Positions 1 to 64,000 of a stretch of DNA of 64,000 bases are shown here, piece by piece. The notes beneath the pieces are model-generated. The model was not told the origin of the DNA, searched no databases, and saw only the letters and a list, made by a program, of their open reading frames with translations. Source of the stretch: Faecalibacter sp. LW9 (GTDB taxonomy: Bacteria > Bacteroidota > Bacteroidia > Flavobacteriales > Weeksellaceae); the NCBI RefSeq assembly GCF_034661295.1, contig NZ_CP141062.1, positions 558,001 to 622,000 on the forward strand, in the 5' to 3' direction. How positions within the stretch are numbered: position 1 is the stretch's first letter; each line of letters opens with the position of its first letter. Made by a program: the position numbers and the translations under genes.

Positions 1-200
1 TTTGCAACCGATACCACGAAACGTAAGTTTGCTTTTGTTAATTTTTCTAAGGCAACACGATCACCTGCTTTGATGCGCTGAGCTAATTCTACTTCTTCCT
101 CCGCCGTAATTAAGTCTACTTTACCAATTTCTTGTAAATATTTGTCCAACGACGCAGTTTCACGATTCGTTACCTGCTTTGTAATTTTAAGCTGTCTCAT
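1..200 (-). CDS. rpoD: RNA polymerase primary sigma factor RpoD, N-terminal part (cut by window edge)
   Basis: The reverse strand from 200 reads [20 protein letters not shown] and continues through [12 protein letters not shown] and [14 protein letters not shown] to [17 protein letters not shown], where the window ends. This is the opening of region 1.2 and the start of region 2.1 of a housekeeping sigma-70 factor of the short Bacteroidota type, which lacks the long acidic region 1.1. It directs core RNA polymerase to the TAnnTTTG-type promoters seen elsewhere in the window. The ATG at 198-200 is the family start. An AGGAGGT lies 10 nt upstream, which is odd because the 16S rRNA here cannot pair with it. 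About 66 of roughly 287 codons are visible. Confidence 0.93.
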
Positions 201-210
201 TTAACTAAAA

Positions 211-217
211 ACCTCCT
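211..217 (-). promoter_or_regulatory. Shine-Dalgarno-like AGGAGGT upstream of rpoD
   Basis: The reverse strand reads AGGAGGT, then 10 nt, then the rpoD ATG. It looks like a perfect ribosome binding site, but the 16S 3' tail in this window has UCUCA in place of the CCUCC core. Pairing would be poor, so its function is uncertain. Confidence 0.5.
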
Positions 218-324
218 AATTTATATGAATGATTGTTTGAATATAAGCCCTTTCGAACAGGCCTATATTAATATATACGAAGGAAAACTCAAAAGGTTAC
301 AAAAAATTGTAAAGTTTTTGATAT

Positions 325-1251
325 TTAATCCCTTAAAAATTCGTAAATCATCTGTGCAGCAAGTTTAGATGTTTGATTATCACGATCAAATGTAGGATTT
401 GTTTCTACTACATCCATTACTTTCACTTTGCCAGATTTTTTTAATAATTTTAATAGGTATTTAACTTGGAACGGAGTAAGTCCATTAATTGTCGTTGCAC
501 TCACTCCTGGTGCATACGCCACATCAAAAACATCCATATCAAGTGAAAGATAAATAGCATCAAAAGATTCAATTACTTGTTTCAAATCTTCTAAAACGCG
601 ATTAAAATTTGCATGAAGTTCATCTGCTAAAATGTAATTAACCTTTAATCGTTCCGCACGTTGAAATAACGCTTTTGTATTTCCTAATTCTTGTATACCC
701 AATACCAAATAATTAAATTCAATACCATTTGCTGCTGCATTTTTGTGCATTTCATAAAATGGTGTTCCAGAAGATGAAATCGGATTAGGCGTTCTTAAAT
801 CAAAATGAGCATCTAAATTAATCACCAAACTATTTGTTGGAAATTTGTTTATAAAACCTAGATAATTTCCGAGTGCCGTTTCATGCCCACCACCGATAAC
901 AATGGGCTGTAAATTCTGACTCATTAATTCAGAAATCTTTTCAATTTGAATTTCTCGGCAATGTTCTAAATCAGAATCAACTTTAATATTTCCGGCATCA
1001 TATAAGGATAGATCCGTAAAGTGTACAGGCAAATTTGCTAAAGCTTTGCGGATGAAATTTGGAGCATCTTTTGCACCTAAACGACCTTTGTTTCGTTCCA
1101 CCCCCTCTTCAGAACAAAATCCAAGAATAACTTTCCCCTTTTTTTGGTTTTGATATTCTTTTATAATTTGATGAATACGCAAACCTAATTCACCATCTTC
1201 AGAGTCTATTCTTCCAGTCCACCAATTTTGATCATACGAATCGTAATGCAT
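325..1251 (-). CDS. hutG: Formimidoylglutamase (arginase family), HutG-type
   Basis: This 308-residue protein of the ureohydrolase fold would convert N-formimidoyl-L-glutamate to glutamate and formamide, the last step of the short histidine-degradation route, in the cytoplasm. The binuclear manganese site is visible: GGGHE (His123), DAHFD (Asp147, His149, Asp151) and SLDMD (Asp238, Asp240). Arginase or agmatinase activity is the alternative. hutH and hutU in the same window favour the formimidoylglutamase reading. Its ATG shares one base with the stop of the upstream TRIC gene (TAATG), so the two are probably translationally coupled. It lies about 44 kb from hutH/hutU, and no hutI is seen in the window. 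Confidence 0.82.
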   Translation of the reverse strand: MHYDSYDQNWWTGRIDSEDGELGLRIHQIIKEYQNQKKGKVILGFCSEEGVERNKGRLGAKDAPNFIRKALANLPVHFTDLSLYDAGNIKVDSDLEHCREIQIEKISELMSQNLQPIVIGGGHETALGNYLGFINKFPTNSLVINLDAHFDLRTPNPISSSGTPFYEMHKNAAANGIEFNYLVLGIQELGNTKALFQRAERLKVNYILADELHANFNRVLEDLKQVIESFDAIYLSLDMDVFDVAYAPGVSATTINGLTPFQVKYLLKLLKKSGKVKVMDVVETNPTFDRDNQTSKLAAQMIYEFLRD

Positions 1252-1862
1252 TATTTATAAAATTTAGGTAATGATAAATTAAATTTAAAGGCAATAATTC
1301 GAATTACTGCAATCAAACTACCTGAAATTAAGAAATTAATATTACGATCTAAACCAAAATCGTCTAAAATAATATAGATAATTCCCCCTGCAATACATGC
1401 CGTAGCATAAATTTCTTGGACAAAAATAGTAGGGGTTTTATTAATCATGGTATCACGAATAACTCCTCCCATAACGGCTGTAAACATTCCCATCATTACA
1501 GAAATAAAGTTATTTGCACCTAAGGATTGGGCTTTTTCTAAACCAACAATAGTAAATAATGCTATTCCTAATGTATCAAACAACATTAATGTTGTTTTTA
1601 ATTTTGAGAATTGTTTATAAAATAGACCTGTTAATAAAATACCTGCAAATATCGTATAAACAATATACATATCTTTAAACCATACCAATGGATAACTACC
1701 TAAGAAAAGATCACGTAAAGTACCACCTCCAATGGCTGTGATAAATGCAATGAAAGTAATTCCAAACCAATCATGTTTTTGTCGCTCATCACCGGCTAAT
1801 GCTCCTGAAATAGCAAAAGCTAAAGTTCCTATTAACTCGAAGATATATTGTATTTGCATCAT
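1251..1862 (-). CDS. Trimeric intracellular cation channel family protein (UPF0126/YadS-like)
   Basis: This 203-residue integral membrane protein has about seven hydrophobic segments. Two internally repeated glycine-rich signatures, GGGTLRD near residue 46 and GGVIRD near 131, mark the TRIC/UPF0126 family, whose characterised prokaryotic members form potassium-permeable trimeric channels in the inner membrane. The stop overlaps the hutG start by one base. A close paralogue of identical length lies immediately upstream in the same direction, which suggests tandem duplication. The physiological role of bacterial members is poorly known; the family assignment is firm. Confidence 0.85.
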   Translation of the reverse strand: MMQIQYIFELIGTLAFAISGALAGDERQKHDWFGITFIAFITAIGGGTLRDLFLGSYPLVWFKDMYIVYTIFAGILLTGLFYKQFSKLKTTLMLFDTLGIALFTIVGLEKAQSLGANNFISVMMGMFTAVMGGVIRDTMINKTPTIFVQEIYATACIAGGIIYIILDDFGLDRNINFLISGSLIAVIRIIAFKFNLSLPKFYK

Positions 1863-1935
1863 TTTTAAATAAAGGGCGACAAAGATGCCAAAATTTGTTC
1901 AATAATAAAATTAAATAAATTCCTTTAACAATAAA

Positions 1936-1960
1936 AAAGTGAAGCATTTAGCTTCACTTT
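1936..1960 (-). terminator. Intrinsic terminator after the 1975-2586 gene
   Basis: AAAGTGAAGC and GCTTCACTTT form a 10-bp stem with a five-base loop, followed on the minus strand by TTTTTT. It separates the two TRIC paralogues into different transcripts. Confidence 0.8.
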
Positions 1961-1974
1961 AACATTTATAGCAT

Positions 1975-2586
1975 TTAATGACTTTTAAATTTTGGTATGG
2001 ATAAATTATAACGTAAAGCTAATAATCGAATGGTTACAATAACAGCCCCAGAAACAAAGAAGTTAATTGTACGTTCAACATTTAATAATTCGAATATCAC
2101 ATACAATATTGCTCCTGCTAAACATGCCGAGGCGTATATTTCTTTACGAAATACAATGGGCAATTCATTAATCATCATATCTCGAATAACACCACCCATA
2201 ATGGCGGTAAACATCCCCATAATAATCGCAACTACCGGACTTACTCCTAATCCTAATGCTTTCTCAACACCAACTATTGTAAATAGAGCAATACCCAATG
2301 TATCAAATAACATAAATGTTTTCCTTAATTTTAAAAAGAAATCATAGAATATAGCAGCTAAAATAATTCCTGCTGCTACGGCATATAGAATATTCACATC
2401 TTTAATCCACATAATGGGATAAGCACCTAACAATACATCACGAATTGTTCCCCCTCCAAGAGAGGTTATAAATGCGGTAAATGTTACTCCAAACCAATCT
2501 TTACCTGATTTTTCATCTGCAGCTAATGCCCCTGATATCCCATAAAAAATAACTCCAAAAATCTCGAAGTAATATTGAATTTCCAT
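1975..2586 (-). CDS. Trimeric intracellular cation channel family protein, second paralogue
   Basis: The length (203 aa) and architecture match the neighbouring TRIC gene: GGGTIRD near residue 46 and GGVIRD near 131, separated by hydrophobic helices. The central stretch FMLFDTLGIALFTIVG is almost unchanged between the two copies, while both ends differ. The gene ends in its own terminator, so it is probably transcribed separately from the copy linked to hutG. The ATG at 2584-2586 opens directly into the conserved MEIQYYFEIFG start. Substrate beyond monovalent cations cannot be inferred. Confidence 0.85.
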   Translation of the reverse strand: MEIQYYFEIFGVIFYGISGALAADEKSGKDWFGVTFTAFITSLGGGTIRDVLLGAYPIMWIKDVNILYAVAAGIILAAIFYDFFLKLRKTFMLFDTLGIALFTIVGVEKALGLGVSPVVAIIMGMFTAIMGGVIRDMMINELPIVFRKEIYASACLAGAILYVIFELLNVERTINFFVSGAVIVTIRLLALRYNLSIPKFKSH

Positions 2587-2679
2587 TTCTATTGTATTAC
2601 ATCATATTGAGTTAAAAGATTCAAAAGAATCATTTTTCATTGTTAAAAATGATGTTTAAATATACAATCGAAAAATAAA

Positions 2680-2711
2680 AAAAGACCAACATAATTGTTA
2701 GTCTTTTTGAT
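2680..2711 (-). terminator. Intrinsic terminator after the flavin monooxygenase gene
   Basis: On the minus strand AAAGAC and GTCTTT bracket an inner AACA/TGTT pairing, followed by a T run. It sits 5 bp past the gene's stop codon. Confidence 0.65.
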
Positions 2712-2715
2712 TGTA

Positions 2716-4107
<1,392 letters not shown>

Positions 4108-4181
4108 TTAATTAAACTTATATGAACTACTCAACTATCTCGCGATAGTAACTGATTATTTTGTCTGAAACGACCTGATAT

Positions 4182-4202
4182 AGAATTTCAAAAATTCTAT
4201 TT
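4182..4202. repeat. Short inverted repeat in the tmm upstream region
   Basis: ATAGAATTT and AAATTCTAT are separated by three bases. The surrounding 4099-4337 holds no other coding sequence that I can support and presumably contains the tmm promoter, which I could not place. Confidence 0.45.
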
Positions 4203-4337
4203 TATAATGAAAAAATAGAACGTGCAATAACCTGCACCAAATTAAGAGATAGAACATCTCTTGATGAATAAATCTTATTCAAAAATTTTTTTGAAGATAC
4301 GAAAAATTTAGCTAACAAACAAATAATCATATTCTCT

Positions 4338-4491
4338 GGGCGTTCCCTCGTCAACAAAATTATAATTAAATAATAAAAATTTCCTACGCTCGGTCGGGCT
4401 ATCCGTTGCAATCTTTTGTTTGGAGTATCATAGGTACCTAAAAACAAAATCCTTTGTCAAACAAAAGGATTTCCACTACTATCCCTAACGC
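4338..4491. repeat. Intergenic GCGTTAGGG...GGGAACGCCC element, copy 1 (long form)
   Basis: Read on the minus strand it starts GCGTTAGGGAT, contains GTGGAAATCCTTT, then ACAAAAGATTG, AGCCCGACCGAGC and ends GGGAACGCCC. The same ordered blocks occur at 20434-20507. This copy is longer because about 45 AT-rich bases lie between GAGC and GGGAACGCCC and the central stem is larger. The AAAGGATTTCCA and TTTGTTTGG parts allow stem-loops. Elements of this appearance are common between genes in Flavobacteriia; their function is unknown to me. Confidence 0.65.
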
Positions 4492-4526
4492 GTTTAGCGT
4501 TTAGCGTTTAGCGTTTAGCGTTTAGC
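4490..4526. repeat. Heptanucleotide tandem array (TTTAGCG)n
   Basis: About five uninterrupted copies of TTTAGCG directly abut the GCGTTAGGG end of the element at 4338-4491. The period is exactly seven. Confidence 0.9.
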
Positions 4527-4550
4527 AAAATTACAAAACATTTAAACACA

Positions 4551-4582
4551 AAAAAGCCTCAAGAAATAATCTTGAGGCTTTT
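4551..4582 (-). terminator. rRNA operon terminator
   Basis: On the minus strand AAAAGCCTCAAG, an eight-base loop and CTTGAGGC are followed by TTTTTT, about 10 nt past the 5S 3' end. This is a strong intrinsic terminator. Confidence 0.9.
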
Positions 4583-4590
4583 GATAAAAA

Positions 4591-4697
<107 letters not shown>

Positions 4698-4814
4698 TTT
4701 CTTAGTTATTTTTAATTAGGTTTTGTTCCTAATATATTTTTGACATTATTAGATACTTGAATACAAGTTTTATTGTTTTTAATTTATTATATACAATCCA
4801 GTATACAATTCAAA

Positions 4815-4850
4815 TAAGATTAACTAACCTTCTCTATGACGGTTAAATTA
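4815..4850 (-). other. 3' arm of the 23S rRNA processing stem
   Basis: TAAGATTAAC (4815-4824) and ATGACGGTTAAATTA (4836-4850) are exact reverse complements of segments at 7670-7679 and 7639-7653. Together they would close a long helix around pre-23S RNA, the usual substrate of RNase III. Confidence 0.8.
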
Positions 4851-4856
4851 ATATTT

Positions 4857-7637
<2,781 letters not shown>

Positions 7638-7638
7638 A

Positions 7639-7679
7639 TAATTTAACCGTCATATATATGAGCGGTTATGTTAATCTTA
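7639..7679 (-). other. 5' arm of the 23S rRNA processing stem
   Basis: It pairs with 4815-4850 over a perfect 15-bp and a perfect 10-bp block separated by a short mismatch region. It immediately precedes the mature 23S 5' end. Confidence 0.8.
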
Positions 7680-7824
7680 CTCGTTTTTGTTTAATTGTAT
7701 ACCTTCAATTTGCCGAATTAAATCGTTTATTATTTAATTCTATATTGCTTTGATTAATTTCTTAATCTCTGTTTGATTGTATGTCGTTAACAATTTCTTG
7801 TTATCTTTTTCTAATAATGTCAAT

Positions 7825-7895
7825 GAACTCTTCTTTTAGATTTCAGATCTTAGATATGAGATTTTAGATTTCTAACTTCTAATTTCTAGACTCTA
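7825..7895. repeat. Head-to-head heptanucleotide arrays between 23S and tRNA-Ala
   Basis: On the plus strand, period-7 units such as TTTTAGA, TTTCAGA, TCTTAGA and TATGAGA run into units of opposite sense: TTTCTAA, CTTCTAA, TTTCTAG, ACTCTAA. The array is therefore an imperfect inverted repeat able to fold into a hairpin in the operon transcript. The rest of the 23S-tRNA spacer (7680-7825) shows nothing else recognisable. Confidence 0.75.
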
Positions 7896-7901
7896 AATAT
7901 G

Positions 7902-7975
<74 letters not shown>

Positions 7976-7981
7976 TCTTTA

Positions 7982-8048
7982 AAGTTATAAGTTATAAGTT
8001 GTAAGTAATAAGTTTTCTAACTTCTCACTTCTAATTTCTAACTTCTAT
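7982..8048. repeat. Head-to-head heptanucleotide arrays between the two spacer tRNAs
   Basis: Four or five units of the form TTATAAG/TTGTAAG/TAATAAG are followed by CTAACTT, CTCACTT, CTAATTT, CTAACTT. The second half is roughly the reverse complement of the first, with period seven in both. The whole gap between tRNA-Ala and tRNA-Ile consists of this array. Confidence 0.8.
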
Positions 8049-8052
8049 TTCG

Positions 8053-8126
8053 TAGTCTCAGGCAGACTCGAACTGCCGACCTCTACATTATCAGTGTAGC
8101 GCTCTAACCAGCTGAGCTATGAGACT
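8053..8126 (-). tRNA. tRNA-Ile (anticodon GAT)
   Basis: The reverse strand forms a 74-nt cloverleaf with acceptor AGTCTCA paired to TGAGACT, D-arm GCTCAGCTGGTTAGAGC, anticodon loop CTGATAA (GAU) and T-arm GCAGTTCGAGTCTGC. Discriminator is A73. CCA is not encoded. Position between 16S and tRNA-Ala is the standard bacterial arrangement. Confidence 0.95.
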
Positions 8127-8204
8127 CTTTAATACTCTTAAAGAGTGGTCTTTTTTTTATATATCTATTGAAATCAAATTTTGACAGTAAATAAAACCGA
8201 ACAA

Positions 8205-8213
8205 AGGTCAATC
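8205..8213 (-). other. 3' arm of the 16S rRNA processing stem
   Basis: AGGTCAATC here is the exact reverse complement of GATTGACCT at 9835-9843, flanking the 16S gene on both sides. Nine perfect pairs with AT-rich extension are consistent with an RNase III stem. Confidence 0.6.
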
Positions 8214-8249
8214 TTCTATTTTAATAGAAGAAAATTCGTCGTTCTCTAA

Positions 8250-9758
<1,509 letters not shown>

Positions 9759-9834
9759 TGTAAATAAATATTGTTTGAAGCATAAGCTTCTATGTTTTAC
9801 AACTTCGAATTTCCTTATGACTCTATTATTTAAG

Positions 9835-9843
9835 GATTGACCT
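9835..9843 (-). other. 5' arm of the 16S rRNA processing stem
   Basis: GATTGACCT pairs exactly with AGGTCAATC at 8205-8213. It lies in the leader about 80 nt upstream of the 16S 5' end. Confidence 0.6.
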
Positions 9844-9934
9844 AATTTATATTCGGCTTTTATTTCTTCTGTCTATATTGTAATTTCAAATGAACTTCTC
9901 TAGTCAAGCAAACTTCTTTCGTTATTTGCGGTTG

Positions 9935-9964
9935 CAAAGGTAATACTTATTTTTAAACTACAAA
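9935..9964 (-). promoter_or_regulatory. rRNA operon promoter P2 (Bacteroidota type)
   Basis: On the minus strand TTTG (9961-9964), an 18-bp spacer and TACCTTTG (9935-9942) match the Bacteroidota -33/-7 consensus TTTG/TAnnTTTG. It lies about 180 bp upstream of 16S. Confidence 0.65.
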
Positions 9965-10102
9965 ATCTTTTTTCAAAAATTTTTGAAGTTTTATTTTTTC
10001 AAGACTTTATTAAGAATAATCTTAATTTTTATCTCTCATTAATAAGTTTACTTCTTCGCGATTTCAAGTTTTCAATACTACTCTTCTTTCGTATTGAGAG
10101 TG

Positions 10103-10135
10103 CAAATATAGGGGAAGTTTTTCCGAACTTCCAAA
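10103..10135 (-). promoter_or_regulatory. rRNA operon promoter P1 (Bacteroidota type)
   Basis: On the minus strand TTTG (10132-10135), a 21-bp spacer and TATATTTG (10103-10110) match the consensus fully. With P2 it gives tandem promoters within 170 bp. The rest of 9760-10246 is AT-rich leader without coding sequence. Confidence 0.7.
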
Positions 10136-10246
10136 TGCTTTTGGGAATTATTTTCACTTTTATCCCTAACTCACTGAACCTCGGTGAAATATTTTTTTTA
10201 TCTTAATAATATATCATTATTTAGATGATTATTTACTAAATAAAAA

Positions 10247-10272
10247 AGCGGTTAAGAAAAACTTAACCGCTT
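10247..10272 (-). terminator. Intrinsic terminator after the 1231-aa surface protein gene
   Basis: AAGCGGTTAAG, an AAAA loop and CTTAACCGCTT form an 11-bp stem followed on the minus strand by a T run. It insulates the surface-protein operon from the rRNA promoters downstream. Confidence 0.85.
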
Positions 10273-10290
10273 TATTTATGAAAAATATGT

Positions 10291-13200
10291 TTAGTATTTC
10301 GCTGAATTCATAATTACAGGATTAATAATACCTTGATTACAATTATTAAAGTCAACTCTTAAATACTGAGGCTCTCCATAATCACACCCTTTCCTTACAG
10401 CTTGCAATTTAATTAACATTTTACCGTCGTATAATTCTCCAGTAAATAATTGTGATAATTCTAAATTAAAATAAGCTTTCAATTCGTTATCTAAATCTAT
10501 GCTATTAAATACTGTTGAATCAATACCAAAACTCGTTAATTCTTCTGGAGTTAAATCTACAATTTCTTCTATAGGATAAATTTTTCGTCCTTTATAATCT
10601 AAAAAATCTGAACCATCTTCATTCTTATAATTTTCTGTTCCAAATTTGCTTACTCGAGCTAATGAAAGCTTATAAGTCGTACAAAAATCTGGTTTCTCAA
10701 TAATTATAGGTTCTGCTGCACATATTTCGGTTACATCTTTAGGATCTTGTTGAGTACTAAAAGCTAATAATGGGTTAATTCTAATATCATGGATATGAAT
10801 ACCATCACCTAAATTTACAGAAACTGTATTAAACTGTTGTAACTCAACTTCATCATAAATAAAATTAACTGGTCGAGATAAAATTGCTCTTCGTTTATCC
10901 TTAAAATTAAATAATCCAATATCTAAAACTCTAAATTTTTCTAAAAACTCTTCTCCTACTTTTGCTCCTTTATTATAATAAACAATTTTAAAATTTCCTA
11001 ATTGAAGTAAGCTCAAATTAAGAACATTAATATTCGGATAAGCTAATGTTATCTGAACTTGATCCCCGGGACGTGCTGCTTGTCTCAATTTAGCTCTTAA
11101 AAATTGCCTATTTAACACCCCTACTGTCGCATTAAATAAGGTATAACTATCATAGTCATCGTCTATAGAATAATAAGGAAAAACAACAGATGATAAAGAA
11201 GATGCAACATTTAACACCTCAGAATAATTTCCCCAATATGCATCTTCTGCCGATCTATTTAATTTAATATTCTGATTTTCAATTTTATCAGACCCTGACT
11301 TGACGTAAGATGCATCAACATCACGTTGATTGTCTGGATATTGTAACGATGAAGGTGGTGACACAATAATATCAGAATTAATTAAAGTACAATAATCGTC
11401 ATTATTTGTAATTGTATCTTCCTCTTCAATATAAGCATAAAATACTGATGCTAAATCTGCAACACCAATTAATGATCCTAATTGAATACGTACACCATTA
11501 AATTCTACAGGTGATCCTGATGTTGTTGATGGAATAAAAGAATATTCAAATACATTATCACCTTTTAAAGCATCTAAAACACCTCCTTTAACACCTTTAG
11601 TTGCGCCTACTAAGTTTGGATTTACCCTTAAATTATTTACTGCTCTATCTTCTTTAATTGCTCTAACCGATAGCCCTCCTGCAACTTTTAAACCGGAGTA
11701 TTGTTCTCCTAATTTAATTACTACTTTTTTATTTTTTAGATTTAATAAATTTCCTGATTCATCTGTAAAATATAAATCAACACCGACTGTACCAATCCCT
11801 AATAAAACTACACCACCAGTAAGCGTTGCTGCATTAGCTCTATTAATACGATATTCATTATTTATAAGCTCAGGAATAGCTTGTTCTGGATTGGCAACAC
11901 CGCTTAATCCTGAAGTCCAAGACTTAACATGTGTTGCAAATGTTCTTTTAGTATATACATTACATTTTCTTACATCATATACAGTTACAACAACAGTTTG
12001 AGATACTTCACATCCCACAACAGGCGCTCCATCAATTGATTTAGCAGTTAATGTAAAACGATGTTCTCCTTCAGAAAGGGCTAAAGTAGGAGGTGTATTC
12101 CCTAAATTCTCTCCATTTTGATTATAATAAGTAAGCTCTACATTATTATTTGAATTGGTCCCGTTTACAGAAATTAATCCTTGCGGTAAAGTATATGTTA
12201 CAGGCAACAAATCTCCATCTTCAGAATAACTTTGACCTGCTACTATAAATGAATTAACGTTATTTGGTAAAGAAAGATCCAATTTATAAGGCTCAACTGT
12301 GATTATATTAGACACAGAATTTAGTTCTTCAGATTCTGTATTATAAACAAAACGTCTAATTATAGTTTTCTCTGTAATATTAGGAATTGTAACATTATCT
12401 GTGTTAGAGAAAACTTTATCTGGTTTTTGTTCATTTTCTGAATCTAAATCTTTTAAAAATTCCCAATTTATGCCATTATCTCTACTTACTTCATATTTAT
12501 ATTTTAATCCTGACCCTGCCCCTTGTACATTAGAAGATGCTGATGTTTTATTTGATATTATAACACTCCCATTATAACAAGTATATTTTGATGTTGGTCC
12601 GTTAGAATTGTCAAAAGCGATCTCACCTGGATTTGGTGAATTAAAAATTTTTAAATTATATGAATTATTCAAAAGATTTACAGGATTAGAATATTCTAGA
12701 TTAAAGTTGATTGTTCTAATCTGATTATCTCCAAAATTTAGCCTACCAAATCCCCTTTCTTTTTTGAATTTTATTTCTTGGAATTCGCCAGGATTAATAG
12801 TTATATTATTATTTAGTTTAAAGAAGTGATCTCTACTTGTGTCGAATCTATAATCATCTGAGTGAGTAAATTGTCCATAACTATTTGTAAATGCTGGAAT
12901 AATTTCATTTGATAAGCCACCCGAATAACTTGTGTATGGTAAATTAAAAGATACTTTAATATTATTACCATTTGAGATTATTGGATTCTTCCCAACATTC
13001 GTTACTCTTATAGTGAAAACATTATCTTCTACGAAAGTTTTTTCATTTTGAACAAAAACCATTAAAGACAAATCGTTATCTACCAAATCGATATTAAGAT
13101 TTTCAATAGATGAATTATTTTCAAAATAATTTTCTGAAACATTTAGCCCAGTTACTTCAGTTTTAGATAAAATTTTATTTTCAATAATAGCGTTTAATTT

Positions 13201-13986
13201 TAAGCTAATAGTCAATTTTATACTACCCTCAGCTGGAATTGTAACCGTACCAATCAAATTATTATCTTCATTTACTGTCAAATAATTAGAACTTAACGTA
13301 ATTTCTTCATTAGATTTAATCTGCTTAATATTCCACGAATTGAATTCTACTATATTTTTATCTAGAATTAAAACATTTTCTGTATTTAATAACGCCTCAT
13401 TTATTCTTACTAAAGCATCTTTATTAGAAGAGTTAGAAATTTCAATAACATAATTTAAAATTTCACCATTTTTTCTTGACTCAGAATTATTAGTTTTATT
13501 AATAGATAAAACATCTTGTTTTTCCTGAAAAGAAAATGAATTATTCTTACAGAACCCATCAACACAAACTTTATAATTAAACATCATTTGAGGCCTATAA
13601 GTTACGATAGATGGATCCACTGTAACTATACCTGTTTGAGTATTTAACGAAACCCCATTAGTCCAGTTACCTACAGTTTCAATTGAAGCACCATTTGTAC
13701 CTAAAACTATATTAGTCTCTAAACCATTTGAATTCATGTACTTATCATTTTCAATAATATTAAATGATTCGTGATTAACATTCCAAACAATATTATCAAA
13801 CCCAAAAATGATATCTGGTTCAGCATATTTTATTTTAAAATAAGAATACTGATTGATTAAATTATATGAATTTTCATTTTTCCCTATCATTTTATGGAAA
13901 AAATCAGAGTTACTTACATTAGCTGACACATTAATTTGAAGCAAAACGAGTAAACAACTAAGGAAGTATTGAATATATTTATACAT
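10291..13986 (-). CDS. Large secreted surface protein with DUF11-like repeats
   Basis: This 1231-residue protein has an N-terminal signal peptide (hydrophobic CLLVLLQINVSA, cleavage near residue 22). Two stretches resemble DUF11/conserved-repeat beta-sandwich domains, near 155-275 (KNGEILNYVIEISN) and 295-420 (VFTIRVTNVGKNP). Later parts contain further Ig-like segments (VTIPNITEKTIIRRFVYNT near 530). No type IX sorting domain is evident at the C-terminus, so its anchoring is unknown. It starts 17 bp after the 14004-14715 gene and is probably its operon partner. The IS between that gene and its promoter should therefore also reduce expression of this one. I do not recognise a specific function; adhesion or matrix roles are possible. 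Confidence 0.75.
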   Translation of the reverse strand: MYKYIQYFLSCLLVLLQINVSANVSNSDFFHKMIGKNENSYNLINQYSYFKIKYAEPDIIFGFDNIVWNVNHESFNIIENDKYMNSNGLETNIVLGTNGASIETVGNWTNGVSLNTQTGIVTVDPSIVTYRPQMMFNYKVCVDGFCKNNSFSFQEKQDVLSINKTNNSESRKNGEILNYVIEISNSSNKDALVRINEALLNTENVLILDKNIVEFNSWNIKQIKSNEEITLSSNYLTVNEDNNLIGTVTIPAEGSIKLTISLKLNAIIENKILSKTEVTGLNVSENYFENNSSIENLNIDLVDNDLSLMVFVQNEKTFVEDNVFTIRVTNVGKNPIISNGNNIKVSFNLPYTSYSGGLSNEIIPAFTNSYGQFTHSDDYRFDTSRDHFFKLNNNITINPGEFQEIKFKKERGFGRLNFGDNQIRTINFNLEYSNPVNLLNNSYNLKIFNSPNPGEIAFDNSNGPTSKYTCYNGSVIISNKTSASSNVQGAGSGLKYKYEVSRDNGINWEFLKDLDSENEQKPDKVFSNTDNVTIPNITEKTIIRRFVYNTESEELNSVSNIITVEPYKLDLSLPNNVNSFIVAGQSYSEDGDLLPVTYTLPQGLISVNGTNSNNNVELTYYNQNGENLGNTPPTLALSEGEHRFTLTAKSIDGAPVVGCEVSQTVVVTVYDVRKCNVYTKRTFATHVKSWTSGLSGVANPEQAIPELINNEYRINRANAATLTGGVVLLGIGTVGVDLYFTDESGNLLNLKNKKVVIKLGEQYSGLKVAGGLSVRAIKEDRAVNNLRVNPNLVGATKGVKGGVLDALKGDNVFEYSFIPSTTSGSPVEFNGVRIQLGSLIGVADLASVFYAYIEEEDTITNNDDYCTLINSDIIVSPPSSLQYPDNQRDVDASYVKSGSDKIENQNIKLNRSAEDAYWGNYSEVLNVASSLSSVVFPYYSIDDDYDSYTLFNATVGVLNRQFLRAKLRQAARPGDQVQITLAYPNINVLNLSLLQLGNFKIVYYNKGAKVGEEFLEKFRVLDIGLFNFKDKRRAILSRPVNFIYDEVELQQFNTVSVNLGDGIHIHDIRINPLLAFSTQQDPKDVTEICAAEPIIIEKPDFCTTYKLSLARVSKFGTENYKNEDGSDFLDYKGRKIYPIEEIVDLTPEELTSFGIDSTVFNSIDLDNELKAYFNLELSQLFTGELYDGKMLIKLQAVRKGCDYGEPQYLRVDFNNCNQGIINPVIMNSAKY

Positions 13987-14003
13987 ACTATAAGATGTTT
14001 ATT

Positions 14004-14715
14004 TTACTTAACCTTTAAAACAATATTCATAAAAGAACCATTTCTAATTATTTTATTTGGATCTACTTGATAACTCAAAATTCCTTCAGGAGAAATTGAT
14101 GTGTTTGAAAATAATGATTCATCTATAAAAGTTACATAATATTCATATTTATCACTAGAAGAAACGAAACCACATAGTCCTTTACTTGGATTTACATTAC
14201 AGTCTAAGTTTTGAATTTCAGAACTTGATAATGCTGAAGATGCTACGGGTTTTAAAAATTGTTCTTTAAAAATATTATATAAGTCTACAGTAAATATCGT
14301 TTGATCACCTTGAGTTACAGTAAAATTAGCATTATTCTCATCTGTAATTCTAGCATCATCAATTCTTGTTGGCAATGCTACAGAGGGCATATAAAAGAAT
14401 TTAGACGATGAATCCATACGTTCCCAAATTCCTTCAATATTATCTCCTTCTGGGTGAGAATAATAAAAATATCCTGGAGAAGTAACTTTAACAGTTTTTC
14501 CAGCTGGAGCAGAATCCGCTTCAGTAACATATACAATTGCACCATTTTGAGCAGTTGTATATAAGTCATTTTTTGCTCTTAATTGATTTCCAGTAATACG
14601 AGGCGCAATAACCCCATCAATAACATTGTTATCATCACCTTGTCCAATAATATCTAATGTTGCTTGAGGTGTATCGGTACCAATACCAACCTGAGCTTGC
14701 GCTAATGTAAAAGAC
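14004..14715 (-). pseudogene. Secreted VGIGTDTPQATLDI-type protein, 5' end removed by IS insertion
   Basis: About 237 codons remain, beginning ASSFTLAQAQVGIGTDTPQ. The LAQAQ|VGIGT junction is the end of a signal peptide followed by the N-terminal motif common in Bacteroidota surface proteins, so only the first codons are missing. Those codons probably lie across the IS at 16269-16289, which reads MKKYLLG toward the insertion. The two halves do not rejoin in frame by simple excision. A TTG-started frame begins inside the IS end and would fuse about 23 IS-encoded residues, but it lacks a proper signal peptide. The middle carries YVTEADSAPAGKTVKVTSPG and the end is IVLKVK. The gene is probably inactive. 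Confidence 0.7.
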
Positions 14716-16268
14716 GAGGCTGTCTCAAAAGTGAGACAGCTTTTTTTAAGAAAAAAGGAAAGCCTAAGCTTTCCCAATTGGTGCAATTTTATTAAATTGC
14801 TGTGTGTATACTAGTTCGAAAATAGTCTTTAAAGATTACAATCCCAAAGAAAATTTGCTTTTTCCTCCAAATTTATCGGAGTTGATAGAAGAAAAGCATC
14901 CTGTTAGAGTTATTTCCAATATAATAGATGGTTTAGCAATTAAAAATCTTATTAATAGCTATAAACCATATGGAACATCATCTTATCACCCAAAAATGCT
15001 TCTGAAAGTGTTGATTTATGGCTACCTAAGTAATATTTATTCAAGCCGTAAATTAGAACAAGCACTGAAAGAAAATATTCATTTTATGTGGCTTTCTGGA
15101 ATGAATCGTCCTGACCATAATACGATAAATCGCTTTCGTAGCGAGCGATTAAAAGGTAAACTGAAATCTATATTCACTCAAATAGTCTTGCTTTTAGAAA
15201 AAGAAGGAATCGTTAGTTTAACAACCACTTTTGTTGATGGGACTAAGATTGAGGCAAACGCTAATCGCTATACATTCGTTTGGGGAAGAGCGATTAAAAA
15301 ACACAAAGCTAGAATTTCTGAGCAGTTAGAAGACTTATGGAATTACGCAGAAAGTGTAGCAAAAGAAGAGCTTCAAAACACAGAAAATATTGAATTTAAA
15401 GAAATCGATTCTGAAAAAGTCACACAAACAATTGATAAGATAAATGAAGTTTTGAAAGATAAAAAAATCCCATCAAAGATTCGTCAAAAGCTCAATTATG
15501 GAAAGAGAAATTGGTCTAAGAATTTAGAAAAATACAAAAAACAAGAAGAGATTTTACAACAAAGAAATTCTTACTCTAAGACCGATACAGATGCTACATT
15601 TATGAGAATGAAAGAAGATCATATGAAAAATGGTCAGCTAAAACCCGCTTATAATCTGCAAATCTCCACGAATAAACAGTATATTTTACATTATTCTATT
15701 CACCATAATCCAACCGATACAAAAACTCTAAAACCTCATTTAGCAGGTTTTGAGCAGCATTACCATAGAACTCCAAAAGAGCTTGTAGCCGATGCGGGCT
15801 ATGGCTCAGAAGAAAATTATAACTTGCTTAAATCAAAAAAGATAAAACCTTACGTAAAATACAATTACTTCAGAAAAGATCAAAAATCAGGACAAATTAC
15901 TTCTTCAGAGAGCAATCCCAAACTGGCTAAAATAAGAGAAAAAGCATATAAACTTCTCAATACAGTGAAAGGTATCAAACTCAGAAAACAAAGATGTCAC
16001 GATGTTGAACCAGTTTTTGCCGAAATAAAACACAACAAAAACTTTAAACGATTTATGTTAAGAGGAGTTGATAAAGTCGAAATTGAAGTCGGCTTACTTG
16101 CTATTGCTCATAACTTAAAGAAAATGGCGAAAATCACCTGAAAAAAGTTCATTTTACCATCATTTTTACATTTTTTGCTTATTTAATTCAATTTTGAACT
16201 ATTAAATTACAAAATTAGATTCATCAGATAAAATACAAAAAAAAGAGACTGTCTTTTGAGACAGCCTC
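14716..16268 (+). mobile_element. IS1182-family insertion sequence, copy 1
   Basis: The 1553-bp element is bounded by imperfect inverted repeats, GAGGCTGTCTCAAAAG on the left and its complement CTTTTGAGACAGCCTC on the right. Both ends contain an inward-facing hairpin plus T run. Two more short hairpins, GGAAAG/CTTTCC and GCAATTT/AAATTGC, precede the transposase start. No clear target duplication is visible. It differs from copies 2 and 3 by two amino-acid changes and by homopolymer length, so it is probably the older insertion or came from a different donor copy. It interrupts a secreted-protein gene. Confidence 0.93.
14804..16141 (+). CDS. IS1182-family DDE transposase, copy 1
   Basis: This 445-residue transposase starts at GTG and catalyses cut-and-paste or copy movement of the element. 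The N-terminal DUF772-type domain (about 18-125, containing HPKMLLKVLIYGYLSNIYSS) is followed by a DDE catalytic fold: Asp145 in FVDGTKIEA, Asp330 in ELVADAGYG and Glu402 in VEPVFAEIKH. A lysine-rich coiled insert lies near 165-255. Relative to the other two copies it has Asn152 instead of Ser and Arg235 instead of Lys; neither is a catalytic residue. It is intact and probably active. Confidence 0.93.
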   Translation: MYTSSKIVFKDYNPKENLLFPPNLSELIEEKHPVRVISNIIDGLAIKNLINSYKPYGTSSYHPKMLLKVLIYGYLSNIYSSRKLEQALKENIHFMWLSGMNRPDHNTINRFRSERLKGKLKSIFTQIVLLLEKEGIVSLTTTFVDGTKIEANANRYTFVWGRAIKKHKARISEQLEDLWNYAESVAKEELQNTENIEFKEIDSEKVTQTIDKINEVLKDKKIPSKIRQKLNYGKRNWSKNLEKYKKQEEILQQRNSYSKTDTDATFMRMKEDHMKNGQLKPAYNLQISTNKQYILHYSIHHNPTDTKTLKPHLAGFEQHYHRTPKELVADAGYGSEENYNLLKSKKIKPYVKYNYFRKDQKSGQITSSESNPKLAKIREKAYKLLNTVKGIKLRKQRCHDVEPVFAEIKHNKNFKRFMLRGVDKVEIEVGLLAIAHNLKKMAKIT

Positions 16269-16289
16269 ACCTAGTAAATATTTTTTCAT
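16269..16289 (-). pseudogene. Probable detached start of the IS-interrupted secreted protein
   Basis: The reverse strand from the ATG at 16287-16289 reads MKKYLLG and then enters the IS. The basic start and hydrophobic run fit the beginning of the signal peptide whose end lies at 14700. A -7-like TATCTTCG lies at 16315-16322. Confidence 0.5.
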
Positions 16290-16314
16290 GAAATTTAAAA
16301 TTAATTAACCGGTG

Positions 16315-16322
16315 CGAAGATA
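16315..16322 (-). promoter_or_regulatory. Candidate -7 element of the interrupted surface-protein operon
   Basis: TATCTTCG on the minus strand is a one-base variant of TAnnTTTG and lies 26 bp upstream of the detached ATG. No good -33 box is visible. Confidence 0.35.
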
Positions 16323-16364
16323 GGACTTCTCTGAAAAATAAAAAGACCTAAAACATTAAAAATT

Positions 16365-16443
16365 AGCCAGAAATAATATTTCTCATAAAATATTCAACAA
16401 TTATTAAACAAGTTGAATCGTTATAAGAATATAATTTCTGGCT
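16365..16443. repeat. Long imperfect palindrome (79 bp)
   Basis: The left arm starts AGCCAGAAATAATATT and the reverse complement of the right arm starts AGCCAGAAATTATATT. Similarity continues through ATTCAAC, giving about 32 paired positions and a short loop. It lies between the folC stop and the interrupted gene's promoter and could be a terminator-like or MITE-like element. Confidence 0.7.
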
Positions 16444-16521
16444 ATTTCTATAGATTTATACAAAAAGAAAGATAAAACGCTATTGTTTTTTACGCTTTTA
16501 GTCTATTTATTTTATGAATAA

Positions 16522-17742
16522 TTAAAGCACTTCTGCAACTACAAATGTTGATCCTCCGATGTAGATCATATCATTTCCTTCTGCTGCTGCTTTTGCAGCA
16601 GTGAGCGCTTTTTCAACCGAATCAAAATAATGGATATCTTTCAATTCTTTCGGTACAACCATTCGCAATTCATCGATTGGTAATCTACGAGGCACATCTG
16701 GCTCACAGAAATAATAGGTTGCCATTTTGGGGAAGAAGGATAAACTTTGCTGCACATCTTTATCATTAACAAAACCTAAAACTAAGTGCAAATGATTATA
16801 AGCTTGCTCATTAATTTGGTTGGCGACTTCAATTAATCCATGCGGATTATGAGCAGTGTCAGCAACAATTAATGGATGTTGACCTAAAACATCCCAACGA
16901 CCTCTCAAATTTGTATTTTTCACCACATTTAAAAGTCCATTTTTGATATTTTCTTCAGAAATCTTCCATCCTTGTTTTTGTAATTGCTCAATCGCTGTTA
17001 AAACAGTTCTTTTATTTTTGACTTGGTAAGATCCTATTAAATCGGAAGGTAAATCTTGAAAGAATTTTTCTTCTGCGAATATAATTTCTGAATGTCGTTG
17101 AGCAGCTATTTCAGAAAATACTTTTTTTGTTTCCATTGTTGTTTCTCCAATAACAACAGGTGTATTCGATTTTATAATTCCTGCTTTCTCGAAAGCGATT
17201 TGCGCTAACGTATCTCCCAAAAATTGAGTATGTTCTAAAGCAATATTGGTAATTACTGATAATTCAGGTAAGATAATATTCGTTGAATCTAATCGTCCAC
17301 CTAATCCGGTTTCAATGACTGCGATATCAACTTGTTGCTGAGCAAAATATTCAAATCCCATTGCAATAGCGATTTCAAAAAATGAAGCGCCTTGGTCTAA
17401 AATTTTTTGTTCATGCTGAGCTACAAAATCTACAATAAATTCTTCTTCACACATCATTCCGTTAATACGAATTCGTTCACGAAAATCTTTCAAATGTGGA
17501 GAAGTTGTTAAACCGACTTTATATCCTGCTTCCTGTAAAATGGATGCCAACATATGAGATGTACTTCCTTTACCATTTGTTCCAGCAATATGTATGGATT
17601 TGAATTTCTGCTGTGGATTTCCCAAGTATTCACATAATGCCGTAATATTGGTTAAGTCTTTTTTCATTGCAGAAGCGCCTACACGCTGAAACATTGGTAA
17701 ATTAGAAAATAGCCAATCAATTGTTTCTTGATATGTTCTCAT
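16522..17742 (-). CDS. folC: Bifunctional folylpolyglutamate synthase / dihydrofolate synthase
   Basis: This 406-residue Mur-ligase-family enzyme adds glutamate to dihydropteroate and to reduced folates, using ATP, in the cytoplasm. The P-loop HIAGTNGKGST lies at 51-61. The SPHLKDFRERIRING segment near 80-95 and GLGGRLDSTN near 145 are FolC signatures. HNPHG near 290 belongs to the C-terminal domain that binds the glutamate moiety. Length is typical. TATCTTCG at 17760-17767 gives a close -7 candidate. It is transcribed separately from nhaA, whose terminator lies between them. With folE and glyA it covers part of the folate/one-carbon pathway in this window. Confidence 0.93.
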   Translation of the reverse strand: MRTYQETIDWLFSNLPMFQRVGASAMKKDLTNITALCEYLGNPQQKFKSIHIAGTNGKGSTSHMLASILQEAGYKVGLTTSPHLKDFRERIRINGMMCEEEFIVDFVAQHEQKILDQGASFFEIAIAMGFEYFAQQQVDIAVIETGLGGRLDSTNIILPELSVITNIALEHTQFLGDTLAQIAFEKAGIIKSNTPVVIGETTMETKKVFSEIAAQRHSEIIFAEEKFFQDLPSDLIGSYQVKNKRTVLTAIEQLQKQGWKISEENIKNGLLNVVKNTNLRGRWDVLGQHPLIVADTAHNPHGLIEVANQINEQAYNHLHLVLGFVNDKDVQQSLSFFPKMATYYFCEPDVPRRLPIDELRMVVPKELKDIHYFDSVEKALTAAKAAAEGNDMIYIGGSTFVVAEVL

Positions 17743-17782
17743 TGTTCATAATATTTATACGAAGATACGGAGGGATAAAATA

Positions 17783-17816
17783 AAAGTCGATTTCTTCCTA
17801 AGAAAAAATCGACTTT
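17783..17816 (-). terminator. Intrinsic terminator after nhaA
   Basis: AAAGTCGATTT and AAATCGACTTT pair around a TTCTTAGGAAG-type loop. The T run follows on the minus strand about 20 bp past the nhaA stop. Confidence 0.8.
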
Positions 17817-17835
17817 ATCATATTTCATAATTCAT

Positions 17836-18993
17836 TTAATCCGAATAATCTTGACGTTGGGTTAATGTCGTCTTCAGATAAAAGAACCCTAACAACGCTG
17901 CGGTAACAGATGCAACCAAAATCATCAATTTGGCTTCGTTGATATACGCCGGATCTTTAAATGCTAACATCGACACAAATATCGACATGGTAAATCCAAT
18001 CCCACCTAACATACCAACTCCAAAAACACGTTTAAAATTTACTGCTGTAGGAAGTTCACATAATCCCATTTTCACAGCTATCCATGTCATTAAAGTAATT
18101 CCCAAAGGTTTTCCAATTACTAACCCTAAGAATATCCCTGACGCTAATGGTAAACTAAAATGTGAAAAACCACCACCTTCTATTGTAATGGCTGTATTCG
18201 CTAAAGCGAATAAAGGTAAAATGATAAATGCAACTGGAATATGTAATGCTTCTTGAACTTTATAAGAAAGAGATTTAGAATCATCTTTATCAAAAGGAAT
18301 GGTAAATGCAACTAATACTCCTGCTATTGTGGCATGAATTCCTGAGTGCAACATAAACCACCATACAATAATTCCTCCAATAATATAAGGAACGATTGAT
18401 TTCACCTTCAATTTATTCATCACTCCAAGTACCGCCAAGACAGCTACTGCTATCCCAAATTGTGTAAAATCCAATGGGAGTTCTGGATTAGGATAGAATA
18501 AAGCAATAACCACTATTGCACCTAAATCATCGATTACGGCTAATGCCGTTAAAAATATTTTTAAAGAAAGAGGGACACGTTTTCCAAGCATCGTAATAAT
18601 TGCTACGGCAAACGCAATATCAGTAGCCATAGGAATACCAAAACCATTAATGGTATCTGTTCCCATATTAATGGTTGCAAAAATTCCTGCTGGAACCAAC
18701 ATTCCACCTAATGCAGCAAAAATGGGCAAAATTGCTTTTTTAACGTTCGATAATTCACCAACGAAAATCTCACGTTTTAATTCTAATCCGATTAAAAAGA
18801 AAAAGATTGCCATTAAACCATCGTTGATCCAATGTGCAAAAGAATGACCGAACATATCAATATTCCAAAGACTTTGATAAGATTTCGCAAACATCGAATT
18901 GGCAATAATTAATGAAAAAATTGTACAGAAAATTAATGTAATTCCACCTGACGTTTGACTGTGGAAGAACTTTTGAAACAGTTTAGAAACCAT
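17836..18993 (-). CDS. nhaA: Na+/H+ antiporter NhaA
   Basis: This 385-residue inner-membrane protein exchanges cytoplasmic Na+ for periplasmic H+ and maintains pH and sodium balance. The ion-binding pair Asp155-Asp156 lies in LAVIDDLGAI and a further conserved Asp125 in PMATDIAFA, matching the E. coli NhaA site. About twelve transmembrane helices are visible, and the LELKREIFVGEL segment near 70-81 follows the second helix as expected. Length agrees with the family (about 390). It is monocistronic, with a terminator on its 3' side. Confidence 0.95.
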   Translation of the reverse strand: MVSKLFQKFFHSQTSGGITLIFCTIFSLIIANSMFAKSYQSLWNIDMFGHSFAHWINDGLMAIFFFLIGLELKREIFVGELSNVKKAILPIFAALGGMLVPAGIFATINMGTDTINGFGIPMATDIAFAVAIITMLGKRVPLSLKIFLTALAVIDDLGAIVVIALFYPNPELPLDFTQFGIAVAVLAVLGVMNKLKVKSIVPYIIGGIIVWWFMLHSGIHATIAGVLVAFTIPFDKDDSKSLSYKVQEALHIPVAFIILPLFALANTAITIEGGGFSHFSLPLASGIFLGLVIGKPLGITLMTWIAVKMGLCELPTAVNFKRVFGVGMLGGIGFTMSIFVSMLAFKDPAYINEAKLMILVASVTAALLGFFYLKTTLTQRQDYSD

Positions 18994-19115
18994 CTTTTAT
19001 AAATTGAATTTGCAGTAAAATTACAGAAGTTCAATTTTGTATACCAAATATTCCATAATGAAATGTTATAAATATGCAGAATTAAAGTCTAAAGACGCAT
19101 TTTATTATTTAATTC

Positions 19116-20195
19116 TCATTGCAATATTCTTAATAATTCTATAGGTTCATAAACTATTCCTGACGAATGATCTTTTATTGCTCCAGTAACCGATGCCAAA
19201 CAATTTACTTTTCCTAAATATCTGCGATAGCCTAAATAAGCAAAAATCAATGCTTCTTTAAAATCGATTAAATTATCATTTGGAATGATTAATTCAGTAT
19301 TTGATTTCGCTTTTAATAAATTGATTAAGAATTGATTTCGAACTCCACCTCCAGTTATCAACACCCTGTTGATATCGTATTCCTTAAAGGTATTATTTAA
19401 TTGATGAACCATATGTTCAACACAGCTAAATAGCTTATCTTCAATGCATAAATCATACTTTTCAACAATTGTTAAAAACTCTTTTTCTACCCATTCAAAA
19501 CCTAAAGATTTTGGATAAGATTGGTGATAGAACGCTAATTGATTCAATTCTTCCACAAGACTTTGATTGATTTTACCTGTGGAAGCGATTTGACCATCTT
19601 TATCATAATCTAATCCCAATTGATTCGCATAATGATTTAATATTATATTAATCGGACATATATCAAAAGCGATTCGTTTTCCATTACGATTCATCGAAAT
19701 ATTCGAAAATCCTCCCAAATTCAAACAAGCATCGTATTCATTAAATAATAATTCATCGCCAATCGGAACCAAAGGTGCTCCTTGTCCACCTAAAATTACA
19801 TCTTGTGTACGGAAATCACAAATCACACGTTGCTGACATTTGGAAGAAATGGCCGCTCCATTTCCAATTTGTAACGTAAATTTTTTATCCGGTTGATGAA
19901 AAATTGTTTGTCCGTGCGAGGCTACAAAATCTAAATGTTCGATGTGGAATTTATCCACAAACAATTTGACTTGTTCCCCTAAATAATACCCAAACTGTAC
20001 ATCCAATTCGCACAATTGCATTGCTGATAGTTGATAAGCTTCCTTCAATTGATTTTTCATTGCTGAAGAATAATTGATTCCTTCCGTTTGTAGAATTTCG
20101 AACGAAGTATCCGAATCAAATCGAACATAACAAATATCTAATCCGTCCAAAGAAGTTCCGGACATTAAACCAATGCAGTAAATGGGATTTTTCAT
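19116..20195 (-). CDS. anmK: Anhydro-N-acetylmuramic acid kinase
   Basis: The 359-residue sugar kinase of the hexokinase/actin-like fold converts 1,6-anhydro-MurNAc plus ATP to MurNAc-6-phosphate in peptidoglycan recycling. The N-terminal GLMSGTSLDGLDI (9-21) is the family hallmark phosphate-binding loop. SHGQTIFHQP near 113 and VLITGGGVRNQFLINLL near 279 are the other signature regions. Length matches typical AnmK (about 360-370). The ATG at 20193-20195 opens MKNPIYCIGLMSG. It lies alone, followed upstream by the repeat cluster. Confidence 0.93.
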   Translation of the reverse strand: MKNPIYCIGLMSGTSLDGLDICYVRFDSDTSFEILQTEGINYSSAMKNQLKEAYQLSAMQLCELDVQFGYYLGEQVKLFVDKFHIEHLDFVASHGQTIFHQPDKKFTLQIGNGAAISSKCQQRVICDFRTQDVILGGQGAPLVPIGDELLFNEYDACLNLGGFSNISMNRNGKRIAFDICPINIILNHYANQLGLDYDKDGQIASTGKINQSLVEELNQLAFYHQSYPKSLGFEWVEKEFLTIVEKYDLCIEDKLFSCVEHMVHQLNNTFKEYDINRVLITGGGVRNQFLINLLKAKSNTELIIPNDNLIDFKEALIFAYLGYRRYLGKVNCLASVTGAIKDHSSGIVYEPIELLRILQ

Positions 20196-20234
20196 AAGGC
20201 TAATTTAGTGAATTTAGTAGTGATATGATCAATC

Positions 20235-20346
20235 GTCATTTCAAGTGAAATCTTTGATTTTTGTATCGAGAAATTAGACGAATTTCCGTCTTACTTCTCG
20301 ATACAAATTTTCTTCATTGCATTTCGAAAATTCACTCGAAGTGACG
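20235..20346. repeat. Large nested palindromic intergenic element
   Basis: CGTCATTTCAAGTGAA at the left matches the complement of TTCACTCGAAGTGACG at the right, and inside TTTGTATCGAGAA matches the complement of TTCTCGATACAAA exactly. The result is a two-level hairpin of about 112 bp between anmK and glyA. Similar CGTCATTTCGAGTGAA/TATCGAGAA elements are widespread between genes in Flavobacteriia. Confidence 0.8.
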
Positions 20347-20350
20347 GATG

Positions 20351-20420
<70 letters not shown>

Positions 20421-20433
20421 AAAAATAAAAAAT

Positions 20434-20507
20434 GCGTTAGGGATTGAAGTGAAAATCCTTTGCGATAGCAAAGATTGAAACAAAAAGCCCGACCGAAGGG
20501 AACGCCC
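20434..20507. repeat. Intergenic GCGTTAGGG...GGGAACGCCC element, copy 2 (short form)
   Basis: Blocks in order: GCGTTAGGGAT, AGTGAAAATCCTTT, GCAAAGATTG, AAAGCCCGACCGAA, GGGAACGCCC. They match copy 1 (4338-4491, opposite strand) in order and sequence. The centre CCTTTGCGATAGCAAAG is a small hairpin. As in copy 1, a heptanucleotide array flanks the GCGTTAGGG side. Confidence 0.75.
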
Positions 20508-20583
20508 AAAACATGTTGAAAACTGTCTTAATAATTCTTTATTTGATGATTGAACTTGATATAGAAATTAGGCGATAAAATCT

Positions 20584-20591
20584 TATCTTTG
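20584..20591 (+). promoter_or_regulatory. -7 element of glyA
   Basis: TATCTTTG matches TAnnTTTG and lies 27 bp upstream of the glyA ATG. No matching TTTG was found at the right distance upstream. Confidence 0.5.
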
Positions 20592-20618
20592 AGGATATAA
20601 TTTTACAAACAAACAAAA

Positions 20619-21893
20619 ATGGCACAAGACATTATTTTCGATTTAATCGAAGACGAAAAAGAAAGACAATTAAACGGAATTGAATTAATCGCATCAGAAA
20701 ACTTTGTATCTGAAAATGTGATGCGTGCAATGGGTTCTGTTTTAACAAATAAATATGCTGAGGGTTACCCAGGAAAAAGATATTATGGAGGTTGTGAAGT
20801 GGTTGATCAGATCGAAACAATTGCCATTGAAAGAATCAAAGCTTTATTTAATGCAGAATATGCAAACGTACAACCACACTCTGGTTCTCAAGCCAATGCT
20901 GCTGTTTATTTAGCATGTTTAAAACCAGGGGATAAAATCTTAGGATTTGATTTATCACACGGTGGTCACTTAACACACGGTTCTCCTGTAAACTTTTCTG
21001 GTATGACTTATCAAACATCTTTTTACGGTGTAGATAAAGAAACTGGTCGTATCGATTACGAAGCAATGGCTGAAACAGCTCGCAAAGAAAAGCCTCAATT
21101 AATTATTTGTGGTGCTTCTGCTTATTCTCGTGATATTGATTATGCCAAATTCCGTGAAGTAGCAGACGAAGTTGGTGCATTATTATTAGCCGACGTTTCT
21201 CACCCTGCTGGTTTAATCGCTCGTGGAATCTTAAATGACCCAATGCCTCACTGTCACATCGTAACAACAACAACACACAAAACGTTACGTGGACCTCGTG
21301 GTGGAGTTATTATGATGGGGAAAGATTTTGAAAATCCTTGGGGTTACAAAACACCAAAAGGTGAAATCAAAATGATGTCTCAATTATTAAATGCTGCTGT
21401 TTTCCCAGGAACACAAGGTGGACCATTAGAGCACGTAATCGGAGCAAAAGCAGTTGCTTTCGAAGAAGCTTTATCTGATGGATATATGGAGTACATCTTA
21501 CAAGTGGTTAAAAATGCAAAAGCTTTAGCTGATGCATTAGTAGCGAAAGGATATGATATCGTTTCTGGAGGTACTGACAACCACTGTATGTTAATCGACT
21601 TACGTAACAAAGGAATTTCTGGTAAACAAGCAGAGAATGCTTTAGTAGAAGCTGAAATTACGTGTAACAAGAATATGGTTCCTTTTGATGATAAATCTCC
21701 ATTCGTGACTTCTGGTATCCGTTTAGGAACTGCTGCGGTAACAACTCGTGGTTTAGTAGAAGCAGATATGCAAACGGTTGCTGATTTCATCGACGAAGTA
21801 TTAATGAACATCGATAATGAAGAAGTAATTGATGCGGTTGCGGATAAAGTAAACGAATTTATGGCGGATCGTCCATTATTTCAAATGAATTAA
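20619..21893 (+). CDS. glyA: Serine hydroxymethyltransferase
   Basis: This 424-residue PLP enzyme of fold type I interconverts serine plus tetrahydrofolate with glycine plus 5,10-methylene-THF, the main cytoplasmic one-carbon source. The PLP lysine is Lys221 in [14 protein letters not shown]. The [11 protein letters not shown] (19-29), [13 protein letters not shown] (46-58) and HSGSQAN (87-93) segments are family signatures. Length is standard. It is monocistronic, with its own -7 element upstream. The C-terminus [11 protein letters not shown] is complete. It links to folate genes folC and folE in the window by pathway only. Confidence 0.97.
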
Positions 21894-21965
21894 TTTACTA
21901 GTTTTTAGTAATTAAGTAATAGTATATAGAAAGTCCTGAGTTTTACTTGGGGCTTTTTTTTTGTG

Positions 21966-21980
21966 GCGTTAGGCGTTAGG
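21966..21980. repeat. Two-copy heptanucleotide repeat GCGTTAG
   Basis: GCGTTAGGCGTTAGG in the glyA-atpG gap contains two period-7 units related to the other arrays. With only two copies it is weak evidence. Confidence 0.45.
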
Positions 21981-22020
21981 AAAAATTACATATTGTAGAT
22001 TTTATAATGCATAATCAAAA

Positions 22021-22053
22021 AAAAAAGCAACCTCTGAATGAGATTGCTTTTTT
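22021..22053 (-). terminator. Intrinsic terminator of the ATP synthase operon
   Basis: On the minus strand AAAAAAGCAA, a TCTCATTCAGAGG loop region and TTGCTTTTTT form the hairpin, followed by more T residues. It lies about 30 bp past the atpG stop. Confidence 0.85.
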
Positions 22054-22081
22054 AAAATATGTCGAATATTAAATTCTAATC

Positions 22082-22948
22082 TTATGCATTTAATGCTTCC
22101 GCACCACCAACGATCTCTAAGATCTCGTTTGTAATAGCAGCTTGACGAGCTTTGTTGTATTGAATTTTCAACGCTCTTTGTAACTCGCTTGCATTATCAG
22201 TTGCTTTATGCATTGCCGTCATACGTGCACCGTGCTCAGAAGCGTTAGCATCTAAAACAGCTTTGTATAATTGCGTTTTTAACGTTTGAGGAATTAAATC
22301 ATTTAAAATCTCTTCTTTCGATGGAGTAAAAATGTAATCTAATTCAGCTGCATTTTCTTCTGCCCCTTGTTCTAAAACTACAGGTAAGAATTGCTCGTCT
22401 TGAACGATTTGTACTGCCGCATTTTGGAATTGGTTGTATACGATACGAATTTGATCATATTTCCCTTCCTTAAATTGAGCTACTAATTCGTCAGCGATTT
22501 TTGCAACATCTGCAAAGTTTAAGTTATCCCATAAAGCCGATTCATTAGAAGCAATCATGCCTGTTTTTTTATACGCTTCGTAAGCTTTCTTACCAATCGT
22601 AATTAACTCAACATTTTTACCTGCTAATTCACCTTCTAATAAAGCGTTAACTTTTTTAATAATACTAGAATTATATCCTCCACATAAACCACGGTTAGAG
22701 TTAATCGCTACTAAAAGTACGTTATTCACTTCACGTTGTTCTGTTAAAGCTCCTCCTACACCAGCATCTAAAGTAGAACTTACATTTTGTAAAAGTTCAC
22801 GTAATTTATTTGCATATGGACGTAGTTGAACAATAGATTCTTGTGCACGATTCAATTTAGCAGCCGATACCATTTTCATAGCACTTGTAATCTGCATTGT
22901 TGAACCTACAGAAGTAATTCTACCACGGATTTCTTTTAAATTTGCCAT
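22082..22948 (-). CDS. atpG: F1Fo-ATP synthase gamma subunit
   Basis: The 288-residue gamma subunit forms the rotating central stalk of F1, coupling proton flow to catalysis. The N-terminal helix ANLKEIRGRITSV and the C-terminal helix with ALKIQYNKARQAAITNEILEI are the coiled-coil pair that sits inside the alpha3beta3 ring. INSNRGLCGGYNSSI near 83-97 is the family signature. It is the last gene of the operon, followed by a terminator; atpD and atpC do not follow. Confidence 0.96.
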   Translation of the reverse strand: MANLKEIRGRITSVGSTMQITSAMKMVSAAKLNRAQESIVQLRPYANKLRELLQNVSSTLDAGVGGALTEQREVNNVLLVAINSNRGLCGGYNSSIIKKVNALLEGELAGKNVELITIGKKAYEAYKKTGMIASNESALWDNLNFADVAKIADELVAQFKEGKYDQIRIVYNQFQNAAVQIVQDEQFLPVVLEQGAEENAAELDYIFTPSKEEILNDLIPQTLKTQLYKAVLDANASEHGARMTAMHKATDNASELQRALKIQYNKARQAAITNEILEIVGGAEALNA

Positions 22949-23018
22949 ATAACTTTATAAGTTGAAGGATTATATAAAATCAACAAGGAACCGAAGCTCC
23001 TCGTTGAAATAGATATTA

Positions 23019-24593
23019 TTAATATTTAGCTGTTGTATCTGCTACCACTTGGTTTAATGTAGCGATGATAGCATCATCCCATTTACCTTTACGGATAGTT
23101 TCTAAAGTATCAGCGTATTTGTTTCTTAATAATTCAACAAAGTCAGCTTGCCACTCTTTTACTTTTTCAGTAGGAACATTTTTCAATAAACCATTTGTTC
23201 CTGCGAAAATTACAGCAACTTGCTCTTCTACTGGCATTGGAGAGTTCACTCCTTGCTTTAAGATTTCCACGTTACGAACACCTTTTCCGATAACCGCCAT
23301 TGTAGCAGCATCTAAGTCAGATGAGAATTTCGCGAACGCTTCTAACTCACGGTATTGAGCTTGGTCTAATTTTAATGTACCAGATACTTTTTTCATTGGT
23401 TTAGTTTGTGCAGAACCACCAACACGAGATACAGAGATACCTACGTTGATCGCTGGACGAACCCCTGAGTTGAATAAATCTGACTCTAAGAAGATCTGAC
23501 CATCTGTAATCGAAATTACGTTTGTTGGGATATATGCAGAAACGTCACCTGCTTGAGTTTCGATGATTGGTAAAGCAGTTAATGAACCACCACCTTTCAC
23601 GATACCTTTCATTGATTCTGGTAAATCATTCATTTGAGATGCAATTGTATCATCAGCGATGATTTTAGCTGCACGCTCTAATAAACGAGAGTGTAAGTAG
23701 AAAACGTCACCAGGGTATGCCTCACGTCCTGGAGGACGACGTAATAATAATGACACCTCACGGTATGCTACCGCTTGTTTTGATAAATCATCATAAACGA
23801 TTAACGCTGGACGACCTGAGTCACGGAAGTACTCTCCGATTGCAGCACCTGACATTGGAGCATATACTTGCATTGGAGCTGGATCTGATGCATTAGCAGC
23901 AACTACTACTGTATATTTATCAGCACCGTGATCTTGTAATGTTTTCATGATTCCTGCAACTGTAGAACCTTTTTGTCCAACAGCAACATAAATACAGTAA
24001 ACTGGTTCCCCTCTATCGTAGAATTCTTTTTGATTTAAGATTGCATCAATAGCAACAGAAGTTTTACCTGTTTGACGGTCACCAATGATTAACTCACGTT
24101 GACCACGACCAACTGGAATCATCGCGTCGATAGAAACGATACCTGTTTGTAACGGCTCGTTTACTGGCTGACGGTAGATAACCCCTGGAGCTTTACGCTC
24201 GATTGGCATTTCATATAATTGACCTTCGATTGGACCTTTCCCATCGATAGGATTTCCTAACATATCTACTACACGTCCTAACATTCCTTCACCTACGTTG
24301 ATAGAAGCAATTTTATTAGTACGTTTTACAGTATCACCTTCTTTGATTCCTGTAGATTTTCCGAAAAGTACAATACCTACGTTATCTTCTTCTAAGTTTT
24401 GTACCATTCCCTCTAATCCATTAGAGAACTCTACTAACTCACCGTATTGAGCATTATCTAACCCATAAACGCGAGCAATACCATCCCCAACACTTAGAAC
24501 GGTTCCTACTTCTGCTAATTCAACTGCTGAATCGAAGCTAGAAAGTTGTTGTTTTAAAATAGCTGAAACTTCAGCTGGATTTATTTCTGGCAT
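23019..24593 (-). CDS. atpA: F1Fo-ATP synthase alpha subunit
   Basis: The 524-residue regulatory nucleotide-binding subunit of F1 carries the Walker A motif GDRQTGKTS at 171-179. The Walker B region [12 protein letters not shown] lies near 265 and the arginine-finger segment [11 protein letters not shown] near 375-385. The signature [14 protein letters not shown] is intact. It forms the alpha3beta3 hexamer with AtpD, whose gene lies outside the window. It lies 11 bp after atpH. The length is slightly above the roughly 510 typical, because of a few inserted residues near the C-terminus. Confidence 0.97.
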
Positions 24594-24604
24594 CTTTGAA
24601 ATAT

Positions 24605-25165
24605 TTAATATTTAGGAATGTAATCGTTATTTAAAAATTCTTTTTTAAGTGAAGCTAATCTCGATTTGATTGATGAATCGATTTGTGTGTTTCCAACTTT
24701 TAAGACAAATCCTCCAATTAAAGAAGGGTCTACTTTGTTAACCACTTTCACTTGTGCATTTGCATCTAAACCTTCTTTGGCTTTTGCTACAATTTTATCA
24801 ACCGCTGGTTGATCTAACTCAACTGCTGAAGTAATTTCTGCAATAACGATATTATTGATGACATCGTAAATTGTAATAAATTGCTCGGCAATTTTAGTTA
24901 AGATATTTTCTCTTCCTTGTCTTACAACTAATGAAATGAATGTTTGAGAAGTTTTAGAGAAGCTAGCAAAAATTTGTGCTAATGTTGCTTCTTTCGTTTT
25001 AGCGTCTAAGATTGGAGAGTTTAAGAATATTCTTAAATCATCACTTTCTTTTACGATTTTAACAACTTCATTCATCTCAGCATAGACAAGATCAGTTTGA
25101 TTCGCTTCTAATGCGTATTGCATCAAACCTTTTGCATATCTATTTGCTGCTCTGAATCCTGCCAT
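24605..25165 (-). CDS. atpH: F1Fo-ATP synthase delta subunit
   Basis: The 186-residue protein forms the top of the peripheral stalk, linking F1 alpha subunits to subunit b. The N-terminal helical domain opens [14 protein letters not shown], typical of OSCP/delta. The C-terminal signature [20 protein letters not shown] near 151-170 is diagnostic. It starts 2 bp from the atpF stop, indicating coupled translation. Length is normal. Confidence 0.94.
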
Positions 25166-25167
25166 TA

Positions 25168-25662
25168 TTAGTTGAATTTAACTTGATCAATAACTTCGTT
25201 TACTAAAGCTTCTTGAGCAGTTTTATCTGCTAATTCTTTAGTTAAGATTTTCTCAGCAATCTCAATTGATAATTGACCTACTTGATTTTTGATATCAGCC
25301 ATTGCAGCAGCTTTCTCATTTGAGATGGCAGCTTTAGCAGATTCGATTAAACGGTCAGCTTCTGATTGAGCAGTGTTCTTCGCTTCGTTAACGATTTTAT
25401 CTTTCATTTCACGAGCTTCTTTTAAGATTGCATCACGCTCAATTTTAGCTTCTTTGATTAATCTTTCGTTTTCTGCGTTTAATGCTACTAATTTTTCTTC
25501 TGCTTTCTTAGCTGCATTTAAAGCATCTTCGATAGATTTTTCTCTTTCTTGAACTGCAGATAAGATTGGTTTCCAAGCTACAGATCTTAAAATCACTAAT
25601 AAGATGATAAAAACAATCGCCGTCCAAAATATAAGACCAACCGAAGGAGTGATTAAATCCAT
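25168..25662 (-). CDS. atpF: F1Fo-ATP synthase subunit b
   Basis: The 164-residue protein has one N-terminal membrane helix (about 9-28, LIFWTAIVFIILLVILR) and a long charged coiled coil rich in Ala, Glu and Lys (about 40-150). This is the standard form of the peripheral-stalk b subunit, which works as a dimer. The position between atpE and atpH is canonical. The ATG at 25660-25662 gives the expected short periplasmic start MDLITPSVG. Confidence 0.94.
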   Translation of the reverse strand: MDLITPSVGLIFWTAIVFIILLVILRSVAWKPILSAVQEREKSIEDALNAAKKAEEKLVALNAENERLIKEAKIERDAILKEAREMKDKIVNEAKNTAQSEADRLIESAKAAISNEKAAAMADIKNQVGQLSIEIAEKILTKELADKTAQEALVNEVIDQVKFN

Positions 25663-25712
25663 TTGTATGTTTTATTTGATATTTAAAATTTACTTTAATT
25701 TTTTAATAAGAA

Positions 25713-25745
25713 TTAGCTCCTATAACCAACCGTTACGGGAGCTAA
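25713..25745 (-). other. Stem-loop between atpE and atpF
   Basis: TTAGCTCC and GGAGCTAA pair over 8 bp with a 17-base loop, just downstream of the atpE stop. No T run follows, so it is not a good terminator. An RNA-stabilising or processing structure is the more likely role, since subunit c is needed in roughly tenfold excess. Confidence 0.6.
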
Positions 25746-25760
25746 ATCTGTGTCAAATTC

Positions 25761-25976
25761 TTATCCGTTACCTAATAACGCAACTACGATTCCGAATAAA
25801 CCAGCACCCTCGATTAAGGCTGCAGCGATAATCATAGCTGTTTGAATTTTTGAAGCTGCTTCTGGCTGACGAGCGATACCTTCCATAGCTGAAGAACCGA
25901 TTTTACCGATTCCGAAACCTACTCCTAATACTGCTAATCCAGCTCCTAAAGCTGCAATACTTCCTGAAATTGCCAT
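25761..25976 (-). CDS. atpE: F1Fo-ATP synthase subunit c
   Basis: The 71-residue proteolipid consists of two transmembrane helices joined by the polar loop ARQPEA. The ion-carrying Glu lies in [13 protein letters not shown] in helix 2. The residues that coordinate Na+ in Ilyobacter-type rings (Gln in helix 1; Ser-Thr and Tyr after the Glu) are Ile, Gly-Ala and Phe here, so the ring should carry protons. The gene is too short for a signal and starts at the canonical Met. Confidence 0.95.
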
Positions 25977-26042
25977 AATAATATGATTTAGATATATTAA
26001 AAAATTATTTTATACTTATTTGTTCTTGTTGTAATTTACTGC

Positions 26043-27188
26043 TTAGTGTGCATCGTGGTGTTCGTGTTCTGCAGTTGCAGTACCGATGAATAATGCCACT
26101 AACATTGTAAATACGAATGCTTGTAATACCGCTACTAATAACTCTAAACAGTAGATAAATAATGCTAATGGTAATGAACCACCGGCCATAAATTCTGTTT
26201 GGAAGATAAAAATTAACGAGATTAACGACATAATGATGATGTGACCTGCGGTAATGTTCGCAAATAAACGCACCATTAAGGCGAATGGTTTTGTTACAAT
26301 TCCGATTAACTCGATTGGAGCTAATAAGATTTTAACTGGAACTGGTACACCTGGCATCCATAACATGTGTCCCCAGTACTCTTTGTTTCCTGAGACATTG
26401 ATCACAATTAATGCGATTAATGCTAAAACAAATGTTACGGCGATATTTCCTGTAACGTTAGCTGCTCCTGGTAATAATCCTAATAAGTTATTTACCCAGA
26501 TAAAGAAGAATAACGTTAATAAATAAGGCATGTATTTCGCATATTTTTTCTCTCCGATATTTGGAATCGCAACTTCGTCACGAATAAAGATAATTACTGG
26601 CTCTAAGAAACCTGCAATACCTTTAGGAACTAAATTTCCTTTTTTGTAGTTAGAAGCTACTGTAATAAATACTAAAACTAAGATCACGAAAGATAATAAC
26701 ATAGAAGCTACGTTTTTAGTAATCGAGAAATCTAATGGTTTAGCATTTTCTAAATGAGACTCACCTTTTTCGTCTACGTGGATATTTACAGTACCATCTG
26801 CGTCTGTTTTGTAAACTTTTTCGTGGTAAAGTAAATAGTGGTTTCCGTTGCTTTCAACAACTTGTTCTCCGTGGTGGAATTTAGATGACATGAAAACATT
26901 TAATCCGTTATCATCCCATAAAATTACTGGTAATGGAATAGAAACACTGTTCTCTCCTTCTCCCCATAAGTGCCACTCGTGTGCATCCGAAATGTGGTGC
27001 ATAATCGTTGGTACAGGATTAAAAGTAGATTCACCAGCTTTAACTTTAGCCATTTCCTCTTCTTTCGCTTGCTTATCCTTTTGTACTAATTCACTGAACG
27101 TCTTTGGTGCATCCCCATGATGGTCTGCTGCATGAGCAAAACCAAATGTGAACAACATTAAAAACGTTAATAACGCTGAAAATTTCAT
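26043..27188 (-). CDS. atpB: F1Fo-ATP synthase subunit a with long N-terminal extension
   Basis: The 381-residue protein has the essential stator arginine at 307 in FALMVRLFANITAGH and C-terminal membrane helices forming the proton half-channels. The first 150 residues are unusual beside the roughly 270-residue E. coli protein. They contain an apparent signal peptide (cleavage near AHA|AD at 20), a charged segment (33-52) and a His-rich extracytoplasmic part (HH at 64-65 and 105-106, DAHEWHLW). Such extensions are common in Bacteroidota. The C-terminal tail EHEHHDAH is also His-rich. It is third in the operon. Confidence 0.93.
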   Translation of the reverse strand: MKFSALLTFLMLFTFGFAHAADHHGDAPKTFSELVQKDKQAKEEEMAKVKAGESTFNPVPTIMHHISDAHEWHLWGEGENSVSIPLPVILWDDNGLNVFMSSKFHHGEQVVESNGNHYLLYHEKVYKTDADGTVNIHVDEKGESHLENAKPLDFSITKNVASMLLSFVILVLVFITVASNYKKGNLVPKGIAGFLEPVIIFIRDEVAIPNIGEKKYAKYMPYLLTLFFFIWVNNLLGLLPGAANVTGNIAVTFVLALIALIVINVSGNKEYWGHMLWMPGVPVPVKILLAPIELIGIVTKPFALMVRLFANITAGHIIIMSLISLIFIFQTEFMAGGSLPLALFIYCLELLVAVLQAFVFTMLVALFIGTATAEHEHHDAH

Positions 27189-27266
27189 GTATAATTCCTT
27201 TGTATCTAAATTGCGTGCAAAATTATAGTAAATTAACCACTTACCAAAGCGTAATGCTAAAAATCA

Positions 27267-27647
27267 TTAAAACTTTTTTAAGTCAAGTTTTATCAGACGT
27301 AAAAACACTAAAACTTCGATGAGCAAAATTACGAAATAAGCCAATACCAAATGCAAAACATTTGATTTAATTTGTTCATTTACAATCATCAGCGCCAAAA
27401 CAATCGCCATTTTAGCAACCATCCCTCCCATAAAAGTAAATCCTACAAAATCAGAACTTTTCGCTTTTACGACGAAACCTACTTGTAAAATCATAAAGGT
27501 AATCAAACCCAAAATAATATACATTTTGTACACTATTGGCGGATTTTCGCTCAAATTCATTGACAACACTACTCCGTAGTGAATTCCACCCGCAAGAAGA
27601 ACACCAATTAAAAATAGTACTGCAATTTTAAAATATTCTTTTCCCAT
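27267..27647 (-). CDS. Small four-helix membrane protein in the ATP synthase operon
   Basis: The 126-residue protein has four hydrophobic segments (about 7-27, 40-62, 68-90, 98-118) and a basic C-terminus LIKLDLKKF. It lies 3 bp after atpZ and just ahead of atpB, the place held by AtpI in other bacteria. Flavobacterial genomes usually have a protein of this type here (possibly the DUF6168 family, from memory). AtpI-like help in assembling the c-ring or Mg2+ handling is inference from position only. Confidence 0.75.
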   Translation of the reverse strand: MGKEYFKIAVLFLIGVLLAGGIHYGVVLSMNLSENPPIVYKMYIILGLITFMILQVGFVVKAKSSDFVGFTFMGGMVAKMAIVLALMIVNEQIKSNVLHLVLAYFVILLIEVLVFLRLIKLDLKKF

Positions 27648-27650
27648 AAA

Positions 27651-27866
27651 TTAGTCTTTCGGCAATTGGCGAATCACCGAAAATATTCCTCCAAACACCC
27701 CTATAAGCGATAATGCTGCTGTCCAATAAGGTTGTTCCGTTTCATATTTTTCATCCAACCAATATCCTATTCCGGCAAAGATAGCAATCGTTAATGCCAT
27801 TTGAATTCCCATTCCTGAAAATTTCAAGAAATTATTTACGTTTTTTGTCTTAGGGTCTTGTTTCAT
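27651..27866 (-). CDS. AtpZ/AtpI-family small membrane protein
   Basis: The 71-residue protein starts MKQDPKTKNVNNFLKF and has two transmembrane segments, MALTIAIFAGIGYWLDEKY and YWTAALSLIGVFGGIFSVI. The GYWLDEKY turn is typical of the AtpZ/F0F1-ATPase gene 1 family, which assists Fo assembly or cation transport. A longer in-frame start at 28085 exists, but it would overlap dusB by 185 bp and encode an unlikely 73-residue leader, so the ATG at 27864-27866 is preferred. It is the first gene of the ATP synthase operon and is divergent from dusB. Confidence 0.82.
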   Translation of the reverse strand: MKQDPKTKNVNNFLKFSGMGIQMALTIAIFAGIGYWLDEKYETEQPYWTAALSLIGVFGGIFSVIRQLPKD

Positions 27867-27876
27867 AATAATTCCG

Positions 27877-27884
27877 TAATTTTG
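27877..27884 (+). promoter_or_regulatory. -7 element of dusB
   Basis: TAATTTTG matches TAnnTTTG and lies 16 bp upstream of the dusB GTG, inside the 34-bp divergent gap with atpZ. It predicts a 5' leader of only about 10 nt. Confidence 0.5.
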
Positions 27885-27900
27885 CGAAAAATTATTTCTA

Positions 27901-28899
27901 GTGGTAAAGATAGGAAACATAGAGTTACCAGACTTCCCTTTGTTACTTGCTCCGATGGAAGATGTAAGTGATCCGCCATTCCGTCGTTTATGTAAGGAAC
28001 ATGGCGCAGATCTAATGTATACGGAATTTATTTCCTCTGAAGGATTAATTCGTGACGCCATAAAAAGTCGAATGAAGTTGGACATTTTTGATTATGAAAG
28101 ACCTATTGGGATTCAAATTTTTGGTGGAGATGAAGAAGCAATGGCGATGTCTGCTAAAATTGTGGAGACTGTTGAACCTGATTTGGTAGATATTAATTTT
28201 GGGTGTCCAGTTAAAAAAGTGGTTTGTAAAGGGGCTGGTGCTGGCGTGTTAAAAGATATTGATTTAATGGTGAAATTAACCAAATCAGTTGTAGAAAGCA
28301 CACATTTACCCGTAACAGTTAAAACACGTTTAGGATGGGATCATGATTCGATTAATATTGATGAAGTGGCGCAACGCTTACAAGATATCGGAATTAAAGC
28401 ATTAGCTATTCACGGTCGTACTCGTGCACAGATGTATAAAGGTCATTCGGATTGGTCGCATATTGCTCGTGTAAAAGCAAATCCAAATATCGAAATTCCA
28501 ATTTTTGGAAATGGGGATATCGATTCACCTCAAAAAGCCGTAGAATATAAAGAAAAATATGGTGTTGATGGTGTGATGATTGGGCGTGCAGCAATTGGAT
28601 ATCCTTGGATTTTTAATCACATCAAACATTACCGTGAAACAGGAGAATTATTACCAGAACCGACCATTTTTGAACGCATGGAAGCGGCTAAAAACCACTT
28701 GAAATGGGCAATTGAATGGAAAGGAGAACGTACAGGTATTTTAGAAACGCGTATGCATTATACAAATTACTTTAAAGGAATTCCTAATTTCAAACCTTAT
28801 CGTACAAAGTTGGTCACACAAGATAATTTAGCTGACCTAGAGGCGACGTTTAACGAAATCGAAGAAGTATTTATTCCTACTTTATTAAATAGTTTGTAA
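27901..28899 (+). CDS. dusB: tRNA-dihydrouridine synthase B
   Basis: The 332-residue FMN enzyme reduces specific uridines in the tRNA D-loop with NADPH. The N-terminal TIM barrel opens LLLAPMEDVSDPPFR (14-28). DINFGCPVKKVV (98-109) carries catalytic Cys109, and GNGDI plus GVDGVMIGRAAIGYPW (phosphate-binding loop) lie further on. A C-terminal helical tRNA-binding domain starts near 245. The start codon is GTG at 27901, giving MVKIGNIELPDFP, the usual family start. Bacteroidota generally have a DusB-like enzyme, so DusB is preferred over DusA or DusC. Confidence 0.93.
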   Translation: MVKIGNIELPDFPLLLAPMEDVSDPPFRRLCKEHGADLMYTEFISSEGLIRDAIKSRMKLDIFDYERPIGIQIFGGDEEAMAMSAKIVETVEPDLVDINFGCPVKKVVCKGAGAGVLKDIDLMVKLTKSVVESTHLPVTVKTRLGWDHDSINIDEVAQRLQDIGIKALAIHGRTRAQMYKGHSDWSHIARVKANPNIEIPIFGNGDIDSPQKAVEYKEKYGVDGVMIGRAAIGYPWIFNHIKHYRETGELLPEPTIFERMEAAKNHLKWAIEWKGERTGILETRMHYTNYFKGIPNFKPYRTKLVTQDNLADLEATFNEIEEVFIPTLLNSL

Positions 28900-28925
28900 T
28901 CGATTTTAAGACTATAAAACAAATG

Positions 28926-28961
28926 GCCACTATTTATACTTTTCAGATAGTGGCTTTTTTT
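28926..28961 (+). terminator. Intrinsic terminator after dusB
   Basis: GCCACTAT and ATAGTGGC pair around a 12-base loop, followed by TTTTTTT. From here to 29272 I see no gene, only AT-rich sequence without a clear promoter or repeat. Confidence 0.9.
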
Positions 28962-29272
28962 ATGATTTAAATACCAAAAAGGTTTCCAAGGGTGATAAAT
29001 TCCTCGCCAACATACAGATGCAAGAATATGTTTTTTACGATTAAAAATATTGCATTCGTATATATTTTATGATTCACTTAAATTCTTCTTTACAAAAAGC
29101 AAATCATTGAATAATATATTATAAAATTATTCAATTCATAAATTTTATTTCACTATAAGTTCAAACATTAGAAATTAGAATATTTGTCGTTATTTCGCAA
29201 CCTTAATATAACCCCTACCATATAACCTTTAAAAATGTTTGCTATCATGATTGATTTTTGATCATCCATAAC

Positions 29273-29474
29273 ATGAAAAGTATATCATTTTATTTTCTAA
29301 TGTTCTGCAGTATACTATTGCATGCCCAGCGAATAGAAACTCCTATGGATTCAGTCCATGAATCCGAAAAAGATTTATCTCCACCTCAAAAAGAATGGTC
29401 AGTTGATTTTTCTGGTTTTGTACAAGCGGATGTTATTATCGATAACAAAAAAGCATTTTTTGTAGATGGATTTT
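29273..29474 (+). pseudogene. N-terminal fragment of an outer-membrane porin-like gene
   Basis: The ATG at 29273 opens a signal peptide (MKSISFYFLMFCSILLHAQ) followed by KEWSVDFSGFVQADVIIDNK. This is the start of the beta-barrel of a DcaP/phosphate-porin-like outer-membrane protein normally of several hundred residues. After about 66 codons the frame enters the antisense of the HAD gene's 3' end and stops at 29548. The rest of the barrel is not present nearby. This suggests a deletion whose junction is next to the HAD gene. The family assignment rests on one short motif. Confidence 0.5.
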
Positions 29475-29476
29475 TT

Positions 29477-29860
29477 TTATATGTGAATTCCGATTCCACC
29501 ACTCTCGCAAATGGGATTCGTATGCCATTCGGCATCATCATCAAATAATAAATCAAAATGATGTTCTTGATAAAATTCTAATTTATCTTCTCCATCGGTA
29601 TAAATGATTTTATTTTCGATTCCCAATTCCTTCGCATCTCTCAACAAATCTTCGTTTCTTCCTTCTAATTTAGGTTCAAGATTCATTCTTTTATAATGTT
29701 CTAAATACTGTTCATTGCTGGTACGAACCGTCAAAATCCAAACATCGTGACCTTTACGAATTAATCGCTTCGCCAACTGAAACAAAACATCATCGGTTAA
29801 CGTATCATCATAATCGAAAGCTACTTTCAATTTATAATTTCCTTCTTGATCTTTAAACAT
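29477..29860 (-). CDS. Small HAD-like hydrolase
   Basis: The 127-residue protein has HAD motif I as FDYDDTLTDD (18-27) and the motif II position as WILTVRTSN (41-49). The acidic pair in LLFDDDAEW near 109-117 fits motif IV. These describe a capless phosphatase-like domain. The substrate is unknown. It starts 11 bp after the ancestral stop of the DUF2891 gene and was probably co-transcribed with it. The C-terminus GGIGIHI ends at the edge of the porin fragment, so a small truncation cannot be excluded. Confidence 0.7.
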   Translation of the reverse strand: MFKDQEGNYKLKVAFDYDDTLTDDVLFQLAKRLIRKGHDVWILTVRTSNEQYLEHYKRMNLEPKLEGRNEDLLRDAKELGIENKIIYTDGEDKLEFYQEHHFDLLFDDDAEWHTNPICESGGIGIHI

Positions 29861-29871
29861 GATAAATTGAT

Positions 29872-30963
29872 TTAATTAAAAACTTTACCTGACAATGCAT
29901 TACGAATCTCTATATCTCTCTTAGTTTTCAATGCATACAATGCAAAAGTTCCTAACCAATGACTTCCCATATAATCGTCATTTGAAATATTATTGAACGA
30001 ATAATTAAAATGATGATCGGCTCACGTGTTTAAATAATTTAATTCTGGTAATTTATTCGCAATTTGATATAAAGCTGTTGCACGACTAAAATTTAATCCA
30101 TCCAAATGCACTAATTGCCCATCCGTACGATCAGAAACAATTCCTGGTTTTAACTCGTGTTTTTGATCAAATAATGGTGGTAAAAACGCTTTTAACCATT
30201 TTTTATATTCTTTTGTTGGTGTAATTTTCGACATCAATAGCGCTTCTTCTAAACAAGCCGACAAAAAATCAGAGCCACTTGGTTCAAATCCTAGATTACA
30301 TCCTTTATCTTTTTGATATAATCGATTCGCATTTTCGATAATCGATTGTTCAAATGCTTTATCATTTACAGATCGGGCATAATCAATGGCTAAACTCAAT
30401 CCAAAAGCAGTATTATCGTGTGTTCCGGTACGAACAGGATAAACCAATTTTGGCAAATACCCTTTATATTTTTCGACAATTAAATCACTTAATGGTTGAA
30501 GATTTTTCGCCCAGCGTTGTGCATCTGCATCTTGCCAATTGTTCAATTCCATTTGCAATTGAAGCAACCATGCCCAACCATAAGTACGTTCAAAATTTCG
30601 GTTATTTTTATCTTCAAAAAATGCTTTTTCTACCGCAACATTTTCAGCAGTAATTAATTCATTTAGCTGTTTTCTTATCACGCTATTTTTATCCAATTCA
30701 GGAAAATCTTTCATCAACTTTACGATCGACCAAAATCCGTGAACCGAAGAATGCCAATCAAAACATCCGTAAAAAATTGGTCTTAATTGTTTCGGTGTTT
30801 TCAAATCTGCATCACTTCCTAAAACATTACCTAATTTGTTGGGATATTCTATCGTCATGCAATGCGTAGGTAATTCGAAAATCTTTTGGGCTTGTTCTAT
30901 TTTCAACTCTTGTGCAAAAGCTGTCGAAGAGACTAAAGCAGATAAAAATAATAAGCCTTTCAT
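29872..30963 (-). pseudogene. DUF2891-family protein with an internal TGA
   Basis: Codons 1-313 encode a signal peptide (cleavage near TAFAQ, residue 18) and a helical DUF2891 protein with GCFDWHSSVHGFWSIVKL and FEPSGSDFLSACLEEALLM. A TGA at 30022-30024 stops translation. In the same frame the sequence continues ADHHFNYSFNN and DDYMGSHWLGTFALYALK for 49 codons to TAA at 29872-29874. That tail is typical of the family's C-terminus, so the TGA is premature. A single transition (TGG or CGA to TGA) explains it. It is either a recent pseudogene or a consensus error. The enzymatic role of DUF2891 is unknown; the alpha/alpha-barrel look suggests glycan work. Confidence 0.8.
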
Positions 30964-31001
30964 AATTGTTATTTTTACGAAGCTAATAAATTTATAAACA
31001 A

Positions 31002-31030
31002 AAAAACGACCTTATTTAGAAGTCGTTTTT
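31002..31030 (-). terminator. Intrinsic terminator of the peptide/GLPGLI operon
   Basis: AAAAACGAC and GTCGTTTTT pair around an 11-base loop, with T runs on both strands, so it may work in both directions. It lies about 35 bp past the stop of the outer-membrane protein gene. Confidence 0.85.
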
Positions 31031-31063
31031 TATGTAATACAAATTATTAAAGGGAAGATCTTT

Positions 31064-33607
31064 TTATAAATTAAATCTAATACCACCCATTAAATAACCA
31101 GATAACGTTTTAAGATTTACATAACCTTGATAATCAGATGTAGAAATATTTCTTAGTATTTTATTTCTATCCAGTTTTGTGATATCAAATCCTTGTATAA
31201 ACAAGTCAAAATATTTTAATTTATAATCTATTTCAGTATAAAAATTCCAATTTGAATTCTTTAACTTTTCATCATTTTTGATTATTTGGTTATCGTTAGA
31301 TACACCAAGTTTTAGATTTGCTTTATTGTAATTAAATGTAATACCAAAGTCGTTCTTGATATTAAATATTGTCTGTTTATCAATTTCTTTATTATCATTA
31401 GCAAATATTTGAAATGTATTTTTATAAAATACTTGAAATTTCGATTTAAATCTTGAAGTAAAATTAGTGTTCAAATTAAAGTTTGTTGAGTAAAGGTTAT
31501 TAATTTCATTATTTATTTTCTGGATGTTTTCTGTATAATTAAAAACTCCATTCATTTTCAAAGCGAAAGGTAGTTTCTTGAATATATAATCATAATTGAT
31601 AAAAAGTAAAAAACTATTATTATGTTCTGCTTTGAAATAGCGTTTATAAATCAAATTATTTTGAAATATTAATTCTTCAGCTATATTATTTTTATTCTGA
31701 TCGTAACTTGCATTTATAAACAATGTTCTGCCTTTAGATAGGTTTAATTTTAAATAATTTAATGAAATACTATTTGATTTTTTAATAAACAATTGATCGA
31801 TTGTTGACTGATCTAACATTGTTAAATAATCTATTCTGCGTTGATTATTATTAAGAAAATCTAACGTAGGAATCCCAGCATCTAAATACGAATATTTAAA
31901 AGTGAATTTTCCACCTTTATTCAATGTATAAACCAATGATGCTATGGGTGAGATACTAAAACTCTGTTCTAAATTTTTATGAAAAGAATTATAGTAATTA
32001 ATAATAAGACTTGATGAAACTAATAAATTGTTATTGTATTTATAATTAAAGTTTCCACCTGTTTCGACATTAAATAATTTATTATTTTCTGTTTCTTTCT
32101 GAGAAATAAATGTTGATAAATCAAAATTTTGTAATGAACTATTTGTATATAAATTATATGAAAATTTCTTTTTATTATTTTTGATTGAATATCCAATTTT
32201 ATAATGTTCCAATTTAGTCCTAAACCAGTTATTTTGATTATTATCTAATATTCCATAATCCTTTAATTGCGAATTAATTTCTAATGACAATTCTCCTAAC
32301 AAATCATCACTTATAACATTAAACCAATTAATTTTATTAATACTATTTAGCTGTTTATTGTTCTCTAAATAATTAATTTGATTAATGTTAGAATTTATTT
32401 TATTTTGAGTAAATCCAAATTTAGAATCTACAACAGCATAATTTTTAGTATTTATTTTCCAATCTAGATTAAAAACATTTTGAACAAATAATGGTTTCTC
32501 TTCAATTTGTTGATTTTCATTCAACTCAAATAACACATAATCTTTATAAGTATCTTGTTTTTTTATAGCAGAATTATAATCAAATAACGTGTAATTTTTA
32601 ATTAATAGCTTATCATTAATTTTATGATTATAATTGATAGAAGAAAAATAGTTTTTACGTTCATAAAAATTTCGTTGTTCTTTTAAAAAACTTGGTATAT
32701 CCTTATCTTCAATTTTAGAAACGCCATTACTATTTCTTTTAATGGATTGATTTAATTCAAAATAATCTTCCATTGTCATTGCTACTTCACCAATCGTATT
32801 GTAATGGTTAATGAAAGCAATATTTCCTTTTTTATTGAAGTTGAATAAATTTAATCTGTTATTAGTATTCAAATCATTGCCTAAAGCAAAAGAAGCATTG
32901 CCAGAAATTGTATTTTGATAATTTTTTTTCAGTTTTATGTTTAGAACTTTTTTCCCACCAGAGCCAAAGCTTTTTAAAATATCATTCGGTTGATAGTTAG
33001 ATATCAAATCAATACCTTCAATCATTTCATTCGTGATATTTTTAGTTGCGAGTTGATGTTTATTTCCGAAAAATTCAGATCCATCAATTAAAATATTATC
33101 CATTTTTTTACCTTGATAATAAACTACTCCGTTCTCATCAATCTGTAAACCAGGTAATTTTTCAATCAAATCTCCTAGATTTCTTTCATTCCCTGTTCTT
33201 ATAGCTTCAAGATTATATTGAATTGTATCTTCTTTTTCTTTACCAAAACTTTTATTATTTACTACAACTTCTTTTAGATTCACCAAATCATCAAACATTA
33301 TTACTTCTATGTCTTTATCTTTATTTAGAACAATATGTTCTACTTGTTGAGAAAAATTAAGTGCGTTTATTTTAAGTTGATACTCTCCTTGTTCTAAATC
33401 AGTAAATAAGAAAAAACCGTTCTCATTAGTTTTCTTAAAATCTATATAATTTTCACCCATAAATAATTGAACCACTGCATTTTTCAGTGGTTCAGAGTTA
33501 TCATTTTGTACATGACCTTTTATAGTAAATTTTTGTGCAAATAATATTGTGCTAACGAAAAAAAAGAATTTAAAATAAATTAACTTATTTATCACTTTAT
33601 TATTCAC
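31064..33607 (-). CDS. TonB-dependent-receptor-like outer-membrane protein with carboxypeptidase-regulatory domain
   Basis: The 847-residue protein has a signal peptide (ending near ILFAQ, 24). A CarboxypepD_reg-like beta-sandwich follows (about 26-105, FTIKGHVQNDNSEPLKNAVV), then a plug-like domain (about 120-225, GDLIEKLPGLQIDENG and KMDNILIDGSEFFG) and a long Asn/Lys/Tyr-rich region of alternating beta strands forming an outer-membrane barrel. It ends GYLMGGIRFNL. The start is GTG at 33607, overlapping the GLPGLI stop by 8 bp; GTG at 33595 is an alternative without overlap. It is the last gene of a three-gene operon with a GLPGLI lipoprotein and a 69-aa peptide. The cargo is unknown. Confidence 0.8.
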   Translation of the reverse strand: MNNKVINKLIYFKFFFFVSTILFAQKFTIKGHVQNDNSEPLKNAVVQLFMGENYIDFKKTNENGFFLFTDLEQGEYQLKINALNFSQQVEHIVLNKDKDIEVIMFDDLVNLKEVVVNNKSFGKEKEDTIQYNLEAIRTGNERNLGDLIEKLPGLQIDENGVVYYQGKKMDNILIDGSEFFGNKHQLATKNITNEMIEGIDLISNYQPNDILKSFGSGGKKVLNIKLKKNYQNTISGNASFALGNDLNTNNRLNLFNFNKKGNIAFINHYNTIGEVAMTMEDYFELNQSIKRNSNGVSKIEDKDIPSFLKEQRNFYERKNYFSSINYNHKINDKLLIKNYTLFDYNSAIKKQDTYKDYVLFELNENQQIEEKPLFVQNVFNLDWKINTKNYAVVDSKFGFTQNKINSNINQINYLENNKQLNSINKINWFNVISDDLLGELSLEINSQLKDYGILDNNQNNWFRTKLEHYKIGYSIKNNKKKFSYNLYTNSSLQNFDLSTFISQKETENNKLFNVETGGNFNYKYNNNLLVSSSLIINYYNSFHKNLEQSFSISPIASLVYTLNKGGKFTFKYSYLDAGIPTLDFLNNNQRRIDYLTMLDQSTIDQLFIKKSNSISLNYLKLNLSKGRTLFINASYDQNKNNIAEELIFQNNLIYKRYFKAEHNNSFLLFINYDYIFKKLPFALKMNGVFNYTENIQKINNEINNLYSTNFNLNTNFTSRFKSKFQVFYKNTFQIFANDNKEIDKQTIFNIKNDFGITFNYNKANLKLGVSNDNQIIKNDEKLKNSNWNFYTEIDYKLKYFDLFIQGFDITKLDRNKILRNISTSDYQGYVNLKTLSGYLMGGIRFNL

Positions 33608-34463
33608 TCTTAATTATAATTCTATTTGTTTTTACTCCAGATGAATTTTCAAATCTTGAAGATGTATTAGTAGACTGTTGTTTTAATTCATCCATTTTTT
33701 TCGTGTATTCTTCTACTGATAACACATTTGTAAAAGTCGGGAGTTGTATTTCTTTTTCACTACCGTTTATAGATTTTAGTGAAATATGTTTTTTATCTGT
33801 TTCTACTTCAACTATTAATCCAGGTAAACCGTTAAAAATTTCAGGACCATCCGTAATTGCTATTTCAGGAACATACCATGCCGTGACTAATCCTAAATTC
33901 GCATCCTCTAATGTTGCTTTATGTGCTTTATATGATCCTACTGATTTTGTTTCATTTGTGATTTTCCATAAATTTTGTAAATCACTTTTTTGCACAACAG
34001 TTAGTTTTTCACCTTTAATTTCTGTAGTTTTATAAATTGTAGATGTTTCTAAATTTTTATAAAACACCTCACCTACAAAATTAAAATTCGTGTTTTTTAT
34101 TATTTTCTTATTTCCATCAGTTTTCTCAACTTGATTGTTATTTTCATCATCAACAACTGTTTTATAAATAGATTCTTTCCCGTTAGTTTCTAGAACACTA
34201 AATCTAGGCTTCGAAAGTTGATCTTTAACCATTTGTTGAGCTTGTGGCGGTAATTGAGCTATTTTACTTTCATCTATTTTTAAAGTCTGAACATATTCTA
34301 TTGTGTAAGAATCTTTCTTATTAACATTTTTCAGTTCATTATTCTCCATATTAACTTTATTAACAGAATTAATATTAGATGTAAATTCATTTTTTGAAGC
34401 GATATACTTTTCAGTGCATCCGTTCATTAATGTTAAAATAACTAATACTGTATACATTTTCAT
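33600..34463 (-). CDS. GLPGLI-family lipoprotein
   Basis: The 287-residue protein has a lipobox-like LTLMNGC near residues 10-16, so it is probably an outer-membrane-linked lipoprotein. The diagnostic GPEIFNGLPGLIVEVE lies near 208-223, with the family's YSIEY-like opening as SYTIEYVQTLKID near 52. GLPGLI proteins are a Bacteroidota family of unknown function, usually encoded beside a TonB-receptor-like protein, as here. Overlap with the downstream gene implies coupled translation. The C-terminus NRIIIKSE is complete. Confidence 0.85.
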   Translation of the reverse strand: MKMYTVLVILTLMNGCTEKYIASKNEFTSNINSVNKVNMENNELKNVNKKDSYTIEYVQTLKIDESKIAQLPPQAQQMVKDQLSKPRFSVLETNGKESIYKTVVDDENNNQVEKTDGNKKIIKNTNFNFVGEVFYKNLETSTIYKTTEIKGEKLTVVQKSDLQNLWKITNETKSVGSYKAHKATLEDANLGLVTAWYVPEIAITDGPEIFNGLPGLIVEVETDKKHISLKSINGSEKEIQLPTFTNVLSVEEYTKKMDELKQQSTNTSSRFENSSGVKTNRIIIKSE

Positions 34464-34507
34464 TTATTTATTAAGGGCTCTTAAATTACTAAAAAATTAA
34501 ACTACGT

Positions 34508-34717
34508 TTAGAAACAAACAATACCAGATTCAAAATAGTAGCTGTATTCCCAAGATCCATCACTCCATATTGTTAATGATTCTTCTTCGTACTCATAGTA
34601 AAAACAATCATCAATTAAAGAAGTAATTTCTGAATTATTATTCTTTAATTCTACTTCATTCGCCATAGCGTAAGTTCCGAAAAGTGCAAAAGCACCAGCT
34701 AATAAAATTTTCCTCAT
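34508..34717 (-). CDS. 69-residue secreted peptide, first gene of the GLPGLI operon
   Basis: A signal peptide (MRKILLAGAFALFGTYAMA) is cleaved near residue 19. The mature part is about 50 residues, strongly acidic and aromatic: no Lys or Arg after Lys25, Tyr at 40, 41, 43, 58, 60, 61, Trp51, Trp56, and two cysteines at 38 and 68 that could form a disulfide. The last residue is Phe. It lies 44 bp upstream of the GLPGLI gene on the same strand. I recognise no family. It could be a signalling peptide, a modified-peptide precursor, or a ligand or cargo of the neighbouring outer-membrane protein; all are inference. Confidence 0.65.
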   Translation of the reverse strand: MRKILLAGAFALFGTYAMANEVELKNNNSEITSLIDDCFYYEYEEESLTIWSDGSWEYSYYFESGIVCF

Positions 34718-34785
34718 GTTTAGTTATTTAAAATGTTAATTAATAATTAGTGTTGATCAACATCCCAAATAAATAAATAAATAAA

Positions 34786-34793
34786 CAAAATTA
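34786..34793 (-). promoter_or_regulatory. -7 element of the peptide/GLPGLI operon
   Basis: TAATTTTG on the minus strand matches TAnnTTTG. A run of about five AAAT units (34767-34785) lies between it and the peptide gene, giving a leader of about 60 nt. No clear -33 box is visible. Confidence 0.45.
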
Positions 34794-34857
34794 ATTTATT
34801 AAAAATAAATAACTTTAACTAATATTATCATTAATTCATCGATAAGCTTAGAGTAAT

Positions 34858-35883
34858 TTAATCAACTTTAAAATTTTCAAGCGCTTCTTTCGCTTGTTTA
34901 CTTTGAGGAAACTGATTCACATTATATTCAAAATACTTCTTCGCTAAATCAAATTTCTTTTGTTTGACTAAATAAGTAGCCACTAAATGAATATAGGTTT
35001 CTTGGGGTTGAAATGTATAATTTCTTTTCGATGAAAATGCTTTAAATGTATTTTCAATTAGATTTGGTTGGTTTGGAACATCTTTAATATTGATGCGATA
35101 ACCATCGAACATCCAACGCATAAAATCAATGTTTCCAATCATTGGTACCGATCCGTGTTCTTCATCTGCATATTGACGGTAAGTATAATTTAACGATTGA
35201 TTTTTTGATTCTTCAATCAATGAATGAACCGCTTTTATTCCACCATAATGATCTTGCAAATGCCCAAAATTTTGACGTTCACCTACTTGGGTAATCATCA
35301 AAAAGCGATTTTTAAAATCGTTCGATTTTACATTTTGATATAATTTTTTCAATTCAAAATCATTGAACCAAATACTTGGATCGTGGGCTACATATCCGTT
35401 AAAAGTTTCTGGTTGATGATATAGTGTTTTTAAAGCAAAATATCCACCCAAAGAATGCCCAAGCAACAAGCGATAATCTTGTACACGATAATGCTTTTCG
35501 ATAAATGGAAACAATTCCGTTTGGATAAATTGAAGAAAATGCTTGTCGTTATGATGGGTAAAATCTTTGGTACGATCGCCATTTTTATTGGTTATTCCGA
35601 CAATAATTGATTCGGGCATTTCTTGGTAATGTCCTTTTTGAAATTTATTGACAATTCCTGTTAAAAACGTAAATTGATCCTCAGCATCCAAAACATAAAT
35701 AACCGGATATTTCGCGGGATGCAATCTTGTGTCGGAATAGGAAGCAGGCAGATTAATCCATATTTCTCTCTCAGTTCCAAGAATTTTGGATTGAATCTTT
35801 TGTATCTCACCAATCGTAACTTTTTCTTGTGCAAAGGTCAATTGACTTAATAAGAAAACAATTAAATAAAGTAGTTTTTTCAA
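34858..35883 (-). CDS. Secreted alpha/beta-hydrolase (esterase D/PF00756 family) with C-terminal TPR-like tail
   Basis: The 341-residue protein has a signal peptide (cleavage near LTFAQ, 19). The hydrolase core shows nucleophile Ser144 in GHSLGG and the catalytic His243 in EEHGSVP, with YPVIYVLDAEDQF near 59. The last 60 residues (THLVATYLVKQ-like repeats, KKFDLAKKYFEYNV) resemble a tetratricopeptide unit. Relatives include siderophore esterases (Fes/IroE) and S-formylglutathione-like esterases. A siderophore role is possible but there is no receptor gene adjacent. It is separated from the porin gene upstream by a terminator. Confidence 0.8.
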   Translation of the reverse strand: MKKLLYLIVFLLSQLTFAQEKVTIGEIQKIQSKILGTEREIWINLPASYSDTRLHPAKYPVIYVLDAEDQFTFLTGIVNKFQKGHYQEMPESIIVGITNKNGDRTKDFTHHNDKHFLQFIQTELFPFIEKHYRVQDYRLLLGHSLGGYFALKTLYHQPETFNGYVAHDPSIWFNDFELKKLYQNVKSNDFKNRFLMITQVGERQNFGHLQDHYGGIKAVHSLIEESKNQSLNYTYRQYADEEHGSVPMIGNIDFMRWMFDGYRINIKDVPNQPNLIENTFKAFSSKRNYTFQPQETYIHLVATYLVKQKKFDLAKKYFEYNVNQFPQSKQAKEALENFKVD

Positions 35884-35943
35884 TGTGTTGATTTTTCGTT
35901 AAAATTAATTATTTAGAATTAATCTAAAGAATGATTTTACACA

Positions 35944-35974
35944 TAAAAAAAACGACCTCATCAGAAGCCGTTTT
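35944..35974 (-). terminator. Intrinsic terminator after the Porin_10 gene
   Basis: On the minus strand AAAACGGCTTC, TGAT and GAGGTCGTTTT form a stem with one GU pair, followed by TTTT. It lies about 45 bp past the gene's stop. Confidence 0.75.
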
Positions 35975-36020
35975 AAAGTTATTATGAATACTCTTCGATA
36001 GATTCAGAGTCACAATTTAA

Positions 36021-37973
36021 TTATGTAAAAATATTCCATTTCAATCCCACTTGGAATTTGAAAGCGCGGTATGGAACACCTGGTGCAGAAAAATAATTTG
36101 GTTCTTTAGAAAACATTGAATTCAAATGTTCCGCACGAATATAAAAACGCATATTTTGTACTTTAAAATTCAAGAAAGCATCAATAATAGGAAAGTTTCC
36201 AATTTCTTGAATATTATCTTGATCCTGAAGCATCATTTCACCAATGATTGGATTATAGCGTAAGGCGTCATATTTCGTAAAATACGATCCGTTAAGACCA
36301 GCTTGTACTTCTGCTTTACCCTCAAAAATTTTACCTTGCCAATAAAAGGTTTCACGTAACATAAAATCAGGCAATGGCATATATCGCTCATTCTTCGTTA
36401 CGTTTTGGTATTGCAGTGTAGAAACTAAGTGAAAGTTTTTAGCAAACTTCAAATGGTTCGCAAATTTTAATTTGAAATAATTAATGTTATCATCCAATTG
36501 CTTCGGTAAATAATCCGAATCAACGTACACATAATGATCTAAGTTATGTACTGCAGCCTCAACTGAAGTATTGATTTTATCAAACGATAATATCCCATAA
36601 ATTTTTTGAGAATTTTCTTTTGCAAAATCATTGAGATAATTATAATCCGCATAATAACTTTGATTATAAATCATGTTTAGCGAAGGAATATTAGATTGCG
36701 CTAAAATCCCAGCTGTTAAAGTATAACCATTAATCGGTTGAATATCTAAAGCTGCATCTACATTGTATAATCCATCGTATTTACTTCCTTGTAACAATTC
36801 AGCATTCGCACGCAACTTCACTTTTTCGTTCCAATCGAAATTCAATTGACCTACCACCCCAAAAAGACTTTCGGACCATTTGGTTGGCAATGGTTGAACT
36901 GTAATCTCGGGATCATTATTTACCAATAATTCATCTACACCAATGGATACATTCTGAAATTTAATCCCTGCTTCAATAGCTAAACGATCATTCCATTGAA
37001 ATCCAGCAGTGGTGATATTACTGAAGTTTTTTGAAAATTTATAATCCGTATTGTAGCTTCCTATTATAGGAGAGGTAAAGTATTCTGGTGTTTGTTGTTC
37101 AAAACGTAATTTCTGCTTCTCGTAAGAAATTGTATTTTTCAATTGAATGGGATGATACACCGAAGAATCAGTTGGATTGATACGTTTTAAAATACCGTAA
37201 GATCCCGTTAAATGAACACGACGCGCATCAAATTCTGAACGCGCATTTTGCAAATTCATTTTGATGTTTCTCACATTCGATAAACGACGATCGTCTTGAT
37301 ATATAAAATCATAAATATCTTGTACACCACCATTCTCCGAATTTAAAAATTTCTGAGAAGCCCAATGCCCTTGAATTTTTAATCGTTCATTCTTGGATTT
37401 AAAATTGGTCGAAAATACAAAGGAATTGTTTTTACTTGCTTCTTGTGCAAATCGTCCTTCAGAATTTAAACCACGATAATGTAAAGTATAGTTGAATTGT
37501 TTGCTAATATTATGCGAAAACGTCGTTGACAGAAAATTTCCTTCCTTGACTCCTGCTTCATAAATAAATTCGGTATAAGGTGTTTTAACATCATAATATT
37601 TAATATCATCAACGCCGTAGTAATTATACTTTTTACCATGAGGAAGTAAAGCAATGGCAAATGGCTTATCTTGCAATTCGAGATCCACCACTACTGATCC
37701 ACTATTTGGAAAAATCATTTTACCAAATAAATCTTGCTTCAGAAAATTCTGATTATAATAGTTCTTTATCGATAAAGTCGTATCGATAATTGACGTTTTA
37801 GAATTTTCAGTCCAATATTGATAATCCTGAATTTTAGTTTTAAAAATCTGGATGGAATCATTGGTTGTATTTCCCTTTAAAGGTTTTAAAGATTTGGTTT
37901 GTATTGAGTCGCTAGATTGTGCATTAACCCAAGCTGCGAAACTCAATAAAGACATGAAAAAATACTTCTTCAT
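36021..37973 (-). CDS. Putative porin (Porin_10 family)
   Basis: The 650-residue protein starts at MKKYFFMSLLSFAAWVNAQ (ATG 37971-37973), a clean signal peptide. An in-frame start 21 codons upstream would bury it and is not used. The rest is an outer-membrane beta-barrel with many alternating strands, DDIKYYDVKTPYTEFIYE near 120, and a C-terminal strand FKFQVGLKWNIFT ending in an aromatic. This matches the Bacteroidota putative porin family. It lies 94 bp downstream of susD but has its own promoter, and a terminator lies between them. Substrate unknown. Confidence 0.8.
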   Translation of the reverse strand: MKKYFFMSLLSFAAWVNAQSSDSIQTKSLKPLKGNTTNDSIQIFKTKIQDYQYWTENSKTSIIDTTLSIKNYYNQNFLKQDLFGKMIFPNSGSVVVDLELQDKPFAIALLPHGKKYNYYGVDDIKYYDVKTPYTEFIYEAGVKEGNFLSTTFSHNISKQFNYTLHYRGLNSEGRFAQEASKNNSFVFSTNFKSKNERLKIQGHWASQKFLNSENGGVQDIYDFIYQDDRRLSNVRNIKMNLQNARSEFDARRVHLTGSYGILKRINPTDSSVYHPIQLKNTISYEKQKLRFEQQTPEYFTSPIIGSYNTDYKFSKNFSNITTAGFQWNDRLAIEAGIKFQNVSIGVDELLVNNDPEITVQPLPTKWSESLFGVVGQLNFDWNEKVKLRANAELLQGSKYDGLYNVDAALDIQPINGYTLTAGILAQSNIPSLNMIYNQSYYADYNYLNDFAKENSQKIYGILSFDKINTSVEAAVHNLDHYVYVDSDYLPKQLDDNINYFKLKFANHLKFAKNFHLVSTLQYQNVTKNERYMPLPDFMLRETFYWQGKIFEGKAEVQAGLNGSYFTKYDALRYNPIIGEMMLQDQDNIQEIGNFPIIDAFLNFKVQNMRFYIRAEHLNSMFSKEPNYFSAPGVPYRAFKFQVGLKWNIFT

Positions 37974-37991
37974 AAAATTGTTATAACGATA

Positions 37992-38021
37992 CAAAAGTAA
38001 TGCAAAATATGAGAGAACAAA
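37992..38021 (-). promoter_or_regulatory. Promoter of the Porin_10 gene
   Basis: On the minus strand TTTG (38018-38021), an 18-bp spacer and TACTTTTG (37992-37999) match TTTG/TAnnTTTG. It lies between the susD terminator and the porin start, with a predicted leader of about 12 nt. Confidence 0.65.
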
Positions 38022-38023
38022 AA

Positions 38024-38046
38024 AACCCACTCGCATAGAGTGGGTT
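38024..38046 (-). terminator. Intrinsic terminator after susD
   Basis: AACCCACTC, a GCATA loop and GAGTGGGTT form a 9-bp stem followed on the minus strand by TTTTTTT. It closes the susCD transcript. Confidence 0.9.
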
Positions 38047-38067
38047 AAAAATTGTATAAATTTCGTT

Positions 38068-39525
38068 TTACTGATCCCAACCAGGATATTGTGTCATTAA
38101 TGAATTTCTTCCTAACTCTACTCTATCAACTGGGAAAACAAATAAACGATCTCCTACTGGTACGTCGCACGTTAAACAGTTTGTTTCTTTATTAATTGGT
38201 AAGTTATTTCTTTTTAAATCAAAGAAACGATGACCTTCTGTAAAGAATTCTTTACGTTTTTCTGTTAGTACATTTTGTAAAACATCTCCAGATGTATAAG
38301 GCGCTGCATTTCTTGTGGCTACAAACTCGTTTAATAAAGTTGTTGCTTCTGCCGTTCTACCTAATTTAGCAAGAGCTTCCATTTTTACAAATAATGCTTC
38401 TGTCATTCTAAATACTTTTACATTACCTGTATAATTACCTTGTGATGTATTACGTGGCCATTTTTTAGACCATACACCCAATGGATTATCAGTAACTGGC
38501 GCACCTGCAGTAGCCATTAATCCAGTTCTTATATCAGAAGATTGGAATAAATCAAAGAAATTTCTTCTTAATAAAAGACTTCGGTGAGCTCCTGTATTTG
38601 AATAGAACGCTCCTAAGTGTGTATTAATCCCTAAAGTATTTTTAATCGTTTGCTCCACCTCGTAAATCGTTTCGTTTTGTTCTTCCGATTTCGTGATGTC
38701 CGTACTTGTAAAATACGTAACTAAATTGGCAGGAGTGACTACACTGAAAGTAGAAGGAGAGCTTGTTAACACTTGATCAGCTAATTGAATCGCTTTCTCG
38801 TAATCTCCTGCTTTACCACGTGTAAGATATACTTTTGATAAAATATGTCTTCCCGCTGTTGGAGATAAAAATGTTTTAGAAGTTCTTTGGTTAGGAGCCA
38901 TTTCTACAATTCCTTCTTCTAAATCTTTGATAATTTGATCATATACTTCATCTACCGTAGAACGAGCAATATCCATTTTAGTTGTAAAATCTACTCCTCC
39001 AGGAGATAATTCTAACACTAAAGGCACACCATATTCTTGATTAATTCCTGATGTAGGATTAGCCGAAAACATTTGTACTAAGTAAAAATAAGCAAGACCT
39101 CTAGAAATCTTTGCTTCTCCTTTATATCCTTTTACTACATCTGTATTTTCTAGCGTTCTTTCGTTAATAACAATATTAGATCGTTGTACAACAGTGTATA
39201 AACTTCTCCACTCTCCACTAAAAGGAGAACTAACTCCAGACCAACCTAAATTAGACTTCGTTAAATGGTATCCATCGTTTGTTGTACTCACGAAAACATT
39301 ATCCGAAATTAAATCTCCGTCGATCAAAATATCTGCTCCGAATGCTGAGGCACTACCCAGGGCGCTATAAATAGCATTCACTGCGTATCCCATTTCTTCT
39401 TCGCTTTTTAAATTCCCTGTAAAGACATCTCCAATTTCGGGTGTTAAATCTAAACGTTCTTCATCACACGAAACAAATAATGGGAACAGGGCGATTAATG
39501 CTATTTTTAATATATTTTTTTTCAT
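38068..39525 (-). CDS. SusD/RagB-family nutrient-binding lipoprotein
   Basis: The 485-residue surface lipoprotein has lipobox LFPLFVSC (cysteine near 20) and the RagB/SusD fold. YAVNAIYSALGSASAFG near 47 and the TPR segments SRGLAYFYLVQMF near 140 and VFRMTEALFVKMEALAKLG near 375 are typical. The C-terminal ERKEFFTEGHRFFDLKR is a family signature. It forms the lid of the SusC barrel and captures a glycan or peptide. It lies 19 bp after susC. No glycosidase or sulfatase gene is nearby, so the substrate cannot be inferred. Confidence 0.92.
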   Translation of the reverse strand: MKKNILKIALIALFPLFVSCDEERLDLTPEIGDVFTGNLKSEEEMGYAVNAIYSALGSASAFGADILIDGDLISDNVFVSTTNDGYHLTKSNLGWSGVSSPFSGEWRSLYTVVQRSNIVINERTLENTDVVKGYKGEAKISRGLAYFYLVQMFSANPTSGINQEYGVPLVLELSPGGVDFTTKMDIARSTVDEVYDQIIKDLEEGIVEMAPNQRTSKTFLSPTAGRHILSKVYLTRGKAGDYEKAIQLADQVLTSSPSTFSVVTPANLVTYFTSTDITKSEEQNETIYEVEQTIKNTLGINTHLGAFYSNTGAHRSLLLRRNFFDLFQSSDIRTGLMATAGAPVTDNPLGVWSKKWPRNTSQGNYTGNVKVFRMTEALFVKMEALAKLGRTAEATTLLNEFVATRNAAPYTSGDVLQNVLTEKRKEFFTEGHRFFDLKRNNLPINKETNCLTCDVPVGDRLFVFPVDRVELGRNSLMTQYPGWDQ

Positions 39526-39544
39526 ATTAATTCTTTTTTATTCA

Positions 39545-42500
39545 TTAAAAATCAAATGATGCACCTAATGAAATAGATTTCATAATTGGCGAAGTATTAT
39601 CGTATAATCCTTTTCCTTCCCACCCTCTAAAAGCATTAGAGTTTGATTCTGGATCGAACGTTAATTTATCATCAAATGCCCATAATGCTAAATTTACTCC
39701 TTTTACATAAATCGTAAAGTTATCGATTCCTGTACTTTTCTTAAATAAATCGTTGAATGTATAAGCTACTTTAACTTCTTTTAAACGGATGTGATCTCCT
39801 TTTCTCATCCAACGTGTTGAAGGTAATCTACTATCCTCGTTTCCACCTTGAATTGGTTTTGGATTAGAAGCATTTGGATTAGAAGGCGACCAAACATCAT
39901 ACAACATATCTTTTGTTTGAGTATAGTTGATTGAGTTACCATCTGATGCTACATAATTTTGCCATCTGTTATGTACAGCATAGTCAAATTGACCTGTTAA
40001 GAAAATAGAAACTTGAATTCCTTTATAGAAGAAATCATTCTTTAAACCTGCTGTATATTTAGCAAATGGAGAAACTCCTTGGAAAGTTCTTTTTGCTTCT
40101 GATCTCTTTGTAGTTGTAGTTGTAAAAGTTTCATCTACATAAAATAACCCAGCTCCTGTCTCTTTGTCTACACCAGCCCAGTTATAAGTATAGTACTCAC
40201 CTACTTCGTGTCCTACAGCTAATGCTCTCATCGAAGAAGCATCGTTAATATCGTCTGGATTTTCTAATTTTTCTACACGGTTTTTATTGTAAGAAGCATT
40301 ACCGAAAATACTCCATTTAAAATTCCCGTCAATTGGACGTCCAATAACAGTTACCTCTATCCCTTTATTAGATAATTCACCAATATTGGTATAGTTTGCA
40401 CTTGGAGATCCTAACGAACCAGCAATATTTGCTTCATAAATAGCATCAACTGTACGTTTCTTATATACATCAACCCCAAACGTTAAACGATCTTTAAAGA
40501 AACCAAAATCAGCTCCCACGTTCCATTGCTTCGAAACTTCCCATCCTAAATCTGGATCTCCAGCTACAGTAATTAAGTAAGTTGGCGATTCGTCACCATA
40601 TACACCTATTCCATAGGTAGAAAAGGCATTATATTGTGGTCCCCAGTTATCAGCATACGGAATATTACCAATTTCTCCATAGTTGGCACGAACTGTTAAA
40701 CTACTAAATACTTTATCTACGAAACCTTCTCTATATACATTCCAGCTTCCACCCACAGACCAGAATAAACCTGATTTATCATTTTTACCTAATGTTGAAT
40801 TCGAATCATGACGTAATTGCCCTGAGAATGTATATTTTGAATCTAATACATAGTTTAATCGAGAGAAGTACGAAATCTGAGTCCATTTTAAGTATCTTTC
40901 TCCAGTATCTCTTGTTGTAGTATCAGTGTAGTTTAGATATGGCTTAGGCTCTGTTAATTTACTTCCAGAACCATATAATAATCGATATTGGTGTTCTTGA
41001 TATTCCATTCCAGCAAACACTTGGATATCGTGTCTATCCGCAATTGTATTTCTATAACTTACCGAATTTTGCCAGTTCCAATCAAATGCCGATGTACTTG
41101 TAGTTTGTACTACCCCACCATTATCAAAACCATCTCCTCCCGAAGGATCCCAATATTCTTTTTCGCTAATATTTTGATATTGTACTCCGAATAAAGAGTA
41201 TAAATAGAAGTTTTTAGCAAACTGTAATTCTCCATTAATCGAAGCTAAATATGTTTGGATGTTACCAGATAATTTATCTTTCTCTAAGATAGAAATAGGA
41301 TTAAAGTTGTTATTCCCTGGTCCTAAATTAGTTTGATTATAACTTCCGTCTGCATTATAAACTTTGTATACTGGTGGCGAAGTCCAACGTACATTCCATG
41401 GGTTACGATACGCTCCACCATCACTAATAGAAGTTCTCGCTACGTTAGAAAAGTTTCCGTTAAAACCTAATACAAATTTATCATTTACTTTATGATCAAT
41501 CGCAGCATTAACACTTAAACGATCGAACTTAGAATTTAAAATTAATGGTAAATTTTCGTAGTAAGATCCACCAACACGGAATGATGTATTTTCACTACCT
41601 CCTGTTGCAGAGAAATTGTACGTTTTAACCGTAGCTTGAGAACGTTGAATTTCTTTTTGCCAGTTAGTATCTGTACCATCCCAATTGATTGAATTTGCAA
41701 ACCAAGTGGATGCTGCATCTGCTGATACATGCGTATTATCTGCTCTATTAAAGTATGATAAACCTACCCATTTTACATATTCGTCAGCGTTCATCCAGTT
41801 TTGCTCATTAAAAGCAATTGACTGTACCGCCATATCAGAAGATAAATTAAATCTTGTTTTCTGATTATATTTACCTTTTTTAGTTGTAATTACAATAACT
41901 CCATTCGCTCCACGTGCTCCATATAAAGCCGTAGCAGATGCATCTTTAAGTACAGATACATTTTCGATCGCGTTAGGGTCAATCGCGGCTAAAGGATTCC
42001 AAGATTCCATTAATCCTGCATTATCTGAACCTTTACCTACTACAATACCATCAATTACATATAATGGATTTGTTGTACCTACTAAAGATCCAACCCCACG
42101 AATCGTAATAATGTTAGTAGAACCTGGATCACCCGAGTTCGTAGAGAATACTAAACCAGCTACACGTCCATTTAAAACCTCATCTACTGAAGCAGTAGGT
42201 GCTAATTCGAAATCTTCTTTTTTGATGATATCGTATGCTCCTACTTTCTGAGCGGCATCCATCTTAATACCACCAATTAAATTTACGGTACTTAAGCTAA
42301 TTTCTTCTTTCGGTGCTTGGAATTTTACTTCACCTATATTATTAGAAGCTACTTTTATGATTCTCTCTTCACCGTTAATATCGATAATTTTTAAACTATC
42401 TCCAATTTTAGCATCGATTGAAAATGCACCCGACTCATCGGTCAAAACTGTTACACCAGTTCTTTCTAATATAACTTCTGCTGCCTCTAATGGGAATCCA

Positions 42501-42595
42501 TTAGAGTCCTTAATTACCCCTGTGATTTGCGCATAGGCCATACCACCCATTAGGAATAATGATAATACGCCTAATGACGTAAGTTTTTTCCTCAT
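39545..42595 (-). CDS. SusC/RagA-family TonB-linked outer-membrane transporter
   Basis: The 1016-residue protein has a signal peptide (ending near GMAYAQ, 23), a carboxypeptidase-regulatory-like domain (24-92), and a plug with SVDEVLNGRVAGLVFST and the SusC hallmark SVLKDASATALYGARGANGVIVITTK near 213-238. A 22-strand-type barrel ends SISLGASFDF. It imports a substrate presented by SusD using TonB/ExbBD energy. Family and pairing are clear, but the substrate is unknown. The promoter candidate lies just upstream. Confidence 0.94.
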   Translation of the reverse strand: MRKKLTSLGVLSLFLMGGMAYAQITGVIKDSNGFPLEAAEVILERTGVTVLTDESGAFSIDAKIGDSLKIIDINGEERIIKVASNNIGEVKFQAPKEEISLSTVNLIGGIKMDAAQKVGAYDIIKKEDFELAPTASVDEVLNGRVAGLVFSTNSGDPGSTNIITIRGVGSLVGTTNPLYVIDGIVVGKGSDNAGLMESWNPLAAIDPNAIENVSVLKDASATALYGARGANGVIVITTKKGKYNQKTRFNLSSDMAVQSIAFNEQNWMNADEYVKWVGLSYFNRADNTHVSADAASTWFANSINWDGTDTNWQKEIQRSQATVKTYNFSATGGSENTSFRVGGSYYENLPLILNSKFDRLSVNAAIDHKVNDKFVLGFNGNFSNVARTSISDGGAYRNPWNVRWTSPPVYKVYNADGSYNQTNLGPGNNNFNPISILEKDKLSGNIQTYLASINGELQFAKNFYLYSLFGVQYQNISEKEYWDPSGGDGFDNGGVVQTTSTSAFDWNWQNSVSYRNTIADRHDIQVFAGMEYQEHQYRLLYGSGSKLTEPKPYLNYTDTTTRDTGERYLKWTQISYFSRLNYVLDSKYTFSGQLRHDSNSTLGKNDKSGLFWSVGGSWNVYREGFVDKVFSSLTVRANYGEIGNIPYADNWGPQYNAFSTYGIGVYGDESPTYLITVAGDPDLGWEVSKQWNVGADFGFFKDRLTFGVDVYKKRTVDAIYEANIAGSLGSPSANYTNIGELSNKGIEVTVIGRPIDGNFKWSIFGNASYNKNRVEKLENPDDINDASSMRALAVGHEVGEYYTYNWAGVDKETGAGLFYVDETFTTTTTKRSEAKRTFQGVSPFAKYTAGLKNDFFYKGIQVSIFLTGQFDYAVHNRWQNYVASDGNSINYTQTKDMLYDVWSPSNPNASNPKPIQGGNEDSRLPSTRWMRKGDHIRLKEVKVAYTFNDLFKKSTGIDNFTIYVKGVNLALWAFDDKLTFDPESNSNAFRGWEGKGLYDNTSPIMKSISLGASFDF

Positions 42596-42622
42596 TTGTT
42601 AATTTTTTAGTGCTAATTATGA

Positions 42623-42654
42623 CAAATATGTATAATTTAACAGAAATTAACAAA
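42623..42654 (-). promoter_or_regulatory. Promoter of susCD
   Basis: On the minus strand TTTG (42651-42654), a 20-bp spacer and CATATTTG (42623-42630), one mismatch from TAnnTTTG, lie 28 bp upstream of the susC ATG. Confidence 0.55.
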
Positions 42655-42711
42655 TTTTAATTCAGAAAAATGATTAAACGCAATAAACATTTAACATTAT
42701 AAACGAAAAGA

Positions 42712-42732
42712 GGGATTCTCAAAAGAATCCCT
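42712..42732 (-). terminator. Intrinsic terminator after cysS
   Basis: GGGATTCT, a short loop and AGAATCCC pair with T-rich flanks on both strands. It separates folE-cysS from susC. Confidence 0.8.
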
Positions 42733-42759
42733 TTTTAAACTTTTATGTATCAGAACATT

Positions 42760-44229
42760 TTAAAATGTATATGTAGTTCCTTCTTTACCATCTTTTAATT
42801 GGATACCTAAAGCAGCTAACTGATCACGTATTTGGTCAGATAACGCCCAGTTTTTATCTGTACGTGCTTGAACTCGCATATCAATTAACATTTTGATGAC
42901 TCCATCTAATTTTTCTGTATTTGCATTACCACCTTCTTCATTTTGAATTCCTAAAACTTCAAAAACAAATCCTTTAATGGTTGTCGCTAACACCTCTAAA
43001 TCTTCTGCAGTAATCGTCTCAGAACCATCTTTGATTGAGTTAATCATTTTAACCCCATCAAATAAATGCGCAATTAAAATTGGCGTATTAAAATCATCGT
43101 CCATGGCAGCATACAACTTAGTTGCCCACTCTTGGATATGAACTGAAGATGTAGCACTTGTCGTTAAACCTTCTAATGTTTTAATTGCTTCCATTAAACG
43201 ATTGTATCCTTTCTCTGAAGCCAATAACGCATCGTTAGAAAAATCTAACATCGAGCGGTAGTGTGCTTGCATCATAAAGAAACGAATCACCATCGGAGAG
43301 AAACCTTTCTCGAAGAAATCATTTTCACCAGTGATTAATTCATTCGGTAAAATCGTATTTCCTGTCGATTTCGACATCTTTTGCCCATTCAATGTTAACA
43401 TATTCGCGTGTAACCAATATTTAACTGGCGAATGACCATAAGCACCTTTAGCTTGTGCAATCTCACATTCGTGATGAGGGAATTTTAAATCCATTCCACC
43501 TCCGTGAATATCAAATTGTTCTCCTAAATATTTTGTCGACATTACCGTACACTCTAAGTGCCATCCTGGGAAACCATCTCCCCAAGGCGAAGGCCAACGC
43601 ATAATGTGTTCTGGTAATGCTTTTTTCCATAACGCGAAATCTTGAGGATTACGTTTTTCATCTTGCCCATCTAAAGTTCTTGTATTTGCAAATAACTCTT
43701 CAATGTTTCGGTTCGATAAAACACCATAATCACCACCTTCTTCGTTGTATTTTTTGACATCAAAATACACTGAACCATTTGATTCGTAAGCTAATCCTTT
43801 GGCAATTAAATCTTGCGTAATTTCGATTTGCTCTACAATGTGTCCAGTTGCAGTTGGCTCTACATTCGGTGGGAAATTGTTGAATTTTCTTAAAACTTCG
43901 TGGAAATCAACTGTATATTTCTGTACAATTTCCATTGGTTCTAATTTCTCTAAACGTGCTTTTTTAGAGATTTTATCTTCATCTGTATCGTCTAATAAGT
44001 GACCAACATCCGTAATATTACGTACATAACGCACTTTGTACCCTAAAAATTTAAGGTAACGATAAATCATATCGAAAGACATAAAAGTACGTACGTTTCC
44101 TAAGTGAACATTGCTGTAGACCGTAGGTCCACAAACATACATCCCAACGTAATCTTTGTTAATTGGTTCGAATGTTTCTTTTTGTCCCGATAAAGAATTG
44201 TGTACTTTTAATTGATGTTCTTTTACCAT
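42760..44229 (-). CDS. cysS: Cysteinyl-tRNA synthetase
   Basis: The 489-residue class I synthetase charges tRNA-Cys. The zinc/adenylate region opens [20 protein letters not shown] (30-49), including the HIGH variant [12 protein letters not shown] near 280 is the KMSKS loop. [10 protein letters not shown] and [17 protein letters not shown] provide the remaining zinc ligands. The C-terminal anticodon-binding segment ends [11 protein letters not shown]. It lies 24 bp after folE, probably co-transcribed. Confidence 0.96.
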
Positions 44230-44253
44230 CTTTTCGATTTATATTTTTGATTC

Positions 44254-44931
44254 TTATACTTGGAAAGGAGTTTTCATCCCGATGTACGCGATAAACTCTT
44301 TTCTTAATTGCTCATTATCTTTAAATGCTCCTCCAAACTCTGCAGTTACAGTGCTTGATTCGATATCTTTGATACCACGAGAATTCACACATAAGTGTTT
44401 TGCATCGATAATACACGCAACATCATCTGTACCTAAAGCTTCTTGCATTGCTTTAACCACTTGCATTGTTAAACGCTCTTGTACTTGAGGACGTTTTGCA
44501 TAATATTCTACGATACGATTCATTTTAGATAAACCGATTACTTTCCCTTTCGAAATGTAACCTACGTGAGCACGACCTACGATTGGTAAGAAATGGTGTT
44601 CGCAAGTTGAATAAACTACGATATCCTTTTCAACCAACATTTGGTTGTAGTTATATTTATTGTCGAAAGTAGACATACCTGGCTTACGCTCTGGTAATAA
44701 TCCTCCAAAAATCTCTTTCACGAACATTTTTGCTACACGTTTTGGAGTTCCTTTCAAACTATCATCTGTTAAATCTAAACCTAAAGTTTCCATGATGTGA
44801 CGGAAATCCGATTCAATCATAGCAACCTTTTCTTCTGCTGACAACTCAAATGCATCGTCTCTTAAAGGTGTCTCTAAGTTCGCTGACATGTGGTCGTCTC
44901 CTATCTCGTCATGAAGATGTTTATCACACAT
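44254..44931 (-). CDS. folE: GTP cyclohydrolase I
   Basis: The 225-residue enzyme converts GTP to 7,8-dihydroneopterin triphosphate, the first step of folate and pterin synthesis. The zinc ligands lie in YSTCEHHFLP (near 108-117) and in KHLCVNSRGI (near 179-188). GKVIGLSKMNRIVEYYAKRPQ and TPKRVAKMF are family signatures. The N-terminal roughly 30 residues are variable. ATG at 44929-44931 is used, though Met15 could also start. It is the first gene of a probable folE-cysS operon. Confidence 0.95.
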   Translation of the reverse strand: MCDKHLHDEIGDDHMSANLETPLRDDAFELSAEEKVAMIESDFRHIMETLGLDLTDDSLKGTPKRVAKMFVKEIFGGLLPERKPGMSTFDNKYNYNQMLVEKDIVVYSTCEHHFLPIVGRAHVGYISKGKVIGLSKMNRIVEYYAKRPQVQERLTMQVVKAMQEALGTDDVACIIDAKHLCVNSRGIKDIESSTVTAEFGGAFKDNEQLRKEFIAYIGMKTPFQV

Positions 44932-44947
44932 TACTTTAAAATTTTAG

Positions 44948-44955
44948 CAAATTTA
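44948..44955 (-). promoter_or_regulatory. -7 element of folE-cysS
   Basis: TAAATTTG on the minus strand matches TAnnTTTG and lies 16 bp upstream of the folE ATG. The -33 region is not convincing. Confidence 0.5.
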
Positions 44956-45016
44956 TAAAAGTTGATGAGATAAAACCTTATGAAAAGATAATTATTCACT
45001 CTTATTCAATAGTATA

Positions 45017-45047
45017 TTTTAAAGAAAGCTGGAAAAGTTTATCTTTG
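45017..45047 (+). promoter_or_regulatory. Promoter of the hutH operon
   Basis: TTTT (45017-45020), a 19-bp spacer and TATCTTTG (45040-45047) fit the -33/-7 pattern with one mismatch. The predicted leader is about 15 nt. I see no obvious operator dyad. Confidence 0.6.
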
Positions 45048-45068
45048 ATTTAACGCAAATAACCATAA

Positions 45069-46577
45069 ATGAAAACAAAAACTCTTGGAGTAGACTTTAT
45101 TTCTTTTGAAGATTTTAAAGCTATTCAAGCTGGATATAACCAAATATCTCTTAACGAAAAAAGTAAACAACAAATTTTAACCTCTCAGCAAAATGTTGCT
45201 AAAATAGTAGCCTCTGGTCAAACCGTTTACGGAATTAATACTGGTTTTGGCCCTTTATGTGATACTAAAATTTCTGACGATGAAACAAGGCAGTTACAGC
45301 ATAACTTATTAATTAGTCACGCGGTTGGTGTTGGAAATCCGATTAAAAAAGAATTATCAAAAACAATGCTTGTTGCCAAAGCTCATGCATTATCAAAAGG
45401 GTATTCGGGTGTAACCTTAGAAGTCGTGGAACGAATTCTATTAATGGTGGAGAAAGATATTATTCCTGTTGTTCCAGAAAAAGGTTCAGTTGGTGCATCT
45501 GGAGATTTAGCGCCTCTATCTCATTTATTTTTGCCTCTGATTGGAGAAGGAAAAGTATGGGAAGGAGACAAAATTATTTCAACGAAAGAAGCTTTAGCGA
45601 AACACAATTTACAACCCCTACATTTATCGGCTAAAGAAGGTTTAGGATTAATCAACGGAACTCAATTCATCTTATCACACGCCTTACACGGTTTAAAGAA
45701 ATTTGAATATTTATTAAACTTAGCAGATGTCGTGGGTGCTTTATCCTTAGAAGCTTACGAAGGTTCTCCAAGTCCATTCAAAGCCGAATTACACGAAATT
45801 CGCGCTTTTAAAGGAACTGTTTTAGTAGCTGAACGTATGCGAAAATTATTAGAAGGCTCGGGCATTGCTCATTCACATTTCGATTGTGGACGTGTGCAAG
45901 ATCCATATTCTTTGCGTTGTATTCCGCAAGTACACGGTGCTTCTCGTAATGCCTTTTTTCATTTACAAGAATTAGCAGAAATCGAATTGAATTCGGTTAC
46001 AGATAATCCAATTGTTATTTCAGATGAAGAAGCAATTTCTGGTGGAAATTTCCATGGACAACCTTTAGCAATGGCTTTAGATTATGCAACAGTTGCAGCT
46101 TCTGAGCTAGGAAATATCTCGGATCGTCGTCAATATTTATTGATTGAAGGAAAATACGGTTTACCGAAATTATTAACAGAAAGTTCAGGATTAAATTCTG
46201 GTTTTATGATTCCACAATACACATCTGCTGCATTGTGTACAGAGAATAAAACGTTATGTTTTCCTGCTTCCGCAGATAGTATTCCAACTTCTTTAGGACA
46301 AGAAGATCACGTTTCGATGGGAAGTATCTCAGGACGAAAATTCAATCAAGTATTAGATAATGTCGAACGTATTTTAGCCATCGAGTTAATGTACGCTTGT
46401 CAAGGTTTAGAATTCAGAAGACCAAAACAAACTAGTCCATATTTAGAAGAAGTTTTTGCAGCAGTGCGTGGAATTTGTCCAAAATTAGAAGAAGATCGCT
46501 TAATTGGTGATGATATCAATAATATTATCGCATTATTACAAACGGAAGCATTTCAGGATTTAATTATGAAGTTTTAA
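45069..46577 (+). CDS. hutH: Histidine ammonia-lyase
   Basis: The 502-residue enzyme removes ammonia from histidine to give urocanate, the first step of histidine degradation. The tripeptide that cyclises to the MIO electrophile is Ala143-Ser144-Gly145 in GSVGASGDLAPLSH. The catalytic Tyr lies in VYGINTGFGPL (53-63). QDPYSLRCIPQVHGA near 278 and SGGNFHGQP near 324 are further active-site signatures. Phenylalanine or tyrosine ammonia-lyase is the alternative in this superfamily; hutU downstream decides for histidine. It is the first gene of the operon. Confidence 0.95.
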   Translation: MKTKTLGVDFISFEDFKAIQAGYNQISLNEKSKQQILTSQQNVAKIVASGQTVYGINTGFGPLCDTKISDDETRQLQHNLLISHAVGVGNPIKKELSKTMLVAKAHALSKGYSGVTLEVVERILLMVEKDIIPVVPEKGSVGASGDLAPLSHLFLPLIGEGKVWEGDKIISTKEALAKHNLQPLHLSAKEGLGLINGTQFILSHALHGLKKFEYLLNLADVVGALSLEAYEGSPSPFKAELHEIRAFKGTVLVAERMRKLLEGSGIAHSHFDCGRVQDPYSLRCIPQVHGASRNAFFHLQELAEIELNSVTDNPIVISDEEAISGGNFHGQPLAMALDYATVAASELGNISDRRQYLLIEGKYGLPKLLTESSGLNSGFMIPQYTSAALCTENKTLCFPASADSIPTSLGQEDHVSMGSISGRKFNQVLDNVERILAIELMYACQGLEFRRPKQTSPYLEEVFAAVRGICPKLEEDRLIGDDINNIIALLQTEAFQDLIMKF

Positions 46578-46579
46578 AA

Positions 46580-46759
46580 ATGAATTATACCTATTTATTA
46601 ATAAGTTTTTTATCCATTACAATTGGATTATTTGGTATGTATAAAAATCAATTTTGGAAATATAGTATTGAAGATTCTCTCAAAATTACAAAAACCCAAC
46701 TATTTGGAAGCTTCACAGCATTATTAATAATTGGTTTATTCTGTTTATTAAAAATTTAA
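46580..46759 (+). CDS. 59-residue two-helix membrane protein between hutH and hutU
   Basis: The ATG is 2 bp after the hutH stop, and TAA at 46757-46759 lies 16 bp before hutU. The translation begins MNYTYLLISFLSITIGLFGM and ends LLIIGLFCLLKI, giving two hydrophobic helices joined by a charged loop with KYSIEDSLKITKTQ. Tight spacing on both sides argues for a real, co-transcribed gene. No family is recognised. A small accessory membrane protein, or a passenger unrelated to histidine use, are both possible. Confidence 0.65.
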   Translation: MNYTYLLISFLSITIGLFGMYKNQFWKYSIEDSLKITKTQLFGSFTALLIIGLFCLLKI

Positions 46760-46775
46760 TCAAACCACACAAAAA

Positions 46776-48755
46776 ATGACATTTCAAGAACAAATAAAAC
46801 AAGGAATTCCATCGGTTTTACCTCCGAAAAATATAGTGAATAAAAACATAAGTCATGCACCAAAACGCAAAGAAATCTTATCTGACGATGAGAAAAAATT
46901 AGCGTTAAAAAATGCCTTACGTTATTTCGAACCTCAACATCATGCAGAATTAATTCCTGAATTTAAAGAGGAATTAGAACAATACGGTCGTATTTATATG
47001 TATCGTTTCAAACCAGATTACGACATCTATGCTCGCCCAATTGAGGATTATCCCGGAAATTCTCAGCAAGCTAAAGCGATTCAATTAATGATTCAAAATA
47101 ATTTGGATCCTGCGGTCGCTCAGCATCCGGAAGAATTAATTACTTACGGAGGAAATGGAGCGGTTTTCCAAAACTGGGCGCAATATTTATTAACGATGAA
47201 ATATTTGTCGGAAATGACCGATGAACAAACGTTGGTGATGTATTCTGGTCATCCGATGGGTTTATTTCCTTCGCATAAAAATGCACCTCGCGTTGTGGTT
47301 ACGAATGGAATGGTGATTCCGAATTATTCAAAACCGGATGATTGGGAAAAATTCAATGCATTAGGTGTTTCACAATATGGGCAAATGACTGCCGGAAGTT
47401 ACATGTACATTGGCTCTCAAGGAATTGTACACGGAACGACGATTACGGTTCTGAATGGGTGTCGTAAAATTGACAACCAAGGAACTGCAGGTAAATTATT
47501 TGTAACTGCAGGTCTAGGTGGAATGTCTGGCGCTCAACCCAAAGCAGGAAATATTGCGGGAGTAATTTCTGTAACTGCGGAAGTGAATCCAGCTGCCACG
47601 TGGAAACGTCACGAACAAGGTTGGGTGGACGAAGTAATTTCGGATTTAGATGAATTAGTCAAACGTGTACGCGAAGCTAAGGAAAAGAACGAAGTCGTTT
47701 CCATCGCTTATGATGGAAATGTCGTTGAAGTTTGGGAGAAATTCGATGAAGAAAATGTATACATCGATTTAGGATCCGATCAAACTTCTTTACATAATCC
47801 TTGGGCAGGAGGTTATTATCCTGTAGGATTAAGTTTTGAAGAAGCGAACGAAATGATGGCAAATGATCCAACCTTATTCAAAGAAAAAGTGCAAGAATCT
47901 TTACGTCGTCATGCTGAAGCCGTAAATAAACATACTGCTAAAGGAACCTACTTCTTCGATTATGGTAATGCTTTCTTGTTGGAAGCCTCTCGTGCTGGAG
48001 CTGATGTGATGGCAGAAAACGGAATTGATTTCAAATATCCATCGTATGTACAAGATATTATGGGACCTATGTGTTTTGATTATGGATTTGGACCTTTCCG
48101 TTGGGTTTGTGCATCTGGAAAACCAGAAGATTTACAAAAGACGGATGAAATTGCTTGTCAAGTTTTAGAAGAAATAATGAAACATTCACCTGAAGAAATT
48201 CAGCAACAAATGCAAGATAATATCACATGGATTAAAGGGGCACAACAAAATAAATTAGTTGTTGGATCACAAGCTCGTATATTATATGCCGATGCCGAAG
48301 GACGAATCAAAATTGCAAAAGCATTTAATGATGCCATTGCAAAAGGTGAAATTGGACCAGTTGTATTAGGACGCGATCATCACGATGTTTCAGGTACAGA
48401 TTCTCCTTTCCGTGAAACTTCTAATATTTATGACGGATCAAAATTCACAGCAGATATGGCAATTCATAATGTAATTGGTGATAGTTTCCGTGGAGCGACT
48501 TGGGTTTCTATCCACAACGGTGGCGGTGTTGGATGGGGTGAAGTAATCAATGGCGGATTTGGAATGTTATTAGACGGAACTTCTGAATCTGAAACGAAAT
48601 TAAAATCCATGTTGCATTGGGATGTGAATAACGGAATTGCTCGCAGATCGTGGGCAAGAAATGAAGAAGCTATTTTTGCTATCAAACGTGCCATGGAAGA
48701 AGAACCTTTATTAAAGGTGACTTTACCGAATATCGTCGATGAAGAATTGTTATAA
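46776..48755 (+). CDS. hutU: Urocanate hydratase
   Basis: The 659-residue NAD-dependent enzyme converts urocanate to 4-imidazolone-5-propionate. GGNGAVFQNWAQYLLTM near 125, MYSGHPMGLFPS near 150 and the dinucleotide-binding stretch GGMSGAQPKAGNIAG near 248 are family motifs. The conserved cysteine lies in FRWVCASGKPEDL near 450. It is about 100 residues longer than the 555-residue E. coli-type enzyme, mainly through inserts. I take this to be the long Bacteroidota form. It is the third gene of the operon and ends 3 bp before a lipoprotein gene. Confidence 0.93.
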   Translation: MTFQEQIKQGIPSVLPPKNIVNKNISHAPKRKEILSDDEKKLALKNALRYFEPQHHAELIPEFKEELEQYGRIYMYRFKPDYDIYARPIEDYPGNSQQAKAIQLMIQNNLDPAVAQHPEELITYGGNGAVFQNWAQYLLTMKYLSEMTDEQTLVMYSGHPMGLFPSHKNAPRVVVTNGMVIPNYSKPDDWEKFNALGVSQYGQMTAGSYMYIGSQGIVHGTTITVLNGCRKIDNQGTAGKLFVTAGLGGMSGAQPKAGNIAGVISVTAEVNPAATWKRHEQGWVDEVISDLDELVKRVREAKEKNEVVSIAYDGNVVEVWEKFDEENVYIDLGSDQTSLHNPWAGGYYPVGLSFEEANEMMANDPTLFKEKVQESLRRHAEAVNKHTAKGTYFFDYGNAFLLEASRAGADVMAENGIDFKYPSYVQDIMGPMCFDYGFGPFRWVCASGKPEDLQKTDEIACQVLEEIMKHSPEEIQQQMQDNITWIKGAQQNKLVVGSQARILYADAEGRIKIAKAFNDAIAKGEIGPVVLGRDHHDVSGTDSPFRETSNIYDGSKFTADMAIHNVIGDSFRGATWVSIHNGGGVGWGEVINGGFGMLLDGTSESETKLKSMLHWDVNNGIARRSWARNEEAIFAIKRAMEEEPLLKVTLPNIVDEELL

Positions 48756-48757
48756 AA

Positions 48758-49129
48758 ATGAAGAAATTAATTGTAATACCTTTTCTATTATTAATCTATT
48801 CGTGTAATCAAAAAACGAACTGTGAAGCATTTCTTCTAAAAAGAGAAAACAGTGAATGTTTAATGGTTGTGGAAAGTAAGGATTTGGGAACAAGTGGAAA
48901 TTTAGCAATGAATGGAAGAAATCCTGTTACGAATGAAAAGTGTGATTGTAATGAAGAAAATCGTTGGTGGGCTAATTATAGAAACGAAATCAATATTGGA
49001 GATACCATCATCAAAAGAAAAGGTGAACTAACTTTTAATATTCATAAAAAAGATACGATAATTTCTCATGAATGGGAATGTGATGGTAAAACATTTCATC
49101 CTGATGGAACAGTAAAATCTGAATTATAA
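48758..49129 (+). CDS. Small hypothetical lipoprotein
   Basis: The 123-residue protein has lipobox LLIYSC (Cys16) after a short hydrophobic start, so it is probably a lipoprotein. The mature part has further cysteines (NCEAF, SECLM, KCDCNEENRWW, WECDGK) and ends with GKTFHPDGTVKSEL. It starts 3 bp after hutU and ends in a terminator, so it is the last gene of the hut transcript. No family recognised. The link to histidine degradation is positional only. Confidence 0.7.
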   Translation: MKKLIVIPFLLLIYSCNQKTNCEAFLLKRENSECLMVVESKDLGTSGNLAMNGRNPVTNEKCDCNEENRWWANYRNEINIGDTIIKRKGELTFNIHKKDTIISHEWECDGKTFHPDGTVKSEL

Positions 49130-49130
49130 A

Positions 49131-49167
49131 AATAAATCCACTTCTCATTAGAGTAGTGGATTTATTC
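49131..49167 (+). terminator. Intrinsic terminator of the hutH operon
   Basis: AATAAATCCACT and AGTGGATTTATT form a 12-bp stem around an 11-base loop just past the lipoprotein stop. Confidence 0.75.
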
Positions 49168-49186
49168 TGTAAAGAAATTCTATTTT

Positions 49187-49345
49187 CATTTTTGTCTTGA
49201 CACAAAAACGAAACAAAAAAGTCAAGGCTTTAAATCTATTAGACTAAAAATAAATTTCATTACGGGAATGAATTAAATGATTCGCATTCGCTCACTAATT
49301 CATTCTATTCCTTCATTCAAATTATTTTCTTAACGTCATAGATTT
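49187..49345. repeat. Long palindromic intergenic element
   Basis: It starts TTTTTGTCTTGACACAAAAA and AAAAAAGTCAAGGC, a pattern seen in a widespread flavobacterial intergenic repeat. An inner perfect stem is GAATGAATTA/TAATTCATTC (20-base loop), and the outer arms AAATCTAT...AATAAATTT and ...AATTATTTTCTTAA...ATAGATTT pair imperfectly. The rest of 49346-49490 shows no feature. Confidence 0.6.
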
Positions 49346-49490
49346 AGAGGCTAATTCCTAACAATCAGAATTATCAAGCTTAATTCATTTCAGCTTCTCG
49401 TTACATAAATCTAACAATCCATTAACACACATCAATTAACTCATATACAACTCCTTATCCTACATCAAGATAAACCTTTTATAGCGATCG

Positions 49491-49498
49491 TAACTTTG
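49491..49498 (+). promoter_or_regulatory. -7 element of the pirin gene
   Basis: TAACTTTG matches TAnnTTTG and lies 46 bp upstream of the pirin ATG. No clear -33 element. Confidence 0.45.
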
Positions 49499-49544
49499 TA
49501 AAAGAAAAATAAAACAAGTTATCAATCACTTAAAAATAGATCAA

Positions 49545-50417
49545 ATGAATACAAAAAATATTGAAGCAGTAATCGCACCAAGAGAACCACATTTTGTAGG
49601 CGATGGATTTAGAGTTCACAACTTTATTCCAAGCTTTGGTAATCTAAGTATGCGTAGAATGGATCCTTTCATTATGATGGATTATAATTCTAAATTTAAT
49701 TTCCCAGCGACAGACATTCCTAAAGGAGTTGGTGTGCATCCGCACAGAGGTTTCGAAACTGTAACTATAGCGTACGAAGGAAGCGTTTCTCACCACGACA
49801 GCGCTGGTGGTGGCGGAACTATTCACCAAGGCGACGTACAATGGATGACGGCTGCTTCTGGTGTTTTACATAAAGAATATCACGCTGAAGAATTTTACAC
49901 AAAAGGTGGAATCTTTCAAATGGTTCAGCTTTGGGTAAACATACCTGCAAAAGATAAAATGAGTGCCCCAAAATATCAAGCCATCGAACATCAAAATATT
50001 CCAACAGTTGATGTTGAAAATGGATTTATCGAGGTTATTGCTGGAAATTATGGAGATAAAACTGGAGCTGCAAGCACATTTTCTCCTGTACATATGTTGA
50101 ATGCAAAATTAGAATTAGGAGGAAAAGCTGAGTTTAAATTTCCTGCGAATTACAATACGATTGCATTAATTATTGAAGGAAGTGCTAAAGTTAACGGTGA
50201 AACTCACGCGGCAACAGATCATTTAGTTTTATTTGATAATAAAGGAGAAGATTTCACAATTGAAGCTTTAGATGATAATACAGTGGTATTAATTTTGAGT
50301 GGAGAACCTTTAAATGAGCCTATTGCTTCTTATGGACCATTTGTTATGAATACGCAAGAAGAAATTCGAGAAGCGTTCGAAGATTATAATAATGGTAAAT
50401 TTGGAACTTTAGCATAA
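49545..50417 (+). CDS. Pirin-family protein
   Basis: The 290-residue bicupin has the metal-binding motif HPHRGFETVT (61-70) with a later His (HKEYH, about 109-113) in the N-terminal cupin. QLWVNIPAKDKM near 126 is a pirin signature. A second cupin-like domain follows (about 180-285). Bacterial pirins include quercetin 2,3-dioxygenases (YhhW type), but the function of most is unknown. Length fits. It lies 20 bp upstream of the GNAT gene, likely in one transcript. Confidence 0.9.
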   Translation: MNTKNIEAVIAPREPHFVGDGFRVHNFIPSFGNLSMRRMDPFIMMDYNSKFNFPATDIPKGVGVHPHRGFETVTIAYEGSVSHHDSAGGGGTIHQGDVQWMTAASGVLHKEYHAEEFYTKGGIFQMVQLWVNIPAKDKMSAPKYQAIEHQNIPTVDVENGFIEVIAGNYGDKTGAASTFSPVHMLNAKLELGGKAEFKFPANYNTIALIIEGSAKVNGETHAATDHLVLFDNKGEDFTIEALDDNTVVLILSGEPLNEPIASYGPFVMNTQEEIREAFEDYNNGKFGTLA

Positions 50418-50437
50418 TCAAAACAATATTAAATACT

Positions 50438-50719
50438 ATGGAATTTGTAAAAACAGATGACGGAAAACGTGGAATGGTTCAAGCAATGGACGGTTCAACA
50501 GAGGCGGGTGCAATGACATATACTTGGGCCTGTTCAGACAAAATTATTATCGATCACACTCACGTGGATGAAGCATACGGTGGACAAGGGCTTGGTAAAA
50601 ACATTTTAGAAAACATTTTGGATTGGGTAAGAACCGAAAATGTAAAAGTGATTCCATTATGTCCGTTTGCCAAGGCACAATTTGACAAGAACGAAAGCTT
50701 TAGAGACGTATTGGCATAA
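50438..50719 (+). CDS. Small GNAT-like N-acetyltransferase (YjdJ/Acetyltransf_CG type)
   Basis: The 93-residue protein shows the acetyl-CoA loop GGQGLGKNIL (47-56) of the short GCN5-related family, with HTHVDEAYGGQGLG and the C-terminal VIPLCPFAKAQFDKN typical of the PF14542 group. This family is small because it lacks the N-terminal strands. Substrate unknown. The stop is 8 bp from the IS copy 2 boundary, whose end supplies a terminator reading in this gene's direction. Confidence 0.85.
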   Translation: MEFVKTDDGKRGMVQAMDGSTEAGAMTYTWACSDKIIIDHTHVDEAYGGQGLGKNILENILDWVRTENVKVIPLCPFAKAQFDKNESFRDVLA

Positions 50720-50727
50720 AATAAAAA

Positions 50728-52280
50728 GAGGCTGTCTCAAAAGACAGTCTCTTTTTTTGTATTTTATCTGATGAATCTAATTTTGTAATTTAATAGTTCA
50801 AAATTGAATTAAATAAGCAAAAAATGTAAAAATGATGGTAAAATGAACTTTTTTCAGGTGATTTTCGCCATTTTCTTTAAGTTATGAGCAATAGCAAGTA
50901 AGCCGACTTCAATTTCGACTTTATCAACTCCTCTTAACATAAATCGTTTAAAGTTTTTGTTGTGTTTTATTTCGGCAAAAACTGGTTCAACATCGTGACA
51001 TCTTTGTTTTCTGAGTTTGATACCTTTCACTGTATTGAGAAGTTTATATGCTTTTTCTCTTATTTTAGCCAGTTTGGGATTGCTCTCTGAAGAAGTAATT
51101 TGTCCTGATTTTTGATCTTTTCTGAAGTAATTGTATTTTACGTAAGGTTTTATCTTTTTTGATTTAAGCAAGTTATAATTTTCTTCTGAGCCATAGCCCG
51201 CATCGGCTACAAGCTCTTTTGGAGTTCTATGGTAATGCTGCTCAAAACCTGCTAAATGAGGTTTTAGAGTTTTTGTATCGGTTGGATTATGGTGAATAGA
51301 ATAATGTAAAATATACTGTTTATTCGTGGAGATTTGCAGATTATAAGCGGGTTTTAGCTGACCATTTTTCATATGATCTTCTTTCATTCTCATAAATGTA
51401 GCATCTGTATCGGTCTTAGAGTAAGAATTTCTTTGTTGTAAAATCTCTTCTTGTTTTTTGTATTTTTCTAAATTCTTAGACCAATTTTTCTTTCCATAAT
51501 TGAGCTTTTGACGAATCTTTGATGGGATTTTTTTATCTTTCAAAACTTCATTTATCTTATCAATTGTTTGTGTGACTTTTTCAGAATCGATTTCTTTAAA
51601 TTCAATATTTTCTGTGTTTTGAAGCTCTTCTTTTGCTACACTTTCTGCGTAATTCCATAAGTCTTCTAACTGCTCAGAAATTCTAGCTTTGTGTTTTTTA
51701 ATCGCTCTTCCCCAAACGAATGTATAGCGATTAGCGCTTGCCTCAATCTTAGTCCCATCAACAAAAGTGGTTGTTAAACTAACGATTCCTTCTTTTTCTA
51801 AAAGCAAGACTATTTGAGTGAATATAGATTTCAGTTTACCTTTTAATCGCTCGCTACGAAAGCGATTTATCGTATTATGGTCAGGACGATTCATTCCAGA
51901 AAGCCACATAAAATGAATATTTTCTTTCAGTGCTTGTTCTAATTTACGGCTTGAATAAATATTACTTAGGTAGCCATAAATCAACACTTTCAGAAGCATT
52001 TTTGGGTGATAAGATGATGTTCCATATGGTTTATAGCTATTAATAAGATTTTTAATTGCTAAACCATCTATTATATTGGAAATAACTCTAACAGGATGCT
52101 TTTCTTCTATCAACTCCGATAAATTTGGAGGAAAAAGCAAATTTTCTTTGGGATTGTAATCTTTAAAGACTATTTTCGAACTAGTATACACACAGCAATT
52201 TAATAAAATTGCACCAATTGGGAAAGCTTAGGCTTTCCTTTTTTCTTAAAAAAAAGCTGTCTCACTTTTGAGACAGCCTC
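50728..52280 (-). mobile_element. IS1182-family insertion sequence, copy 2
   Basis: The 1553-bp element is the reverse complement of copies 1 and 3, with the same GAGGCTGTCTCAAAAG ends. It lies between two convergent genes: 8 bp after the GNAT stop and 22 bp before the metQ stop. Pre-insertion flanks AAAAA and TTCAATAG show no target duplication. Its transposase is identical to that of copy 3. Confidence 0.95.
50854..52191 (-). CDS. IS1182-family DDE transposase, copy 2
   Basis: The 445-residue protein is identical to the copy-3 transposase and carries Ser152 and Lys235. Catalytic Asp145, Asp330 and Glu402 are present. The start codon is GTG, preceded by two short hairpins inside the IS end. 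Confidence 0.95.
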   Translation of the reverse strand: MYTSSKIVFKDYNPKENLLFPPNLSELIEEKHPVRVISNIIDGLAIKNLINSYKPYGTSSYHPKMLLKVLIYGYLSNIYSSRKLEQALKENIHFMWLSGMNRPDHNTINRFRSERLKGKLKSIFTQIVLLLEKEGIVSLTTTFVDGTKIEASANRYTFVWGRAIKKHKARISEQLEDLWNYAESVAKEELQNTENIEFKEIDSEKVTQTIDKINEVLKDKKIPSKIRQKLNYGKKNWSKNLEKYKKQEEILQQRNSYSKTDTDATFMRMKEDHMKNGQLKPAYNLQISTNKQYILHYSIHHNPTDTKTLKPHLAGFEQHYHRTPKELVADAGYGSEENYNLLKSKKIKPYVKYNYFRKDQKSGQITSSESNPKLAKIREKAYKLLNTVKGIKLRKQRCHDVEPVFAEIKHNKNFKRFMLRGVDKVEIEVGLLAIAHNLKKMAKIT

Positions 52281-52302
52281 TTCAATAGTATATGAATATA
52301 AA

Positions 52303-53115
52303 TTACCATCCTTTGATGGCTCCATCTTTAAAAATTTCTTTTGCTTTTTGTTCAACCGCTTCCGATTGGTATGCTTGTAAGAATTGCTTGATGCGAGGAT
52401 CGTTTTTGTTGTCTTCTCTGGAAACAACCAAATTCATATAAGGCGATTCTTTATCTTCTGTAAATACTCCATCTTTTGTCGCATCTAATCCCGCTTGTCC
52501 CGCGAAATTATTATTGATAACAGCAATGACAACTTTTTCGTCGTCTAAAACACGAGTTAATTGAGGTGCTTCCAATTCGATAATGTCTAATTGCTTAGGA
52601 TTAGCAACGATGTCTGTTAATTTGGGGAATAAACCAACACCTTCTTTTAATTGAATCAACCCTAATTTGTTTAATAAAATTAAGGAACGTCCACCGTTTG
52701 GCGCATCATTCGGAATGGCAATGGTGCTTCCATCTTTTAAATCATTTAACGATTTAATTTTCTTTGAATAACCGACGATTGGGTAAACGAACGTATTACC
52801 GATGGCTGCGAATTTATACCCACGTTTTTCTGATTGCGAATCGATGAAGGGTTGCGTTTGGTAAGCATTGGCATCAATATCCCCGTTATTTAACGCTTCA
52901 TTTGGTACGATATAATCGTTGAACGAAACTAATTCAACATCTAAATTGTACTTTTCTTTCGCCACTTTTTGCGCTGTTTCCGCTAACGCATATTCAGGGC
53001 CTGCCATTACACCTACTTTTAGTGCTCCTGTTCCATCATTCTTTTTTTCACCACAAGCAAAAATCGTTAAAAACGAAATTCCTGCTAAAACGGACTTTAT
53101 GATTGACTTTTTCAT
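52303..53115 (-). CDS. metQ: Methionine-binding lipoprotein MetQ
   Basis: The 270-residue NlpA-family substrate-binding protein has lipobox FLTIFAC (Cys21) followed by GEKKNDGTGALKVGVMAG. YQTQPFIDSQ near 85 and IAIPNDAPNGGRSLILL near 131 are characteristic of D/L-methionine-binding proteins. It is tethered outside the inner membrane and delivers methionine to MetI/MetN. It is the last gene of the operon, 11 bp after metI. Its stop is 22 bp from IS copy 2, whose hairpin now provides the downstream terminator. Confidence 0.93.
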   Translation of the reverse strand: MKKSIIKSVLAGISFLTIFACGEKKNDGTGALKVGVMAGPEYALAETAQKVAKEKYNLDVELVSFNDYIVPNEALNNGDIDANAYQTQPFIDSQSEKRGYKFAAIGNTFVYPIVGYSKKIKSLNDLKDGSTIAIPNDAPNGGRSLILLNKLGLIQLKEGVGLFPKLTDIVANPKQLDIIELEAPQLTRVLDDEKVVIAVINNNFAGQAGLDATKDGVFTEDKESPYMNLVVSREDNKNDPRIKQFLQAYQSEAVEQKAKEIFKDGAIKGW

Positions 53116-53126
53116 TCGATATATTT

Positions 53127-53780
53127 TTATTTATGATTGAATTTTTTTGATAAGAAATCACCCGTAAATTGGATGATAAAAACGATAATGATTAATAAAA
53201 CTAAAACCACATTCATGATTAAAGTATCATAACCAACATATCCATATTGATAACCGATTTGTCCTAAACCTCCAGCACCAACTGCGCCACCCATGGCAGA
53301 ATAACCCACCAAAGTAATTAAGGTAATGGTCGCTGCATTGATCAAAGAAGGTAAAGCTTCTGGTAATAGTACTTTCATAATAATTTGCATGGGTTTAGCG
53401 CCCATTGCGCGAGCCGCTTCAATTAAGCCTTCCGGAATTTCCAATAAACTATTTTCAACTAATCGAGCAATAAATGGAGCTGCTCCTACACTTAAAGGAA
53501 CTAATGCCGCAGCCATTCCGATAGATGAGCCGACGATTGCACGTGTAAAGGGAATCATCCAAACAATTAAGATGATAAATGGAATCGAACGGAACACATT
53601 TACGAAAAAGGATAAGGTTTGATTCACGATTTTATGTTCTAAGAATTGTCCTTTGCGCGTTAAAAACAAAATAATTCCTAAAGGTAATCCGATGACGAAA
53701 CCGAAAAATCCAGCGACAAATGTCATCACAATCGTTTCCCACGTTCCTTTCACTAAAATATTAATGATTGATTCTGACAT
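53127..53780 (-). CDS. metI: Methionine ABC transporter permease MetI
   Basis: The 217-residue protein has five predicted membrane helices. The cytoplasmic EAA coupling loop reads EAARAMGAKPMQIIMKVLLP near 139-158, which contacts the MetN ATPase. GTWETIVMTFVAGF near 12 and GYSAMGGAVGAGGLG near 183 are family signatures. It overlaps the metN 3' end by 20 bp, so translation is coupled. It is the membrane channel of the methionine importer. Confidence 0.94.
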   Translation of the reverse strand: MSESIINILVKGTWETIVMTFVAGFFGFVIGLPLGIILFLTRKGQFLEHKIVNQTLSFFVNVFRSIPFIILIVWMIPFTRAIVGSSIGMAAALVPLSVGAAPFIARLVENSLLEIPEGLIEAARAMGAKPMQIIMKVLLPEALPSLINAATITLITLVGYSAMGGAVGAGGLGQIGYQYGYVGYDTLIMNVVLVLLIIIVFIIQFTGDFLSKKFNHK

Positions 53781-54804
53781 AGCCTATTTTTTCGATGTTA
53801 AACTGATTGTTTTTGAAATAGTTTTCGATGGTTGCTTCTTGGTTGTTGATTTGATCAATTTTAATGAACATCGTTCCGTAATTAATACTTCCAGCATATT
53901 CGATACGAGAAGTAATGACTTCGGGCGTGAACTGAAATTGATTTTTAATTTCAGCAATTGTCGAATTATAATTCGGTTGGTTGCTAAAACTAATTTTATA
54001 AATCACCGCTGAATCAGCTGTTGCATCATTTTCAAGTTTTGATTTAAAAACAGAAGGCAATTCAATATCCAATGATTTTTTGATGAAATCGTGGGTGATT
54101 TGTTCTTTTGGATTCGTGAAAATGGTTTCAACTGATCCGTGTTCTACTACTTTTCCATTCTTCATCACCGCAACCTCATCACAGATGGCGTTGATTACTT
54201 CCATTTCGTGAGTAATTAATACAATCGTAATATTTAAACGTTGATTGATTTCTTTCAATAAGTTTAAAATTGATTTCGTTGTGGATGGGTCCAACGCACT
54301 TGTTGCTTCATCACACAATAAAACAGATGGATTACTAGCCAAAGCACGAGCAATGGCTACCCGTTGTTTTTGACCTCCCGATAAGTTTGCAGGGTATTCG
54401 TTGGCTTTATCTAAAATTCCAACTAATTCCAACAACTCATTTACTTTGGATTTTATTTCACTTTTCGAAGCGCCAGTTAATTCTAACGGAAAAGCCACAT
54501 TCTGAAAAATCGTACGAGAAGATAATAGATTGAAATGTTGAAAGATCATTCCAATTTTTCTTCGTTCTAATGTTAATTTCGCTTGCGCTAAAGAAGTTAA
54601 ATCAACACCATTTACCCAAACTTCTCCTGAATCAGGCGTTTCTAACAAATTGATGCAACGAATCAAGGTGCTTTTCCCAGCACCAGATTGTCCAATGACA
54701 CCAAAAATTTTTCCTTCATCTATGGTTAATGAAACATCATCCAAAGCCGTAATGGTTTGGGTTGAAGTTGTAAATTTTTTATTAATATTTTTTAATTCAA
54801 TCAT
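53761..54804 (-). CDS. metN: Methionine ABC transporter ATP-binding protein MetN
   Basis: The 347-residue ATPase starts at MIELKNINKKF (ATG 54802-54804). An in-frame start nine codons upstream would reach into the terminator hairpin and is less likely. Walker A is GQSGAGKST (near 37), the signature LSGGQKQ (near 139), Walker B VLLCDEATSALDP (near 158) and the switch His in THEM. The C-terminal 100 residues form the NIL/ACT domain that binds methionine and inhibits transport in homologues. It is the first gene of metNIQ, preceded by a probable attenuator. Confidence 0.94.
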   Translation of the reverse strand: MIELKNINKKFTTSTQTITALDDVSLTIDEGKIFGVIGQSGAGKSTLIRCINLLETPDSGEVWVNGVDLTSLAQAKLTLERRKIGMIFQHFNLLSSRTIFQNVAFPLELTGASKSEIKSKVNELLELVGILDKANEYPANLSGGQKQRVAIARALASNPSVLLCDEATSALDPSTTKSILNLLKEINQRLNITIVLITHEMEVINAICDEVAVMKNGKVVEHGSVETIFTNPKEQITHDFIKKSLDIELPSVFKSKLENDATADSAVIYKISFSNQPNYNSTIAEIKNQFQFTPEVITSRIEYAGSINYGTMFIKIDQINNQEATIENYFKNNQFNIEKIGYVRINH

Positions 54805-54817
54805 TTGATTAATACGA

Positions 54818-54852
54818 AAAAAGCCCCTCAAATCAAATCGAATGAGAGGCTA
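54818..54852 (-). terminator. Leader terminator directly upstream of metN
   Basis: On the minus strand AGCCTCTCA, a 12-base loop and TGAGGGGCT (one GU pair) are followed by TTTTTT, ending 14 bp before the metN ATG. It lies inside the transcribed leader rather than after a gene, so it fits a regulated attenuator. Confidence 0.8.
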
Positions 54853-54889
54853 GATTATAGGATTTTATGCAAAGAACCACATCATTCAG

Positions 54890-54928
54890 TCAGACAAGAG
54901 AATGCATGCCGTTACAATTCATGACCAT
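54890..54928 (-). CDS. Putative Met-rich leader peptide of metNIQ (12 residues)
   Basis: ATG at 54926-54928 opens MVMNCNGMHSLV followed by TGA. Three of 12 residues are methionine. It lies about 30 nt after the predicted transcription start and about 40 nt before the terminator hairpin. This is the layout of translation-coupled attenuation controlled by charged tRNA-Met or methionine. The stretch is short, so chance occurrence remains possible. Confidence 0.5.
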   Translation of the reverse strand: MVMNCNGMHSLV

Positions 54929-54966
54929 ATTTTCTTTATTTGTTTTCAGTTAAATTATTTACATTG

Positions 54967-54996
54967 CAAAATTAGCTTTAAAGCTTTTAAAACAAA
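54967..54996 (-). promoter_or_regulatory. Promoter of metNIQ
   Basis: On the minus strand TTTG (54993-54996), an 18-bp spacer and TAATTTTG (54967-54974) match TTTG/TAnnTTTG fully. It gives a leader of about 155 nt before metN. The remaining gap to 55379 is AT-rich with no recognisable gene. Confidence 0.7.
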
Positions 54997-55350
54997 AAAA
55001 TATTAGGTAAAAACGAATCTGTTAATCTTTTTAAAGAATTATTTTCTGTATAAATAAAGATTTAAGATGTTTTTTTAATAGAACTTCAGTTTTATAATAA
55101 ATTATTTATTCTTCTTTAACGTTTGATTAAATAAATTCCATACGTCTATCTATTGTTGAATATTTATTCAAGTATCATATTGTTTCATGTTAAAATATTA
55201 TCTTTTTTCGATTAGGTTAAGGGGTTTAAATCATTGAAATATAGCTTTTTATTTTTTGTAAATTCAGAATATACAAGTTTTAAATGGACATGCTTTTTAA
55301 TTTCATGCATTTAAAAACAGATGATTTTTTTTAACGGTATAAGGATCATT

Positions 55351-55357
55351 TACTTTG
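55351..55357 (+). promoter_or_regulatory. Weak -7-like element of the T9SS cargo gene
   Basis: TACTTTG has one base less between TA and TTTG than the consensus and lies 22 bp upstream of the ATG. Confidence 0.3.
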
Positions 55358-55379
55358 AAAAAATTTAACACACGAAAAA

Positions 55380-57341
55380 ATGTTGATGAAATCTACTTTA
55401 AAAACATCTATTGCTTGTTTCTTATTCTCTACAAGTTTATTCGGACAGTCAATAGAATTCAGAGCCTTTGATGTGGCTTCAAGTGTCGTACGAGGTATAT
55501 TAAACAATGGAGATGCTCTAATGGTAGGTTATACCTACAACTACGAAACAAATGTGCTGACTCCAAAAGACAATGGAGTTACTACCCAGGCTCATATGAA
55601 TGCAAATGGGGATAAGGTAGGAACAATTACGATTGATGGAATTGTTCATCCCGCGTATAAATTAGCGAATGCGACTGAATGGGTCGTAGTTCCTGTTTTT
55701 GATAACTTTGAATTGGGTGACAATACAACGGTATATTCTATCAGTAACAATGGTCGATACATTGTAGGTCAAATGAAAACGGTACCATTCATATATGATA
55801 TACAAAATCAAGAATTAACCAATTTACTTCCTGAAGGGTATATGTACGGTGCAGGGTATAGTGTAAATAACGATGGAACAGCCGTGGGATGGATTGATGC
55901 TGCAATTAATGGAACATTCCGCGAGTTAGGAGTGATGCAGAAAGATCAACCGTTACGCAAATTATTAACGGATATTGTGATGCCTGTAAATAACCATATT
56001 TGGCATGTAGACGATAATGGATTTGTGGTAGGGGAAGTAGGATTAAAACCATTCAGTTATAACTTAAATACCAACGAATACCGTATTTATGATTTACCCG
56101 CGGGCTATCGTACAGGTTCTTTTCAATCGTCATCGAATGGAATTATCGTTGGCTATGCACAAAATATGGTAATGGATCGTGATGCCATTATTTATCATGA
56201 ATCTTTTGGGAATCAACCAAAATTAATTAAAGATTTATTAATCGAACAAGGAATCGAAATTACAATTCCTGGAGGGAAATTGGGCTGAGCAAATGCAATT
56301 TCTGAAAATGGACAGTTTATTGGAGGAAATGAAGTTGGAAATGGAAATATTGCACCAGGATGGATTTTAAACTTAAACAGTTATTTTGAATCAAATGGGT
56401 GTCATATTCAAGTTCCTTCGGATATTGAAGTTCAAATTAATTTAGGAGAAACTTCTGTAATTGTTAATTATGAAGTAACCACTGATTGTGCCGATACACA
56501 ATTGGTCATGGTAAGTGGAATTGCATCTGGCGAAACATTTCCAATTGGAATGACGACAATAGCATATAATGCTGTAGACCAAGAAGGGAATGTAGTAGGT
56601 TCTGCATCATTTAAAGTGAATGTAAAAGATTCGTACTGTACTCCTCGTTTTGCTGCAATCGTTGAACCAATTACGAAAGTAGAATTTGGAAGCATACAAG
56701 ACAATACCACTTCGTATGTGACAGCATCTGAAAATGAATATTTCTTAGAACAATCAACGGATGTAATTAAAGGGGAAACTTATACGATTACTGTTGCTGG
56801 TAATATAAATGGGATAGCTGAGACAAGTCAATTCGTGGTATTCTTCGATTTTGATCAAGATGGAATATTTAATCCAGATACTGAAGGATATTATATTGGT
56901 TCAATCACAGGTTCAACAGGTGTAGATGGACAAACCGTATCAAACCAAATTACTATTCCAACGGATATTTTAACAGGACCGACTCGTATGCGTGTAATGA
57001 AAACGTATCGCTTAGTTCCAGAGAATCCATGTTCATTGACTTATGCGTATGGTCAAAGTGAAGATTATACGATAAATGTTGTGGAAAATTTAGGTACAAA
57101 TGATATTGCCAATCAATCGATTAAAGTATATCCAAATCCAGTTAAAGATGTAGTAAATCTTCAAACTTCTAAAGAAGTTAACACAATTGCCATCTACAAT
57201 TTAGCAGGACAAAAAATCATATCAAAAGAAGTTAATATAATCAATCCATCATTAAATGTTTCATCATTACCAAAAGGTGTTTACATTTTAAAGGTGGAAA
57301 CAAATGAAGGATCAATTTCTCATAAAATCATTAAGGAGTAG
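55380..57341 (+). pseudogene. Secreted T9SS cargo protein (HAF-like repeats, HYR, GEVED, sorting domain) with an internal TGA
   Basis: One frame of 654 codons spans the locus, broken only by TGA at 56286-56288. Before it come a signal peptide (ending near SLFGQ, 23) and propeller-like repeats such as NNDGTAVGWID and SSNGIIVGYAQN. After it the repeat pattern continues ANAISENGQFIGG. A HYR-like segment (FPIGMTTIAYNAVDQEGNVV), a GEVED domain (FFDFDQDGIFNPDTEGYY, YGQSEDYTINV) and a type IX sorting domain (VYPNPVKDVVNL to KIIKE) follow. The TGA sits where a Trp (TGG) fits, in GGKLG-x-ANAIS. Without readthrough the export signal is lost. It may be a recent pseudogene or a sequencing error. Confidence 0.8.
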
Positions 57342-57373
57342 TGTTTTTTAAGGATCGTTATTTGAACAAAAAA

Positions 57374-58927
57374 GCGGCTGTCTCAAAAGTGAGACAGCTT
57401 TTTTTTAAGAAAAAAGGAAAGCCTAAGCTTTCCCAATTGGTGCAATTTTATTAAATTGCTGTGTGTATACTAGTTCGAAAATAGTCTTTAAAGATTACAA
57501 TCCCAAAGAAAATTTGCTTTTTCCTCCAAATTTATCGGAGTTGATAGAAGAAAAGCATCCTGTTAGAGTTATTTCCAATATAATAGATGGTTTAGCAATT
57601 AAAAATCTTATTAATAGCTATAAACCATATGGAACATCATCTTATCACCCAAAAATGCTTCTGAAAGTGTTGATTTATGGCTACCTAAGTAATATTTATT
57701 CAAGCCGTAAATTAGAACAAGCACTGAAAGAAAATATTCATTTTATGTGGCTTTCTGGAATGAATCGTCCTGACCATAATACGATAAATCGCTTTCGTAG
57801 CGAGCGATTAAAAGGTAAACTGAAATCTATATTCACTCAAATAGTCTTGCTTTTAGAAAAAGAAGGAATCGTTAGTTTAACAACCACTTTTGTTGATGGG
57901 ACTAAGATTGAGGCAAGCGCTAATCGCTATACATTCGTTTGGGGAAGAGCGATTAAAAAACACAAAGCTAGAATTTCTGAGCAGTTAGAAGACTTATGGA
58001 ATTACGCAGAAAGTGTAGCAAAAGAAGAGCTTCAAAACACAGAAAATATTGAATTTAAAGAAATCGATTCTGAAAAAGTCACACAAACAATTGATAAGAT
58101 AAATGAAGTTTTGAAAGATAAAAAAATCCCATCAAAGATTCGTCAAAAGCTCAATTATGGAAAGAAAAATTGGTCTAAGAATTTAGAAAAATACAAAAAA
58201 CAAGAAGAGATTTTACAACAAAGAAATTCTTACTCTAAGACCGATACAGATGCTACATTTATGAGAATGAAAGAAGATCATATGAAAAATGGTCAGCTAA
58301 AACCCGCTTATAATCTGCAAATCTCCACGAATAAACAGTATATTTTACATTATTCTATTCACCATAATCCAACCGATACAAAAACTCTAAAACCTCATTT
58401 AGCAGGTTTTGAGCAGCATTACCATAGAACTCCAAAAGAGCTTGTAGCCGATGCGGGCTATGGCTCAGAAGAAAATTATAACTTGCTTAAATCAAAAAAG
58501 ATAAAACCTTACGTAAAATACAATTACTTCAGAAAAGATCAAAAATCAGGACAAATTACTTCTTCAGAGAGCAATCCCAAACTGGCTAAAATAAGAGAAA
58601 AAGCATATAAACTTCTCAATACAGTGAAAGGTATCAAACTCAGAAAACAAAGATGTCACGATGTTGAACCAGTTTTTGCCGAAATAAAACACAACAAAAA
58701 CTTTAAACGATTTATGTTAAGAGGAGTTGATAAAGTCGAAATTGAAGTCGGCTTACTTGCTATTGCTCATAACTTAAAGAAAATGGCGAAAATCACCTGA
58801 AAAAAGTTCATTTTACCATCATTTTTACATTTTTTGCTTATTTAATTCAATTTTGAACTATTAAATTACAAAATTAGATTCATCAGATAAAATACAAAAA
58901 AAAGAGACTGTCTTTTGAGACAGCCTC
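57374..58927 (+). mobile_element. IS1182-family insertion sequence, copy 3
   Basis: The 1554-bp element has ends GCGGCTGTCTCAAAAG and CTTTTGAGACAGCCTC; position 2 is C where the other copies have A. It lies 32 bp past the T9SS gene's stop. Flanks AACAAAAAA and TTTTTTATG together look like a split terminator. It is inverted relative to copy 2, 5.1 kb away, and its transposase is identical to copy 2. Confidence 0.95.
57463..58800 (+). CDS. IS1182-family DDE transposase, copy 3
   Basis: The 445-residue protein is identical to the copy-2 transposase (Ser152, Lys235). The DUF772-like N-terminus and catalytic Asp145, Asp330, Glu402 are intact. It starts at GTG. Recent transposition within this chromosome is likely, given the identity of the two copies. 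Confidence 0.95.
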   Translation: MYTSSKIVFKDYNPKENLLFPPNLSELIEEKHPVRVISNIIDGLAIKNLINSYKPYGTSSYHPKMLLKVLIYGYLSNIYSSRKLEQALKENIHFMWLSGMNRPDHNTINRFRSERLKGKLKSIFTQIVLLLEKEGIVSLTTTFVDGTKIEASANRYTFVWGRAIKKHKARISEQLEDLWNYAESVAKEELQNTENIEFKEIDSEKVTQTIDKINEVLKDKKIPSKIRQKLNYGKKNWSKNLEKYKKQEEILQQRNSYSKTDTDATFMRMKEDHMKNGQLKPAYNLQISTNKQYILHYSIHHNPTDTKTLKPHLAGFEQHYHRTPKELVADAGYGSEENYNLLKSKKIKPYVKYNYFRKDQKSGQITSSESNPKLAKIREKAYKLLNTVKGIKLRKQRCHDVEPVFAEIKHNKNFKRFMLRGVDKVEIEVGLLAIAHNLKKMAKIT

Positions 58928-58989
58928 TTTTTTATGGGCCTTATTTTCGTTTCTTAACGTATATCAATGCAATCTATTCCATGTTGTTG

Positions 58990-58997
58990 TACTTTTG
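58990..58997 (+). promoter_or_regulatory. -7 element of the dioxygenase gene
   Basis: TACTTTTG matches TAnnTTTG and ends 4 bp before the GTG start at 59002, implying a leaderless or nearly leaderless mRNA. No clear -33 box. Confidence 0.4.
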
Positions 58998-59001
58998 AAT
59001 T

Positions 59002-59892
59002 GTGGATCGAAAAAAATTTTTAAAATTGTTAGCAGTAGCCCCATTAGTCGGAAGTGCGATGAGCCTTCAAGAATTAGGTCAATTCACCAATACATTAGGT
59101 GAAACTGACGAAATGCCTGTTTTATTTTTAGGACATGGAAGTCCAATGATTGCCATTGAGGAAAATCAGTTTGTAACCGGTTTTCGTGATATTGTTCAAA
59201 AAATTCCTACTCCTAAAGCCATTTTGTGTGTCTCGGCCCATTGGGAAACAAGAGGTACTTTCGTCACTGCAATGACAACTCCTCCAACCATTCACGATTT
59301 TGGAGGTTTTCCACAAGCGTTATTTGATGTACAATATCCCGCAGCGGGTGATCCTGCATTGGCACAAGAAATTAAAAATTTAGTTCAATCGACAGAAGTG
59401 GGATTGGATGTTGAATGGGGATTGGATCACGGGGCTTGGACGGTGATTAAACATATGTATCCTGAGGCGAATATTCCGATTGTGGAATTTAGCTTGGATT
59501 ACAGAAGAACACCAGAACAACATTATCAATTGGCTCAAGAATTAAAAGCCTTACGCAAGAAAGGTGTTTTAATTATTGGTAGTGGAAATATTGTGCATAA
59601 CCTACGTGCTGTCGCATGGAATCGCATCAATGATACCTTTGGTTTCGATTGGGCACTTGAAGCTAATAATATTGTGAAAACTGCAATTATGGAGAGAAAT
59701 CACAAACCTTTGATGAATCCATTCGAGCAAGGACAAGCTTTCCAATTGGCTATTCCAACTCCAGAACATTATTTGCCTTTATTATACGCTTTAGCTTTAC
59801 AAGGAAACAAAGACGAAATCGCATTCTTCAACGACGAACCAGTTGCTGGTTCATTATCGATGACGTCTGTTTATATCGGAAAGAATATATGA
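59002..59892 (+). CDS. DODA-type extradiol ring-cleavage dioxygenase (LigB-like, YgiD family)
   Basis: The 296-residue LigB-superfamily protein shows metal-ligand histidines in LFLGHGSPM (41-49), VSAHWE (near 76-81) and the conserved GLDHGAWTVIKHMYP near 140. Characterised relatives are 4,5-DOPA extradiol dioxygenases with a zinc or iron site. The GTG start adds a 30-residue N-terminus, DRKKFLKLLAVAPLVGSAM, resembling a Tat or Sec signal or anchor and common to Bacteroidota members from memory. Met20 is an alternative start. The natural substrate is unknown. Confidence 0.85.
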   Translation: MDRKKFLKLLAVAPLVGSAMSLQELGQFTNTLGETDEMPVLFLGHGSPMIAIEENQFVTGFRDIVQKIPTPKAILCVSAHWETRGTFVTAMTTPPTIHDFGGFPQALFDVQYPAAGDPALAQEIKNLVQSTEVGLDVEWGLDHGAWTVIKHMYPEANIPIVEFSLDYRRTPEQHYQLAQELKALRKKGVLIIGSGNIVHNLRAVAWNRINDTFGFDWALEANNIVKTAIMERNHKPLMNPFEQGQAFQLAIPTPEHYLPLLYALALQGNKDEIAFFNDEPVAGSLSMTSVYIGKNI

Positions 59893-59925
59893 TTCTTTTA
59901 ATCCATTAATTGGTGTTAACAAAAA

Positions 59926-59955
59926 AAGTAGAATAGTTTTAGCTATTCTACTTTT
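59926..59955 (+). terminator. Bidirectional terminator between the dioxygenase and the small membrane ORF
   Basis: AAAGTAGAATAG and CTATTCTACTTT form a 12-bp stem with a five-base loop and T runs in both directions. It serves the dioxygenase gene on plus and the ggt transcript on minus. Confidence 0.9.
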
Positions 59956-60072
59956 TTATTTTTTCAACCCTCTAAAAAGGGCAAAAGCTATAATTAAAAA
60001 TAATCCTATTAAAGTTAAGTAACCAATAATTCCGACATTAAATGTAGCCTCTACTTCTCCAAAATTATTCAT
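59956..60072 (-). CDS. 38-residue single-helix membrane protein downstream of ggt
   Basis: ATG at 60070-60072 opens MNNFGEVEATFNVGIIGYL, followed by a hydrophobic helix TLIGLFLIIAFALF and a basic end RGLKK. Its start is 11 bp after the ggt stop, and the terminator follows immediately. Such spacing and the clean N-out, basic-C design favour a real small protein. No family recognised. Confidence 0.55.
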   Translation of the reverse strand: MNNFGEVEATFNVGIIGYLTLIGLFLIIAFALFRGLKK

Positions 60073-60083
60073 CTGTAAACGGT

Positions 60084-61751
60084 TTAATATCCTTCTGCTT
60101 TGTCATCTCCACGTGGATCTGCACCTGCTTGATACGTTCCATCCGCATTCACTAATATCCCTTCTACTCGACCATATGGTTGGCGATCTTTTAATTCGTA
60201 CCCTTTAATTTTTAAAGAATTTCTCACTTCATTTGAGATAGCATTTGGTTCAACATCGATGCGATCCGGTAACCATTGGTGATGAAAACGTGGTGCAGCA
60301 ACAGCTTCTTGCATGGTCATTCCAAACTCTAATACATTTAAAATCGTTTGAAAAACCGAAGTAATAATCGTTGATCCACCTGGTGTTCCAACCACCATGT
60401 ATAATTTTCCATCCTTTTCTAAAATGGATGGCGACATTGAACTTAACATACGTTTAGCAGGTGCAATTGCATTGGCTTTACCTCCTACTAAACCATATAA
60501 ATTTGGCGTACCTGGTTTTACTGAGAAATCATCCATTTCATTGTTCAATAAGAATCCAGCACCATCTACCACGACCAAAGATCCATAAGAACCGTTTAGA
60601 GTTGTCGTTACTGAAACAGCATTTCCGTCTTTATCTACAATCGAATAATGTGTGGTTTCCATCGATTCTTTTCCAATGATTTCACCTGCCTTAATCTCTG
60701 AACTTTTAGAAGCACGCTCGAATGAGAAATTATTCATTCGATTCACATTATACGCTTTATTCAATAATTGCGCTTGGGGCACATGAATAAAATCAGGATC
60801 TCCTAAATGCTCTGCACGATCGGCATATACACGACGTTCGGCTTCGACCATCACTTGAACCGATTTTTCGGATTGAAATCCCCATTCTTTTAATGGATAT
60901 TTTTCAACGGATTGAAATAATGAAATTAATGCTATTCCACCACTGGATGGCGGTGGCATTGAAATAACTTTATATCCTTTGTATTCTCCTGATACAGGTG
61001 TTCTCCACACCGATTGGTAGTTTTTTAAATCTTTTTTGGAAATGATCCCGTTTCCACGCTTCATTTCTTTTACAATCAAATTTGCTACTCGACCTTCATA
61101 AAAACCTTTACGGCCTATTTGTTGAATGAGTTTTAACGTATTCGCTAAATCGGATTGAACAAAAAGATCCCCTTTTTTCCAATTATTTTTTAATGTAAAT
61201 GGATTCGATGATGGGTTATATTTTTTGAAGTTTTCAAACTTTTCGTTTAATTCATCGGCCTACATTTGAGTAATGTGAAACCCTTTTGCCGCTAAATCAA
61301 TTGCAGGTTGAAGCAATTCATTCCAACTTAATTTTCCATATTTCTGATGCGCTTTGACCATTCCATCCACCGTTCCTGGAACTCCTGCCGCTAACTGACC
61401 GTACAAACTAAGTTCTGTAATGGCATTTCCATCCTCTCCCCAATACATATCTTCCTTGGCTGCTAAGGGTGCTTTTTCACGGTAATCTAAGGCATCAATA
61501 TTTCCTTTATGATCACGATAAACCAAGAATCCTCCACCACCAATGTTTCCTGCATTGGGATACACCACTGCCAAAGCAAATTGTACGGCAACAGATGCAT
61601 CGATAGCATTTCCTCCTTTTTTTAGAATATTTACTCCGACTTTTGAAGCTTCGGGATGAGCAGATACGACGACACCATTTTTATAATTGGTTTGTGCAAA
61701 TCCTTGAATTGCGATTAAAATAAATAATAGTAGAAAGTTTCCTCTTTTCAT
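60084..61751 (-). pseudogene. ggt: Gamma-glutamyltransferase with an internal TAG
   Basis: One frame of 556 codons starts at MKRGNFLLLFILIAIQGFAQ (signal peptide; ATG 61749-61751) and runs to 60084, broken by TAG at 61260-61262. The N-terminal part has GVVVSAHPEASKVG and GNAIDASVA. After the stop it continues ADELNEKFENFKKYN without loss, through GGIALISLFQ and the autoprocessing Thr in ETTHYSIVD to AGADPRGDDKAEGY. The enzyme cleaves glutathione in the periplasm. The TAG position (KGFHITQM-x-ADELN) fits a Gln (CAG). Either it is a new nonsense allele or a base-call error. Confidence 0.85.
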
Positions 61752-61798
61752 TTCATGTGTATTTAAAACAAAAGTAAGTTTTAAAATCACTTAAACAA

Positions 61799-61829
61799 AA
61801 AAAGGCGATTCCATAAAGAATCGCCTTTT
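61799..61829 (-). terminator. Intrinsic terminator after infB
   Basis: AAAAGGCGATTC and GAATCGCCTTTT pair around a six-base loop, with TTTTTTT on the minus strand, about 20 bp past the infB stop. Confidence 0.9.
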
Positions 61830-61849
61830 AAATTATATTGATTAAGAAA

Positions 61850-64000
61850 TTATTTTAATTTCTTTTTCACCTCTACTGTTTCGAAAGCTTCGATGATATC
61901 ACCAATTTCGATATCGTTGTAGTTCTTAATATTTAAACCACATTCGTAACCTTTCGATACTTCTTTCACATCATCTTTGAAACGTTTTAACGAAGCTAAT
62001 TCACCTTCGTGAACTACTACACCATCACGGATGATACGAATTTTAGACGTACGGTACACTTTACCATCTAATACCATACAACCTGCAATTGTACCTACTT
62101 TAGATACTTTGAATGTTTCACGGATTTCGATGTTACCTGTAACTTGTTCTTTTAACTCTGGAGATAACATACCTTCCATCGCTTCTTTGATGTCATTAAT
62201 TGCATCATAGATGATAGAATATGTACGGATTTCGATTTCTTCTTTCTGAGCTAAATCACGAGCATTTGTACCAGGACGTACGTTGAATCCTAAAATAACC
62301 GCATCAGAAGCAGAAGCTAATAATACGTCAGATTCTGTAATTTGTCCAACCCCTTTATGTAAGATGTTAACAATAATCTCGTCTGTTGATAATTTTTGTA
62401 AAGAGTCTGTTAATGCTTCTACAGAACCATCCACGTCCCCTTTCAAGATAATATTTAACTCTTTGAAGTCACCTAAAGCTAAACGACGTCCAATTTCATC
62501 TAATGTAATATGTTTCTGCGTACGAATCGTTTGCTCACGTTGTAATTGCTCTCTACGAGATGCAATTTGTTTCGCTTCACGTTCATCATCATATACTTTA
62601 AACTTATCACCTGCTGTAGGTGCACCGTCTAAACCTAAGATTGTTACTGGCGTTGATGGTCCAGCTTTTTTCACTGGTTTACCACGCTCATCTAACATTG
62701 CACGAACTTTACCGTGATTAGAACCTGCTAAGATGTAATCTCCAACTTCTAAAGTACCGTTTTGTACAATCATTGTTGATACATATCCACGACCTTTATC
62801 TAAAGCAGCTTCTACAACTGTACCAGTTGCTTTACGGTTTGGATTAGCTTTTAATTCTAATACTTCCGCTTCTAATAAAACTTTATCTAATAATTCGTCT
62901 ACACCTAAACCAGATTTTGCTGAGATTTCTTGTGATTGGTAAGAACCACCCCAATCTTCAACCAATAAGTTCATTTGAGCTAATTGCTCTTTTACTTTTT
63001 CTGGATTCGCTGCTGGCTTATCAATTTTGTTGATAGCGAAGATCATTTTAACATCAGCTGCTTGTGCGTGAGAAATCGCCTCACGAGTTTGTGGCATGAT
63101 TTGATCATCCGCTGCAATTACGATAATCGCAATATCTGTCACTTGAGCTCCACGAGCACGCATAGCTGTAAAGTATCGTGACCGGAGTATCTAAGAATGC
63201 TACACGTTTACCGTTTGCTAAAGTTACGTTGTACGCTCCAATGTGTTGTGTAATTCCTCCAGACTCACCTGCGATAACATTCGCTTTACGGATGTAGTCT
63301 AATAACGAAGTTTTACCGTGGTCAACGTGTCCCATTACGGTTACAATAGGCGCTCTTTCTACTAAATCTACTTCAGCATCTTCTTCTTCTTCTTCAGCAG
63401 TTTCATCTTCAGCTGTTGCGAATTTTACTTCGTAACCGAAATCATCTGCTACTAATTGAATTGTATCCGCTTCTAAACGTTGGTTCATGGTTACCATAAT
63501 ACCTAACGCCATACATGCAGAGATTACATCCATGACAGAAACGTCCATTAATGAAGCTAATTCATTAACCGTTACGAATTCTGTTACTTGTAATGTCTTG
63601 TCTTTTTCCATTGCCTCTTGTTCCATTTCGGCTTGGAAACGACGTTCATTACGTTTATCTCTTCTGTGTTTAGCAGATTTTTTATTTTGACCTTTAGAAG
63701 TTAATTTATCTAAAGTATCTTTAATTTGTTTTTTAACATCCTCATCGCTCAATTCAGCTTGTGGAGCACGGTGTCCTTGACCTGGACGGTTGTTTCCAAA
63801 ACGGTTTCCACCTTGTCCTCCTGGGCGATTTCCACCTTGTCCTCCTGGACGGTTTCCACCTTGACGGTTTTGACCACCTTGACGGTTTCCACCTTGACCT
63901 TGACCTCCTGGACGATTTTGACCACCTTGTCCTCCTTGGCGATTGTTGTTATTTCCTTGTTTTGGTGCTCCACCTTCTGTTGTTTTCACATCTTCTGGTT
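61850..64000 (-). CDS. infB: Translation initiation factor IF-2, 3' part, with a frameshift in the G domain (5' end outside window)
   Basis: IF-2 is a GTPase that places initiator tRNA on the 30S subunit. Visible from the window edge: a Gly/Arg/Gln-rich low-complexity stretch (63750-63960), an IF2_N-type domain ([20 protein letters not shown]), the G domain with GHVDHGKTS (63300-63330) and NKIDKP, and domains II-IV ending [10 protein letters not shown]. The switch II motif DTPGHEAFTAM is broken at 63170-63186: two bases are missing and one is changed, so the frame shifts after VAFLDTP. The gene is essential and otherwise perfect, so this is most likely an error in the consensus sequence. Confidence 0.92.

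Follow-up and report, generated by a model that had tools for sequence, protein, structure and literature searches.

The usual sensors of methionine supply are SAM riboswitches, T-boxes and MetJ-type repressors. The metNIQ methionine transporter operon of Faecalibacter sp. LW9 raises the question of whether its transcription might be governed by a ribosome translating a short leader ORF that holds Met and Cys codons. The operon was examined within a 64,000-nt stretch of contig NZ_CP141062.1 (positions 558,001 to 622,000), referred to here as the window. The features of the locus, in the direction of transcription, are the following.

54967..54996 (-): promoter, with the -7 box TAATTTTG at 54974-54967 matching TAnnTTTG
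54890..54928 (-): leader ORF MVMNCNGMHSLV, 12 codons, with Met at codons 1, 3 and 8 and Cys at codon 5
54900..54905 (-): segment 1, GCATTC, inside the ORF, able to pair with segment 2
54874..54889 (-): segment 2, CTGAATGATGTGGTTC, immediately 3' of the stop codon; 5' strand of the putative antiterminator, pairing with the terminator 5' arm
54838..54852 (-): segment 3, TAGCCTCTCATTCGA, common to the putative antiterminator (2:3) and the terminator (3:4)
54816..54851 (-): intrinsic terminator hairpin and T tract (stem 54851-54822 plus T6)
53761..54804 (-): metN, ABC transporter ATPase, ATG at 54804, first gene of the controlled operon
53127..53780 (-): metI, permease, assigned by metNIQ gene order and its own sequence
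52303..53115 (-): metQ, substrate-binding lipoprotein, assigned likewise

The leader ORF and its RNA structure

The original prediction of a promoter, a 12-codon ORF and a strong terminator ahead of metN was borne out in every position. TAnnTTTG is the Flavobacteriia sigma A consensus (PMC9723704). The ORF has the nucleotide sequence ATGGTCATGAATTGTAACGGCATGCATTCTCTTGTCTGA, stop codon included, and an in-frame CTG at 54949 would lengthen the peptide to LKTNKENMVMNCNGMHSLV. Three Met and one Cys among 12 codons stand between the promoter and the terminator of metNIQ. However, 10% of dinucleotide-shuffled window leaders contain some ORF with two or more internal Met and one or more Cys, and for this reason the ORF of the window taken alone proves little.

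The terminator hairpin has a folding energy of -14.2 kcal/mol (z -3.57), with 0 of 200 shuffles as good, and both its position and its CCTYTCAT arm are common to relatives. A competing hairpin had been proposed between GCATTC and GAATGATG; both segments are present, but at -6.9 kcal/mol (z -0.63) the 1:2 pairing is at chance level against shuffles. Better than chance is a pairing that was absent from that proposal, between the segment following the ORF and the terminator 5' arm. This 2:3 duplex reaches -11.5 kcal/mol (p 0.0245) and beats 97.5% of shuffles, compared with only about -5 kcal/mol for the comparable segment in two ORF-less congeners (G044 and G125). The window leader is one sequence, and compensatory changes are seen only in the Chryseobacterium alignment described below. 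By our own arithmetic with a standard ribosome footprint, the spacing fits attenuation, as a ribosome whose A site holds Met 8 would end before segment 2 and a ribosome at the stop codon would cover the first half of it. With a stall at Cys 5, part of segment 1 would be free, which suggests Met 8 as the likelier control codon.

A second tiny ORF, MMWFFA (54865-54885, minus strand), starts 4 bases past the stop codon of the leader ORF and partly coincides with segment 2; ribosomes re-initiating on it would get in the way of the antiterminator. At a larger scale, metNIQ and a neighbouring gene are flanked by inverted, identical 445-aa transposase genes of the IS1182 family (50854-52191 on the minus strand and 57463-58800 on the plus strand). 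The stretch between the two copies, metNIQ together with the gene at 55380-57341, is inverted relative to G044, as recombination between the copies would give. That gene, divergent from metN on the plus strand, consists of two ORFs (302 and 279 aa) and looks broken in the window, since its G044 counterpart is a single 653-aa ORF. Also present in the window are two RNAs of the Flavo-1 motif, which has no known function, at 4388-4499 (minus strand) and 20431-20498 (plus strand).

Met/Cys leader peptides in related genomes

A homologous leader with the core MMxxCMP, together with a terminator and an antiterminator, was found in all 19 of the sampled Chryseobacterium genomes that bear metN, where it sits upstream of metN or of eamA-metN. 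The Chryseobacterium peptides (MKSVFKYNSMKKHTINTMMMYCCMPRLQYCCG and similar) are rich in Met and Cys. The same layout of leader ORF, terminator and then metN or eamA-metN is found in Flavobacterium (peptides MRKKNQNRSYCNSNMMMCCGPVMRLIDLAYL and MKKKFQNTNYCSSNMAMCCMTAMQWFELAYI), g23 (MDRIIIRKSNCKSKKVTMIMCYQMAMPFSIVSGD), g10 (MKIPQKHWALDKQIINYKMIMCCHIHLSHCCCN) and g9, the leaders of the last having mainly Cys and few or no internal Met (MLKFVCCIRFI or MSGKMFCCYDLTFRIYMKK). It is shared by g26 as well; leaders of a similar kind are present in Flavobacterium and in several genera of the Weeksellaceae. No such leader was found upstream of the metN genes of Apibacter, and a class-wide peptide search returned nothing credible beyond the Flavobacteriales.

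Searches with the DNA pattern ATGATGNANTGYTGYATGCC gave one match each in 51 of 148 Chryseobacterium genomes and 0 with the reversed control pattern, and each of the 30 pattern loci that were read (30/30) is upstream of metN or eamA. Codon conservation within the pattern is partly circular, as the pattern chose the sequences, and the core is looser in genomes that were not selected by it (MMKDICMPVHQEYCG, MMMCICMPIHQEYCG). Within the core of the leader family Cys is invariant, being conserved as strongly as Met. A covariance model built from 35 sequences (R1) matches all 19 metN-bearing Chryseobacterium genomes of the family sample at E<=1.7e-24, as well as the sole g26 genome of the sample that has metN, and does not match the single sampled Chryseobacterium genome without metN.

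The end of the Chryseobacterium ORF, stop codon included (GTGGTTGACCTT), is complementary to the terminator 5' arm (AAAGGCTTTACCAC). Over 35 sequences, 91.9% of the cells of this antiterminator are paired, against 37-54% when the partner is slid, and the terminator is 99.5% paired. Two antiterminator pairs change on both sides in four sequences, with CGGAGT/ACTCC replacing GTGG/CCAC. This amounts to 8 double-change cells compared with 1.0 in shuffles (0 of 500 shuffles as high), although the independent compensatory events are few because the four sequences are close relatives. Judged by duplex energy, the same layout is also evident in g23 (p 0.003), in a Flavobacterium leader (L041, p 0.014), in Chryseobacterium L093 (p 0.014) and in the first leader of G096 (0 of 2000 shuffles); it is weaker in other leaders, g9 included.

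Two genomes carry the leaders in tandem. In G126 (L188) two leaders, MNSNFIKYSNINKTSKMMSYCKCMSSDVGCIG and MQTEVKNKTMKNSKDMNKMMMCYRMKMQRCCRI, and two terminators precede eamA-metN, while in G096 (L197) the leaders MNTLIQYNNTQKTSMMVCCVCMQSRNCCIG and MKSKINNITAKICCMEKTIPIFCV, each with its own terminator, precede a cysteine-synthase-like gene. Under attenuation, Cys codons would be expected in the leader of a cysteine gene, and the G096 arrangement agrees with this. A search with the G096 cysteine-synthase fragment found no other copy in the family at E<=1e-20. The gene following it in G096 encodes a JAMM-like protein. Taken at the level of the family, a Met/Cys attenuator system is well supported by these comparisons. 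We are evenly divided on the broader proposal, a Flavobacteriales family of sulphur-amino-acid attenuators whose peptides would combine the reading of Met and Cys codons, with tandem leaders in some cases, and would control metNIQ and in one genome cysteine synthase.

The palindrome GTCTA-N9-TRGAC, which probably serves some regulator as an operator, was seen 5' of the -7 box in each of 30 Chryseobacterium metN leaders (30/30; L139-L168), and it also precedes the metN genes of a Pedobacter and of G125 (L044, L276). The window does not contain it, having AGCTTTAAAGCT in the promoter spacer.

Scored with a leader profile from which it had been left out, the leader ORF comes 7th among the 726 short ORFs of the window, at 5.1 bits, or 7.3 when read from the in-frame CTG. 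Its MVM-NCNGMH resembles the MMMCNCMPMH of two Chryseobacterium leaders. R1 does not match the window leader (54804-54996), nor was the leader reported when the peptide profile was searched genome-wide. Its membership in the family is likely, on the grounds of resemblance and geometry. Looking for further copies of the peptide in the same genome yielded nothing beyond weak profile matches and DNA-pattern matches that carry 2 mismatches; one weak match that was inspected, L228, is not a leader of the Met/Cys kind. Other weak R1 or profile matches (L189, L190, L191, L195, L223, L224 and L279-L281) look like ordinary terminators, coding sequence or chance, as do those in G511, G294 and G316 (L245, L248, L249).

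Orthologues of MetN were identified as high-scoring matches in 54 of 148 sampled family genomes; of the 14 species in the genus to which the window belongs, 4 have one. The closest of these relatives is G044, whose MetN is 92% identical. A comparison of metN leaders, put forward with the original prediction, gave a divided result. The ORF and its control codons are kept in Chryseobacterium, Flavobacterium, g23, g10 and g26, but the three congeners that also bear metN (G044, G125 and G092) lack the ORF and keep a terminator-like hairpin.

Proposed mechanism and alternative explanations

The reading that we favour, with some confidence, is that transcription of metNIQ in the window is attenuated by a ribosome-mediated mechanism, related to but diverged from a Flavobacteriales Met/Cys leader-peptide system. 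When charged tRNA is plentiful, the ribosome would reach the stop codon and cover segment 2, which starts at the stop; segment 3 would then pair with segment 4, and transcription would end before metN. When charged tRNA is scarce, the ribosome would stall at the last Met codon (codon 8, or perhaps Cys 5) and leave segment 2 free to pair with segment 3 as an antiterminator, so that metNIQ is transcribed. We infer that the window ORF is translated, that ribosomes stall on it and that it responds to Met and/or Cys. As a counterpoint, Met starvation would presumably also slow initiation at the leader ORF itself.

Control of metN by SAM or another known riboswitch could be suspected in a genome that carries three SAM-I riboswitches at other sites. 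It is very improbable, as no Rfam family reaches its curated gathering threshold at the window leader, and no SAM family was found in 54700-55150 even at E<=10; the expectation that no SAM riboswitch would be found in the metN leader held at this permissive setting. Two of the three SAM-I riboswitches are arranged divergently, ahead of a metH-like gene and of a gene for a MetB/MetY-like PLP enzyme, both named by eye. The organism uses SAM riboswitches, but not at metNIQ. The third (L274, G000:C1:1279416-1279517) precedes a 636-aa outer-membrane-receptor-like gene, also named by eye, whose product might be an uptake receptor regulated by SAM.

A stronger competitor takes the terminator as real and the ORF as incidental. 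By this account metNIQ would be attenuated or damped by some RNA or protein not yet described, or else the terminator would simply limit readthrough, and an ancestral leader peptide would be lost or decaying in the genus. Within the genus, all four species with metN retain the hairpin and just one retains the ORF, which speaks in its favour, as do the ease with which shuffled leaders attain the composition of the ORF and the failure of R1 to match in the window. We nevertheless consider it rather unlikely, since the pairing and the peptide resemblance would each arise by chance only about 1-2.5% of the time, the geometry relative to the stop codon fits attenuation, and no other conserved structure was seen. 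If the attenuator is accepted, the identity of the signal is a separate matter. Sensing of cysteine, or of both sulphur amino acids, rather than methionine would be a sub-case of the attenuator and does not exclude it. The invariant Cys of the family core, the Cys-dominated g9 leaders and the position of the G096 leaders before a cysteine synthase gene all point toward it. For the window it seems doubtful, as the ORF has one Cys against three Met, the control codon nearest to segment 2 encodes Met, and the controlled operon is a methionine transporter. Of the claim that Met codons attenuate metNIQ, the part that concerns leader-peptide attenuation is supported by homologous, conserved systems in relatives, while sensing of Met alone is not, the family codons being both Met and Cys.

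Relation to known attenuators

The classical attenuators of Proteobacteria (trp, his, leu, thr, phe, ilv) share with this leader a short ORF with control codons, one strand common to antiterminator and terminator, and a finished ribosome at the stop codon that blocks the antiterminator. They differ from it in that here the control codons are Met and Cys, the operon encodes a transporter and the organisms belong to the Bacteroidota. Among the open-access papers searched, none describes an attenuator whose control codons are Met, or any attenuator of metNIQ. For bacilli, a His leader is described in a survey of premature terminators (PMC2965389). The Actinobacteria have cysteine leader peptides that likewise place a Cys-codon ORF before sulphur amino acid genes, yet no terminator hairpin was found there and their mode is unknown (PMC1262725), whereas here a terminator and antiterminator are present, covarying in Chryseobacterium, and Met codons are mixed in. 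Within the same bacterial class, leader-peptide attenuation has been proposed upstream of operons in Flavobacterium psychrophilum; that proposal is stated for amino-acid biosynthesis operons, and the word "methionine" is absent from the main text of the article (PMC9723704). The attenuator is ordinary in kind, and it is apparently the choice of codons and the place that are new.

If the broader proposal of a Flavobacteriales attenuator family is true, it would supply the first ribosome-mediated attenuator known to us that uses Met as a control codon, and would do so in cells that leave their remaining Met genes to SAM riboswitches. A Met/Cys switch that reads codons would, in Bacteroidota, add to the known set of attenuators and would separate the sensing of charged tRNA from the sensing of SAM within one cell. 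It would also pose a testable paradox, in that a leader needing Met for its initiation would have to report Met starvation. The Chryseobacterium leader would in that case be a conserved natural reporter of Met/Cys tRNA charging.
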